DNA of 64,000 nucleotides from the NCBI RefSeq assembly GCF_022539665.2, contig NC_081334.1, positions 2,666,001 through 2,730,000 of the forward strand, written 5' to 3'. Origin of the DNA: Daphnia carinata. Lineage: Eukaryota > Arthropoda > Branchiopoda > Diplostraca > Daphniidae. Shown piece by piece: positions 1-64,000 of the stretch. Below the pieces are notes generated by a model. The model made no database searches and had not been told where the DNA came from. It saw nothing but the letters and a program-made list of their open reading frames with translations. A program made the position numbers and the translations under genes. Positions within the stretch are counted from its first letter, which is position 1, and every line of letters begins with the position of its first letter.

Positions 1-473
1 TGTGTGTGTGTGTGTTACTACAGCAAGGAGACGTCTCTCAGAGTTTAGCTGTCGTGACATAAACCGCAATAGCAAGCTCAAACGATGTCAACGTATACAC
101 CACAACCTCCAACCCCCCCCCCCCCCCTCACCATTTTTTTTTTTTTTTTGTTTTTTTTTTACTACTTACAAGCCCGAAATGTCTGGCTCAAATGACGGGC
201 CATCGACACAAACACGCCAAGCTCGTCCATCATTATATTCCGGAAGGGGCTTGTGTTGGTAATAATAACATCACACACACACACACACACACAGAGAGCT
301 CCTAGTGCAACTGTAATCATTGTCGTCATCACCCAATTTAGTTTGATGGTTTGACTTTGCTGCGTATAGAAATAAAAAATATCGATTGTTTTTTTGTTTG
401 TTTTTTTCGTTTAAACCAATGTCATTATCCCTCACGCAGCGCCACAGCGGCCAGTATCGGTACTATCACTCAC
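1..473. other. Sodium channel intron sequence at the left edge
   Basis: Intron following exon 10. It contains a (TG) run at the very start, a C-run near 113-127, poly-T tracts and a (CA) dinucleotide run at about 272-293. No coding segment seen. Confidence 0.7.
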
Positions 474-735
474 CGAGATTGTTGAGGCCGTAATGAGGTA
501 CGACGATGGCGCCGTTGTCCTCGGACATGGGCGTGACGGCCGCCGAGTCGTCGGCGTACGGCAGGTGCTCTTGAGCGTCAAGGTAGGTGGAGAGGACGAG
601 TGGTTTACGGTCGCCGCTACTGCTGTTGTTGTTGGCGCCGCCCACTCGCCGAGGCCCGTTTCGCCACGTAAACTGGTGACTACCCCTGGACGAGCGACGC
701 ATGGCGAACGGCGATCCAGGTAAACTGAGACTCGC
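474..735 (-). CDS. para: Sodium channel coding exon 10 (I-II linker)
   Basis: 262 bp encoding [30 protein letters not shown] and [20 protein letters not shown], ending [17 protein letters not shown]. Acceptor TTTGCAG, donor CTCG^GTGAGT. SLPGSPF and RRSSRGS look like kinase-regulated linker motifs, which is inference. The next exons lie left of position 1. Confidence 0.93.
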
Positions 736-3419
736 CTGCAAACCGGTAGAGCCTTTGTAATTTGCCTGTTCTCGTGTTCAGAAATTGAATCTTACTTTGC
801 GGACACGGCCGTTGATTTTCATTCGCGAGTCGCTGACGTTGCCGCCTCCCAACAGGGAATCGACGTCATCCGACTTGATGCTCATCTTTTCGCGGATGCT
901 GTAGTCACCGTCGGCTCCGCAACCGCCGTGACCGTTGCCACCAGCCGGACCGCCGGCCAAGGAGCTCCTACCGTCCGGCGGTGCTCCTTGGCCACCGACG
1001 AACATTTCGTAACTTTGACAAGAAAAGTCCGAAGGTGATTTGTTCATCCGGGCTTCGCGTTCTTCCTCCCGCGTCGCCGCCGCCGCTTCCGCTACCTGCA
1101 TCGCACACCGTACGCCACACAGTTTTTTTTTTGTTTTGTTTTAAATAAATCAATCAATTAAAGATGATGCGATTAAATACCCTGATGGCTTCCTCCTCCA
1201 AGAGAGCCGCTTCCTCCTCTTCCTCGGCCTTCTTCTGCAACTCATCGTACGACATGGCGACGATGGCCAAGATGAGATTGAGTAGATAGAATGAGCCGAG
1301 GAAGATGATGACGATGAAGAAGAGCATGTGCCACGGGCCGGCCGTCCTCAACACCAGCTGGTACAAGTTCTCCCAGTAGTCCTGCATCATCAGCCGGAAG
1401 GAGGAGAGCAGCGCCCAGCCGAAGCTGTCGAACGACGTGTAACCGTAGTTGGGGTTGTCGCCGTAACCCTGCAGGCACGTAAAGTTTTCCGGACACGGCC
1501 TGTTTCAAAAATTTAAATCATACATTTTTTTTTTATTTATTTATTTATTTTTATTTTTATTTTTTTTTTTTTTTTTTTTTGAGGACATTTAAAAGAAATA
1601 GGCTTACCCAGCGCCGGAGGAATTGCCGCAAAGAGGATAGTTGTCATTCTCGTCCTTATACCAATTGGCTGTAATAACAATGATAAAAAGAAAAAAGAAA
1701 AACAAGTAAAAAATAAGAGCCGACATTAGAGCCCCTCTCTAGCCAGTAATAGGATTACAGCAGACGATATAGCTTGAGATAGTAGAGTAACAATAGATTC
1801 TCTTTTTTTTTGTGTGTGTTTTCTCAAGGATTGCAAAGTCTCGCTTAATTGAGGCGAGGGCTTTTCGCCGTCTCGGATTTCAAACATTTTCAGATTGGGG
1901 GGTGGCAGTCTCGTAATCAGACAAAAAGAAATCGTATCCTTTTGCCACGCTGTAATTAGGCGGAAAGAGAAAAATGGACTCACAAGAATTTGAAACAAAG
2001 GCCTCGTAATTGACGTCGGTCAGATTGCCGAATGATCCATCGTCGGGGAAGGAGCGGATGCATTTCTGCGTCAATACGCCCATATAGATCTGCAAGCCTA
2101 GTAGGGCGAAGACGGACAGCGAGAAGAGCGTCAAAATGATGACGTCGCGCAGGTTCTTCACCGACTCGATCACAGCTCCGACGATAGTCTTCAAACCTAA
2201 TCACGTGATTTCACGTTTTAAACGATGTCACGGTACGCCAAAATAAATGAGAAAAAAAAAAAACATTTTTAAATACACGTCGGTTCCAGATGTTTTTTTT
2301 TAGATGTTTCATCTGCTTTTAAATCTTAAAAAAAAATAAAAATAAAAATAAAAATAAAAGAAATTGAATCTAACCTGGGATAATGGCGACGGTTTTGAGC
2401 GCTCGCAAGACTCGGAACGTCCGCAGTGCCGCCAGATTGCCCAGATCGATTCCCATCGTCACGTACCTATACGTCCATGTTTCACGTTTCCGTGTTTGTT
2501 TTGTTTGGTTCAGGTTTGGATTTGTAGTTTGTTTAAAGGGTAATGCGGCAGGGTTTTTTTTTTTTTTTAAGGTAAAAAGCAAAGTCACATTTGGGGACGA
2601 GTTCATTGGAGGAATCACGCAAACAGGGAAGAAACACACGCACATAGGAGGAGGAGGAAGAAAAGAAAAAAAAAAGAAACGAGAGAAACAAAAAAGAAAA
2701 GAGCTATTGTCTTGAACTCGCTCCCTCCCAATCGAATTATATTTAAATATATATATGTATAAAAATTAGCCACGAATTAACTGACTATTTTTTTTTTAGA
2801 TTAATTAATTTATTTATGAAGACAAATCATTAGCCTTACGAATAGAAAATGAACGTAGAAAGAATAAGAAATGTATATATATGCTATTCTTTTTTCAATC
2901 ATGTTCGATTGAAATTGATTGAAGAGGGCAATTGAATGAGGGATATGTAGGAGCAAGGGATCGGTGTCGTATGGTGGGGGGGGGTTGGGGCAGGTGAAGG
3001 GGGGGATTTCTACTCGATTTTCACGTTTGGCTTCTTTTTTCATTTTAAAGCGACTAAAAATAAAAAATCGTCTTTGTACAAATAGGGAAGAAAAAACAAA
3101 CGAACTAACCAACAATGAAACGCAACAAACGAAAATGTATACCCAACTAACGACATCTACGAGCGACTATTTTTTTTTTTCTTGTTCAAATGGATACTGT
3201 TTAGATAAAGAGACATGACACACACTTCCTTTTGGATCATCCGCGCCATAATCGAATAGAAAAACAAAATCATTTAAAAAAGAAATTGGCATCTTGAAAT
3301 GATCCAATCAGATTGTGCAATGAAGAAAACTACCATCAAAAATCGATGTACGCATATTAACTACAAATACAGACGATCGCATCTGAACGTGTCGACACCC
3401 TCAAAAATGAGCTCCGATT

Positions 3420-3455
<36 letters not shown>

Positions 3456-6400
3456 AATTCAATTTGTTTTGATCGAATTATTGTTTGGAGAGATGTGCCC
3501 TCACGTAGATAGATCGTCATCTAAACTAATTTCTGTCATTTATGGCGTGTGTGTACGTGTGTGTATGTGTGTGTGTAAAATTAAGAGCGTAAAAGATTTC
3601 TAAATAGACGGATAGACTTTGTTCTAAACAGATAAAAAAGAGCGACAGATGGTAATCGAAAAATCAAACAAAACGAGGAACAAAAGAAAAAGAAAAAGGG
3701 AAATCGAAAGAAAGAGAAGGAAAGAGAAAAAGGCTGTCGATGAGACGCTACTCACGCTAAGGCAATGACAATGAAGTCGAGCCAATTCCATGCATCTCTA
3801 AGATATGTGAAGGGTTTCAAGATAAAGCCGCGGGCCATTACTTTGACCGCGGACTCGAACGTGTAGATCGATGTGAAGATCACCCTGCGTTCAGAAAAAT
3901 ACAAAAGAAAATCCCAAGCCGAAAAGAAAACAAAAACGGGGGGGCACGGGTAATCAAAGACAAACTGGCCAACTGACGATATCCAACGAATATCAACAAG
4001 AAAGAATTTCAAAAAAAAAAAAAATTGTCAACTAAAAAGAAACCACCACAACGTAAACACGGAAATAAAATCATTGAAGAAATGAAAAGAAAAATAAAAT
4101 AAAATAAAATAAATTCATTAACGATACGAAATTGTTACGGGGACGATTGCTCTTGTTCTTGTACTTGGTGATGGCATCAACGAGGGATTGTGTGTGTAAA
4201 GCAAAAATTTAAAAAAAAAAAGGGGGGGGGGGAGGGAGGAGGACGTGGAAGATGTTTGTGAAAGTGGGGAAGAACACCAGACTAACATCCAACAAAACAA
4301 CTGGAAACATCAATTACATTTTGTTCGTTTTGTTCTCCGTGTGTTTCACAAGATCGAACAGCGACGTCCAATCAAAACTGCTTCGCTTTTCACAACGGAT
4401 GAACGGCGATTTTTTTTACCAACACAACAAAAATAAACAACATCGTCTTTTTTTGAACATTTCGAAAACGGTGCTAAACGTCTAACGTAACACACCCAAA
4501 TTGATTTAACCATCGATTACAACATTGTTAACAGGTAACGACGTCATGAGAAAAACAAATCAAAACTACTACCACAAATCAAAACTTGCCTTTCTCCTCG
4601 TTATCGAATTGAAAAGAAAAATATTAAATGGATCATTTCCAATTCACGATCCATAAAAGGCCTACTGCGAACCCGGACACACGCAGTAAATGAAAAAAAA
4701 AAAAATAAATAAATTGTTGATGACGTAACGCCGAAGAGCTTGTTGCATCTTGACCGATGTCTTTGAGCTCGTCTAATCATTGATGTATAGCCTCTATTAA
4801 CATTCTCACGGACCCCCTAACGCCCCAGCGTGGCTCTTGCGGCCCGCACGCACTTTCATGTACGTCCTCTCGCACAGTTCAAACGCTGTTTCATTTTGGC
4901 GCGATTGTTGGGTTAGCGTCGGTAGCGTCCAAAGAGACACAGTGCGTCTATAAATAGGACGCGCGTAACAAAGCGATTGTAATCTCGTTGATTATGCCGG
5001 TCTCGTTGCCGCGGGCAAATTTGCAAAGCGTCAACTTCCCCCCCCAAACCATGTACGAAAATAGCACCCCGAAATTGACACCAATGAAAAGCCTGGGCCC
5101 AAAACGCGAGAGTCCGCAACAACAAATATTCAAATGAAAAATAATAAATAAATAAATACTTTAAAAGGGGTAGAGAGAAACGGATACAAGTAAGTACCAA
5201 CAAACACAGACTAATCAAAAATAGTGAAGATATTACTGGTTTTCAAATGGATTTTGTTGTTTGTTTGTTTTGTTTTGTTTTTTGTTTTTCATTCCGGGGT
5301 TAGAAACGGGGCGTACGTATATACACGTCAATTATACACAGTTTCTACGACGACGACGATATTTGTTTTGTGTGTGAGGGGGGGGGAGGGGGCTACTTGG
5401 GACAAACTGCGCAATGCTTCCAACGATTGTTTTAAAGAACCACGTGAGATCAATAGGGTAATACGATGCATTCGTTTTTCTAAACGACCTAAGACGAAAC
5501 GGCAGTTCGAAATCCTAAGACGCATCATATATCCAATATGAAAGAAGTATACGAACATGAGGTACTCGAGTGTTGCGCAGCTTCACCACGTCCGTCAACT
5601 TCACGTTTAAAAAAAAAAAATGCCAATCAATGCAGATCCAATCGGTTCTAGCGCCTCTTTCGTTCAAATCGCTGGTAGACTATGTTGCCGATCTCTTTCG
5701 AATTCACGTGAAATTCAAATTTTTGGGGGCCATTTTATGACGAGCCTTAATGTTCCGAAATAGATGTTTAAAAAAAAAAAAAAAAGAAAAAGATTGAAAA
5801 ACAAAAGAAAAAAGAAAACTGATGATTCAGTTGGATACTGAAGGGATCGATGACGAAAGAGACCCAAAATAAATTAAATTTAAAAAAAGGACGGAACGCA
5901 AAATTGGAAAACAATGAAATGTGAAGTTTTTTTTTGTTTGTTTTTTGTGAACTTACTCGGTGGATTCGATGAAGGCGTTGGGCGGCATGATCATGAGGAT
6001 GCAATTGGTGAGGATGGTCAGAATGATGAAGAAGGAGAAGAGCGGATGGACCAGGACGTAGATGGCCACTCGCCGGATAGGATTGAACGGCGACAGGAGC
6101 CACATGGCGTCCGTTGCGCTGAACCGGTAAATGTCTTTGCCTTTGCTGATGACTACGAACGTCTGCAGCACAAACGCACCCCCCAGCACATAACAAAAGA
6201 AGACCACCACCACGAACGCCACAACACACACACACGCACACAGAGTGGAGGTACACGTGTGAGCACAGAAGTCGCCATCGAGATCACCCAAAAAGAAAAA
6301 CAAAACATTTGATTAGTTTCAATTAAAAAATAAAATTTAATCATTCAAGCAAAACAAAAGACGGTCAAAAATGGTTCTGTTCAAACCCCATTTTTCTAGA

Positions 6401-6635
6401 AATTGATTTTTCCCGAGTTTTCAAACAACTGGCTGATGCGACTCATCAAGAAGAAAAAAAAAAAAAAATATGCACAAAAGCGGGGATCATATAATGTCTA
6501 ATACGGTTGTTCTTACACACACACACTACGGTCATCGTAGACTATATACTTATATGTAGATGTAGCATCGGCTTCACGATGAAATCGCGTGCACAGCTGT
6601 TCCAGCTTTATATTCCCCGCATAATATTACGCTAA

Positions 6636-6672
<37 letters not shown>

Positions 6673-8995
6673 ATTTACATTACGTAGAGACGAAGGGCCA
6701 GTGTGTACATTCTCGTGCGCTGTTGTATGGATCGCACACGCGTGACAACACATTATACAACTCGCTGGATTTTCTCTAGACATTTTCAAGAGGAAATTAC
6801 ATTTCTTTTTAATTCAATGGGGTGTACGATTACGTCGGACCTTCGCAGAATGCTATTGGCCCCGTGTTTGAAAAAAAAAAAAAAAAAATTCGAGTTGGGA
6901 AAGGAAAAAAAAAAATAAATAAAAGGAAAGAATTGCGGCTCGTGCGATAATGTGCGATAAGCGTTAGCGGGATACGGGCTGTGGAGAGCTTTTGGACAGC
7001 CGACATCCATCATCCGGAGAAAGAGAAAGAGTCTCACTCATCCGCTGTTACTTTGCGTCCATTCTTTTCTCTTTCTTTATTTATTTTTTTTTTTTTTTAG
7101 CTCCAAAAATTATTATTTTTTTTTTTTCAAAGGAGTTGGGGGTGGGCTCATATTGATCCGTCCTTTCAACTCCAAACTCCATCAGCAAAGCGGCAACGAG
7201 AAGAAAGAGAGCGTGGCGAGGGCGGTAGCCACTAGGCAGCCGCCGGCAGCGGTTGCCGTCGTGTCTACCATCCAACTATGCGTCTATCGATGTGTGTACG
7301 TGTGTACGTGTGTGTGTGTGTGTGTGTGAGAGTGTGTATGGAACTTGTGGATGAGAAGAGCGAGTCGGAATGGCGGAAGAAGAGTCACTCCGCGTCTCTT
7401 TCTCTCTTACACACCTTCAACAGAGAACCGAGAGAAACGCAATCAATAATCAATTGCGTTGGACGCCTAAGTTTATCTTTCAACTTTACGAGAAATCACG
7501 CCCCTTTTTTTCAATCCCCCCAGGGTTGCCATTTTAATTATTTTCTTGTCCTTTTTTCCTCATCGTTGCTCTGCTGGTGAATCATTAAATGGAACGCATT
7601 AAACGGAAGATGTTTCCTTAAAAAAAAAAAAAAAAAAAAAAAAGCCCAAAATAATTTTTTTTTTTTTTTACAAAATATTTTAAAAAGAAACAATTTTAGT
7701 TTGCAAATGGCGGTTGTTATAAGACGAGGGGGATATCGCATTGAAAAAAAAAAAAAAAGCAACTTCATTTCGTTCCGGAATGGCGGATCTATTCAAGACG
7801 GCAATGCAAAAGGCGGAAACGAATGTGTGTGCCGACCCGAGAACGTTCGTTCGTGCTCCAGCTCTTTTTCTTTCCTCTCCCGAACACTCGAACGTTTCTA
7901 GTTACTCCGGCAACCGACTACATTTTTTTTTTTTTTTTTTTTAACACGCTTTACACACACACACAGACACACACTCTTGGTACTACTTTACTATTATATA
8001 CTATAGCTAGCCTTTCGTTTTCTTTCTCTCTCTAGCGCTACCCAGCCGCAATGTGATCAATACGACCGGGAGGGGGGAGCCTCTCAACAGTGTGTGTGCG
8101 AGTCAGTTCAATTCTCTATGTGTGTGTGTGTGTGTATACGTCAGCGGTACACACACACAGGGACCGCGCGGGCTCCGACATGCACTGCAGACATTCCAGT
8201 ACAGTTGCAATCGTTGCTATTGCGACCTTCCCGCCACCCAATCCACAACTAGCATTTCCTTTCGGACATTTACGGCTCTCTGCAAACAGCGGTTTTTACA
8301 CACACACACACACACAAGCTTTTTTCTTTTGTTCTTGATCGTTTATAATAATAAAACAAAAAAAAATCTAAAACAATTGAATCTAGTCAAAACGATGGAC
8401 GACCCTCTTTTCTTTGTCTATGCGGAGCCTGTCGTGAGAATATCTTTCTCCTCGGGGAATGTGTGTGTGTGTGTGTGTGTGTGTGTTAAAAAATAAAAAA
8501 AAAGGGGGGGGGGGAAGACCAGCAGTTGAGTTTTCTGTATTTACTACGCAAAGGAGTGGCGGAAGGGAAAAATCCCGATAATTCCCGCTGGAATAGCACA
8601 GCCTAATATAAGAACTACTCAATGCGCACTGATCCATCGAAAGTTGTCCCATTGTTTATATATGATCCCCCTCCCCCTCCCTTCCCACTGTTGAGACAGA
8701 AAAACTCACGATGGATCAAAAACAAAAGCTAAACAACAAAAAAAAAAAAAAAAGGCCGCATACGAACTGCGTGACTAAAGACTTCAATAACAAAACAAAA
8801 ATAAGACGTCAGCACGCTGGTATGCCTTATATAGTTTTCCGGCTTTTTGCCCTCTCTTTCCTATCTATTTATTGTCTTCGTTCGTGTATGTGTGTACGTC
8901 TCTGCTAAAACTCTCACACAGTTGGAGGGGGGGGGGGGAAGCTCTCCTATTCAACATTTTCAGAACTGCAAAACGTCTTGAGCTGCGAGAAAGAG

Positions 8996-9030
<35 letters not shown>

Positions 9031-12000
9031 AAAAAAAACTCTTCTTCACATTTGTTTTTGATTTTGTTTGCTTTTAGTTTGGTAAGGCCTTTTCTTTTTT
9101 GTTTCGCAGGGTCCAGAAGGAAAGAAAATGCAGTTGGGTATGAAAAAAAAAAAAAAAAAAAATGGAGGGATCCGCCCCACCGAGGGATTTCGGCTAGCTC
9201 ATATTGATCCGCACGGCTAGCCCTTCTCTCTCTCTCTCTGTGTCTCTTCTTTCCTTTCGCTTTTCTCCTTGTGTGCTGTTTTCATCACACATCATCCAGC
9301 TACCCGGGGTCAGATCAAATAGTGCGCACGATTCCACACACAGCAAATGGAGAGATAGAGAGGGAGCTGTCTTTTGAATAAAATTGTTAGACATACAAGA
9401 CGAGGAATACAATTCAACCAGCGACATCTAGAAGCAAACTATCCTCCAGTTATATAGCGAATGAAAACAACTGCTTTTTCGGGGGGGGGGGGGGACTATG
9501 GTTGCGCAATGGAGTCGATATCGCTGTATAGATTGTTGACAGCCAATTTACCATGTCATTTCCACGTTTGTTTGTTTTTTTTTTGTTGTGTTACGTATAA
9601 AAGCAGGGAATCCATAAAGATAAAACAGCCATTGAAATTGGGTTTTTATCTTTAGTCGATTTCTTTGTTTTGAAAATAATAGACCGGGAGATTTAAGGTA
9701 CGAATCGTTTGCGACTTACCCTTTGATTTTTGTAGTAAGGATCGATGTCTTCTATGGGGACGGCGGTCAGTTCTGGCGAATAGACGGCGTTCAATCGGAT
9801 TGGTAACGGCATGCCTTGCTCCAGCGTCGGATCAGCTCTCGGTCCTTCGTCCTCATCATCTTCATCGTAGCGCATCTATTCGATTGATCCACGGCGCGCA
9901 AAGACGATCCAGAACGAAGAGAACAAGAAAAATTCAAATTATTAACATCTTTGTACGGCATTGAACGCATCGTGTCAACTAGCAAGCAAAATCATACGAC
10001 ACTCTAAATAATAATAATAATAACAATAATAAAAAATAATAATAATACTAAACTACCGAAACAGAATCACACAAAAGATTTCTCTTTATTTTATTTATTT
10101 TTTTTTTTTTGCATTGCAACAACGTCCCTCATTCATCGGGATAGTGTCGAACGGCCCATCTCGTTTCTTTGTATCTTTGTGTGTGATTGAAGGAGAGAGT
10201 CAAAGAGAACAGATTCTATTGGCGCCGTTGGCTCTTTCTAGACGAAATTAATGATCCAACATGCACCAATGCCTCAAAATCTAAGAATTGTTATCACTCG
10301 ATGTATGCATTTAAAAAAAAAATAAAATAAAATAAAATAAATAAACTGAAGCAACGGGCCGACCGGCTCGCCTACTGTCCCGTGATGTGCGAATAAAACT
10401 GAAGGCCAGTGAAGAGTCAATGTGTCCAGCTCTTTAAGTGAAGGGGGGGGGGGGCGATAATGAGATGAGCGCGTTCGTGCGGGGACCAAAAAGAGCGAGC
10501 CATCAAATTCAAAATGAAGGATGGACGAGAAAATAAAAAGGCTTTTGTTCGCTAACGTGCCATAACTGGCAGATTATTAGCGTCAATTAATGATTTCACG
10601 CGTCAAACGAAATTTGCTCTTTGAGATTCGCACGACGCGCAGCCCCATCAAAAGATGAACACATTCACGTAGGGAAGAAAATGGTAATTATTAGAAAATG
10701 TCTACGTTCAAACAAACTTCTTTTTTGTTTAAGGAAAAAGAGTGAAGTGAGGATTTAAACAAACAAAAAACTACGAAATGGATTAAGAATGAATTAAAAA
10801 AAAATAAGTTGGGGAGTTGCGTTTGCAAATGGAATCAACTCCAAACCGCTTCCCGCAATGTAGGGAAAAATCGGGATGCTCGCTCTTGTACCTCTAATTG
10901 AAATTCCTACCAACCAAAAATGTTTTGAACGCGCGCTATTTCATTTAAAGTTATCTAACAACTTAATGGTACGACGTTGTTTATGCACGTTTTCTAATTT
11001 CGAGATGCATGTTGCACTAAACAAAAAAATAATAATAATAATCTCAAGTGTCACACACCCCCAGCTGCGTAACATACAGCGGGAATTAAAAAAAAAATAA
11101 TAATAAATAAATAAATGCAATCGTGATGACTTTCCAAGTTCTACTGGCCATTCAAAACAACCGATCCAAATCGTGTTTAAAAGGATTTGTATACAACTTG
11201 TTGAATGAAACGAATATAAAAAAAAAAAAAAAAAAAATGTTCTGTTTGATTCTTAGATCGGTTGGAAAGCGGCCAATCGAACGTGAACGATCCCACTGCG
11301 TCTGCGATGCATTCACGAGGGTGTTTAAAAATTAGTAAAATTCTCCGGTAATTAATTTCGTTAGAATAAATACGAGAAAGAAAAAGGGTAGAATAAGGGT
11401 GTGGCCAAAAAACACAAAAACAAAAAAAAAGTGGGGCAAAACAAATTAGATCAATTTTTAGCACGGCACGCGGGAAAATAATAATAAAACGAAAAGATTC
11501 TCGCAATCACGAAACGATGCAAAAGCAATTTCGAGTTCGGGATAATTAGCAAAGTGTGTAGATGCATTTCCAGCGGGCAAATCAGAGAAGAGAATCGAGT
11601 GAGTGGGAGTAAGACATGCAAAGCAACGTATCCACCCAGGGTTACCGAGACTTTCACGAAAGGGGAAGGAGAGGTGACTCCAGACAAGATTAGGGAAAAA
11701 GAAAATCATGTCGATTACGTCATTTAATCAATCTCGAAATAAATGCATCTAAAGGGGAAATCTTTAAAAAGTGGAAGCTCGTCAACCTGCAGATTGTGAA
11801 AACAAAAACGCCCCTTCACGTTGGCCTATTATAAACGTTCGCGTGGTACGAAAATGTGAATATGTCGTGCGTTCACATTTTGAAAAAAATAAATTCACGA
11901 AAGAAATCCCTAAAAAAAAACGGACAAGTTTTTAGCCGAAACGAGTTTTTGGAAGCGCTTTGGGACTATAACTGGAACGTCCACCGCTTTTCTACCTCAT

Positions 12001-13554
12001 CGATTTCGAGGTGGTCCCTCATGTCTCTCAATACGGGGACTGCGCCGTTACGCAACCCAAGTATACATATCTATATGGTGGAAGGGGCAAGGGGGAGGAG
12101 AAGCTCGGCCCATCATGAAAAACTGATGGCGGTCCCCGTCGATCGTCCACGCACGGTCGATTTCGCTGTTTTTGTGATGTCGCCCCTCAATCGTACGCGC
12201 CCGTACGATTATCGCGCGAGAGTAACGCATACGCTCATTTTCTCTTTGCAGCCATTGGGTCCCACTGGCTACGTTTAAATGCCGCGGGGGTGTGTCAACG
12301 CAAAGAAGGGCCATCGAGGGACATCCCCGGCCGAATGCAATTGAAAATCGACAGGAGCAGCTGTGTCGTTGGCTATCGCCATCAAACGGGCCCAGCGATT
12401 GTTTATCAATCGTTAACGAGCCTCCGCTGCATAGATACGCAGCACAAGCGGCGGAGTCTCTAAAAACAATAAAACGGTGAGGGGCGGCCTCTCACTCTCT
12501 CTCTCTCTCTCTCTCTACCGTCATAACAATGGACGTATCGATGTGCAAAAGCTCATTCAAGTGTCATTTCAAATTCTCGAGGCGCCATCAGCGAAATGGC
12601 TTCGCCTCTTAATGGATGGCGAGGGGGGAGGACGCAGTCAAGTGTCTTTTTGTGTTTGATGAAAGAGAATTTCGGCGTTAGTGCGTGCGGATGTTTGAAG
12701 CTACTGAAACTAATAAAAAAAAAACCATGTTCAACAAATAGCTCGAACTAGGGGAATGGACGCCAGGAAAAACTCAATTTGACGAAGATGCGAGAAGGCA
12801 GAGATCAGATAAAGAACGGAAGTGAATACGGCAAACCAAAACACAGCAATCAAGCAGAAAGATTGACGTAGACAAGTTGTTAAAGAAAAATAAAGGAGAG
12901 AAAGATGAAAGAAGAAAAAGGATGTAGAGAGTTCATTTCCTTACTTCTTTATTCCTTTTACGGGGCTTCAGGCCCAATCTGACCTACATATAGGGGACCC
13001 CACAATCATTAATCCATTGCCACATCGTCCTCTTATATTATTAAACTCGAAACTATTCAATCGCTCGTACTTTGTCAATGAATTTAGGTAATTTAAGCCT
13101 GGCCAATTTACAAATTTTTAAACGACGGACTTATTCAAACAAAAAAGGGGCTCCTGAATTTCTGACTTAAAATGAAAGGAAAGAAAAGATGGAAATAGAT
13201 CAGTAATAGACACAAAAGCAATAGAGTACATGAACACGTAGCAAAAGGACTTTCCAATATTCGATGGACAACACGACAACATCGAGAGTATTTAAAAAAA
13301 AAAAAACAAGTGACGAATCAAATAAAAGACGATGAATCAATAATTTTAGCTTATTTTTTAAACTTGACATGATAATTAGGAGAACATTGAATGGTTACCT
13401 CGCTCTCCTCCGCTTTCTTTTTGCGCTCGTTCCTCTTGGCCTCTTCTTCGGCGATCCGCGCCTCCGATTGGACCAGGGACTCGCGCGTGTACGGACAGAA
13501 CGCCGGTCGCTCCTCTTCGTCTTCATTGCTCTCCGTTTCGTGATCGCCGACCAT
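474..13554 (-). CDS. para: Voltage-gated sodium channel alpha subunit, para type (5' part: N-terminus, domain I, start of I-II linker)
   Basis: This gene encodes the pore-forming subunit of the neuronal voltage-gated sodium channel in the plasma membrane. Ten coding exons join in phase (high to low coordinate): 13554-13399, 9875-9720, 6162-5957, 3884-3756, 2466-2375, 2196-1984, 1668-1608, 1499-1181, 1095-796, 735-474. They give about 631 residues. Seen in order: acidic N-terminus with the TRESLVQ motif, S1 ([17 protein letters not shown]), S2-S3, S4 with [10 protein letters not shown] gating charges, S5, pore loop with the selectivity-filter Asp (about residue 378), S6, then a linker with SLPGSPF and [20 protein letters not shown]. 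All boundaries are GT-AG. The start ATG follows an in-frame TGA directly upstream in the inferred exon. The gene is cut by the left edge: domains II-IV and the inactivation gate are absent. The 12-residue insert that I remember in some insect N-termini (VPQYGRKKK) is not seen between exons 1 and 2. Family assignment is near certain. Confidence 0.95.
796..1095 (-). CDS. para: Sodium channel coding exon 9 (I-II linker)
   Basis: 300 bp, phase 0 at both ends, 100 codons. It begins [21 protein letters not shown], contains the conserved SYEMFVGG block, then a Gly/Ala-rich stretch rich in [11 protein letters not shown], and [20 protein letters not shown]. The KMSIKS segment matches the insect KMSIRS site. 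The exon could be skipped without changing frame. Confidence 0.9.
1181..1499 (-). CDS. para: Sodium channel coding exon 8 (pore loop and S6, domain I)
   Basis: 319 bp encoding [20 protein letters not shown], the pore helix and filter [15 protein letters not shown]6 ([20 protein letters not shown]) and the start of the linker [12 protein letters not shown]. The Asp of the DEKA filter is at about residue 378, followed by Tyr, an aromatic residue associated with tetrodotoxin-sensitive channels. Two positions differ from the usual insect sequence, Met before QD and Leu before NLIL in S6; see findings. Confidence 0.95.
1608..1668 (-). CDS. para: Sodium channel micro-exon 7 (extracellular turret of domain I)
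   Basis: 61-bp exon encoding [20 protein letters not shown]. Acceptor TTACAG, donor GG^GTAAGC. It joins the upstream ...VSNS and the downstream GPCPENFTC in frame. The NSS triplet is a possible N-glycosylation site, as is NFT in the next exon. Confidence 0.9.
1984..2196 (-). CDS. para: Sodium channel coding exon 6 (S4-S5 linker, S5, extracellular turret)
   Basis: 213 bp encoding the linker [19 protein letters not shown]5 ([19 protein letters not shown]) and the extracellular start [20 protein letters not shown]. At two S5 positions where I recall Met in insect channels (ILTM, FALM) this protein has Leu. Acceptor GATTAG, donor T^GTGAGT. Confidence 0.95.
2375..2466 (-). CDS. para: Sodium channel coding exon 5 (S3-S4 voltage sensor, domain I)
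   Basis: 92 bp encoding [16 protein letters not shown] and [15 protein letters not shown]. Four basic residues spaced every third position (R-R-R-K) form the voltage sensor. In vertebrate channels the matching exon exists as a duplicated neonatal/adult pair. I looked at the flanking introns and saw no second copy here. Confidence 0.95.
2467..3755. other. Sodium channel intron between exons 4 and 5
   Basis: AT-rich, with a 30-base T run at 3422-3451 and G-runs near 2972-2986. A duplicated voltage-sensor exon was looked for because vertebrate channels have one at this place; none was recognised. Confidence 0.6.
3756..3884 (-). CDS. para: Sodium channel coding exon 4 (S2-S3, domain I)
   Basis: 129 bp encoding [20 protein letters not shown] (S2) and [17 protein letters not shown] (S3). 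The acidic S2 residue in YTFES and the Asp in NWLDF that pair with S4 charges are present. Acceptor ACGCAG, donor GC^GTGAGT. Confidence 0.95.
3885..5956. other. Sodium channel intron between exons 3 and 4
   Basis: About 2.1 kb, AT-rich with homopolymer runs. A segment around 4960-5076 on the minus strand vaguely resembles the start of exon 4 (V-L-F... then ARG) but hits a stop soon after and lacks the S2-S3 pattern; see rejected items. Nothing else gene-like seen. Confidence 0.6.
5957..6162 (-). CDS. para: Sodium channel coding exon 3 (pre-S1 and S1, domain I)
   Basis: 206 bp encoding [20 protein letters not shown], the [20 protein letters not shown] helix and the S1 end [17 protein letters not shown]. 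Acceptor GCTGCAG, donor GA^GTAAGT, ending in phase 2. Sequence matches the S1 region of para channels closely. Confidence 0.95.
6641..6670. repeat. (CT)n microsatellite in a sodium channel intron
   Basis: Perfect CT dinucleotide run of 30 bases. Confidence 0.9.
8460..8486. repeat. (TG)n microsatellite in a sodium channel intron
   Basis: Perfect TG dinucleotide run of about 27 bases, followed shortly by an A-run and a G-run at 8502-8514. Confidence 0.9.
8997..9038. repeat. (GAAA)n tetranucleotide repeat
   Basis: About nine GAAA units followed by an A-run, in a sodium channel intron. Confidence 0.85.
9720..9875 (-). CDS. para: Sodium channel coding exon 2 (cytoplasmic N-terminus)
   Basis: Phase-0 exon of 52 codons, from [12 protein letters not shown] through DPTLEQG and [12 protein letters not shown], with the typical acidic run followed by the DPTLEQG motif of arthropod channels. 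Acceptor GAATAG, donor AGG^GTAAGT. The first codon is ATG, so a transcript starting in the 3.5-kb intron upstream could in principle begin translation here; that is inference only. Confidence 0.92.
9876..13398. other. Sodium channel intron between exons 1 and 2
   Basis: About 3.5 kb. Mostly AT-rich, but 11990-12480 is clearly richer in G and C and carries long open frames on both strands without splice sites or family resemblance. That could be a conserved regulatory element or an unrecognised alternative exon. Confidence 0.5.
13399..13554 (-). CDS. para: Sodium channel coding exon 1 (N-terminus)
   Basis: Encodes 52 residues beginning [14 protein letters not shown] and containing the conserved PYTRESLVQ block and a charged helix ending AEESE. 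The donor reads GAG^GTAACC. An in-frame TGA lies about 60 bases upstream of this ATG, so the start is well supported. The exon probably extends upstream to an acceptor at 13626 (TTCGTAG preceded by a T-rich tract), making 13555-13626 5' UTR. Confidence 0.9.
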
Positions 13555-13723
13555 GATGCGAGTCCCCCGGCCAACGAGTTGATTAGACTCACGGCCACAG
13601 CACTCTCCAATCAATCACTACGCACCCTACGAATTTATTAGGGAACAAAAAAAAAAATTAAACGATTTTTATTTTAGTAGCTGCGTGATTTTTTTTTTTT
13701 TAATATAAATATAGTGATATACC
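13555..13723 (-). other. para: Probable 5' UTR splice junction of the sodium channel gene
   Basis: On the minus strand a good acceptor (T-rich tract then TTCGTAG) places the start of the first coding exon at 13626. A donor reading CTAAACAG^GTATAT ends a putative upstream non-coding exon at 13723. The intron between them would be 96 bases, a normal size here. The 5' end of that upstream exon and the promoter cannot be placed by eye. Confidence 0.45.
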
Positions 13724-14204
13724 TGTTTAGACAGGACGGCCCCTGCGGCGATTGGCTGGTTGCCACTTTTAAGTTGCGTGCAGGCAAGCCGCTGGATTTG
13801 CTTCTGTTTTCTTTCACTCAAGAAAAAAATGTTTTCACTTTGTTTTGAATTCTTTCTTCAGGACGGCCGGAATTATAGTATAATATTATAACAACCAAAA
13901 GTCTTTCGTTGCTTTCAAATCGACTGTTTTTTTTTGTTTGTTTGTTTTTTTGCCCCGTAGGCTAACACACTTTCGCCTAAGAGCTTCGAATTTCCCTGCG
14001 GGCGATGATGACACTGATTTCACACAATGAGCTCCTTTATTCTTTTTTTTTTTTTTTTTATCAGTCGATCCGCCGCACCCAACACTGATCCGCGTACATC
14101 ACTCCAGCCGTGTGATGAAAACGGAAATCCGAATCGAATTGAATAAAATAAAAATTAAAAAAAAATAAAAAGGAGAAGGGGGAGGGAGAAGAGGCACAGA
14201 GAGA

Positions 14205-14411
14205 CTAGAAGATGCGATTGGACTGCACTAATAAATGCGTTAGAGTTGCAAGAGCAGAAGAAACAACTGCCGGAGCGCCAAATAAGCCCTGCCAGTCATC
14301 AACAGGAGCCGTTTGTGCGAAGGAAGCCGATGCTGACGATGCGGTCCGCTCGCGGGCATTCACCATCAACAACGCGACGAGCGTCAGCAGCAACAGCGCC
14401 GTCCCATCCAT
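14205..14411 (-). CDS. Candidate small secreted peptide (68 residues), or upstream ORF of the sodium channel transcript
   Basis: An ATG at 14411 opens a 68-codon frame starting MDGTALLLLTLVALLMVNAR, which has the form of a signal peptide (short N-terminus, hydrophobic core, small residue before a plausible cut after NA). The mature part, about 49 residues, starts RERTASSASAS and ends QSNRIF. It has no Cys and only one dibasic-like region, so it is not an obvious neuropeptide or toxin. The segment is distinctly GC-rich against AT-rich flanks, which supports real coding. It lies about 650 bases upstream of the sodium channel start, on the same strand. It may be an independent gene, an upstream ORF in the channel's 5' UTR, or chance. 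I do not recognise a family. Confidence 0.35.
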   Translation of the reverse strand: MDGTALLLLTLVALLMVNARERTASSASASFAQTAPVDDWQGLFGAPAVVSSALATLTHLLVQSNRIF

Positions 14412-17289
14412 CCTCAATGTTGTCCTATTTTTTTATTCCAAGAAAATAGAAATTGAAAAATTTGTTTGTCAACAACTGTTTGAGAATAACATAAAAGATT
14501 TTCAGAATGAAATTAACATAAAACCGCGCCAGAATGTGCCGCTGACGAAAATCGATGCGAGACAAGATTTGCTTAAATCTTTTACATCTTATGAATTTCA
14601 GAACGTTTAAGGTCAACGGCAGATTTATGTGCCGCCATCTCTATGTGCATCGTTTGTTTCAGTCTGTACGCACATCGCCATGTTCTTTTCTTTTTTCGCC
14701 CCAACATAAAAAGGAACGTGACCACCATCCATTACATGAGCTATCCTACAGAGAGCAGTGCGCAATCCTCTTGATTGGATAGACTACCCCAACACACAAA
14801 AAAGAAACGGATCTCTTGCAAACTCTGCAGAAAACAAAGAAAAAAAAATGGCCTCGCACAGACAGACTATCAAGTTACGCGAATATCTAGGTCATTGCAT
14901 AACGAGTGGCATAAAAGGGTAGCGCGAAAAAAATTTGAATGAAGCGAAGATTGGCAAAAAAAACAAAAAAAACAGAGGCAGTTTGCCCTCGAGTTACACC
15001 CTTTAACGCAGAGGGGGGTCGCATTGGGGAAACATAACAAATATCCGGTAAACAGGCAAAAGCGGAAGCAAAGCGGATGGAGGCGGATTTGGAATGAAAT
15101 AGGGGAAATGCTAGTCTCCTGCCCACAAGCACCAACGCCTACACCCAATACATGAAGCTAAAAAAAAAAAACAATAAATACAAACTAGCAGAAAAAATAA
15201 CGTGAAATCTCCGGGAAAAAAATTAAACGACAAGTTGATAAGAAGCAAAATATCCGAAAGATCAAACGAAAAAAAAAAAAAATGTCTGCGTTGCATCTAA
15301 ATTCTTTTGTGCCTATCCTCTCTGCCGGCTGTATACATGTTTGATGCGTGTGTGTGTGCCTGCGTGAGTTTTGTATAGCTCCCGGAGAGAAAGAATGGGA
15401 CTGCGGAAAAAAAAAAGAACACGCACCAAGTTTCGCCTCTGTGCTGGCAGTGCAGCTCTTCGTGTGGGCAAAAGGCGAGGCTCGCAGCCCCTCGCGGATC
15501 AATAGGGAGTCACGTTACTATGGTAACCCTAGCCAGCCTTTTACGAGAGACACAGAAACCGAGGGACACAGAGACTCCCAGACTGACTGGGGGCCAAAGA
15601 ATAAACCAAGAGGGAAAATATAAAAACAACACCCAAAGGAACCGAATTGGAAATCGGCAATCCGATTCTGAAAAATGTCTAGCAAAACACAAAAAAACAA
15701 ACAAACAAAAAAAAAATAGTGCACCCCCATTTCTTTGGAGGGGTAGGCAGCAGTGGATCATGCATTGATACCCTGGATTGGCGTGAGAAACAATGCCAAA
15801 CGTGCTGATGCGGGACCCTTGGAAAACAAATATTTTCTTGGGGAAAGTGAACCTTCCGCTTCATTTCCGAACACCTGAATTTATTTTCTACATTGACACA
15901 TTGTAAAACCCATTCAATCCAAGAGCGAAAGATTTAAATGGATAGCAACAGCTCGCCCTATTCAAACTGATTTCCCAAAATAGGACGAAATTAATTGAAA
16001 AAATTCGAATGTAAATGTCAAACTACGATGTGAAAAAACATATTTAGTAAAGTAGGAGGAACACAATCGTCCACACACTGTGTCTCCATGTACTTACGTC
16101 GTTATAATCAGCGCTTCTAGAATAACATGACCGAAGCCGGTCAAAGAGCCTCTGATTACACGACACTGCACATCGTAACGATCACTTAAAGGTAGGCACA
16201 GTGAGGGGTGTAAGGGGAGGATGGGTCCCAATGTTTAGAAATAAAACAACAGAGAGGCTCGTTAACGATGTCTGACACGTCCGTCAAAAGTCTAGTGGTC
16301 TACTTGAATTTCATTTTCTACAAGTTTGATTACCCGAGTATTTTAAACGCATTCGTATCGACGAAAAAATGGCGCGAATGAAATCACCCATTGAAACGAA
16401 CAGGAATTTCATTTGCGATTTTAATTTTTTACATCTTTAAATGAAATCAAATCAATCAAAAAAAGTTGGCTATAATGCAATTTTAAATAAATGCCTCGTG
16501 TTGCCGAACCCATTTGAGAATAACGGCTAGGCAGGGACTTGTGCGAATCGAGTACAAACGTAAGAAAAGAAGAATGGATTATAGTCTGTGAAAAAGAAAG
16601 TGGGATATATCGCAAGAAAACTATCCCAGTTTCCGGCCAGACTGTATCCGTTTTCAAGCAGGATAAAAAGTGGGAAATGTTATTCTAGAGGAGATTTCTC
16701 ACGCACAACAAACAACCGCAATGAGTGGGCTCTCATGAGTAAACTAGTTCGGACACACCCCCCAGACTACAATAACATTTTTTCAAAATACTCGATTCGA
16801 TTTTTTGAATCATAAAAAAAGCCCCAATCTGACGGTAACGCTCAAAAAAATAGTAAATGATTTAGTGTATACATTATAGAGCAAATAGCATCAATGGCAG
16901 TACAACTACTACTACCACAGCGAGGTCTATATATATATATATATATATATAAAGAGTCAAGAGTAGCAACATTGCCAGCAGCTGGTGACAGCCCTTTGTG
17001 TGTTTGACGTTTTTTTTTTCCCTACAGTAACAGCAGTGATCTTTCCTTTTTTTGTTGTTTCTTATTCTCTACTTGGATGAAAAATACACAAGAAAAGGGA
17101 CTGCGTTTGCGAGACGGACTGTTGCAACAACGCCGGAATAAACTAGGAAACCTCCCTTTTTCTTGTTTGTGCCTTAAAAGTTTCTTGTCCAACTTGACAG
17201 CGTCGTGTTGGGAGAAAAACTCTTGTCAAACGAGATTCACATTGTTAAATCTACAGCGCATATTCGTGTAGCTCATTAGAAACAATTGA

Positions 17290-17403
17290 AAAGAAAAAAA
17301 ATGGCGGGCAATAATGAAAGAAAAAAATGGCGGGCGAAAACGAAAGAAAAAAATGGCGGGCAAAAATGAAAGAAAAAAAATGGCGGTAAAATGAAAGAAA
17401 AAC
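17290..17403. repeat. Four-copy minisatellite, each unit carrying ATGGCGG
   Basis: ATGGCGG occurs at 17301, 17327, 17353 and 17380, i.e. spacings of 26, 26 and 27. Units have the form AATGGCGGGC, A-rich spacer, ATGAAAG (or ACGAAAG), then an A-run. The last unit is slightly shortened (GGCGGTAAAATG). On the minus strand each unit reads CCGCCATTTT. Confidence 0.85.
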
Positions 17404-18135
17404 GCACCATTGAGCGAAATGTAGAGGAAAGCTGGGCCAATCACTTGCTGGGCGGCGTACATGTGTGTTTGATTCGATATTCTTCTTTAGCTCTTTTTAA
17501 ATGATCACAGCCGTTATTTGCACAAACACTTCAATCGAATTGACGCATCACCAGCACTTGGACACAAAGGATTTCTCTTCGATGAGACACTGCAACGCTT
17601 TTGGAACACTTAAAACATACAACACTAATCACAATATAAAATTGTTCAACGCCAGAGGAATGTGAAAGAATTTTCTGGCAAAAATTTTAAAAATGTCTAA
17701 CAAAAATTTCCACGATAGAAAAATGAATGGATGTGTGCGTATTTGAAACAAATGCGTTGGCTAAAAAAAAAAAAGGATCTCTGCAGTGGGCAGCAGTTGA
17801 TCGACGAATGAGACGTACACGTTCGTTGGCTGTTTGTGATCTACTGTAGCTCGTTTACTTTTTCTTACATCGACAGAGACGGGCACGCAGGAGCGACGCG
17901 CAAACACACACTGGACACCTACACACACGCAGAAAGACACACTCGACGACTGAAAAAAACCCTACATCTACAGCCCTGGACGATAAAAAGAGACGAATTT
18001 CTTACGTCACTAACACCGGTAGAGGGCCAATTGTTCTTCGTGGAAGAACAAGTTTCCCTTTATCGAGAGAAATGAACTCGAAGATGAGTCCTGGTCACTA
18101 GCAAAAGACTAACTAGTGCGAAAGGGTTCGACAGA

Positions 18136-18170
18136 GTGGATGGCCCAGTGGTTGTAGCGCCGTCTGCGGC
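18136..18170 (+). repeat. tRNA-like A-box fragment, possible SINE remnant
   Basis: The segment contains TGGCCCAGTGGTTGTAGCG, close to the internal polymerase III A box and D-arm of tRNAs, followed by GCCGTCTGCGGC. No B box follows at the normal distance, so it is not a tRNA gene. A fragment of a tRNA-derived SINE is the likely explanation. Confidence 0.3.
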
Positions 18171-19011
18171 AAAAAGCTCGGATAGGAATACAATAGTTGT
18201 ATGCAAAACTATTACAAGCAACGAATGTAGAAGCTATAAAGACTTTTAAGACACACAAAAGGTTGGATTCAAGTGTTCCCCGCCCACTATTATATACCTT
18301 TGGCTTTCACGAGGCGGGGGGGGAGCTGAAAAGCTGAACGCAAACGAGAGACTTCGGAATGCTGCACACATGCGGGACGTGTGCACACACTGACACAAAG
18401 AATGAGGAGAAAGAGCCACCGAAGAAGGGGCGGAACATCCGCCGGACGCATGCGCAATTGCCAATTTTCGATCGGCTTAAATAAAAAAAAATTTTATTTA
18501 AAAAAATTATAAAATAAAAATCAAATTGTTTAATTTGCGTAATATTCGTAATTTAATGTATTCCTAATTTAGGGCATATTTTTAATGGGCATTGATTCAA
18601 TTAATTTGTCAATTTATTAACCCGTTGCCAAGTGTATCAAAAATCGGCGAATTTCAACACGTGTAGCAGCCATTAGGGTTGGGAACCCTTTCCGAAGGGG
18701 AAGGGTTAGGAAAAGAGAAAACCACCAACTTCTTGGGATTTGGTAGTGAAGATAACACAAGTTTTGCTTCATTTTCTTCAAAGAATTAGTTTTGATGTCC
18801 CAACCTACTGTCACACGTTGAAAAGCAACAGTTTCTCGAAAAAAAACTAAAGGAGGCAGGGTAAGAAAGTGAAAAACTAGAAAGATTTCTAAGTAAATAA
18901 TGGCATTAACATCAAGGACACGAAGAACGTTGTATAGTAATAGAACCACAGTTTTTCAAAAACAAAGTGATTAAACCATCAAATTATTTCCAAGTGATGA
19001 GTTCGAATTTT

Positions 19012-19090
19012 TGTGTGACGAAAGCAGAGAAATAGCCCTACGGCTGTGAAAGGCACAGGGTTCGAATCCAGCCACGTCCAGTCCTTTTTT
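19012..19090 (+). repeat. tRNA-like B-box fragment with T-run terminator, possible SINE remnant
   Basis: Contains GGTTCGAATCC (polymerase III B box) within CACAGGGTTCGAATCCAGCC, followed by CACGTCCAGTCC and a T6 run that would terminate polymerase III. The weak A-box-like TAGCCCTACGG starts only 26 bases before the B box, too close for a folded tRNA, so this is not called a tRNA gene. Confidence 0.35.
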
Positions 19091-22000
19091 CTTTTTAAAA
19101 CAACTCTTTTTTCATAACAAACTTTAATTTTACTTAAATCCTAGTTTGACCCTTACAAACAATTTTGTTTGCAGGTGTAACGATCGCCTAATTTGGGGAC
19201 AAACCGAAGCACTTCATCCCACTTTCATGTGATGTTAATGGAGAACATCCATTACGTACTGGACACACTGATGTAATGACTTATTTTCAAAATGCAATTA
19301 CCATTATCAACTATTTCTAGGTTGCATCTTAAAAAAAAAAAAAAAAAAACTTTGGAAATTTCTTATAGACATTGGAATCGCAATTGCATTTCCGTCTCTC
19401 GTTTTGTTTACGCGCTTATGCGACAGGAATGAAATGCGTCCGAGGACAAATAAACGGATTGGACCAAGACGCCGCATCAGCAGCTGCGAGTCGTCCAACA
19501 TTCTCGGCGGACGCTATTTAGAAAGGACACAATGGTATTCGCTTGTTACATCCGGCCAACGTTCAAGTGAGTGTCCATTCCACATACGCACAAAGTCACC
19601 GTCCGTTTTCACAGAAAGCCAACTCAAAAAAGGAAAGTTTGTGCTCTGATGTCGGAGGTATTTCGTGGGGACAGTGCTCCAATATTGCGAGAAAGCTCTT
19701 TTCATTTCCCAAGTATCGATTCATTTCCTTCAATCATAGAAGGCCAACTTTAAGTGACGTATACACAGTTTTTATGGACAGTCGACAACAACTGATTGAC
19801 GCAGTCCCATATTTTTGCGTGTGCGCACCGCTTTTAAAAGATTCGTAATTTGGTGAAAGAGAAATTGCAAACATGATCACCTCCGCCCGGCGTCGTCTTA
19901 TTTATTGGTCTTTGTGCTAAAAGAGAAATGGGCCTGTAATATTGTTCCATTGAATGGAGCTCGGCACTTCCGCACTCGGGCTCCTATATAGGGAACGAGA
20001 GTTATCCGCATTTATCGTACATAGCAGCACATAATGTATATATATATATATATATGGACGGATAATAGGAAATAAGATGGAAAGGCTGACGGATGCCCTA
20101 GCGGCACGATGGTTCGCCTTATTTCTTTCTTTAAAATAAATATATGGATTGTGTGTACACACAGATAACGAAAAAAAAAAGATTTTTCCTCCAAGAAGAA
20201 GATTAGACGGCGTTGATTCACGCGGATGTGAAAAATCTTGGCCCGCCTGATCCAACAATAGAATGGGCTCTTCTAGTAATAAAAAAAAAAGCCAAAATCA
20301 TATTCGATTGTGGCCATGCACAGCTTGTCCACAAAGCCAAATGATAATTATCATCAAATAATACGAAAACATGTGTGGGCTAACGCAGCCTACTGGTAAA
20401 CACTATAAAGCAACACACACACGTTAGTTTCTAACCGAAAAAAGATTATAAACGAGTTAAAGGTTCATTACAGGCAAACGCAGCAGGCGTGGCCCACCCG
20501 TCGACTGGGGCCTATAACACCCGCAGTGATTCCCGGATTGTGTGTGTATACCTTTCTGATGATAACGAAGCCAGTGTCACTCCCGATAATCATCACATTT
20601 TTTTCTGAGGGGGGATTGTGTTTTATTATTTCTAAGCGAATCAACGATGTATATGTTAAATGACGATACGTTTTTATTCTGATTATCTTCGTCAGCCATG
20701 TGTAAAAATAATTTTTCCTTTTTGTTTGTTGTATCGACTTTTTGATTTTGTACTGTCTGCAAAACTCGTCACATGTAGACTTTTTTTTTTTCAACGGGTT
20801 TTTCGGCATGGCGGATTGCAAGTTATAATATATTCAACTGCATATCTATATATACTATAGTCTAGTGTATATATATATATATATATATGCCAGCGCATAT
20901 ATAGAATCGTATATATACGCGTATTACACATATCATCCTGCGCATGGAACTAATGGCTGCGTGCAGCTGGCTATCACGCGATTTGCTTTCTCTTGATACC
21001 ACACTCTTTCTCTCTCTCTCTGTGTATGTTCGCTCCCGTTTTATTTCATTTTTTTTTTCTTTTTGCAGCTTGGAAAAAGGGTGGATAATCCGCACCGAAT
21101 GTTATAAAAGAAAAGAAAAAGCGGGTCCGACGGTAGCTCGTCCCTCGCTCACTGTCTCACTGGCCCTCGCTTTTTTATGATGACAAATAAATCACGACGT
21201 CGTCAAAGCACAAAAAAAAAAAGAATGTTTAGGTTCTATTGCAGTCCCGCAATCTAATACTCAAAAATGCTAGCAGCTATATGGCCTAGATAGCGGCGTA
21301 TATACTAGTCTAGCTCCAGCATTTCCTTTTTTTTTTTATGTAGGGCTGCGTTTCAAGTGTATAAATGTTTAAAAAGAAAAGGGTGGAGCCACTTGCTTTA
21401 ATTTTCATGTTGCTCTTTTTAACTATGGAATGTGCGTCAGTAGTATAGAAAATGATTGGATCCTTACGTTTAAGCAATTAGAGACAAATTTTGGTTCTTT
21501 CGAGTCTAAAAGAATGTGCCAATTTTACACGTTTCATTGGCTACACATTTTTATCTTCGCTAAATGATTTTCATTTTTGCACGCCGAAAATATTAAATAT
21601 ATGTAATGAATCAGACTGTAACGTTTAGTTACAGTCATCCCTGTATAAGCTGAAGAAAGACAATGAGTTTTCTTCTATTGAAACGTTCTCTAATTCTCAC
21701 GGAGCTCAAGTTTGTTAAACGGCCGAAACAAAAAAAAGCTTAAAAAAACAAAACAGAATTTTCTTTTATTTGCGGATGCACCGCCATCGATTGGCTCCTT
21801 TCATTCCCTCTTTAGTTTTTCGGGACTGTATTTTTGCTTCCATCTCTCCTTGTCTTTCTCGTGCGTATGTATCTCGACTGCCTCTTGTTTTCTCGCTTTC
21901 TCCATTGTTGTCTATCCATTTTCGTGCCGAGTTTCTTCGCCCATCTGTCTTATAACATAAAAAAAAAAAAAAGAAGAATAGTCTCTATAAGCCAATGATA

Positions 22001-25000
22001 TGCGTGTGGCCATTTATAGATCACTTGATTGGATGCTCTACATATATATAGGGTACGGCAACCCATACTGCTGATTTTCTTTTTTAGATGCAGAAAGGCC
22101 AATTGCAAACGGCCGTAATCTTGGACAGTATCGGATTCATGTCGAATCCATCGATCTTCATAGACTCCGTTTCATTGGCTTTCATTGGGATTCAGCCACT
22201 GGAAATTCCGATCGGCACTATGATCGTTCATTAGCATCGTCGATTTGCGTCCATCATCGTCAATGAGATTGCATCCCATACAAACCGAGAAACTGTTGAT
22301 TTCATCTTTAAAAACACAAACATTTAAAACAAAAAAGGCTATAATACGTCAGTGCATGTAACAAAACTCAATGGGGGATATGTGTTCCAGTACAATCTAA
22401 ATAGCTTTTCATCGCTTCTTTGCCGCATTCAGCAGCCATTGCAGCATGTAGACCGCATAGGCAGCAAGTTGACCTCTTGCTGTTCTCCTCTTACACACAC
22501 ACACGCAGAGAACATAGTATATAACCGGGTTTTTTTTTTTGTTCCTGGCTGTATATACTATTGCAGCTGGTTGGCGTATATAACGCTAGCTCGTTTCTAT
22601 TGATTTATCGAAAGTCGACCTTTTTTTTTTATTATTCTCCTTGTGCTATAGTCTCTACCCTGCTTTTTTTTTTCAAACTTTTGCCACAACGATTCACGTA
22701 TAGGTCGCTACAGTGTGGCCAAATGAAAGGAAACCGCATTAGAGTTTGGCCGGCCTATCTTAGGCATAAGGTCCACATGCAAATGGTGCCGACATCAATA
22801 ATTTAAAAACTGCCAAAGATGATCTGTACATTTATGGATTTTGTGATGCATACTCAAAAGGTTTTTTTGTTTTGCGATGAAAGTTGGAGACCTTGACAGT
22901 TGAAGCATTTTGGTATGTGTCCTTAAATGCATGTCTACCGTCCATTGTAGCTCAACCTGTCTGCAACAAGAAGAGAGTCGTCAGTAACATCCTTTTTTGT
23001 TAAAATTGATCAATTCCCCGCACTATTTTCTTCTTTTATAGGTTTCCACATAAAATCATAACCTTGTGCACACTGGTCTAGACGTTTCAGATATGTTTAT
23101 AACGTTCCCCAAAGAAATGCTCGTAACCGTTACGCGATCATGCAACGTTCAGCGGAAACTTCTTTCGGCCTCTGCGTCAATCGAATGAAAAGAGAGGGAA
23201 TCCATATTTGCATATTTCCAAGAAAAAGGGAAAGAAGAAAAAAATCATGAAGATGAACCAGGTGTTAAGAAGAACACGCTGTATACAGTTCGCGTAACAT
23301 TCGTAAGCAATAACAAGCTGCAAAGGAGAGTTGCTATTTCAAACAAACTGTGACAGTAGACATCGTCTTCTTGTTTGCCCTGTTTATCGATAGTGACTTT
23401 CCACCATTGTCAATTTTTTGCTCTGCCTATCGAAAAAGAAGGGAGCTGTGTGACACTTTATCGATTTACTATACATCTGTGAAACTCAAATGCACTCCCA
23501 ATCCTCTGTTGCGTAAACCCATTTTTTACTTTATCCTCTCTCTCTCTCTCTCTCTCTCTTTCCGTTGAATAATTAATAAAGCTAAATACGTTTGAGAATG
23601 AAAAAACAAAAAGCTGACTCACTGTTCTACACAAGTGCTCAATAGCGAACATGCAAGACAGTAAGGAAAATGGTTAGCCTATCTCAAATATAAATGAAAA
23701 AAGAGTTGAAAGAGATTTATAGTTGTAGCTCGACTAAGGTACTCTTGTTAGACACTGTCTCTCTCTCTCCCTGTGTGTCTATAAAGAGAATAGTGAGAGA
23801 TGTATAGCTTCAGAGTTTCGGGGTGGATGTCGCCAGCAAATAAACCCGATCGCAGTCGGAGCGTAATGATCCCGTCAACGGTCGACAACTCGGCACTCAC
23901 GCCAAGAAGCCTCTATATATCTCCTGTTATCGTATAAGGCCAGTATATATACATACATCCATGTATATATATATATATATATTTCTGTTTACATTAAACG
24001 ATCAAGAAAATATAGAAATACACGTAAAATAATGCGTTGTACTATTCAAAGGCGATCGTTTGTAATTCAACTCACGCAGCGAATATTTTCTCTTTTGATT
24101 TTTATATTAAATGCGTAAGAGTGTCCTTTACGAAACTTGACAGCCTACGCAGATTATGGAATGGGAAAAAAAAAGGGACACACTTCTTTTGCGTCATCCG
24201 TTGCATTCGGAGGAGAGCACCTCCATTTTCAGAAAATCTTGGCATATCTTATAGATTCTGCGTTCGGTTGTGTGCGTCTGCCGAACACAGAGAGCGGCAT
24301 ACAGAAAGAGCTTATATTAAATATACATCTCTCTCTTTTTCTTTTTATCCCGTTTTATTTTTATTTTCTTTCCCCCTTTTTTTTTGCATTGTTCGTTGTC
24401 TTATATATTTTATTCCTTATCTATATAAATTCTCCCATTTCCTTTCGCGCGCTGTCCTTATAGAGTATATCTATTGATTTGATTTGCTGGATGGGCGGAT
24501 GCGCACCAAGTCTACATAGCACCGCCACACCGACGCCGCAGTAGACAGGCGTCGCAGAGACATGTCATCGAAACCTCTCTCTCTCTCGACGAGTTGGACC
24601 GATGTAAAGCGAATTGTTTGTTTAAAAAAAAAAAACATTTTCAAAATAGACATCGCATACATCCTTGAGAAACGCATAAAAACTCACGAAAAAAATAGCT
24701 GAAATATCTTACCGATGAAATAAAATATTCAAAATGATTGAAAACGGAAATCAGTGGGTGTTTAAATACATTTTCTACGTAGTCGATAGCTGTGTTAAGT
24801 TAGCACTGCGGGGGAGTATAGACATGTACGTAAGAAGAGTTATAATGGAAGAAGAGGGGGACTTTTGCTTGTTTGTTTTTTTGAGCTTTTGGTGGGACAA
24901 CAAAACAATTGGAATGTTCCGTCTACTGCATTGTATACGTCTGATATTATATAGATCCGTTCCACTGCTGCGCAAGTGCAACCCCCTGACGTCGTTTTCC

Positions 25001-27606
25001 ATCATTCCCCTTGCGCTAGAAAATGTAAAACGAAAAAAAAAAAAATCCATGAAAATTCAAAAATAATATGAAATGTTGCACACCATTTTTTTTGTTTGTT
25101 TGTTATGTAAGTAAAAAAAAAATGTTGAATACACACAGACAAGAAAATGCGCTTTTGGTCCCCATTCCGAGCCTACCGCATCTTATCTTATTACAAGGTG
25201 GATGGACAGTGAATAAAAAAAAGGGATGGCGTGCATGGGCGAACTTGACGTGCTCGTTCGTGTCCCGTTGCATCGTTCACTGAACATCACCATTCTCATC
25301 ATCTTCTCCGTTTCCAATTATCTAAGAGCAACGAAATAAATAAAGGACACCCACCCAGTCCCCTGGCCAAAAACAAAACACAACCGTCACGAAAATCAAA
25401 GCTTTCGCATATACGCCCAACTATATGAAAAAAAAGGAAAAATCACGATGTCTATACAGCCCCATTATTATATGCCTGTACAGTGTGAGTGTATTTGTCA
25501 GCCCATGTCGCGGGGATGGACAGATGGCACTATAGGGACGTACACTCCATAACACTGTATCTGTTTTTATTTTTAATTGAATTTTTAAAAAATATAATAT
25601 TTCATAGCTGGAATGGTCAGAAGATGATGTCATCCATGGCTGAACATCGTCCAGGGCTTATTTCTTTCCCGTCAGTACTGGGCAGCACCGCGAAATAAGA
25701 ACATGTTCTTCGACGCCTATCCGAAAGATGCCAAACAAAGGTTAAACACCGCCCCCTGCTTATTTTGGTACGTTCAAATTTCTTTAACTGTAATGTCTTC
25801 TTTTATGTGTATGTCCTTAACAATACGGTTATTATAAGGGTTTTGTAATATATAGTGAAATGGCAAAGCGTAGGGCGCATGGTATAACGTCTACTATAGC
25901 GCCACGCAAAGTCAAATAAATCGCCCGGCTTCCAAAATCACCCGTCTCAAATGTGTCTGTGTTAGTCCAACGTCCGACCAGCTAAATTTATTGACTTGTT
26001 CCTACACTCGCACTGCACTGCTTAAAAAAAAAAAAAAAAAATAGATAAAATAAGTTTAAGAAAAAGAGAAAGGATTGATTGGGTCAGGGTAAGGACCTTA
26101 TCGTTGTCCGTGCAGGCATCGCGGGACCTTTGCGGTTTTTTCTTGCAAAGGCAACAGAACGTAATTTTTATTTGTAAAGCGGAAAAGAAGAAAAGAAAAG
26201 AAAAAAAGCAAGGGCGCTGTTGCCGCGCCTCTCCCTGTTACTCCGGCTCTCTTAACCCGGACGTACCCATGTCGTGACATCGATCCCATTTTTATATTTT
26301 TTTTTTCTTCTTTCTTCTCTCCTTCCGCTCCTCTTTGTGTGCGTAACGATATGACGAGTGATCACCATGGATATATAAGGCCGCATCGACACACTTGCTA
26401 TTTCTCCACTATAAAGACGATGGATATGAGGAACGACGGCGAGTCACTAGCTCGTCGGGACTCTTTTACCCGAATGGATCGAAACCTCATTCAGCGAGAG
26501 GCACTATTGAACAGTTCCCATCGTTTCGACAGTCCGAGAAAATAATAATAATAAAAAAAAATATATATATATAGAGGGAGAGAGAGAGTTTTTTCGTTCT
26601 TCATGCCTATTTTCATTCATCCGATGACGAAGATGACGACTTGATTGAAAAATCATTCTCTTCCACATCCCACGGGCAGAATAGTATTAAAGATGTGTCT
26701 GACCTTCATGAAAGAAATGTATTTTCACGTGGATAGTGACAATTTTCTTCCCTTTTTTTTTTTGAGAAGATACGTGGAATGGATAAATGGTATTGGAAAT
26801 GAGTTTGAAAAAGAAATCAAAGTTTTTTTGAATTCTGTCTCGGGTTGGGAAAAAAAAAAACAGCCAAAGCAAAGAATATGCAAAGTTCTACAAAAAATGT
26901 CACTGTGATTCAATTGAAAAATTTTCAAGACAGTTGTGTGGTTTGGTAAGGTTAGTATGAGGTGAAAAGATGGAAAAAATATATATGAGATGATTGAATC
27001 AAAGAATCGGTCAAGAATAACGAGTAAAAAAAAAAAATGCAAACACATAAAGTAGAGCCAATACAATTGACCGCCTCGGAGTCGTTATCGAATTTACGTT
27101 CTGGACGCGCCGACGCGTCGCGTTCACATTCTCCCGTAATCTACTCTTGTCTCCATGGCCTTCCCATCCTCCATTGCCGACGTCCCTGACGAGTCCTTTA
27201 TTTGGATACGGCCAATTACCATTTGGATCTGAGCAAATATTGAATCGACGTGCGTATAAGGCCGCTTCTGTTGTTGTGCGTCTGTCAAGGTGAAAAGACT
27301 GCAGTGCAGTTCATTTGAATAAACAGAAAAAAAAGTTAAATTCGGTTTGTTGATTTCCTTTACGATTTTCAGTAACAGAGGGCGCTGAGAGCTTTAAATA
27401 TTGACCGCTAGATGGTAGCAGCCAGCTGTGCAACACGTTCAACCACCTTATTCCATCCAGAGCTTTTATCGGTTGGCAGGCGAACAAATTTGAATCTGAA
27501 ACTTTAGCCCAACCGTCACGTTGTGAGGGGCGCGCAATAAATCGAAATTGATCAAGTTTAGAGGCGTCTCCCCAATTTTCTTTTCGAGTCAACCGAAAAC
27601 GAGAGA

Positions 27607-28089
27607 ATGTCGTACAAGAATATCTATTATTCGGACAAATACTACGACGACAAATATGAATACAGGTGAGTGACGAGCATTTTGTGGAAACGTTGGTAAA
27701 GCATTGGTTGTAGAGGCACATGTTCTTCACTTCTATTCTTGACAAATGGCAATTGCCAACATTTTCGGTTTTTAGCATGATATTATATTTACGCCGTTTC
27801 TTTACACTCGATACTTTTTTGACAGGCATGTTCAACTTCCAAAGGATCTTGCCAAACTTGTACCGAAAAGTCATCTAATGACGGAGGCCGAGTGGAGAGG
27901 GCTTGGTGTCCAGCAAAGCCAAGGCTGGATTCACTACATGATTCATCAACCTGGTAAGTCCCAGCCATTTAAATATCAAATCAAGTTTCAGATTGGTGAT
28001 AAACTTTCGGTCTTCGTATCACAGAGCCTCACATTCTGTTGTTCCGACGCCCAATCACCACACCCCCAATGGAAGAAAAAGAATCATAA
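27607..28089 (+). CDS. Cks: Cyclin-dependent kinase regulatory subunit (Cks1/Cks2 family)
   Basis: A small nuclear/cytoplasmic adaptor that binds CDKs and recognises phosphorylated threonines in their substrates. Exons 27607-27665, 27826-27953 and 28025-28089 join in phase to 83 residues, the family's usual size. Seen: [20 protein letters not shown], then [35 protein letters not shown], and the hinge [13 protein letters not shown]. The anion-pocket residues known from human CKS1 are conserved at the same numbers: K11, R20, S51, W54, R71. The C-terminal tail ([11 protein letters not shown]) is acidic rather than the Lys-rich human tail. All junctions are clean GT-AG. A TTTGAA hexamer at 27489, about 115 bases before the ATG, could be a cell-cycle CHR element, but six bases is weak evidence. 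Confidence 0.97.
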
Positions 28090-28376
28090 ACGAACAATCT
28101 TAAACTCCCTCCACTAAAAGCCAGCAAGTGCGATTAAAAGTGTTGCTATTGATAATTATTTCTTTTTTGACGTTTTCTTCTTCGATTCACCTTTTTCACT
28201 TCATCTTCCCACTTCTGTCATTTGTTCAACCTTCCCCGTCATTCCCTTCATGCTTAAAGATGTCTTTTTTCAGGCTCTTTTTTTTAGGCTTCCCAAAAAG
28301 CTGTTTTTTTTTCTTTCTCAGTTTAGTTGAGTGTTAATAGAGCCAGAGAACCTGTACAATATTCCGTATGTACCGT

Positions 28377-28382
28377 AATAAA
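28377..28382 (+). terminator. Candidate polyadenylation signal of the Cks gene
   Basis: AATAAA lies 288 bases after the Cks stop codon and about 255 bases before the LRRC49 start codon, on the same strand. It is the only canonical signal I noticed in this short intergenic gap. The cleavage site is not determined. Confidence 0.45.
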
Positions 28383-28637
28383 AACCCATGTTTCGCTGCT
28401 AACGCAGAAAGAAAACAGGATAAAATGATTTCGGACACCATCTGCTGGATTGTATAGGAACACACTCCATCCATCTATAAAGTAAAGCAGTGAACATGAA
28501 AACAAAAAACGGAAGATTGAAGCCTTCATGTTTAATAGCTGTGGGCAAGGCCTTACGTGAGTTTACTGGTTGCCACGGCCACGGAATCAACAAAGTGGTT
28601 TTTGAATGAAACTCTCGACAGTCATCCGAGTGGGACA

Positions 28638-31600
28638 ATGCAGAGGAGATCGTTTTCACATAAGAGGGTGGATTCGTTCCACTCGTTCAATGCCGCGAAA
28701 ACAAAATCTGCACCACTCAAGAGCGAATGGGGAGAAAACTTCATTATGGACAGGTAAATAATCGTGAACAAGTTGAGCACTATATATTTTTTATAACATT
28801 TCCCCTCTATTTGACTGTTGATTATTGAATTGGGGACATTGGCTGTCTACCCATTGCCAGGTGCGGTCTGCCATGCGTGCCTTCGCTCAAGGGCCGCGAA
28901 AACGTCCAGTTCATTTCCCTACAGCACAATTTGATCTGTCGGATCGATTCTTTGGCCTCCTTCCGGATGCTCAAAGTGCTGAACCTCTACGACAACAAAA
29001 TCGAACGGATATCGGGTCTTGACACGCTCACCTCTCTTCGAGTGTTGATGCTCGGTAAAAACAGGTACCGTAGCCATGCTCGTACTTTGACGGATTACCA
29101 GTCATTTCCCCTTGGCCAGCCTGACCTGCTGTATACTTTCTTTCCGATCAAGTCAGGCATAATATGAAACGAACAAAAATGATTGGACGTTCGTTTCACT
29201 GTTGTTGCTTGTTTTTTTTTTCTTAACTCCCCTCTTCTTGACTTCTCTCTCTTTTATGTACGTGTTTCTCAACTTTGACGTAGATTGAAAACGACGGAAG
29301 GGCTGGAGTCGTTGCAGAGCCTCGACATTTTGGACCTGCACGGCAACCAGATCGCCGCTCTGACGGGTATATCGCGCCTCCGGACTTTGCGTGTGCTAAA
29401 TCTGGCGGCCAATTCCCTCAAGAAGCTGCCCTCCCTTGACGGACTCCTCGCTCTCGAGGAGCTCAACGCCAAACGCAACCGAATCTGCAAGATCGTGCCG
29501 GAAGTGGCACACGCCAAGCGGCTCGAACGGCTCTACTTGAGCAACAACGAACTGCGTCGGTAAGTTTTTGGCGTACAGATGAAACACTTCCCACAACAAC
29601 AGCCGGTTTGAAATTACCATCGCAATATATAGAGAAAAGGGAAGATGGCACCAACTTTCTTTTTACTTTCTCTTTCCTTGGATAGTGTGTGCCCATTCGG
29701 CCGGAGTTCGAGAAAGAGCCACGGCTTTCTGCTTGTGACACAAGTTTTTGAGGGAATACGTCGCATGAAAAGGAGGTGAGGGGGGGACTCGGCTTAGACT
29801 TGAAGAGACGAAATGCCAGTGTGTGCATCATGGCGTGCGTGTGTGACGTAATAAGAGAGGTGGCCACGGGAATCGTTTATTTGCGTTGTCCAAAGTAGGA
29901 ACGGACGTCCCCAACGACACAAGAACAACGGAAGCGAACAGAGAAGGCGACGACGTTTTGAAAACAAACAAAACACTGTCTATAAAGCTTTTGGATTTTG
30001 AAAAAAAAGAAGACGAGGGGAAATAGACAAGAAAACTTAATAGTGGACTGGAAGCACCAGGTCGACGGGTTTTTTTATTTTATCGCGACCAGTTCAGTTA
30101 AATCGATGCGAACAAAAAATTGCAATACTCTCGTCGTTCTTTCTTTATTGTTAGCAAGGGCAGTAGTTTCCTTTTTGTTTTTCAAATGGCATTAAAAAAA
30201 AACGAATTTTGTGACTCATCTAAATTGATATGTCATGTACGTTGTAGTGTTATATTCAGAAAGCATGCTAAAGAGCATCAAACGAAAGGGTATTACTTTT
30301 GCCGCGGGCCGGATTGTATCCATATTGTGCACTAAAAAGCCTAGTCGGGGTTTGGATGACCAGCTTTTGGAACAGTAAAGCGTTCATTAAAAACGCATGT
30401 CACCTTGTCGTAATTCACTAGGTAAATGGATATGACCCTTCGCTATTTTATTGCAATTTCGTCGTAAACAATGGACAAAGTTCTCTTATTTAATCATCGT
30501 GTTCTGAATTGTTTGTAAACAGCAAAGCAGTAAATGATGTAATTGTCCAGCCGTTTCATTCTACCGAATTTGTATGTCACGTGTTTATCTCTGCTATATC
30601 CAAATGATCGTGTGTTCGTGCATTTGCAGGCTGGACGACCTGAGCCCGTTGAGTTTCCTCAACGGATTGAAGGAGCTCTCGCTGGACGGCAACCCGCTGA
30701 CTTTTAACGCCAACTACGTCCTGTACGCGGTCAGTTCGATGCGTTCGCTCGTTTTACTCGACCAAAATGTCATCTCTTGCGGACTGAGAGCCGAGGCGGA
30801 GACCTGGTCGTCTCAGCGCTTGCCGGCCAGCACAGCCAGCAGCCAAATGGACAAGATCAACCCGATTGTGACTGTCCAACACAAGGCTTCTGCTTCCGGC
30901 GTTGCCATCGGCACGATCAAGAGCTCCGGCATGTCCAGCAAGTTCCACCAGCGCAATGTCGCCGTCGTCCGGCCCATGAGCACGACACATCAGCCGGAAC
31001 AAGACCATCACGAGACTCCGCCACAAGCGGAAGGTTTGACGGGGCAGGTTGGCAGCCCCCCGATTGCCCACGAACCGCCCCGTTGTCATAGCCCGGGTCC
31101 GATGGCATCGCCATTAAATCGTGTTTGGTCAGGAGCGGTGACCCTCCGCGGCGCAAGTCCTTCCGACAGATCGCCTTCTCGGCGATGGTGTGCAACGCGG
31201 CAGCGCCTCGGCCGGCGGCCGATGATAGCGAAGACAGGCCCGTCTTCCGTTTCAGTCTCCGCCCACCGACAGCCGAATGGAACGAGAAAATCGAAAGGCG
31301 GACCACCGGAAAGCGAACGACCAGCAGCGGCGGTGGCGGCAGCAGCAATTGTAACAGACGACGCGATCGATCGCGTGTCGCCATCGAGTTTGACGATTCT
31401 TCCAGTTCGTGGAATTCCGACTCGGACGACTCGGATACGGCGTCCACCGCGTCCACGCAGTCCAGGAAACCGGCCGCCAGGTTGCCCTGCCGCGTTTCAA
31501 CTGCACCGACGGCCAGCGGTGCGACGATGAACTTGAGTCGCGGCGTCTCGTCGAGCAAAGCGCCGACGTCGTTGGCCAATCAGAAGCTGAGCGCCACGAT

Positions 31601-32675
31601 TGGGATGAACATCAAAGAGCAGTTGCGCGACCTGCGGATTATCGTCGGCGAAGAGGAGGTGCACATTACCGGTTTGAACATTGTCCGCATGCTGCACAAC
31701 ATGCACTGGTCGGCCGATGAAGTGGATTTGTTTCACATGATCGTCTTTTACGGCCTCAGCTTCGATCAGCTGTGTCCGCATTACGCGTCCATCCGCAAAC
31801 TGTTCCCCAACTTGCGCAATTTCGCCTTCCGCAAGATGGCCATCCCGCCGACGTTGCGTCAGATCAACGCCCTGGCCAAACTGGAAAGCTCGTCGTGGTT
31901 TCGATGGACCATCAGCGTCGAGACGCTCGTCCCAACGCCAGAGCCGTTGAGGGCCGCCTGGAAGTTGTACGCCATTTATCGGTTGCATCCATTCGGATTG
32001 GATCAGATCGACGGAGAGCCGATTGGACCCGAAGACGTGGCCAATGCCGAGGACCACTACGATACGCTCGATGCTCTTGTCTTGTTAACAGCGCCATCAA
32101 CGGCCATCCGGAGACAATTTGATCGGTTCCACGATGCTGGACAAAGTCCGTCATCGTCGTCTTCTTCTTCTGGATCTTCGGACGTTGGCGGGGCTGCGTG
32201 CCAACAGCAGCAACAGTCACGTGATAACGAGTACGGCCTCTTGATGAGGAAGCGAGCCATTCGTGCCACGTTTCAACCGTTCAAGGTGTGTCTGTGAATT
32301 GATTATTTTTAAATGAGGCTGCTGTCGCGATCCACAACGATCCGTCAGTGTCGTTCGTGGAAATATTCCATCAATCCGACGTTGTTGTTTTTTGTTGCTT
32401 TTCTTCTCGTGCGTGACTTGGTTTCTAAACTTTCATATTTATTCATTCCTTTCAATTTTTCTGTTTAGGAAACGAAGCACTTACGAAATCGTACAGCGCA
32501 TCTGAAATACATTGCCGAGTACGGTATGGAAGTGGCCATCAAGTTGAGTTTCCTGTCCCAAAACTGGGAACGTCTTTTGACCGACATGGTGGAAACTGCA
32601 GCAGACGAAGTGCAAGACGAAGCTGTTTACAAGAGGACCAAGATGGCTCAGATGAGGAGCAACTCGAATGCCTGA
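28638..32675 (+). CDS. LRRC49: LRRC49-like leucine-rich-repeat protein (tubulin polyglutamylase complex subunit)
   Basis: LRRC49 is a scaffold subunit of the TTLL1 tubulin polyglutamylase complex, acting on axonemal and neuronal microtubules. Exons: 28638-28753, 28861-29064, 29284-29559, 30630-31047, 31092-32285, 32469-32675 (about 804 residues if the 44-base intron is real). Leucine-rich repeats occupy roughly residues 55-235, for example FISLQHNLI, LNLYDNKIERISGLDTL, LDILDLHGNQIAAL, LEELNAKRNRI and LERLYLSNNELR. They track human LRRC49 block by block, including SLRVLMLGKNR. A Ser/Arg/Asp-rich linker follows, then a conserved C-terminal domain from GMNIKEQLRDLRIIV through VDLFHMIVFYGLSFDQL, FPNLRNFAFRKM and WKLYAIYRLHPFGLDQIDG. 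The last exon is an alpha-helical tail ending RSNSNA. The start ATG is the first in its exon, with an in-frame stop upstream; an earlier start exon is possible. Oddity: the reading frame changes near 31048-31132 (see findings). Confidence 0.88.
29560..30629. other. Longest intron of the LRRC49-like gene
   Basis: About 1.1 kb between the third and fourth exons, bounded by CG^GTAAGT and TTTGCAG^G. AT-rich. No nested gene or RNA recognised. Confidence 0.65.
31048..31091 (+). other. Possible 44-base intron, or frameshift, inside the LRRC49-like gene
   Basis: The frame open from 30630 and the frame open to 32285 differ by one base, and the downstream frame has a TAG at 31089-31091. Removing 31048-31091 (CAG^GTTGGC ... 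TGTCATAG^CCC) rejoins them in phase 0. It is GC-rich and very short, so a one-base assembly error downstream of 31091 is a serious alternative. Confidence 0.4.
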
Positions 32676-35600
32676 TTGGAATATACTGTTTTTCTTTTCT
32701 TTTTTTTTTTCCTTTTTTTTTCTATTTATTCATTCAAACAAACAAAACAAAATTGACATAGAGAATATGAAAATCTAGCTTTTGTTTTTTATGCAAATTT
32801 ACGTGCTTTTCGTATCGTTGCTGTGGTTAATCAATGTTATTTTCGACCTTGCCAAAGAAAGGCATAAAATTACGAAAGAAACAAAAAAAAAAAAAAAAAA
32901 AAGAGAGGGAGAGAGACGTAAAAAAAAAAAGGAAAGTTGTGAAAGCGTAATGTTGGAAGAAGAGAAATATACGTGGCAACGCCAAATGTTCTTTACTTTC
33001 TCGCGCCTGTATTTCCCAGGGTGTGTGAGTGTCTGGTGTGTGTCCAAGCAAAGTAAACACAAAAGATGGTGGTGAGTTGTGCATGTCGTACTGTGCCCTA
33101 TGTTACTCCACCCCTGCACCACGTTTTGTGTTGAATTTCAGCGAAACGGTTGCACTGAGAGACGTCAGAAGGGAGATAACAAGAAATTCAACTATTCGTA
33201 GAGGTAATTCGTAAAATCGATAACGAAATATGTAAATTATTTTTACCAACGGTTTGCACATAATATGGTGAAGAACGAATCACGAATGAAGATGAAAGTA
33301 AGGCCGCAACTGCTTATCTAGGTTATCCACCTTGTCCTGGTTATTATTTTGACAAACACAAACTATTAGATAATAGTTTAAAATCTAATCATTCAAAATC
33401 TCTGCTTTCAGGCAATAATGGATATCTTTTGGGTGTTAGCTTACGTTTAATCTTTCGCCAACGTTTCATAAGTTGCTGATGTGGACTCACGTCTTGTAGT
33501 TTCTGCATCCACATGTATTCACATCATATCTAATGTTAACATTATATCATATCAGGTGGCTTATCGATGTGAATCTCTTTGTTATCACATTCAGCACAGG
33601 GCATGGATCATGAGTGCTGGCGATAGATTGCAGCCTATAGAGTTTGAAACATTGAAGAGCTCTGTGCTCAGCAACAAAGGCAGAAGCATTGGCCATTTTC
33701 ATATTTAATGACGAATGCCCCATGTCGTGCATGACACAGCCAGTGACCCTGCTGGTTCGCTGTGATAGAAAAGCCTGTGGTTTCCCATTGTGGGTCTGGT
33801 TACTATGGGAAACCAAACTACAGCCAACCACTACATCCTGCTGATAAAAACTTAATGCTATCGATAGATTGTACATTGATCCCGTAGATTTTTCCAATAC
33901 CTAGACTGACGGGGTACCCATGTTTTCGAATCGCAGTTGGTTCACCCGGAAATCGAATGTTTATCCAGCAAACAAACAAATAATGCCGATTGTATTTGCG
34001 AGAACACGATTTCTTTTGTTGACGTGACGGGACAAGTTGAGTGCCAAGGTTATTGGCTGCATGATACTAGATGATCATTTATGGAGATGACTCAACACGC
34101 TTCGCTACTGATGGCGCCTGCGTCTGCTTGCACATTGCATGTGGTCACAAACAACGGAAAAAAAAAAGTGGCAAGTTTTTTGCAGAGATGTTGTGAAATG
34201 TTGAAAGGCTTTTATCCGTCTGTCTTCGACTCTTTTCCCTCGTGAGCTTCTTCTGTGGAAAAAAAAAAGGAGAGCACAAATATCCACGGCGACTGTGCGG
34301 ATTCCGCTGGTCCAGCCGGCTCCTCACACCCTCCTCTATAGCATCTCCTCCTCCAGTAGTGGTAGCCGAGCCACCCGACACGGTCGTCTATCAACCCGTG
34401 CTCGTCGTGTGTGTTCCGTTGGCTCCCTTTTGTTTTGTTTTTTCGGATACAAAAACTCTTTCCGTGTTGGTTTCTTTATCCAATAAGATTTCGGTAATTG
34501 AAAGATATTTCTCTTCTTCGCACTGTGTTCTCGTCAAGTTGTTTACCGAGATGAAACGCACGTCGGGGCCCAGTGTTTGAGCTTTGATTTATTCATCGTT
34601 GGGTATTCTCGTTTATTGGTTCTATGGCACGTAGATCAATTTGATTAAGACCAAGTGCATCCCCCCCCCCCCACCGACCACATCGTTCCCCCAGTTTCTT
34701 CTTTTATTGTTTTCTCCGGCCAATTTTTTTTTAGTAGTGAAAAAAAAAAAGGGAGAGGATAAATGAGAATCAAATGAAAAAGCAGAACGTGTGGTTTTTT
34801 TTTTTTTTCCCTTTAATTGTGAAACAGCAAATGTCCAGCCGGGATGCTGTCGTCCGCTAACAAACGACGCACTCGTTTCTTTTTGGAGATGGTTCAAGTC
34901 TTTCAGCTCGTGACCATTAAGAGGAAAAAAATAACTTACAAAAGGAGGAAGATGAAGGAAGAAAAGAATAGATTTTTATTGTAATTTCTTTTTTTTTTTT
35001 TTGCTTGTTATTATGGCCAATTTTGCTCGACTGACCACCGCCCCTATTTCACAGCTGCGTGAACAAACGAAACATACCCAAGGATTTCTTAACGGCCATT
35101 TTTCTTATCCGTTTTATGGATGCCGATTCCGGGTATAGAAAGTTGTTCGAAAATTGTAGAAAGGGGAATTGACGAAAGAAGAAAAACGGATTAGGATTCA
35201 CGCCACGTTGATCATTTATGATCCCACTCATATCGTACCTCCCTTTACGATTCGCCCCCCCCCCCTTTCTTCTTTTCGGTCAGACCGTAGGTGGGAGCAT
35301 GTTCTTATTCTTCCTCCACAAACTCGATATGAAGGTTTAGAAAGAAGTTGTCGGATCAATCGATAAGCAATTCATGAACAGCTAGATGTTATGTAGGTGG
35401 TCAGCCGGCCAAGGTATGGACGTGTGGGGTACATGATGTGTGTTATTCGGAATATCGGGAACCCGATGGTACCAACGGCTGGTATGTCCGCAAGGCTACA
35501 CTTCTTTATGCCTCGTACCATCCGATCTGTAGGATGGTAATGACTACTGGGAAAAAGGCCGGAAGCATATACATCGAATTCAATTGTTTTTTGTTATTAT

Positions 35601-36381
35601 TATTTTATTTTTTTTGCTATTGAATATCATTTTATGTGCTCGTATTCTTTTTTTTTTATTGATATGCAAAACGATTGACATGTTTTTTTTTGTTTTTTTT
35701 ATAGAGAAAATCGGATTGAAGAAGGATGACGATGACTATCGGTAGGATAGCGCCAATCAGCAACGTCGATCATCAATACTGAAAAAAAACAACAACACAG
35801 CATTCGCCCAGCATCAGAAAAAGGAGAAGACGGCCAACAGAAACTTGGCACAACACGAGGAAGAGGAAAATAATCGTAATAATAAAGTTGTGTGTTTTTT
35901 TTTTTTTCGTGAGAGAGAGAGGCAAACTACTTGAAATTGGTGGGAAACAAAAACGGCCAGCATCAATGCGCCATGTGGACGTACTCCAAGAACCAGCCTT
36001 CTCGAGGTATATATATTTACTTTTCAAAGTTTTTATCCCCCCCCCCCCTCTTTTTTTTTTTTTTTTTTTCTTTAAATATTTTTAAGTAACGTGTTCCATG
36101 CGTATTTCTTCATCCGGATATGTTTTTCCCCGCTATCCTGCTTATTATTTATTTATTTTTATTTTTATTTTTTTCTTTCGTCTCCGCCATTCTCAACGAT
36201 TTTTCGCCGTGTTTTTGCGCGCGCTTTATTTTTGATTGCTGGAAGAAATCTCGGGTCCGTGCGCGAAAATACTCGGGACGGAACAAAACGTTGAAAGCCT
36301 TTCGGTTCCGCTGGGATGCCGCATTCGTTGGCACCACATCAATCCATTCTCATTTCCGTCTGGCCCTCTTTCTCCCCCTGG

Positions 36382-36439
<58 letters not shown>

Positions 36440-37600
36440 CTCGCCGCGCTCCAACTTTCTTTCATGTATTTATATCCCCGCGTAACGTGTAGACATTGAA
36501 TAAGCGCATCGCCGTCCGGGCCAAACATTGGCCTGTTCTCGCCTGTCGCCTCTCTCTGTTTGTTTGTTGTTGTTAGCTCTTAGCGTTTGATTTCTTCATC
36601 GGGCGTGATTGAATTCGGTCATTGAGACAATCGTTTTTGGATTTCGTTTCTCTGTGCGACGAAAATGATGGACAAAATTGATTAACCTTAATCGTGTACG
36701 TACACAAGGGTCACGTGTGTCGTAATCGCGTGTCCATGGCAACCAGATGCTATCACAGAAATCCAGGGGAGTCGAAGCTAAGATCAACACATCAGTTTGT
36801 CTACCGTGTTGAACTTTTCTTGTTTCTTATTCGTCTGCATTTCTTTTGCCACTGTCTCTGCCTCCCTTTTTTTTTTATGGTATTGGGAAAAAGAAAAAAT
36901 CATTTGGACTTGCGACATCAGAACTGACTCGTTCGAATGGAATTGGCAATGAAAAACAAAAAAAGGAAAGAAGAAGAACAGACATCGAAAGATATGAAAG
37001 AAAACAAAACAAGGTGTGTCTCGCTCTATTCGTGACTGCTGCCATTGATATTGAGCCCCGGGACAAGAACGTCTACAATTCAACAGTTTGCATCGACAGC
37101 TTTTCTTGGAAACACTTGTATCATTATTTATTTATTCATTCATTTTTTTTCCAAATTCTTGTGCGGAAGTTGAGCGAACTTTGTTGCGATAAATCATCGT
37201 CCCGGATCCACCGCCAGAAGCAGGATACACCAACGTGTGTTTTTTTTGTTTTTTGTTTTGTTTTTTTTTAGTTGAAGAAGCAAACTTGGCAACTCTGTTG
37301 GCGAACAATTGAGCAACGCCTTGACGCTTATTCAATACCAAACAAAAACAAAAACAAAAAATCAAAATACCTTTCTCGGATATTTTCTATATTTATTTGC
37401 ATGAGCGGACGTCGCTCTCTCCGCCGCATTTTGGGACGTGCGGAATTTCAAAGAAAAACAAAATGGACCGGTAGAAGACGGTTGCATCATTTCCGTTCAT
37501 ATCTCGAATAGCAGAGAGAAGAAGAAGAAGAAAAATGTGCAAAACACAAAAAATGAAAAGGTAAAGGGAAAAAAAAAACAAACAACAAAATCGGAAGGCG
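32676..37600. other. Intergenic region between the LRRC49-like gene and the flippase gene
   Basis: About 5 kb of AT-rich sequence with a (TC) run at 36385-36436, C-runs near 34662, 35256 and 36039, and many T/A runs. An unbroken minus-strand frame at about 33547-33860 has no recognisable motifs. No confident gene. Part is likely the flippase 5' UTR and promoter region. Confidence 0.5.
36385..36436. repeat. (TC)n microsatellite, about 26 units
   Basis: An uninterrupted TC dinucleotide run of about 52 bases, the longest perfect microsatellite in the window. It lies about 2.7 kb upstream of the flippase start codon. Long CT/GA tracts can bind GAGA-type factors in arthropods; function here is not shown. 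Confidence 0.9.
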
Positions 37601-37974
37601 ATGAAGATGAACCGAGTGGAAACGAATTGCAGGAGGGAAGTAGTGAATGAAAGGCAAGACGGACGGCTGATGGATCAAGCGGATGGATCATTGTCGCCAT
37701 CGAGCCTTTTACTGCGTTCAACCGCCGCCGACAATGACGGATGGCGAAGGCGCACAGACCGACGCATGGCCAGGGCTCGAACGCGAAGAGCTCGAGCCGA
37801 CAAGCAGCAGACGAAGCGCTTACGCTCTGCTCCGGATGTTCATCCAAGTTCCGGCCGCTGTTGGATGCCCGTAGCCGGCGGACAAGATGAGTCGCTCTGT
37901 TCTCCATTACCCGCGGCGTCCGCGTATCAGGAAGCGCAGACATGGCAGCAACACCACCACCAACAGCAGCGACG
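37601..37974 (+). other. GC-rich coding-like island, candidate alternative first exon of the flippase gene
   Basis: This segment is much richer in G and C than its flanks and has long open frames in two plus-strand frames and one minus-strand frame. One plus frame opens with ATG at 37601 and runs to a possible donor GACG^GTATCG at 37974. The two leftover bases would join the acceptor at 39117 in the frame that continues [12 protein letters not shown], giving a flippase with a longer basic, Gln/His-rich N-terminus. Phase agreement has a one-in-three chance of being accidental. It may equally be a 5' UTR exon. Confidence 0.25.
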
Positions 37975-38620
37975 GTATCGATCAAAACGTCCGTTCCCAC
38001 CCGCCCGCCTTCAGCTCTTCTGTGTGTGTGTGTGTGTCGCTTTTCTTTTCCTTCTTTTTTTCAATGATACTGGAGAAAGGGGAAAAAAAAAAAAAGGCTC
38101 GGTCGAAGATGTACAGCGTCATTCTTTGGAACCCGATTCCCGGATTTTTCACTTGACAGTTGATAAAGCGCACACGCAGGCCCGTTTCGGTCAGGCCATT
38201 TTTCCGCCTTTTTTTTTTTTTTAATCCCGAAGAGTTTCACGATTTTAAAAACTCGGCTTTACCTCCCCCGGGTTCTTTATAGCGTCCATCTTTTTTTTTT
38301 TTTTTTTAAGCGAAATGTCGTTTTCTTCGATTGAGTCATCGGTGATTGCGTTTGGTCCTCTTCTTCTGTGTTTACGCTCCGAAAGGATTGACTAGCAACA
38401 TGCAATGGTTGCGATACGAAGACCACACTCCATGCATGTACTTCCTTTTCTTTAAAAAAAAGAAAATGGGGGGGGGGGAGGTTTAGAATGATGGAAATAA
38501 AAAGGAAGTAAAATATTAATAAAGCAGAAAAGGGAGTAGACGGGCCTTATTTTTGTTGGCAATGGACTGTCTGAAAGAACGTGAAATGATTATGTTTGTA
38601 GGCAATGCAAGGGCGTAGGT

Positions 38621-38655
<35 letters not shown>

Positions 38656-39141
38656 CACGGGGAAGGGATAGAAGAAGAGAAAGAAAAGTCTCAAGATCAA
38701 AAAGGTCGGATGATAAAAGGTGAAAATGTGTTCCTTCCAAAGGGGCGGGGAGAATAAAGAAAGGAAAGCAAATGGCTTCATTTCTAGTCCGACTCACGTC
38801 CGCCATGTTGCGCAATCTGCCCTGTTAAAAAGAGCAACAGCCATTTGCTGGCCTCTCTGTTGTTTTCTATTTCCGTATTTTTTTTTTTAATTATTATTAT
38901 TATTATTTTTGTTCTTCTTCTTCTTTTTATATTTTTCTTTTCTTTTTTTGTGATTTCCTCGGAATGTGACACGCCCCTGAAGCGGACGAGGTCAATCGAT
39001 GGAGGGACTTTGACTTTGACGTTGTTGCCATTTGTTCACCGTTGTCACGTTTTTTTTTTCTTCTCTCTTTTGCGTGTGTCGTGTTGTTGTCGCCCGTCGA
39101 AATGTTGTCGTTACAGCCTGAACAAGCCGATCGATGCTACC

Positions 39142-39235
39142 ATGGATAATAGCGCCACAGTGACACCCCCTCACGAAGGAGCCAATCCCGGAATCAACGG
39201 CGGCCAACCGGATCAACCCAAGCCGTCCATACGAC
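39142..39235 (+). CDS. ATP8B: Flippase coding exon 1
   Basis: Encodes [20 protein letters not shown] followed by [11 protein letters not shown], a disordered Pro/Gly-rich start. The exon begins at 39117 after TTACAG, so it has an upstream partner. The frame is open back to 39118 (LNKPIDAT before the Met), which leaves room for an upstream start. The donor C^GTGATT is weak but is the only one that joins the next exon in phase. Confidence 0.7.
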
Positions 39236-40100
39236 GTGATTTAGGCAAAAACATCATTTGTTTTTTTGTGTTTTTTTTTTCCCCTTTTTCTTTTCGTTGT
39301 CCGTGATTGAGAATTTTTGCGTTTTCGTTCCTTTTCCAAACGGCAACAACAACACAACAAAAATATTGTCGTATGCAAAAACAGGTTCGAGATCGCGGAG
39401 CGCAGAGGCGATGGGCACGCCGTCGTCGGACGGCGGTAGCCACGGCAAAAGCCGGCGGATCTTGCCGTCGTTGAGACGCATATCAACAACACCATTGAAG
39501 CCGAGACGTCGGTCTTCGTCCGAATCGTCCGAATCGTCGTGTCCGTCGGCGCCGACGGCTCCCAAACAGCCGGCCAGGCCGAGCCCGTTGAGGAGCGCGG
39601 CCGTGGCCGCAGCGCGCAAAACGCGCCGATTGTTCGGCGCTAAATCCAATGACATTTCACCTGGTATTTTTTTGTTTTGTTTTACGCACGGATTGCCGTT
39701 GCTTGTCCGTCTTCCTGTCCGTCTCATTCGCCCGTCTAAAAACCGCATGTTTTATTTTGAGACGTTCCATGTGCGCACGTGTAGTGGAACGTCGTCGTCA
39801 TTTTCTTTTTCAATGTTGGTACGCACGCAAAAATTGCACAAGCTGTTGCAAAAAAAAAAGTAAAAGACGTTGCGTGTGTGAGTGTGTCTGCAAACGCCCC
39901 CCCCCATTTTACTTGTTGATGGCTTTCAAATTCGATCCCCCCCCCCCCCCCCTTCGTATTTTTTTGTTTGGGGGAGGTTGTTGGACGATACGTTTCTTCT
40001 TAATTAGTTTCCGGCTGCTTGAAAGGCGAGCAAAAGTCAACGTGAGTGTATTAAAGACGCGGGCACTATAGGAGAAAGAACGTAACGTGATTCGTTTGGA

Positions 40101-40137
<37 letters not shown>

Positions 40138-43100
40138 GCACAGCTGTTACGTCTCTCGTTCTCGCCCTTGGATGGCCAAAACCAATCGATGAGAAGAGAT
40201 TCGGCTTTTCTCTCATCAGGCGCTCTCTCTCTATCCATTTTTGCTTTCTCTTATTTGTAGCTATTCAATCTTTAGTAGCGTAATGATCTTTTTTCCTTTT
40301 ACGGATCAATGATATCATCATCCTCCTTTCCCTTTCCAGAGGTAAAAAAAAAAAAAAAGAGAAACATATTTTTGTTTGTAATGATGTCATCCATCAATTT
40401 TTTTTTTTTTGCCCGGAGTTCGTGATTCCCATCGTTCTCGGCCACGGCCGCTCTTTCCCGGTTGTTAGCAAAAAAAAAAAAAAAAAGGTCCTGAAAATCT
40501 TGCGTCATAGTCTCTAAGGAATTTTTATGATTTATTTATTTATATTATTTTCCGGATCTTTTTTTTTTTTCTTTCTATGTTTTGTATTCTCTTCTTCTCC
40601 TATTATCAAAAGCATCCGGGTGCTGTGTGTGTGTGTGTGCGTGTAGTATTGATCCGCCTCCGATTGTAATAACGCCGGCATGGAAGGGGCTGGCTTTTAA
40701 AGTATTACGTGAGGGATTGTTGTAGAAAGGGGAAAGTGGGGAAATCGTCGTGTTTGTACATTCCATTTTTATTTAAAAACAATACCCACGAAAGAAAAAA
40801 AAAAAGGAAAAGATGAATCGAACAATATTTGCATGGCACTAAAAGAGCAACAATTGGAAAAATGGTGAGATGTTTGTGGAATGTTTGTTGATGTTGTAGT
40901 TCTTGTTGCTTTCCATTGTTTCGGTTAGGTTGATTGTAGTTGTTGTTAGTGTGACTTGATTATCTCCTTTGATCATTCAACAAAACTAACATTCGATTTG
41001 CATGATTTTCATAATTGATATAGAAAACGAAAGACGGATACGGGCTAACGACACGGCTTTCAATTCGCAGTTCAACTATTCAGTAAGTGATCTTCATTTG
41101 TTTTGTTTTGTTTTGTTTTGTTTTGTTTTTCGTCTCAAAATTCAATTGTTTTGCCGGGTGGGTTCGTTATCTTTTTAAATGAGGAAGCGCATCGTTTGAA
41201 AAAAGGAAATTACAAAACGAAAATGTTCACATCCGAACTCGTGACGTTGACACGCGTCACGTGTGTTCCAGTTTGCTGACATTTTAAATGGAATGAAATT
41301 AATTCTTTTTTTTCGTCCTCGCTTTGAAAAAAAAAAAAAAAGGATAATTACATCCAGACGTCCAAGTACACGCTGGTGTCGTTTGTGCCAGTCAACCTGA
41401 TCGAGCAGTTCCAGCGGCTGGCCAATTTCTATTTCCTGTGCCTTTTGGTGCTCCAGTTCATCCCGTTCATCTCGTCGCTGACGCCAGTCACCACTGCCGT
41501 GCCTCTCATCGGTGTCCTGCTCCTAACGGCCATCAAAGATGCCTACGATGATTTCGTGAGTTTTAACTTTTTTCCCAATTTCGAACTGGCATATCATGTG
41601 AATATGCCTAATTGTTTTGTTTATGATTTGGAACACGTTCAGCAAAGACATCGGAGCGACTCGCAAGTGAATAATCGAAAGTCGCACGTCTTGCTCAATG
41701 GCAAGTCGGTGGAAGAGCGTTGGCACAAAGTGCAGGTGGGCGACATCATTCGCATGGAAAACGATCAGTTCATCGCGGCTGATCTTCTTCTTTTGACCAC
41801 GTCCGAGCCCAACGGCCTCTGTTATATTGAAACGGCCGAGCTGGACGGGTATGATTTCATTTTTCCCGCCCTTTTTTTTTTTTATTTATTTATTTATTTT
41901 AATTTAAGTACTTTGCTAAACATGAAAAATTGATGATGTTAGGGAGACCAATTTGAAATGCCGCCAGTGCCTGATGGAGACGGCCGAAATGGGCCAGGAC
42001 GAGGCTAGGATCGGCGGTTTCGACGGAGAGATCGTCTGCGAGCCGCCCAATAATCACTTGAACAAGTTTGAGGGCCGGTTGACGTGGAACGGCAAGCAGT
42101 ACTCGCTGGACAATGACAAGATCCTGCTCCGCGGATGCGTTCTGCGCAACACGCAGTGGTGCTACGGCGTCGTCGTCTTCGCCGGACGCGACACGAAGCT
42201 GATGCAGAATTCGGGCAAGACGAAATTCAAACGGACCTCTATTGATCGTCTGCTCAACTTTATCATCCTCGGGGTACGATTTCATTTCCGTCATTGCTCA
42301 TTTGCCTTTTGACATTCAAAATCTAAGCCAACGTTTTTGTTTTTGTTTTTGTTTTCTTAGATTGTTTTCTTTCTGCTGTCGATGTGCCTGTTCTGCACGA
42401 TCGCCTGCGGCGTCTGGGAGACGGTGACGGGCCAGCACTTTCGCTCCTACTTGCCGTGGGATCCGCTGATTCCGGCCGAGCCCAAAGCTGGCTCCACCGT
42501 CATTGCCTTGCTCATCTTCTTCTCGTACGCCATCGTTCTCAACACAGTGGTGCCCATCTCGCTCTACGTCAGCGTCGAAGTCATCCGGCTGGCCCAGTCT
42601 TTCCTCATCAACTGGGACCAGCAAATGTTCTACGAAAAGACGCAAACACCCGCCAAGGCGCGCACGACGACACTCAACGAGGAGCTCGGCCAAATCGAGT
42701 ACATTTTCTCCGACAAGACGGGCACGCTGACGCAAAACATCATGTCATTCAACAAGTGCTCCATTGGCGGATCTTGCTACGGCGACGTCTTTGACGCATC
42801 CAACGGCGAAATCATTGAGCCTAACGAGGTACACCGTCCTCCGTTAATCGTTTTAGTTATTCGAACATCATTTTTTTAACGTGACGTGCTTTCAGAATAC
42901 CAAAACAGTGGACTTCTCTTTTAATCCGCTTCACGAACAAACGTTCAAGTTTTACGATCAGACACTTGTCGATTCGAATCGTGAACAAGATCCCACCTGC
43001 CATGAATTCTTCCGACTTCTGGCACTCTGTCACACCGTCATGCCCGACGAGAAAAATGGTATTTCATTTCTTTCTTTCTTTTCGTTGTGTGTTTCATTCT

Positions 43101-46100
43101 GATTTCATTTGTTTGTTTTTTTCATTTTAAAGGAAAACTGGAATACCAAGCCCAATCGCCGGACGAAGGAGCTTTGGTATCAGCAGCTCGCAATTTTGGT
43201 TTCGTCTTTAAAGCACGCACACCAGATTCTGTCACCATCGAGGTTATCATCATTTCTTAAAGAATGATTCAATCAAATGTGTGTTGTTAATGAAAAAAAA
43301 AAAACATTTTATGACAGGTGATGGGAAAGACGGAAGTCTACGAATTGCTGTGCATTTTGGATTTCAACAACGTCCGTAAACGAATGTCGGTCATCCTTCG
43401 CGGTCCCAATGGCAAAATCCGCCTCTACTGTAAAGGAGCCGACTCGATCGTCTACGACCATCTGCAGTCGGGAAATGACGACATTAAGAACAAAACACAA
43501 GAACATTTAAATGTAAAAAAACAGTTGCTGAGCGATCTTGTTTTTGTTTTCTCTGAAATTACTTTTTCCTTTTATGTTTCTCCAGAAATTTGCTGGTGAA
43601 GGTTTAAGAACGTTATGTTTGGCAATCCGTGACGTGGACGAAGCTTATTTTGAAGACTGGAAGGAACGACATCACGAAGCCTCGGTTTCGATGAAGTCGC
43701 GAGAAGAACGTCTGGACAAACTGTACGAAGAAATCGAACAGAATCTGACACTGTTGGGTGCAACGGCCATTGAAGATAAACTTCAAGATGGGGTCAGTAG
43801 AATTTATTTCAGTTTCCAGAAAAAATGTCTTTTTAAATTTGAATTTTATTTTGTTTAAAGGTGCCACAAACTATTGCTAACCTTGCGATTGCTGGAATTA
43901 AAATTTGGGTGTTGACTGGAGATAAACAAGGTGATTGATTTACACAGTCAGATATTGGGGTGGTATAAATAGAGATTACTTGTGAATCTAGAAACTGCCA
44001 TCAACATTGGATATTCTTGCCAGCTGTTGACCGACGAGATGGTCGATATTTTTATAGTCGACGGCCAGAACGTCGAAGATGTCGAGCTGCAATTAATCAA
44101 ATGTCGAGAATCTCTGCGTGGATATGCCCGCAGTCAAGTCCAAACTGCTCTCAGTGGAATCAGGTACACACACACCTTCGTCCATTTTGCATCTGGATAG
44201 TTCTGCTCATCAATGATTTGGTAAATCATTTAGTGACCGTGGCTATTCGTCCAGCATCGGTGGTGAAATGGAGGACATGGCGTGCGGACCAGAATTGACG
44301 GGAATCGACGAGGACAACAACACGGGTTACGCCTTAGTCATCAACGGCCATTCGTTGGTCTACGCCCTGCAGACCAAGTTGGAAAAACTGTTTCTCGATG
44401 TCGGTACACAATGTAAGGTCATTTGTTGCTGCTTTTCTGCCAAATCCATTTGGAAATGATGACGACACGCTGGTTTTCAATTGTTTTCAGGCAAAGCAGT
44501 GATTTGCTGCAGAGTGACACCACTTCAGAAAGCCATGGTGGTCGATTTGGTGAAAAAATACAAACAAGCCGTCACGCTATCTATCGGTGACGGAGCCAAC
44601 GACGTATCAATGATCAAAACAGCCCACATTGGCGTTGGCATCAGCGGTCAGGAAGGCATGCAGGTAATATTATTCTTCGTTCGAATTTAGTGACGGTCTG
44701 ATTTTTGCAATTGCAATTGTGACTGTCTAGGCCGTCTTGGCGTCAGATTACAGCATTGCCCAATTTCGGTATCTCGAACGTTTGCTGCTCGTCCACGGGC
44801 GTTGGTCCTACCTTCGCATGGCCAAGTTTTTACGCTACTTCTTCTACAAGAACTTTGCCTTCACCCTCTGCCATTTTTGGTTCGCCTTCTTTTGCGGATT
44901 CTCCGCCCAGGTATGTGCATTTGTTTTTTCTTTTGTTTCTATCCTTAAAGAAGTTCAGTTTTTTTTTCTTTTGCGGGGAGGGGGGAGCTCTCGTAAATAG
45001 AAGTCGGGGGTGTGCCAATGGTATCAAACGTTCCAGGGCAACGGTTCCGGAATCTTATTCACATAGAATCTGATCTTCTGAATTCTTTTGTTTGTTTTTG
45101 TTCTTATTTTTGCTTGGGGAAAAGTGTACTTGTCGTTTCGCACGAATTCTCGCAAACCAAAACTAATATGAAAAAAAAACAAAAACAGCACGGCTAAACT
45201 GCACAATTGGAATGGAACCCACTAACCGAATTGGTTTTAAATTTTCACTGAAACAAAAAAAAAACGAAAACAAAAACGTATAAAAACAAATCGATTTCTA
45301 CGCAACAACAACAACAAACAAAAATGTTGTCGATTGAAACGGGGGGACGACGCAGACGGTGTACGAGCCGTTCTTTATCATTTGCTACAACGTGGTCTAC
45401 ACGTCGTTGCCCGTCTTGGCGCTGGGCATCTTCGAACAGGACGTCTGCGATACGCTCTCTACTCGCTACCCGAGACTCTACTCGCCCGGCCTGGGACACA
45501 ATTTCTTCAATCCGCGAAGCTTTGCCTCGGCCGCCTTGCACGGTGTCGCCACATCCGTTTTAGTTTTCTTTGTACCTGTAGGTACGTACGTTTTTCATTT
45601 GCATGCGAAAGCAAAAACACGAAAACACACAAAAAACAAAATCGGAAGAGACCCGGTTTTCATGGTTTTGCGCACGTCAAAAAGCACTTTGACCTCCAAA
45701 ACTGCCTCCTCGAATTTCCCTTCCTCCTCGCCCATTTTGCTTTCGATTCCGTCGGCGGATGTGTCGGATGAAAATTCCCGTTTCAAAAGATAAAAAAAAA
45801 AATGCGGATGGCATGTCAGTTATTAACGGATTGATAGGTGGCAGTAGTAGATAAACCAACCGTCATTGAGTTAGGAAAATGAATTTATTTTTTAAATCTA
45901 TTTTCAAGCATGATTCTTTTTTATTTATTATTTTCGCTTTCGCCTCTTTTTTTTTTCCTGTTCAATATATTATTATTTTTGTCTATCATTCGTTGGGGCT
46001 TCCGGTTGGTTGTTGATCTCCGAGTCGTTAACAGAAGCCAGGGAGCTTATTGTGTCTCGTCTTCCCGATCTACTAGTATTAAATGCTAAACAAATGGCCA

Positions 46101-47997
46101 CGCCCTTCTTCGTGTTTACGATGCTCTCGGGGGACCGTTGTAACGTTTAGATTTTGCTTATTTTTCCTTCTGCTTTTGAGGCCTTGCCCGTCTAATAAAA
46201 ATGTTTTATTTATTGATTCCTGTGCGGGCAAAACAAAACAAAACAAAATAAAAAACAAACAAAACAAATGGCTGGACGTGGATAGACTGTGTTTGATCCA
46301 ATGTTCATCTCGGTGTACAACCTGTTCTACACGTCTCTGCCCGTCCTGGCGTTGGGCATCTTCGACCAAGACGTCAATGACGTCAACAGCCTCAAGTACC
46401 CCAAGCTCTTCACACCCGGCCATCTCAACCTGCTGTTCAACAAGGCGGAATTCTTCAAGAGCGCCATGCACGGATGCATCACGTCCTGCGTCCTCTTCTT
46501 CATTCCCTACGGTGCGTCCTCGCTTGTCCGTTTCCCCGTCTTCCGAACTCCATCCAACGTAACAACACCACAAATCCCCTCAGCGAGATCCCGCTGTCCT
46601 CAAACATTGAAACCGAGCAAGGGACACTTCCCTTTTTTTTTATCCTGTCCAGCAGAAATCTCTTGTACATTGAGCTCTTCCAATCACCTCGTACCCTCTC
46701 TTATCCATTGATCCTCCTTCTCTCTTTCTCTCTTTATTCGAGCACATAAAACAATATCATTTTCTTTCATTTTAATTTTTCAAAAACATTTGATGACGAT
46801 ATTTTTCTATTGTTCTGCGATGTGGATGTGCGCGGTGGAAATGCAGGTGCCTACTTCGACGGTGCCTCGCACCAAGGGCACACAACTTCGGATCATCAGC
46901 TGATTGGCAGCGTCGTGGCCACCATCCTGGTCGTCGTGGTGACGGTGCAAATCGCGCTGGATACGGCCTACTGGACAGTGTTCAATCACATCACCATCTG
47001 GGGCTCGCTCGTCTGGTACTTTGCCCTGCAATATTTTTACAACTTCGTCATCGGCGGATCCTATGTCGGCTCGCTCACCAAGGTACCTCACCATCATTTA
47101 TTTATTTATTTTTTTTTTTTTATCCGTTTCGTGACATTTTCATTTGAAAAACAAAAAACATTTTGTCAGGCGATGGGAGAGGCGACGTTTTGGTTCACGC
47201 TGGTCTTGTCCATCGTCATCGTCATGATTCCCGTCGTTGCGTGGAGATTCTACTTTTTCGACGTTCATCCAACGCTGGCCGACCGCGTCCGTTTCAAGCA
47301 GAGACAGCCTCGCATCCGGTGCGTTCAACATTTATGTTTTTCCATGTTTTAAGTTTCGATTTTTCATTTTGTTTTTGTTTGTTGTACGCAAACATTTTAG
47401 GGCGCACAAATCTCAAGACTTTTTGCGGACGCCTTCGGCTCGTCGCAGTCGACGATCGCTGCGATCCGGCTACGCCTTCGCCCACCAGGAAGGTTTCGGC
47501 AAACTCATCACATCAGGCAAGATTATGCGCAAGACGGGCTTGAATTTCGGGACGAAAGCAAGCAGCAACAATGCGGCAAACAACAACAGTGGAAGCAGCC
47601 ACAGCGTGTCGACAGGTGGCGGCCTGGCCTCACTGGCCGATCACCCTGACGGTAAGTCGCACATGAACTCATCATTTCGTTATCGAATTTGCTTGCTGGC
47701 CAAGTTTATTTTTATTTTTTTATATATATATTTTGAAACAAATAATTGAAAGCGATCGTGTGCGTAGGTCCAGTTTCGGGCATTTTTTACCATCCGATGG
47801 GAGAGAACGATAGAAGTATGCAGCCCAGTACGCGCCAGTCTCACAATGGCAGTAGCGTCCAGCCGCGAGCTTCGTCCGTCGCTTACGCGCGCACGGCCAA
47901 CAATAGTAGCCGGCCACGATTGCAGGATCCCTACGCCATCACCGTAGATCTGGAGTCTGGCGGAGAGCCTGCCTTACCCAATACAATGTCGACGTGA
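39142..47997 (+). CDS. ATP8B: P4-type ATPase, phospholipid flippase of the ATP8B class (alternatively spliced)
   Basis: Moves aminophospholipid-type lipids from the outer to the cytosolic leaflet using ATP; P4 enzymes usually act with a CDC50 partner. Exons: 39142-39235, 39385-39663, 41024-41082, 41343-41555, 41643-41848, 41943-42273, 42361-42828, 42896-43058, 43133-43242, 43318-43512, 43586-43792, 43861-43930, 43992-44163, 44234-44412, 44491-44663, 44731-44910, then 45356-45581 OR 46286-46511, then 46847-47082, 47170-47318, 47401-47651, 47768-47997. With one alternative exon the CDS is 4191 bp (1396 residues). Seen: [16 protein letters not shown] start motif, DGETNLK (actuator domain), PISL in M4 (about 459), DKTGT with phosphorylated Asp about 512, KGAD about 680, TGDK, GDGANDV about 948-954, ten membrane segments, and tail [15 protein letters not shown] typical of ATP8B proteins. 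All junctions GT-AG and in phase. Start ATG in an exon with acceptor at 39116. Confidence 0.95.
39385..39663 (+). CDS. ATP8B: Flippase N-terminal Ser/Arg-rich cassette exon
   Basis: 279 bp (93 codons), phase 1 at both ends, so skipping it keeps the frame. Encodes [60 protein letters not shown] and a basic end [16 protein letters not shown]. Several RRxS/RxxS sites suggest phosphorylation of a cytosolic tail. Acceptor AAACAG, donor CCTG^GTATTT. Not part of the conserved P4 core. Residues about 32-124. Confidence 0.75.
39664..41023. other. Second intron of the flippase gene
   Basis: About 1.4 kb, bounded by CCTG^GTATTT and TATAG^AAAACG, with a 31-base T run at 40106-40136 and C- and A-runs. 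No nested gene seen. Confidence 0.65.
41343..41555 (+). CDS. ATP8B: Flippase exon encoding M1-M2
   Basis: 71 codons, phase 0. Encodes [60 protein letters not shown] and IKDAYDDF, the standard P4 M1-M2 hairpin. The acceptor is odd: a run of 16 A's precedes the AG, with the pyrimidine-rich tract about 20 bases further upstream. Confidence 0.92.
42361..42828 (+). CDS. ATP8B: Flippase exon encoding M3-M4 and the phosphorylation site
   Basis: 156 codons, phase 0. Encodes M3, a luminal loop ([17 protein letters not shown]), M4 with [17 protein letters not shown], and the catalytic stretch [20 protein letters not shown] replaces the PEGL of ion pumps and defines the lipid-transporting P4 family. 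The Asp of DKTGT is the aspartyl-phosphate site. Confidence 0.96.
45356..45581 (+). CDS. ATP8B: Flippase mutually exclusive exon A (M6, M6-M7 loop, M7)
   Basis: 226 bp, acceptor GACGCAG, donor G^GTACGT. Encodes [60 protein letters not shown] and [15 protein letters not shown]. Includes the conserved YN of M6 and ends one base into a Gly codon completed by the exon at 46847. Both P4 hallmarks of this region (YTSLPV and IFxQDV) are intact, so it is not a decayed copy. Confidence 0.93.
46286..46511 (+). CDS. ATP8B: Flippase mutually exclusive exon B (M6, M6-M7 loop, M7)
   Basis: 226 bp, acceptor GGATAG, donor G^GTGCGT. Encodes [60 protein letters not shown] and [15 protein letters not shown]. 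By hand comparison 40 of 75 residues equal exon A: M6 is well conserved, while the M6-M7 loop and M7 differ strongly. Exon B looks closer to the vertebrate ATP8B1 sequence as I remember it (DLLFNYKRFF, LTSMILFFIP). Confidence 0.93.
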
Positions 47998-50900
47998 TGG
48001 GCGTCCAAACAATTCGGACCAAAAATGTTTCTATTTTGTCTGATAACCAAAATTTAAAGTTTTATAAATAAGGGAAGGGACGGGGGGGGGGGGGGGAAAG
48101 AAAAACAAAAAGTGCAGTTGGGGCTTTTCCGTGAGTGGCGCGTGTACGTTTTGAAAGTCAACTACGGTGGAAAACGAAATGCCGCAATTTTCTTTCAATT
48201 TTTGCTTATGTTGCTGAAATTGACTTTTGTCCAACCCCGAAACGAAACAAAAAGAAAAGAAAAAAAAAATTCCTCTTCATCCCAAAAGGTTGTGCCGTTG
48301 CCGCTACGCAACATTTTCTTGTACAGGTGTAACAGATCCGATTAGATCCAAAGATAAAGACACGAAAAGAAAAAAAAACGTGAAAACATAAAAAAACATA
48401 AATGTCGTGTGAAATACGCCATGTTTGTGTTTGGTTTTGTTTTTAGTTTTTTTTTTTTTTTTTTTCCCCTTTCAATCTACCAATTCTTTTTTGTTTTGTA
48501 TGATGCGTTTACTTCTATCTCGTCAAATGTGTTTCATGTCGTATTTTCCGAGCGGCTTTGGTTGAAATTGAAAAAAAAACAAAACAAACACGATTGTACC
48601 TTATACGTCCGCATTTGCGAGTTGGTGACCTTTCGAACCTTTCCCTGCAAAACAAAAGAGATGGAGATTTAAAACAAAAAAAAAAAAAAAAAACAAAAAA
48701 AAAAAAAAAAAAAAAAAAATGAAAATTCCACCTTAACCAAAAAAAATGATAATAATAATAGCGAAATTAATGAATTGAAAAATAACCTTATGTAAACGAA
48801 GATCTTATCCCCCCCGCTGCCCCCCGTTTGCTATCCACTTCTTTATTTATTTATTTCTTTTATTTTTATTTTTCTAAATGAAAATGTGTGGTACGTAAGA
48901 AGATATATTTATTCAAGTAATATCACTAAGATATTTTTTTTTTCACTCTTCTTTTGATAACATCATTTTAAAAAAAAAACCAATAATGAATTTGTTTTTG
49001 TTTTTGTTGTAAACGTCATCATTCCTTTCTGAACAAATGAAAATGTTTTTGTGTAAGTGAAACGGAGAGTTATGTGCGTAACGCTTCGTTACTATGTACG
49101 TGCAACTTGTGCTGCCCAATTTTTAAATTGATTTCTTTCTTTCGGTTAAACCCTAAATCCTAACATTCTCGCAACCACCACTGTCCGAGCCGTTTTATGG
49201 TGCGCCTTTCACCTACGAATTGCGTTTTCATTTTTGGTTTTTCTTATCGTTTCCAATCTTCAAAACATTTTTTTTTTTGTGTTTTGAGAAAAACAGAAAT
49301 ATTTGATTTAATTAAGGATATATATATATAAACAGTACATATAAATATATGTTTCAAATTGAGAGATATCTTGGACGCGATGGAGACGATATCGATTTAG
49401 ACTTGTTTCAACAAAGACCACTTACGTCATGCCTCCTCAGTTTATGCTTTTGAACTTTCATTTTTTTTTCTTCCTTGTTTAGCTTATTAATAACTCATAG
49501 TTGAAACTTATCTGAATGAACGTGTCGTGGAAAAAGAGAAACAATTCGTTTTTGTTTCCTATTTTTCATTTTTGTTTTTTTTTTAGTTCAGTTTTGTGTT
49601 TATTTTAAGATTTTCCGCCCTCCCCCTCCTCTTTTTTTTTTAATTAAATGAAATTGAAAAACAACTCTGAATGACGGAGCTCGTTCGCTATACGTGAATG
49701 GCATATTTTTATAAACATTTATTATTATTTTTTTTTTTCGTTTGTTTTTGTTTGCATTTTTCCTATCAGCGTGCTGTCGTATGCCTTTTGAATTTCCATT
49801 TTCCGTTCAATTATTATTTTTTTAATTTCTAGTCTCTTTCGCCTTTCCATGGTTGCCGAACAACAATACGGCCTCCTACTGATTCAAATTCTTTAATTCC
49901 CCCTTTCCTACGCAGCGAGGAAATATTATTTTTTAAACTTCATTTAAAGAATAGAAAACCCATGAAATGTAATTTAAAATCATTTCGTCCCCTCAGCCCT
50001 CCCAAGAAAAATGATCCCCCCCCATTCTCTTGTTTTCCTGTTCCTCGAAACCTTCCCTTTCGTGTCAACTATCTAACATAAGATTTCACTTCCTTTTCCA
50101 AAACCGATATGATAAGTCATCGGACAAACCGATCGGGGTGAACCGCGATGACTCAAGATCTGTATAACTATACCAAGTGCCTGCCATGCCTGTTCGTTCA
50201 TCACAACCCCCTTCCCCCGCTCCCTTCCTTCCCACAAAGTATTTGTTTTTGATTTTGATTTCATCATCTTTTCAGTAAGAAAAAGAAAACAAAAAGAAAA
50301 AATCGAATTCATGATGATTTAAGACGAAAGAACCGCACCGATACATAACCACGTTCTTATAAATCTGGCCCCATTTTTATTTATTTATTTTCTTTTTTTT
50401 TTTCTTTCCCCAATTTATGATTTCGCCTCCAGACCTATATTATACAGTTGTTTTGTATACTGTATTGCCCTGATATAGTATATAAATATAGAAATATATA
50501 TATGCATACAATAACCCAGAACGAAACCGTCGATATCCTTCACCCAGTTATGATGACGTTGCATGTTTGTGGACGTGAATCGATACGTCTACGCCTACGC
50601 CTACGCCTGGCAAAAGAAACGTGACAAAATTCATGTGAACTTTCACAATTTCCTGGAACGTGGGATTACCCTCTTGTGGTAGGCCTTCAATTAGCCGATT
50701 TTCACGCGTGACAACGGCGAGCCCAGAGAGTCAATCGAAAGCCCACCCGCCCCCCCCCCCCTTTTTTTCGTGACGTTGTCGAGAACTTGGTCGACCACAA
50801 CGATCCCGCAGATTGAGCACGCGCCCCTTCAAAAACAGGGAATATTTCAAAGAGAAAAATCAAGCATAAACAAGAGATGAATTGAATCACTAAAAATGTA

Positions 50901-52440
50901 TGACATATGCACATCGCAGGTGCTGATGATCCCATAAAAGTTGAAACTGTTTCACAAACACGCGGCGTTCATATGCGAAATTCTAGTGTGTAACTCATTT
51001 GTTGAACCGAAAGAGAAAAAAAAAACGAGGTTGATGTAAAACAAAGAGAAATTGTAAAATGAGTTGCAGGATATTGATCAGGTTCTTTCGGGGCCAGGAA
51101 GAAAGCGAAGCCATTAGCCGAGCACAAAGGCTATAAGATGCACGTGTGTCGTTTGAAATGTGAAACTTTCTCGCACAGGGCACGAAAATAAAATAACCAA
51201 GAAACGGACGCATTCAAAAACTTTCTAGAATTCAACTGCCGCTGCATCTCAGTAGTTGACGTTTGCCTGATTGAATTTGATTTGAGTATGGCATAGAACA
51301 ATTGGGTTTCGGAACGCACTCGCCAGAGAGAGAGAGTTACGACTTTTGAATTTGAATAGTTCAAAAACTGTTAGTCCCACGCAGAAATGAAGTCGATTTG
51401 TTTCAAGTCCGACTTTTTTTCACACAGCAAAATTGGCCTTTCAATTTTTGAATCGTAATCCTATCAAAACGGAACCTGTTATAATTGGGTCCTACTATAC
51501 AGACTTCCGTTAATTAATTAATTTCCGCATTTGATTTGAACATTCACACAGTTCTAATTCTGTTTACTGTTGCTCTCTTCTACAATTCGAGATACGTCAG
51601 GCAATGTACGAAGTTATTCGAATCAAATCTTTCACATTGTATTGAATGATATCCGACCTCTCTGTTTGTTTTTTGATTGCACCCCACTAATTAACGCTGT
51701 GCTATGGCGACACCCGCGTAGCAACTCGAAAGCGATTAGAAATTAGAACCCGCTGATTGTTCCCCTATTTCCAAACTTCCTTTTCGCTGATTCGATTCGA
51801 ATAAAACCGTCGCAAAAATAAAAAAAAACAAAAACAAACCTAATCGATGTAAAATCTTAAGTTAACTGCCATAGTTTATCTTGATTCCACATATTTTCTT
51901 CCTCCCCCCACCATTCGACTTATGTGCCTCTTTCTCCACTGACTCGGAGATAATACCACTTGTCCAGCACGTTTCCACTGGCCCGTCTCTTATTGTTTCT
52001 TTATTGGGAGACAGAGAGAGCGGTCGGCTGCGTCTGCGTGTTTGCCCGTCCGTATCGCAATGCGTCCCTCTCCGTCGAGCTTTCCTTTTATTTTCTTTTT
52101 GTCCCTACTTAATCAATCCGTTATCCATTTATCTTGCCAACCGTCTCCTCAAGAGCATCAACCACCAGAGGAAAGATCGCTCCGTGGCCGCTTTAACTAA
52201 TGTCCTGTCTATACAGTGTGCTCGACATAGCCCCGTGACATTGTCAAGCCGGGCCAAACGATTTGCCATTGGGTTTCAAAGGCATTTAAAAAAAAAAAAT
52301 GAAAGTAAATTTTTAGTACTATTTTTAAATGTTGGCCAAGAATTCCATCGAGTTCATGCAACAAAAATGCCATCAACTACTGAGCTATTATAAGAGTATT
52401 GTTGTATGCCGAGAGCGGAACTGACCGAGATGTACAAGAC
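47998..52440. other. Flippase 3' UTR and convergent intergenic region
   Basis: Strongly AT-rich with long A-runs (48672-48719), T-runs and TA runs (49319-49329, 50480-50500). Positions 50589-50608 hold a short tandem (CTACGC)3. I found no canonical AATAAA close after the stop, so the 3' end is not placed. No coding gene recognised. Confidence 0.5.
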
Positions 52441-52486
52441 GATCGATTTCATTGGTCCCGGAGTTGATTGACGAAAAGAGAAAAGC

Positions 52487-52526
52487 GGACCTGTCCGGAC
52501 CTGTCCAGACTTGTCCAGACTTGTTC
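52487..52526. promoter_or_regulatory. Four contiguous p53-type half-sites (candidate p53-family response element)
   Basis: Four 10-mers abut with no spacer: GGACCTGTCC, GGACCTGTCC, AGACTTGTCC, AGACTTGTTC. The p53-family half-site consensus is RRRCWWGYYY. The last two fit it perfectly and the first two have one mismatch each (C for W). Two adjacent half-sites make a standard tetramer-binding element. It lies 4.5 kb beyond the flippase stop codon and 1.9 kb beyond the stop of the R7BP-like gene, so the target gene is unclear. Binding is inferred from sequence only. Confidence 0.45.
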
Positions 52527-53123
52527 CCCCAACTCCACTCTGCGGCCCCGTCAAATGTAATAAAGAAGAAAGGGAGTCTTGTAATCGCAAAGAAGATGGT
52601 TTCTTCTTTCTTTGTTTTGGGACATTGTGCGTTCCAAGAAACAACGAGATGGGCTCTCCTATTTGTATTTTCCCCCCTCGTTAGCCGGTGGCTTTCAAAG
52701 TCAGGTAAAAAGAAGGAATAAATCCATTCAATTGACGATGCATACATTATATCTTGATTTATGTTTGCAAAAGATGTGCTGTGCTTTCGCTGGATATTCT
52801 TCACTTCGTGACACGTCCGGGCTTGGAACAAGTGTTTTCTTCGACGTATATGCACGACATCGTGAATCTTCATCGTGATTTATTCACGGTTGCGAGGCAC
52901 GTAGGACGATAGGACTAGACGTCAGCCCGGATTTTTCGCAAAGGTAAGCTTGCACATCAACTGTCACTGCATGTTATAAATAAGTTCGAGGGTCAGTGTG
53001 GGGAGATGGAAATTTTTCATTTCACGACATTGTGATCTTTCGCCAGCGATCCCTTCGACACCATCGAAGATCAAAGTCTTTTTGACGGTTTTTCGTGACA
53101 ACAAATGTTGAACACGGTGAAAC

Positions 53124-53234
53124 CCACAGGCTGTCGGCGGCGAAATCAAAATGTGTAATGCGATGTCCGTGCTTCTCGTACAGCCGCTCCGGCTGGATCG
53201 ATTTGATGTGACGGCCCTGGCCCACGTAGTCCAA
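53124..53234 (-). other. Exon-like orphan segment of 37 codons
   Basis: Minus-strand segment preceded by CTAG and followed by TGG^GTTTCA. It reads LDYVGQGRHIKSIQPERLYE then KHGHRITHFDFAADSLW without stops. 28 of 37 codons end in G or C, against AT-rich surroundings, which is how true exons look in this window. I do not recognise the protein and saw no partner exon. It could be an exon of an unrecognised gene, a pseudogene fragment, or a 3' part of the R7BP-like transcript, although the phase does not fit the donor at 54431. Confidence 0.3.
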
Positions 53235-54428
53235 CTAGCCATTTTTATTGAGAGGCAGAAATCGATGTTGGAACAGTTGTTGCCCCGAGTCTATGATTTT
53301 TTTTTTTTTTTTTTGAAAGGCTTTCAGGGTTTCGTTTTGTTTCATACCACAATTCGATTTAAATCGAAATGTTTTATCGTTTTACACATGGCCGTTTTTC
53401 TTGGCCATCTTCGTTCGGCTCGTCTGTTAGATTAACGTTTATTATGGCGCATTATAAAGAGGGAGGAGGACACAAGAACATCAGTGACAGACGCAACGTG
53501 CAGCGTGACGCATTATCACTGATCGTGATGCACCAAGTCGAACTAAAGCAGCTGGATCAGACAGCTGGAATCCTGCCGGAAGAGGAAGTCTGATTCCCCC
53601 CCCCCCCCGTGATTTATTACATCGATCCGACGATTTCCATAGTGCCGAGACGATTACAAATGGGAATTGCTGATTGAGACTAATCAGAGATTTTATTTTC
53701 AATAGAAAAAAGAAAAAAAGAAGAAACAGAGAAAAGAACGCAATATCTTAATGTTCCACATCATTAGATTTTGGCAAGAAAGACTGAATGAAAATCAACA
53801 GTGAAAAAAGAACGAGAACAGAGCACGTGAATTTGAAGAAGAAAACGACACGATTCGAGCGAAATATTACATCAAAAAGGGAAAATGAAATTTGATGGGC
53901 TGTGGAGATGCAAATCGCTTGAAAGATATTCAAGTGGGACGTGAACCGTTTTATCAACGTTGAAATGTCTAAAGAGATTTACACGTACAGCGAGGGCAAC
54001 TTGTTTGCGTCTAAACTTTGGCTGTGTGTGGGCATAGTGTAGGCCTAGGGCAAACTACATTATTATACAAACTTGGATGATAAAGAAGAAGATTTTTTTT
54101 TTCATAGTTTCTATGGGAGTTTCAGATGGTACGTCATTCTTCCTTTTTTCTTCATTGATCACCGACATAACGTTGGAATTGGAAACAAATTGTACAGAAA
54201 AACCAGACACGTGAATTCGACTGTCCTCGTCTTTAATTTTCGAGAAGAAACGAAGTTTTCATCGTCACCGATAGGGAATGAACTGGGCCTGCAACGGCCG
54301 TGCTGGCAAACCTGGAAACATGAGCACACAACAAAATGAAGATGGCCGTCACCGATAAACAAAATGCAAGTTTAATACCGGGACTGTAAGTTAGGCGTGA
54401 CATGTTGTGAAATGATGAGATGCAAGAC

Positions 54429-54577
54429 TCACAGGTAACTTGGTTTGGAGAAGCAGCACAAGGCGCGAATGTTGCGGCAAAGCGGATTGGAAGTAGCGCG
54501 CTGCCGCCGGTTTGTCAGCATCCGCTGTTTGGCCCAAACGCTGAACTTGTCCTCGCCGGCCAAGGCGAACGCCCGTC
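54429..54577 (-). CDS. RGS7BP: R7BP-like terminal exon with basic/di-cysteine membrane anchor
   Basis: 149 bp encoding GRAFALAGEDKFSVWAKQRM then LTNRRQRATSNPLCRNIRAL and CCFSKPSYL before TGA. The Cys pair near the end, after a cluster of Arg, is the expected S-palmitoylation site. The stop codon overlaps a perfect donor-like GTGAGT (54427-54432), so an alternative splice that removes the stop is possible. Confidence 0.75.
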
Positions 54578-55671
54578 CTTTATTGCCAAAAGAAACAAAA
54601 ACTCTAATCAATTAATATCTAATGGACTCTAACCCTGCCAACCAAGAGTCACGACATGTTCATCCTTTTATATATATACAGTACATATATAACTTAACGA
54701 ATGATGGCCTTTTTGTTGCAGTGGACGGATAATGAGATCAGAGTTCACTGGGTTCATCACTTTATTCAAATAGAATGAAGCCTTTCGTGAAGCTCATTTT
54801 CGTGCCTCGTCGTGAACAACGCTAGACAGTGGCCTTGCGTCTCTTCGTTTTGTTTGTTAACGAGCTCAATTAAATAGCTTATTAAAGTTTCATTTTCAGG
54901 TAGTCGTATTACCAAATGAAGGTGAACATTTTGTAATCAAAAAAAGAAAACAGCTGAAAGTGAAAAATCAATGACCTACCGTATGACTCTTCCATGGGCA
55001 TGAATTCCGAGAGGTCGTCAATGAGCCGTTGGATATCCTCCGAGTCTTTGCGGATGGAACGGAGCTCCTCCGCGTTGAAATCGGGCGCCAGTTGTTTGCA
55101 GAGAATGATCTGGCTGAAGACTGTACCCAAATTGGATGGCCCGGCTCGATTTTCTGTTGATGTTCCAGTTGTTTCCAAACGACGGTCCGATTTCAAAGGA
55201 AAAATCAAGCAACGATCCAAAGAGATAAACAAATATATGAACAGCCAACAAGATCAAAACAATCAATCCAAGACTCGAAAGAAAAGGGCTACCGTGTTAT
55301 CTGTCAAACTCAAGATCGAACCCCCCCCCTCCCGACCTTTTCTTTTTTACACTCTCCCTTCGTTGATTGAGCGCCAACATGGTCGATATACTCTCGACTT
55401 TCTAGACATCTATTGCACCATTGCGTTTTTCTTTTCGTATCTGTGCGATCGTTCATGCAGCAATCAATGGTCTACTTAAACACTCGTACACGAAAAGGGC
55501 AGTGCGAATCATCGACCGCCATATAAAAAGGGCGTGGTGACCCCCCGCAGGATCGATTTGCTTTGCGACCGTATAGCTCCTCACCGTCGCTATCAAACAA
55601 CATGTCTGTGTGTATACAATGCCGTCGGGAGATAGTTTGGATGGACATTTATCTTACCTACATATTGCTGG

Positions 55672-55708
<37 letters not shown>

Positions 55709-58700
55709 AATATAGAAGGAGATGAAAGTGAGGAGAGAAACTTGGAATAGATGAGAAAGAGGTCGTGACTGGACGGACGCTGTTTGTTTTTAACGGTGAG
55801 GTAATCAACTTTGTAGTGAGGACTCGTGAAACTTGTGCTATCTCGTAGGAGAGATGACAAGGTGAGAAAGGGATCTCATCATCTTGTGTACACGGACATT
55901 TCTACGTCCAGCTTTCCGTTTGGCCACTTGAGAAATTGTGGAGTTGGCGTTCATTAACTCGCTGCGCAGCGGGTCTTGTCTATGTCATCACAAGGATATT
56001 TTTTTTTTTATACCCAATTTTCACGTCTTTCTTTTGACACGAAACTAATTATTCAAATGACGTCGTCTTTGCCTTTGTTTCCCACTTTCGACGAGCGTCT
56101 TCCTCTCACTTCGTGTTGCTAATTCTCAATCCACTTTGTCTTTATAACAATCACGAATTCCTTTCAATCCTTCTATGCAAATAAGGACGATGGGAAAATT
56201 AAAAAAAAAAGGGTTAAGGCGATTAGACTTTCATAGAATAGGCTACAGTGGTGTTGCATCGATGTAGGGCCACTTCTGTATGTTCCCATCAATGATGTAC
56301 CAACCGACCATCATAGGACGCAAGTGTTAGCCTTCGTAGATTATGAACGTTAAGACTGAAAACATCAAGACGCCAAACGAGTTTACTAAACCCTTTCAAC
56401 GGGATTACAAAACGCCACAGCGGACCAGAGGGGCTGGGCTGCTGACTTGGTTAGAGCCGGGGATTTCCCGACGGAATACAAAAGTTTAGCCAGCCATGGC
56501 AGCTTGATTTCAACGTATGCACTTTACAGCTGTGTTGCGTGTGTACATTGACGTCGTGAAACGCGTACGGGACAACTGATGGCGAACGCTTGTAAAAGTT
56601 TACAAAAGAATACTAGTCGATTTCATTCTTGAAAGAGGTTTTCACGTCAAGGGATGTTCGGAGTTCGTTCACGAACGAGACCACACAGTTTAGATAATAA
56701 AAAAGAAGAGGAGAAGGAGAGAAATAGAAGCACGAAAAAAAAAAAAAAAAAAAACTTTGCGGCCCTTCTTGTGTGAACGTCAAACAATATGAGCCGAGAT
56801 GAAAAAGAAATCAAAGATTTTTGTTGACGGAAAATTCCGGTCCGATGGACATGTTTCCGTTTCACGAGGCGTGCCCCCCTCTAAGGCCGTTTTCGCTCTG
56901 GCTCGTGTTACATATTGCATTTGATGAAATCGCGAGTTTGCTTATGTTGCCTGAGATGTCCCAACAACACACACACAAAAAAAGAGATGTTTGTTTGTGT
57001 CATAAATTGACCATCTTACCGTAAAAGCTGGTCATGTCGAGCGGTTTCCTCTGAATGAGGCGGTGACTCTTGTGCAACTCGCGGACCAGCAACTGACAAC
57101 TGCAGAAAAAATGGACCAAATGGTCCTTGTCCAGCGGAATTCCAGCGGCGATATCACTGAGGAGCAATGAAAATAAATGCATCAAAAATTACATCGTCCC
57201 CATATGTAACGTAGCTACCATAGTATAGCATTCTATTGTTTTTGTTCCTCATCCAATACTATATATATATACAGTATATATATCGTGTAAAGAGCTGGAA
57301 CTTAATCCTTTTTCAATCGTCGGGTAATTGCGCGATGGCCATTGCATTTTCCCCGTACTAGTTGGCCTGAGGATCGTTTGCGTGTTCCCAAACAGGCCTT
57401 TATTTATTTTTTTTTTTTGTCCTTTAGACCGTAGCCCTTTTTGTGTGTGTGTGTGTGTGTGTTTAAGGCCGATCGTGTGTATCGATTGATTCTTGGTAAA
57501 AAAAAAATAAAACGAACGAAGAAAAAAGAAAGGCTGAAAATTGATGGTCAGAAAATAGGCGTGGCAATAGGGAACTGTTGTGCGGCTATTCAAGCAACGA
57601 GCTCAAACGAAAAGAATCAAACCAGTGAAGTATAATGATGCAGCCCTCCCCTCAAATCAATAGCCAATTTCGCTGAATACCCAAACTCCGTCTCTATACT
57701 TCCACCCTTCAATCAGCCTTTTTTTTTTTTTCTCTCTCTCTCTAACATGTACACGGAGCTCTTGGGTATTAACTAAGTCCGTCCAATGCCCACCTCCATC
57801 AGCCCGTTGATGCGTGTCTTTTATATTCATTGGCAATCCTCGTTACAAAAAGACGAAGCCCCCAAAATCGATCTACATTTAGCGCCGTCAGCTGATTCAC
57901 TGTGCCCACGTTCTCGATTCATCCGACTTCAAAGAGCCACATCCGTTCATGTCTCCCCTCTACACTATAACATATCTTCAAAGAGCACTCTACCTCTTTC
58001 TTATTTCCTAATTTGATTTGTTGCCTAGCAGGTTCCTTAAAAAAAATCACGTGAAATCCCGGGAACATTTTGGAGCCCCCCTCCTCCCGGCCGGTAGGAG
58101 ATGGTACGTACCTGTGTATCTGCGGCAGAAGGAGCTGGTTGGTGTGTTTGCAAGACTCGACGCACTGTCGCCGCAACCGTCGGATCTTCTCTCGGACTTC
58201 GGGCGAGTCTTTGGGCTGCCCGATGGTGATGAGTAGTTGCCGAAACTGGGCCACTAGGCTGTTCAGTTCGCCGATCATCTGAAACGACATACGGAATTCA
58301 TTTGTTTTATACAACTGCCATGGACACCGTTGATTCTCCGCTACGAAGGTAGGCCTATTTAAATTAATCACGACTATTTTATGTGAATCGTTTTAGTGTT
58401 TAGTTTTTTTGTTTTTTTTTGTATTATTCATTCATTAACGCCTTGAATGAATAATGAAGTGTGGGCGTCCCACTCAATAAGGACAGGCGCTTAAATGCTG
58501 CTGTGCGTATTTCGTGAGTAGTATTCGACATTCCGTTTTCGGTTCGTCATGAACGGGTACTTGACGAGCCACTTGCGCGCATAGAAAATACTCGTTTAAT
58601 TAGTCAATATTGTTCCATATTCATCACGGAGGATATTAGCATGATGAAAACGCCCTGGCCAAAGGGAATTCTCTTTACTAAGAATTCTTTTTTTTTTTTT

Positions 58701-61700
58701 TTCTCCCCTTTTGGCTTTTCATCGTTCTCTCGTTTTGCTCCCGAAATGAAGGTCAATGAAGCGATGAAGCGAAACCTGTAAGGAAGTCAAGATTGTGCTT
58801 TATCTCTTTTTCTCTCTGTGCTGGTAAACCCGGTTGGCTGCGCTTCGTAATGAAACTAAATTCGGTACGGCAAGTAGACGGAGATATTCAAAAAAAAAAT
58901 AAAAAAGTATGTGAAACTGCGTAATTTCGCGATGCGTCTCTCTTCGAATTCTTGCGTTTCCAATCGTTAGATTCCCTTGGAAGCCGAGCTTAAGACACTT
59001 TAAGGTTGGACATGACAGTCCAAGTGTTGCCAAAACTTTTGATGGGAAAAAAAAAATTTCATCTCATTTTACGGGTCGCAATTCTTTTTCTGTTTTTAAT
59101 CGATTAGTTCGCTCTCGGACGAATTTCAAAGCGCCGAAATGCAAATCAATCACGTGCGTTTAGTCTTTTTTTTTTTTTCTTTTCGAAATGAAAGATTGAC
59201 GACGATCGATATTGAAATTTGGTGACAGTTCAAAGCATTGCATGGATAAGTAAATAGACATTTCAAGAAGAAGAAGAAAAAAAAAAAAAAAGGCCTTCTA
59301 TTGGACCTGGTAATATCAGTCGGATTAACAGCAAAAAAAGAGGACGAATGAGACGTGCGGCTGTGCAATCAAGACTTTCGGAAATGAAACGATTAAAATG
59401 GCAGAAAATCTGTAGACTTTTGAAAGAGGGGGGGGGGTCAAAATGTTTGTCTTCTTTTGTACCGGTTACTCGACAGCGCAGATGCCTTCTAAAAATATAA
59501 TGGAGAAAGAGAGAGAGAGAGAGTGAGCCACATTGATTTTCAATACTCTCATCGTAATGCTCGGTTGATCAACAAGCCGAAGTAATAACAGCTGTGACAT
59601 GACTCTCATGGCCCACGAATAATATGAACGAGCACTACTTTGCAATTCAAATGGAGCCAAAAAACAAAACAAAACAAAACAAATAAAAACACATGGCATT
59701 CTCATTTTCAAAGGCCAAAGCAAATATCGAACCGAGAGACCTCCTCCCTCTCTCTCTTCATCACGATTTTTTTCTCCGTTTCAATGTGTGCACTTCGTCG
59801 AAGAGATTGCAATAGCTGATGTGTGAGCGCAATTTTTTTTGCAATTTGCCATCGAGCTGACAGTTTTGAGCGGGGAAACGATGCGGCGAAGTTTGCGTGG
59901 CTTTTAATGTCGGCCGTTAACCGGACGTTATCCTCTACGCCATGCACACACACACACATCAGAAACACAGTGCGCGTTACAATTACACCAAGACCAGCGT
60001 CTCGCATCCTAGAAGGCGGGGGGGGGGGCCCTCCAATGATTTATCGCCATTCTTTCCTTTTGATTATTTCTTTCGTTTTCATCCGAGTGAATTGACGCTG
60101 TGCACGCACCCGTTTTATATAGACACAAGCGTTGAGCCTATACATGGCCTATAAACTGTATTACATATCACTTTCTCGGCCTGGTAGCCAACTGCCAATG
60201 TCGTTGATAACACGCGCTGCACAATTCAACAGCTGCTGCCTTACGTCCCCACTACGAAAAACAAAAGGGAAATGTTGTGATGAAATGGGCAAAAAAAAAA
60301 AAAAAAGAAACGTAAAAATTGGGAGGAAACAAAGTGTGTGGCTTCTATCATAAACAGAAGAAAAAAAAGTTGGGGGGGGGGGGAGGCAGTCTCTGTGGTT
60401 CGTAAAGAAATAAAAAAAAAAGCTGCGCTGTTTTGTTGTGATAGTCATAATGGTCATAAACGTGGGAATTGTAAACAATAAAGCTGCACAAACTGTCGGT
60501 CGCTAATTAAAGAGGAAAGACACAAACAATGACTTTGATTTTTCTTTCTCTCCTTTTTTTTTTTTTTTTTTTTTTGTTTTTTTTTTTTGCTTTGACGATG
60601 GCCGTACGTATAGGGGCGTGTATATGTATAGTGAGATTATAATGAATAGGATCCTCGTTGACTCGTTATAACATTCTCCGGAAGCCATCCTTATATAGAC
60701 GTGGCTTTCTTTACGTGATGCTTCTTCCGTAATACGTCCTTTCATTCTTCCTTATTTATTTATTTATTTTTTTTGTTTTCATATAAATATAGAGTACACT
60801 ACTGAGTAAATCAATCGCCATTCTTTTCCTTTTGAATGCGTCGCTGTTGGTTGTTCGTACCTTGGCAACTGTCGTGAAAAAACAAAAACCCGAGCCGATG
60901 ATATCGACCGTAAACATTCTCGCGTATAATTATCCTCTGCTATTCCTAATACGATTCAGCTGAAACGGCCCTTGCTCCTATCGCGATCGTCGAGTCGCTA
61001 AATTGCGGCAAATAATTGAGCAGTTAGTTTAAAAAAAACAAAAGCAACAAGCAGCGCAATGATGAACGAGGCTACATCGTTTATTTATGTATGACAACAT
61101 AAACAGCAAAGGAAACTGCCGAGTAAAAACGCGATACAATTGATTTGACGGGTTGTTATATTTTTCTTTTTTTGCCTTCTTTTTCGAAAGTGCAACAACC
61201 TGAGTCTATTACACGAGAGCATAAAAAAAAAAAAGGAAATGAAAGGCGGATAACTGGTATGTTTGGTGTATATTATATTACATATATCGATCAGTTGTAA
61301 AGGGAAAAAGCGTATGGCTGATCTGAACATGTAGAAACACGGAAAGGAGAACTCTCCACACTTGACGATTCGGATAAAGACACGGGCAAATTTGTTTAAA
61401 AAGAAAAAGCGAGCCCTTCGTCAAAAGGAAACGAGATCAATATTCTATCGATTTTTCTTTTAGATACGTCTACGTGCTAGACGATACTATATCTGAATTT
61501 TTATGTATTTTCTCTTTTTTTCGCACTTCATCGCTCGTCCGTTTCATCCTTCGCTGCTATAGAAAATAGGAAGAAAAAAGGAAAACAGGCACGCGTACGT
61601 ACGCGCGAATTCGGTGAAAGGTTTTCTTCGCACCGAGGAAAAAAAAAAAAAAAAACGAAGGAAAAACAAAAGAAAAATATTTCAATCGCGTTGCATATGC

Positions 61701-61854
61701 GTCTTTTCCCATCCATATGTTTTTCAAAAACGCATATATCCCACATCGTTTGTGGGAAAGAAAAAAGAGAAAAAGAATGGGAGGGGTGGGGGGACAAGTT
61801 ATTCTGTAAGTTGTCCATGTGAGAAACAAAAGGAAGAATAAAAATTGCGAATAT

Positions 61855-61889
<35 letters not shown>

Positions 61890-62236
61890 ATCGGTTGAAA
61901 GTCTCTGGTTGACAATCAGGAAGTGAAAACACGCGCCGTGGAAATGAATGTGCCGCTGTATTAGTACGTTGTCGTCTAGATAATTATCTGCGTTCATTTC
62001 GTGTTTTGTTTTGGCGCGCACGTCACAGCCGAGAGATTGGACTTGAATGGCGAGACACTGACGTTCTGCTGCGCTCATTTTGACGCCGCGCCGTGCATAC
62101 GTAATTCGTTTGACTGACACCCATACACCTACAGATACGTACTTTAAGCGTGACGTACCTTTTGAGCCCTGTGATTGGCATTGGCGGGATTGTGATGCTC
62201 GTCGATGGAAATTTCATAATCGGCTGACGTCGGCAT
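54429..62236 (-). CDS. RGS7BP: R7BP homologue (regulator of G-protein signalling 7-binding protein)
   Basis: R7BP anchors R7-family RGS/G-beta-5 complexes to the plasma membrane and tunes Gi/o signalling in neurons. Exons (high to low): 62236-62159, 58278-58112, 57156-57020, 55153-54980, 54577-54429, joining in phase to 234 residues (human R7BP is 257). Seen: start MPTSADYEISIDEHH, with an in-frame TAA just upstream; RAQKMIGELNSLVAQFRQLL then ITIGQPKDSPEVREKIRRLR, resembling the human [20 protein letters not shown] region; a helical HLVHFFCSCQLLVRELHKSH; NAEELRSIRKDSEDIQRLID (human NTERDMREMKNLL region); and a tail with a basic run TNRRQRATSNPLCR and ALCCFSKPSYL. The basic run plus Cys-Cys matches the palmitoylated R7BP tail. 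Introns are long, up to 3.9 kb. Identification rests on remembered vertebrate sequence and similar layout. The acceptor of exon 4 has a poor pyrimidine tract, and an in-phase alternative exists about 33 bases downstream. Confidence 0.78.
54980..55153 (-). CDS. RGS7BP: R7BP-like exon 4 (coiled helical region)
   Basis: 174 bp encoding ENRAGPSNLGTVFSQIILCK, then QLAPDFNAEELRSIRKDSED and IQRLIDDLSEFMPMEESY. Acidic/basic heptad-like spacing matches the SNARE-like helix of R7BP. Donor G^GTAGGT. Start chosen at CAACAG^AAAATC; an in-phase alternative acceptor (GGTACAG^TCTTC) would drop eleven residues. Confidence 0.65.
55154..57019. other. Third intron of the R7BP-like gene
   Basis: About 1.9 kb containing a (TG) microsatellite at 55674-55703. 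A short tRNA-D-arm-like motif (ACTTGGTTAGAGCC) sits at about 56443 without a matching T-arm. Nothing else recognised. Confidence 0.6.
55674..55703. repeat. (TG)n microsatellite, about 15 units
   Basis: Uninterrupted TG run of about 30 bases within an intron, followed by TATATAAATATAG. Confidence 0.9.
57020..57156 (-). CDS. RGS7BP: R7BP-like exon 3
   Basis: 137 bp encoding DIAAGIPLDKDHLVHFFCSC then QLLVRELHKSHRLIQRKPLD and MTSFY. Acceptor CTCCTCAG, donor G^GTAAGA. Amphipathic helical pattern. Confidence 0.78.
58112..58278 (-). CDS. RGS7BP: R7BP-like exon 2 (first helical region)
   Basis: 167 bp encoding MIGELNSLVAQFRQLLITIG, QPKDSPEVREKIRRLRRQCV and ESCKHTNQLLLPQIH. Acceptor GTTTCAG, donor AG^GTACGT. 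The exon begins with ATG in phase 0, so it could also serve as a start. Vertebrate R7BP has a Met at the matching place inside its chain (CKMLVQ), which supports reading through from the upstream exon. Confidence 0.8.
58279..62158. other. Long first intron of the R7BP-like gene
   Basis: About 3.9 kb of AT-rich sequence with G-runs near 59426 and 60366, a 29-base A run at 61859-61887, and TA tracts. No nested gene or RNA recognised. Confidence 0.6.
62159..62236 (-). CDS. RGS7BP: R7BP-like first coding exon
   Basis: 78 bp, 26 codons: MPTSADYEISIDEHHNPANA then NHRAQK, ending AAG^GTACGT in phase 0 with the next exon. An in-frame TAA lies about 30 bases upstream of the ATG. The promoter and any 5' UTR exon lie toward higher coordinates. 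Confidence 0.72.
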
Positions 62237-64000
62237 TATGTCGTCCCAGCAGCTGCCGTCCCTTTATGTATAATGTGGCTTCGACTATACGCACAGCACA
62301 AGCCTCAGATGATGATGTGAAATGTTTGGCGCGACACGCTAGCCAGCGCTGAAATAATGCGGACGAAATTGCAGTTGGTCGGTGCGAATGAATCGTGACG
62401 ATTGGACGACGCCATTCAGAGCGGCCGAAAAGAAAAAAAAAAAAAAAAAATCACTTTCAAGATCGATGGGCGACGATCGGCCGCAACCGCTGCCGTTCCA
62501 GGTGTAACTGTGCAATTGCGAGATGTTGGTTATCCATTGGACGTGGCTGAAATGTGAGAGTCCATGTGCGATGACGAACGCACTCGGAACGAAAATTTGG
62601 GCGGCACGAACGGCCTTCGGCCCAGCGGGTAAAAATAAACGCGGAACAGTTCTCACTTTTTCTTTTTTTTTTTTTTCTTTCTTTTTTTGGAATATTCAAA
62701 TTATTTTCTTGGCTCATCTAGATGTTGAAAATGAAAGGCACCGTTTCTCTTTATTTTTTATTTTTTTTTTTTTGTTCTGTTTGGTTTGGATTGTTGTTGG
62801 GCCTACTCACTTCAAACACAGACCTCTGGTGTTTAGAAAGGACCGTTGCCTAACAGCCAGCTGTCGGTCAACATCGAAATGGAACGACATCATTTTTCTT
62901 TCAAACAATTTACGTTTAACCAAATGAATTTTCAGAGGACAGGCTGAATCACCCGGCGGTCTAAAATAGCCAATGTTTTGGAATTTGAATGTGAGGCCGA
63001 CGTTGGCTATGCGGATAAGTCAAATACGTGATACCGCCGATCTGTTTTGCCTGTGTCAAATTGCTTCTGCGTGCGTCACACTCGTAACTGTATTTAAGAT
63101 AAAAAAAAGGGACGAGAAGAAATCTAGGAAAAAAAAAAAATAACGTCACTCTGCCAACGGCAGTCCGTTCCAGACTGAGACGCTACACGTCGAGCGGCGT
63201 GCACGTTACTACTCTCTTTTTGCTTTCGTGGAGAGTGCGTGGTAGTGTCGTTCCCCAGTCAGCTGAGTGCCGTGTGCAGGGTTCGTTTCTTTTCCTTGGC
63301 TACGCATACCGTCACAAATGTATTCACAAAACTCAACGCTCGTCCCTTTACAGCAACCTTTGCTTTGCTACTAGGATTTTTCAAATTACATTTCGGACGT
63401 GAACCCCCGCCGACTTGATGCAAAACGTGAGTACACTTTTTTGATTTGCCATTCTTATTCGCATCTTTTGGTTGTTGGACATGCACAACATTCGCCGCGA
63501 ACGCTTGCTATTATTCTGCTGTCAATTTGCTCGACAATGATTTGCTAGAATTGCGACATCTTTTTTTCTGGGTAGATAACTGATAAACAGCAACGCGTTT
63601 ATACCCGCGGACACAGTCGGCAGCTGTCGTGATTTTACCGTTCGATATAGATTTTTCGTTCTCCTGCGTATATACATACCTGCTGCTTCAATTGAAAAAC
63701 GAAATAATGAACCTGTTAGCGTAATGTGCTTATTGTTAAAAGCTATTCGCATGTTGCAATGGCGGTTGTTCGAACTTGCCACCGTTTTCTCGGAATACTC
63801 CATCTACTTGAATTTCTAATTCAATAGCCTAGCATAATAGAATCGAGCTTCTATCTCGTTTGTGCAATGCTACGCGAATTGGCGATGCACAGCAGCTGTG
63901 CCACACACTGCGTATAACTTCCTACACACTCACGCAAAAGAAGAAAAAAAAAGCAATAAGAAATAATGGAAAGAAATATTTAACTGCAACCGACGTCGAG
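62237..64000. other. Region upstream of the R7BP-like gene to the right edge
   Basis: About 1.8 kb. It should contain the promoter and 5' UTR of the minus-strand R7BP-like gene. Moderately AT-rich, with T-runs at 62660-62690 and 62757-62773. No coding exon recognised. Confidence 0.5.

Follow-up and report, generated by a model that had tools for sequence, protein, structure and literature searches.

A tandem pair of probably mutually exclusive exons that would exchange one membrane segment of an ATP8B-type flippase

The 64-kb window (the whole stretch of DNA that was analysed) contains a P4-ATPase gene on its + strand, for which a spliced model was built by script. In this model, 16 upstream coding exons, with a total length that is a multiple of 3, are joined to one of two homologous exons, here called A and B, and then to two downstream exons. 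The model ends at 47318, with additional tail exons lying beyond, and its least certain parts are the first exons and the proposed ATG at 39142. The features are the following.

39142..44910, + strand: upstream coding exons; 16 exons with AG/GT at each internal junction and an open frame of 3099 nt
44731-44910, + strand: M5 exon, the last of the 16 upstream coding exons
45356..45581, + strand: exon A; end of the M5-M6 loop, M6, cytosolic M6-M7 loop and M7; A-type
45665..45783, + strand: intron stretch 3' of exon A, conserved in two or more related genomes; may control splicing
46286..46511, + strand: exon B; same segment as A; B-type, as seen in other animals
46847-47082 and 47170-47318, + strand: downstream coding exons; M7-M8 loop to M10

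The gene model contains the PISL, DKTGT and DGAND motifs as well as the M5 YKN motif, and its C-terminal 394 residues match PF16212 (PhoLip_ATPase_C) with 280.4 bits when exon A is used and 283.0 bits when exon B is used (cut-off, 28.3). The sequence marks of the ATP8B type, i.e., the first three of these motifs and the P4 C-terminal domain, are thus present with either exon. Among solved structures, both exons were best related to human ATP8B1 (8ox4, 7py4), which, together with other ATP8B proteins, has the same architecture and hallmark motifs as this gene; the solved chains carry one version of the segment, which is nearer to B, with 75.7 bits as against 70.6 bits for A. Named protein matches were mostly phospholipid-transporting ATPase ID or IM, and the Penaeus protein P0006 was 73% identical outside the exon. 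Together, these sequence comparisons support the assignment of the gene as an ATP8B-type flippase. Across the 108-Mb assembly, PF16212 gave 20 exon-level matches, which we grouped into approximately 7 loci, and among the matches listed this gene was the only one with two intact, separate copies of profile positions 58-137. It was also noted that one contig of the assembly (G000 contig C8, 3679449-3692324) carries three groups of P4-ATPase C-terminal matches on one strand within 13 kb (loci L010, L011, L013, L015, L016, L020, L021, and L023), which probably represent a tandem gene cluster.

Exons A and B are adjacent homologous internal exons of 226 bp each, with equal phase and compatible GT-AG sites on both sides (CAG/ACG ... 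TAG/GTACGT for A and TAG/ACT ... ACG/GTGCGT for B). They share 40 of 75 residues and 132 of 226 bases (58% DNA identity), the differences falling on the three codon positions as 33, 24, and 37, with NG86 estimates of 0.49 for dN and 1.25 for dS, and they are separated by 704 nt of other sequence. When exon A was used as a query against the 108-Mb assembly, exon B was retrieved with E = 5.2e-21, and the likeness is therefore not due to chance. The coordinates, lengths, splice sites, phases, residue match, and shared motifs given for this pair in the first-pass annotation were all reproduced.

The same annotation had argued from the reading frame that a transcript can use only one of the two exons, and this held in the spliced model. 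Splices with A alone or B alone gave 1236 open codons each, to 47318, whereas inclusion of both exons led to a stop 8 nt into B (215 nt ahead of the next junction) and omission of both to a stop in the 46847 exon, 54 nt from its start (179 nt ahead of the next junction), so that an open frame was obtained from one exon at a time. Transcripts carrying both exons or neither would be expected targets of nonsense-mediated decay. The two predicted isoforms differ at 35 of the 1236 modelled residues, all within one 75-residue segment.

By alignment to ATP8B1, we assigned exon residues 7-26 to M6, 27-54 to the M6-M7 loop, and 55-75 to M7. Identity between A and B was 3/6 for the first six residues, 16/20 for M6, 12/28 for the M6-M7 loop, and 9/21 for M7. 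When the 10 A rows were compared with the arthropod B rows, fixed differences were found at seven columns (53, 55, 57, 58, 64, 70, and 75), i.e., in the loop end and M7, with none ahead of column 53. In P-type ATPases the M6-M7 loop is cytosolic, and its earlier placement on the luminal side was wrong. For ATP8B1, the available part of PMC9045818 describes that the N-terminal tail of CDC50A touches the TM6-7 and TM8-9 loops, that the CDC50A ectodomain lies over every extracellular loop but TM1-2, and that a cavity lined by TM7, TM8, and TM10 corresponds to the PI4P site of Drs2. The lipid-linked Asn of M6 is present in both exons, as had been proposed, and the corresponding residue of ATP8A2, N905, is crucial for recognizing the substrate according to the accessible text of PMC12424579. 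At least one CDC50 locus was found in the assembly (three exon matches, G000:C1:6675661-6676628). Since the swap falls mostly on the loop and M7 and spares the M6 Asn, and since the search for CDC50 turned up one locus, we prefer a regulatory reading of the swap; as far as sequence can tell, changed regulation appears likelier than a changed choice of lipid or partner.

To look at the occurrence of the exon elsewhere, three protein searches were scored at the exon A segment. The database consisted of open frames clustered at 90% identity, in which broken A copies could not appear and an A isoform may be masked by a B isoform of its cluster. The complete A isoform as the query matched 72 of 134 candidates, and a 394-aa piece matched 10 of 52. 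In all 82 of these longer proteins the segment was nearer to B than to A (for the Armadillidium model, the last copy was scored), and no spliced A-type protein was thus found among the 82 longer matches in this 90%-clustered database. A query of single-exon size matched 30 of 34 candidates, 20 of them B-type and 10 A-type. The A-type ORFs (P0085-P0094) represent nine distinct exon sequences, P0087 and P0088 having an identical exon, and have 50-66 of 75 residues in common with A and 35-42 with B. All ten, coming from an open-frame database, have an open frame, and they retain the YN, QDV, and Pro hallmarks. The residue preceding the exon was Q in all six A-type ORFs that extend upstream, which fits CAG, and the residue following it was G in all ten, which fits G/GT. 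A-type exons were thus seen in ten ORFs of other genomes and B-type exons were widespread, with A beside B seen in this gene only.

We also built a tree of 23 rows and 75 columns, which has a long human branch and from which P0088 (its exon being that of P0087), the first Armadillidium copy, and most of the similar B-type matches were left out. Window A and the nine other A rows fell on one side of a branch with a support of 89/100. A clade of A with the two nearest B rows (window B and P0009) was disfavoured (p-AU 0.0215), and with it a recent local duplication of B. A single clade of all arthropod B gave a p-AU of 0.401, and the point at which A joins among the B rows was not settled by the tree. 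Since the A-type is kept in ten ORFs and groups apart from B, A is very probably not a decaying local copy, in agreement with the first-pass view that neither exon has decayed. P0009, which is 85% identical outside the exon, has B between the same neighbours as here and is a protein of 1275 aa on contigs of at most 4836 bases. Because a gene that extends over 8 kb, like the present one, would not fit on such contigs, P0009 probably derives from a transcript and gives indirect transcript support for the use of B.

Several A-type ORFs run past the exon into intron read as protein. We back-translated these tails and fitted them to the window intron, with 100 shuffles each, noting that degenerate codon positions mask some differences in such fits. 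The P0087 tail fitted 45634-45767 with 3 of 122 aligned bases incompatible (score 83.1 versus a shuffle maximum of 22.9), and the P0088 tail fitted 45665-45783 with 3 of 111 incompatible (98.1 versus 25.3). The P0085 tail was borderline (25.5, matched by 1 of 100 shuffles), and the P0086 and P0093 tails showed no fit to the window intron (8 and 81 of 100 shuffles as high, respectively). The fits cover these five ORFs, the tails of the other five having at most 8 residues. The stretch at 45665-45783 begins with CAAAAAGCACTTTGACCTCCAAA, and the P0087 and P0088 tails read it in different frames. Given that the intron is kept so well while 13 of the 75 residues of exon A are changed in the P0087 and P0088 proteins, the comparison suggests that 45665-45783 is a control element, although there is no neutral yardstick for intron conservation here. 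The conservation also argues for the same gene context for the A exons of P0087 and P0088. For the conserved 17-mer at 45684-45700, no complementary site within 3 mismatches, other than itself, was found in the window.

How an exclusive choice may be enforced was also considered. Steric exclusion was ruled out by the 704 nt between A and B, and U2/U12 incompatibility by the ordinary GT donors of both exons. In this one genome, the best contiguous helices for docking/selector pairing among the three introns did not go beyond dinucleotide shuffles, being equalled in 15, 29, and 67 of 200 shuffles, and for the A acceptor in 26 and 30 of 500. A 12-bp helix between the A acceptor (45334-45345) and 45775-45786 was dropped on this ground (26 of 500 shuffles as good), although on its 3' side it adjoins the conserved intron stretch. 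The acceptors themselves were G-rich at positions -20 to -5, with 8/16 G for A (45336-45351), 7/16 for B (46266-46281), and 7/16 for the next exon (46827-46842), compared to at most 4 G per 16 bases in the other 16 acceptors examined. A random draw would pick the three G-richest of 19 acceptors once in 969, for a pattern that was noticed post hoc. The A acceptor is also poor, with 3/16 pyrimidines. In the simplest model, weak regulated acceptors would act together with the conserved intron stretch, and frame-shifted products would decay.

Taken together, we consider it likely that A and B form a conserved tandem pair of mutually exclusive exons in an ATP8B-type flippase, probably a crustacean one, with isoforms that may differ in regulation. 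Beside the observed anatomy, frame logic, A-type exons elsewhere, and conserved intron stretch, we infer that A is used in mRNA and that the gene probably makes two pump forms. Every transcript would take A or B, and wrong products with both or neither would be removed through the frame and nonsense-mediated decay. Catalytic domains, M4 lipid site, and M6 Asn would be unaffected by the swap, which would mainly alter the cytosolic M6-M7 loop and M7, so that the isoforms might differ in pump regulation via contact with the N-terminal tail of CDC50 or with the phosphoinositide cavity of TM7/TM8/TM10. A narrower version, which we put forward tentatively, is that an old A-type exon provides crustacean ATP8B with a second, splice-selected loop and M7 that retune autoinhibition or phosphoinositide control, with lipid recognition kept, under a conserved element in the intron after A.

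Other readings of the pair were weighed against this one. Exon A could be a poison exon that joins B transcripts and shifts their frame, leading to decay and lower flippase levels, with the A protein unneeded. The early stop within B of the A+B splice, well ahead of the next junction, would suit such a role, as would the conserved intron 3' of A and the lack of any A-type segment among the 82 longer matches. However, a poison exon need not preserve a membrane-protein sequence, and the A-type keeps its residues, hallmarks, and frame in ten ORFs (of an open-frame database), which makes this reading unlikely. Rather less likely still is that the exons change the lipid preference or the CDC50 partner, as first proposed. 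The exon does encode M6, including the Asn of the lipid site, and 3 of the 6 residues at its luminal start differ between A and B, but M6 is nearly the same in both exons with the Asn kept and the fixed differences begin at column 53, which weakens the lipid part, and the single CDC50 locus found, a lower bound, weakens the partner part. Finally, A could be a duplicate that is decaying or unused, or an artefact of the assembly, with B alone in use. The B-type segments of the longer proteins and the pyrimidine-poor A acceptor are compatible with this, but A and B have diverged to 58% DNA identity with other sequence between them, dN lies below dS, and A is intact both here and in the ten ORFs of other genomes, and we regard this reading as very improbable.

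The preferred reading, a mutually exclusive pair, is of a known kind. Dscam, Mhc, and 14-3-3zeta are arthropod clusters of mutually exclusive tandem exons (PMC10790352, in the part available), and the present pair resembles them in having homologous, neighbouring exons of equal phase with one per transcript, here by frame logic. It differs from them in gene family, in having two exons only, in that docking/selector pairing was not found here, and in that use of A is predicted. In the Armadillidium vulgare model P0003, the beginning of this exon occurs twice in succession (residues 554-675), as would be expected had gene prediction fused a tandem pair. The first of the two, with 41 residues, matched A at 22/41 positions and B at 25/41, so that we dropped the idea of an A-like copy; it may be an independent duplicate. 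In Drosophila, we take CG33298 to be a P4-ATPase. It is cited as a gene in which long-range intronic RNA pairing influences splicing (accessible parts of PMC4174434 and PMC10790352); the likeness lies in this effect of intronic pairing, and CG33298 is a possible lead. The dipteran proteins matched had B-type segments only. No P4-ATPase with mutually exclusive exons was found in the literature searched, with supplements, preprints, and related-species annotation outside the search; public annotation of related species may already list both isoforms. A term search of the available part of PMC3228551, on prediction of mutually exclusive exons, found no mention of ATPase or flippase, and the fly paper PMC13423992 concerns, in the part available, PMCA. 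What is new here is the A-type exons in ten ORFs of other genomes and the intron conservation.

The finding carries a warning that gene models may retain the B form only. If there are two isoforms, they offer a natural contrast of 35 residues with which the role of the M6-M7 loop and M7 in a P4-ATPase could be addressed directly, and a lipid pump would join the genes with mutually exclusive exons. If the narrower version of the preferred reading is true, splicing would select the regulation of a flippase and not its substrate.
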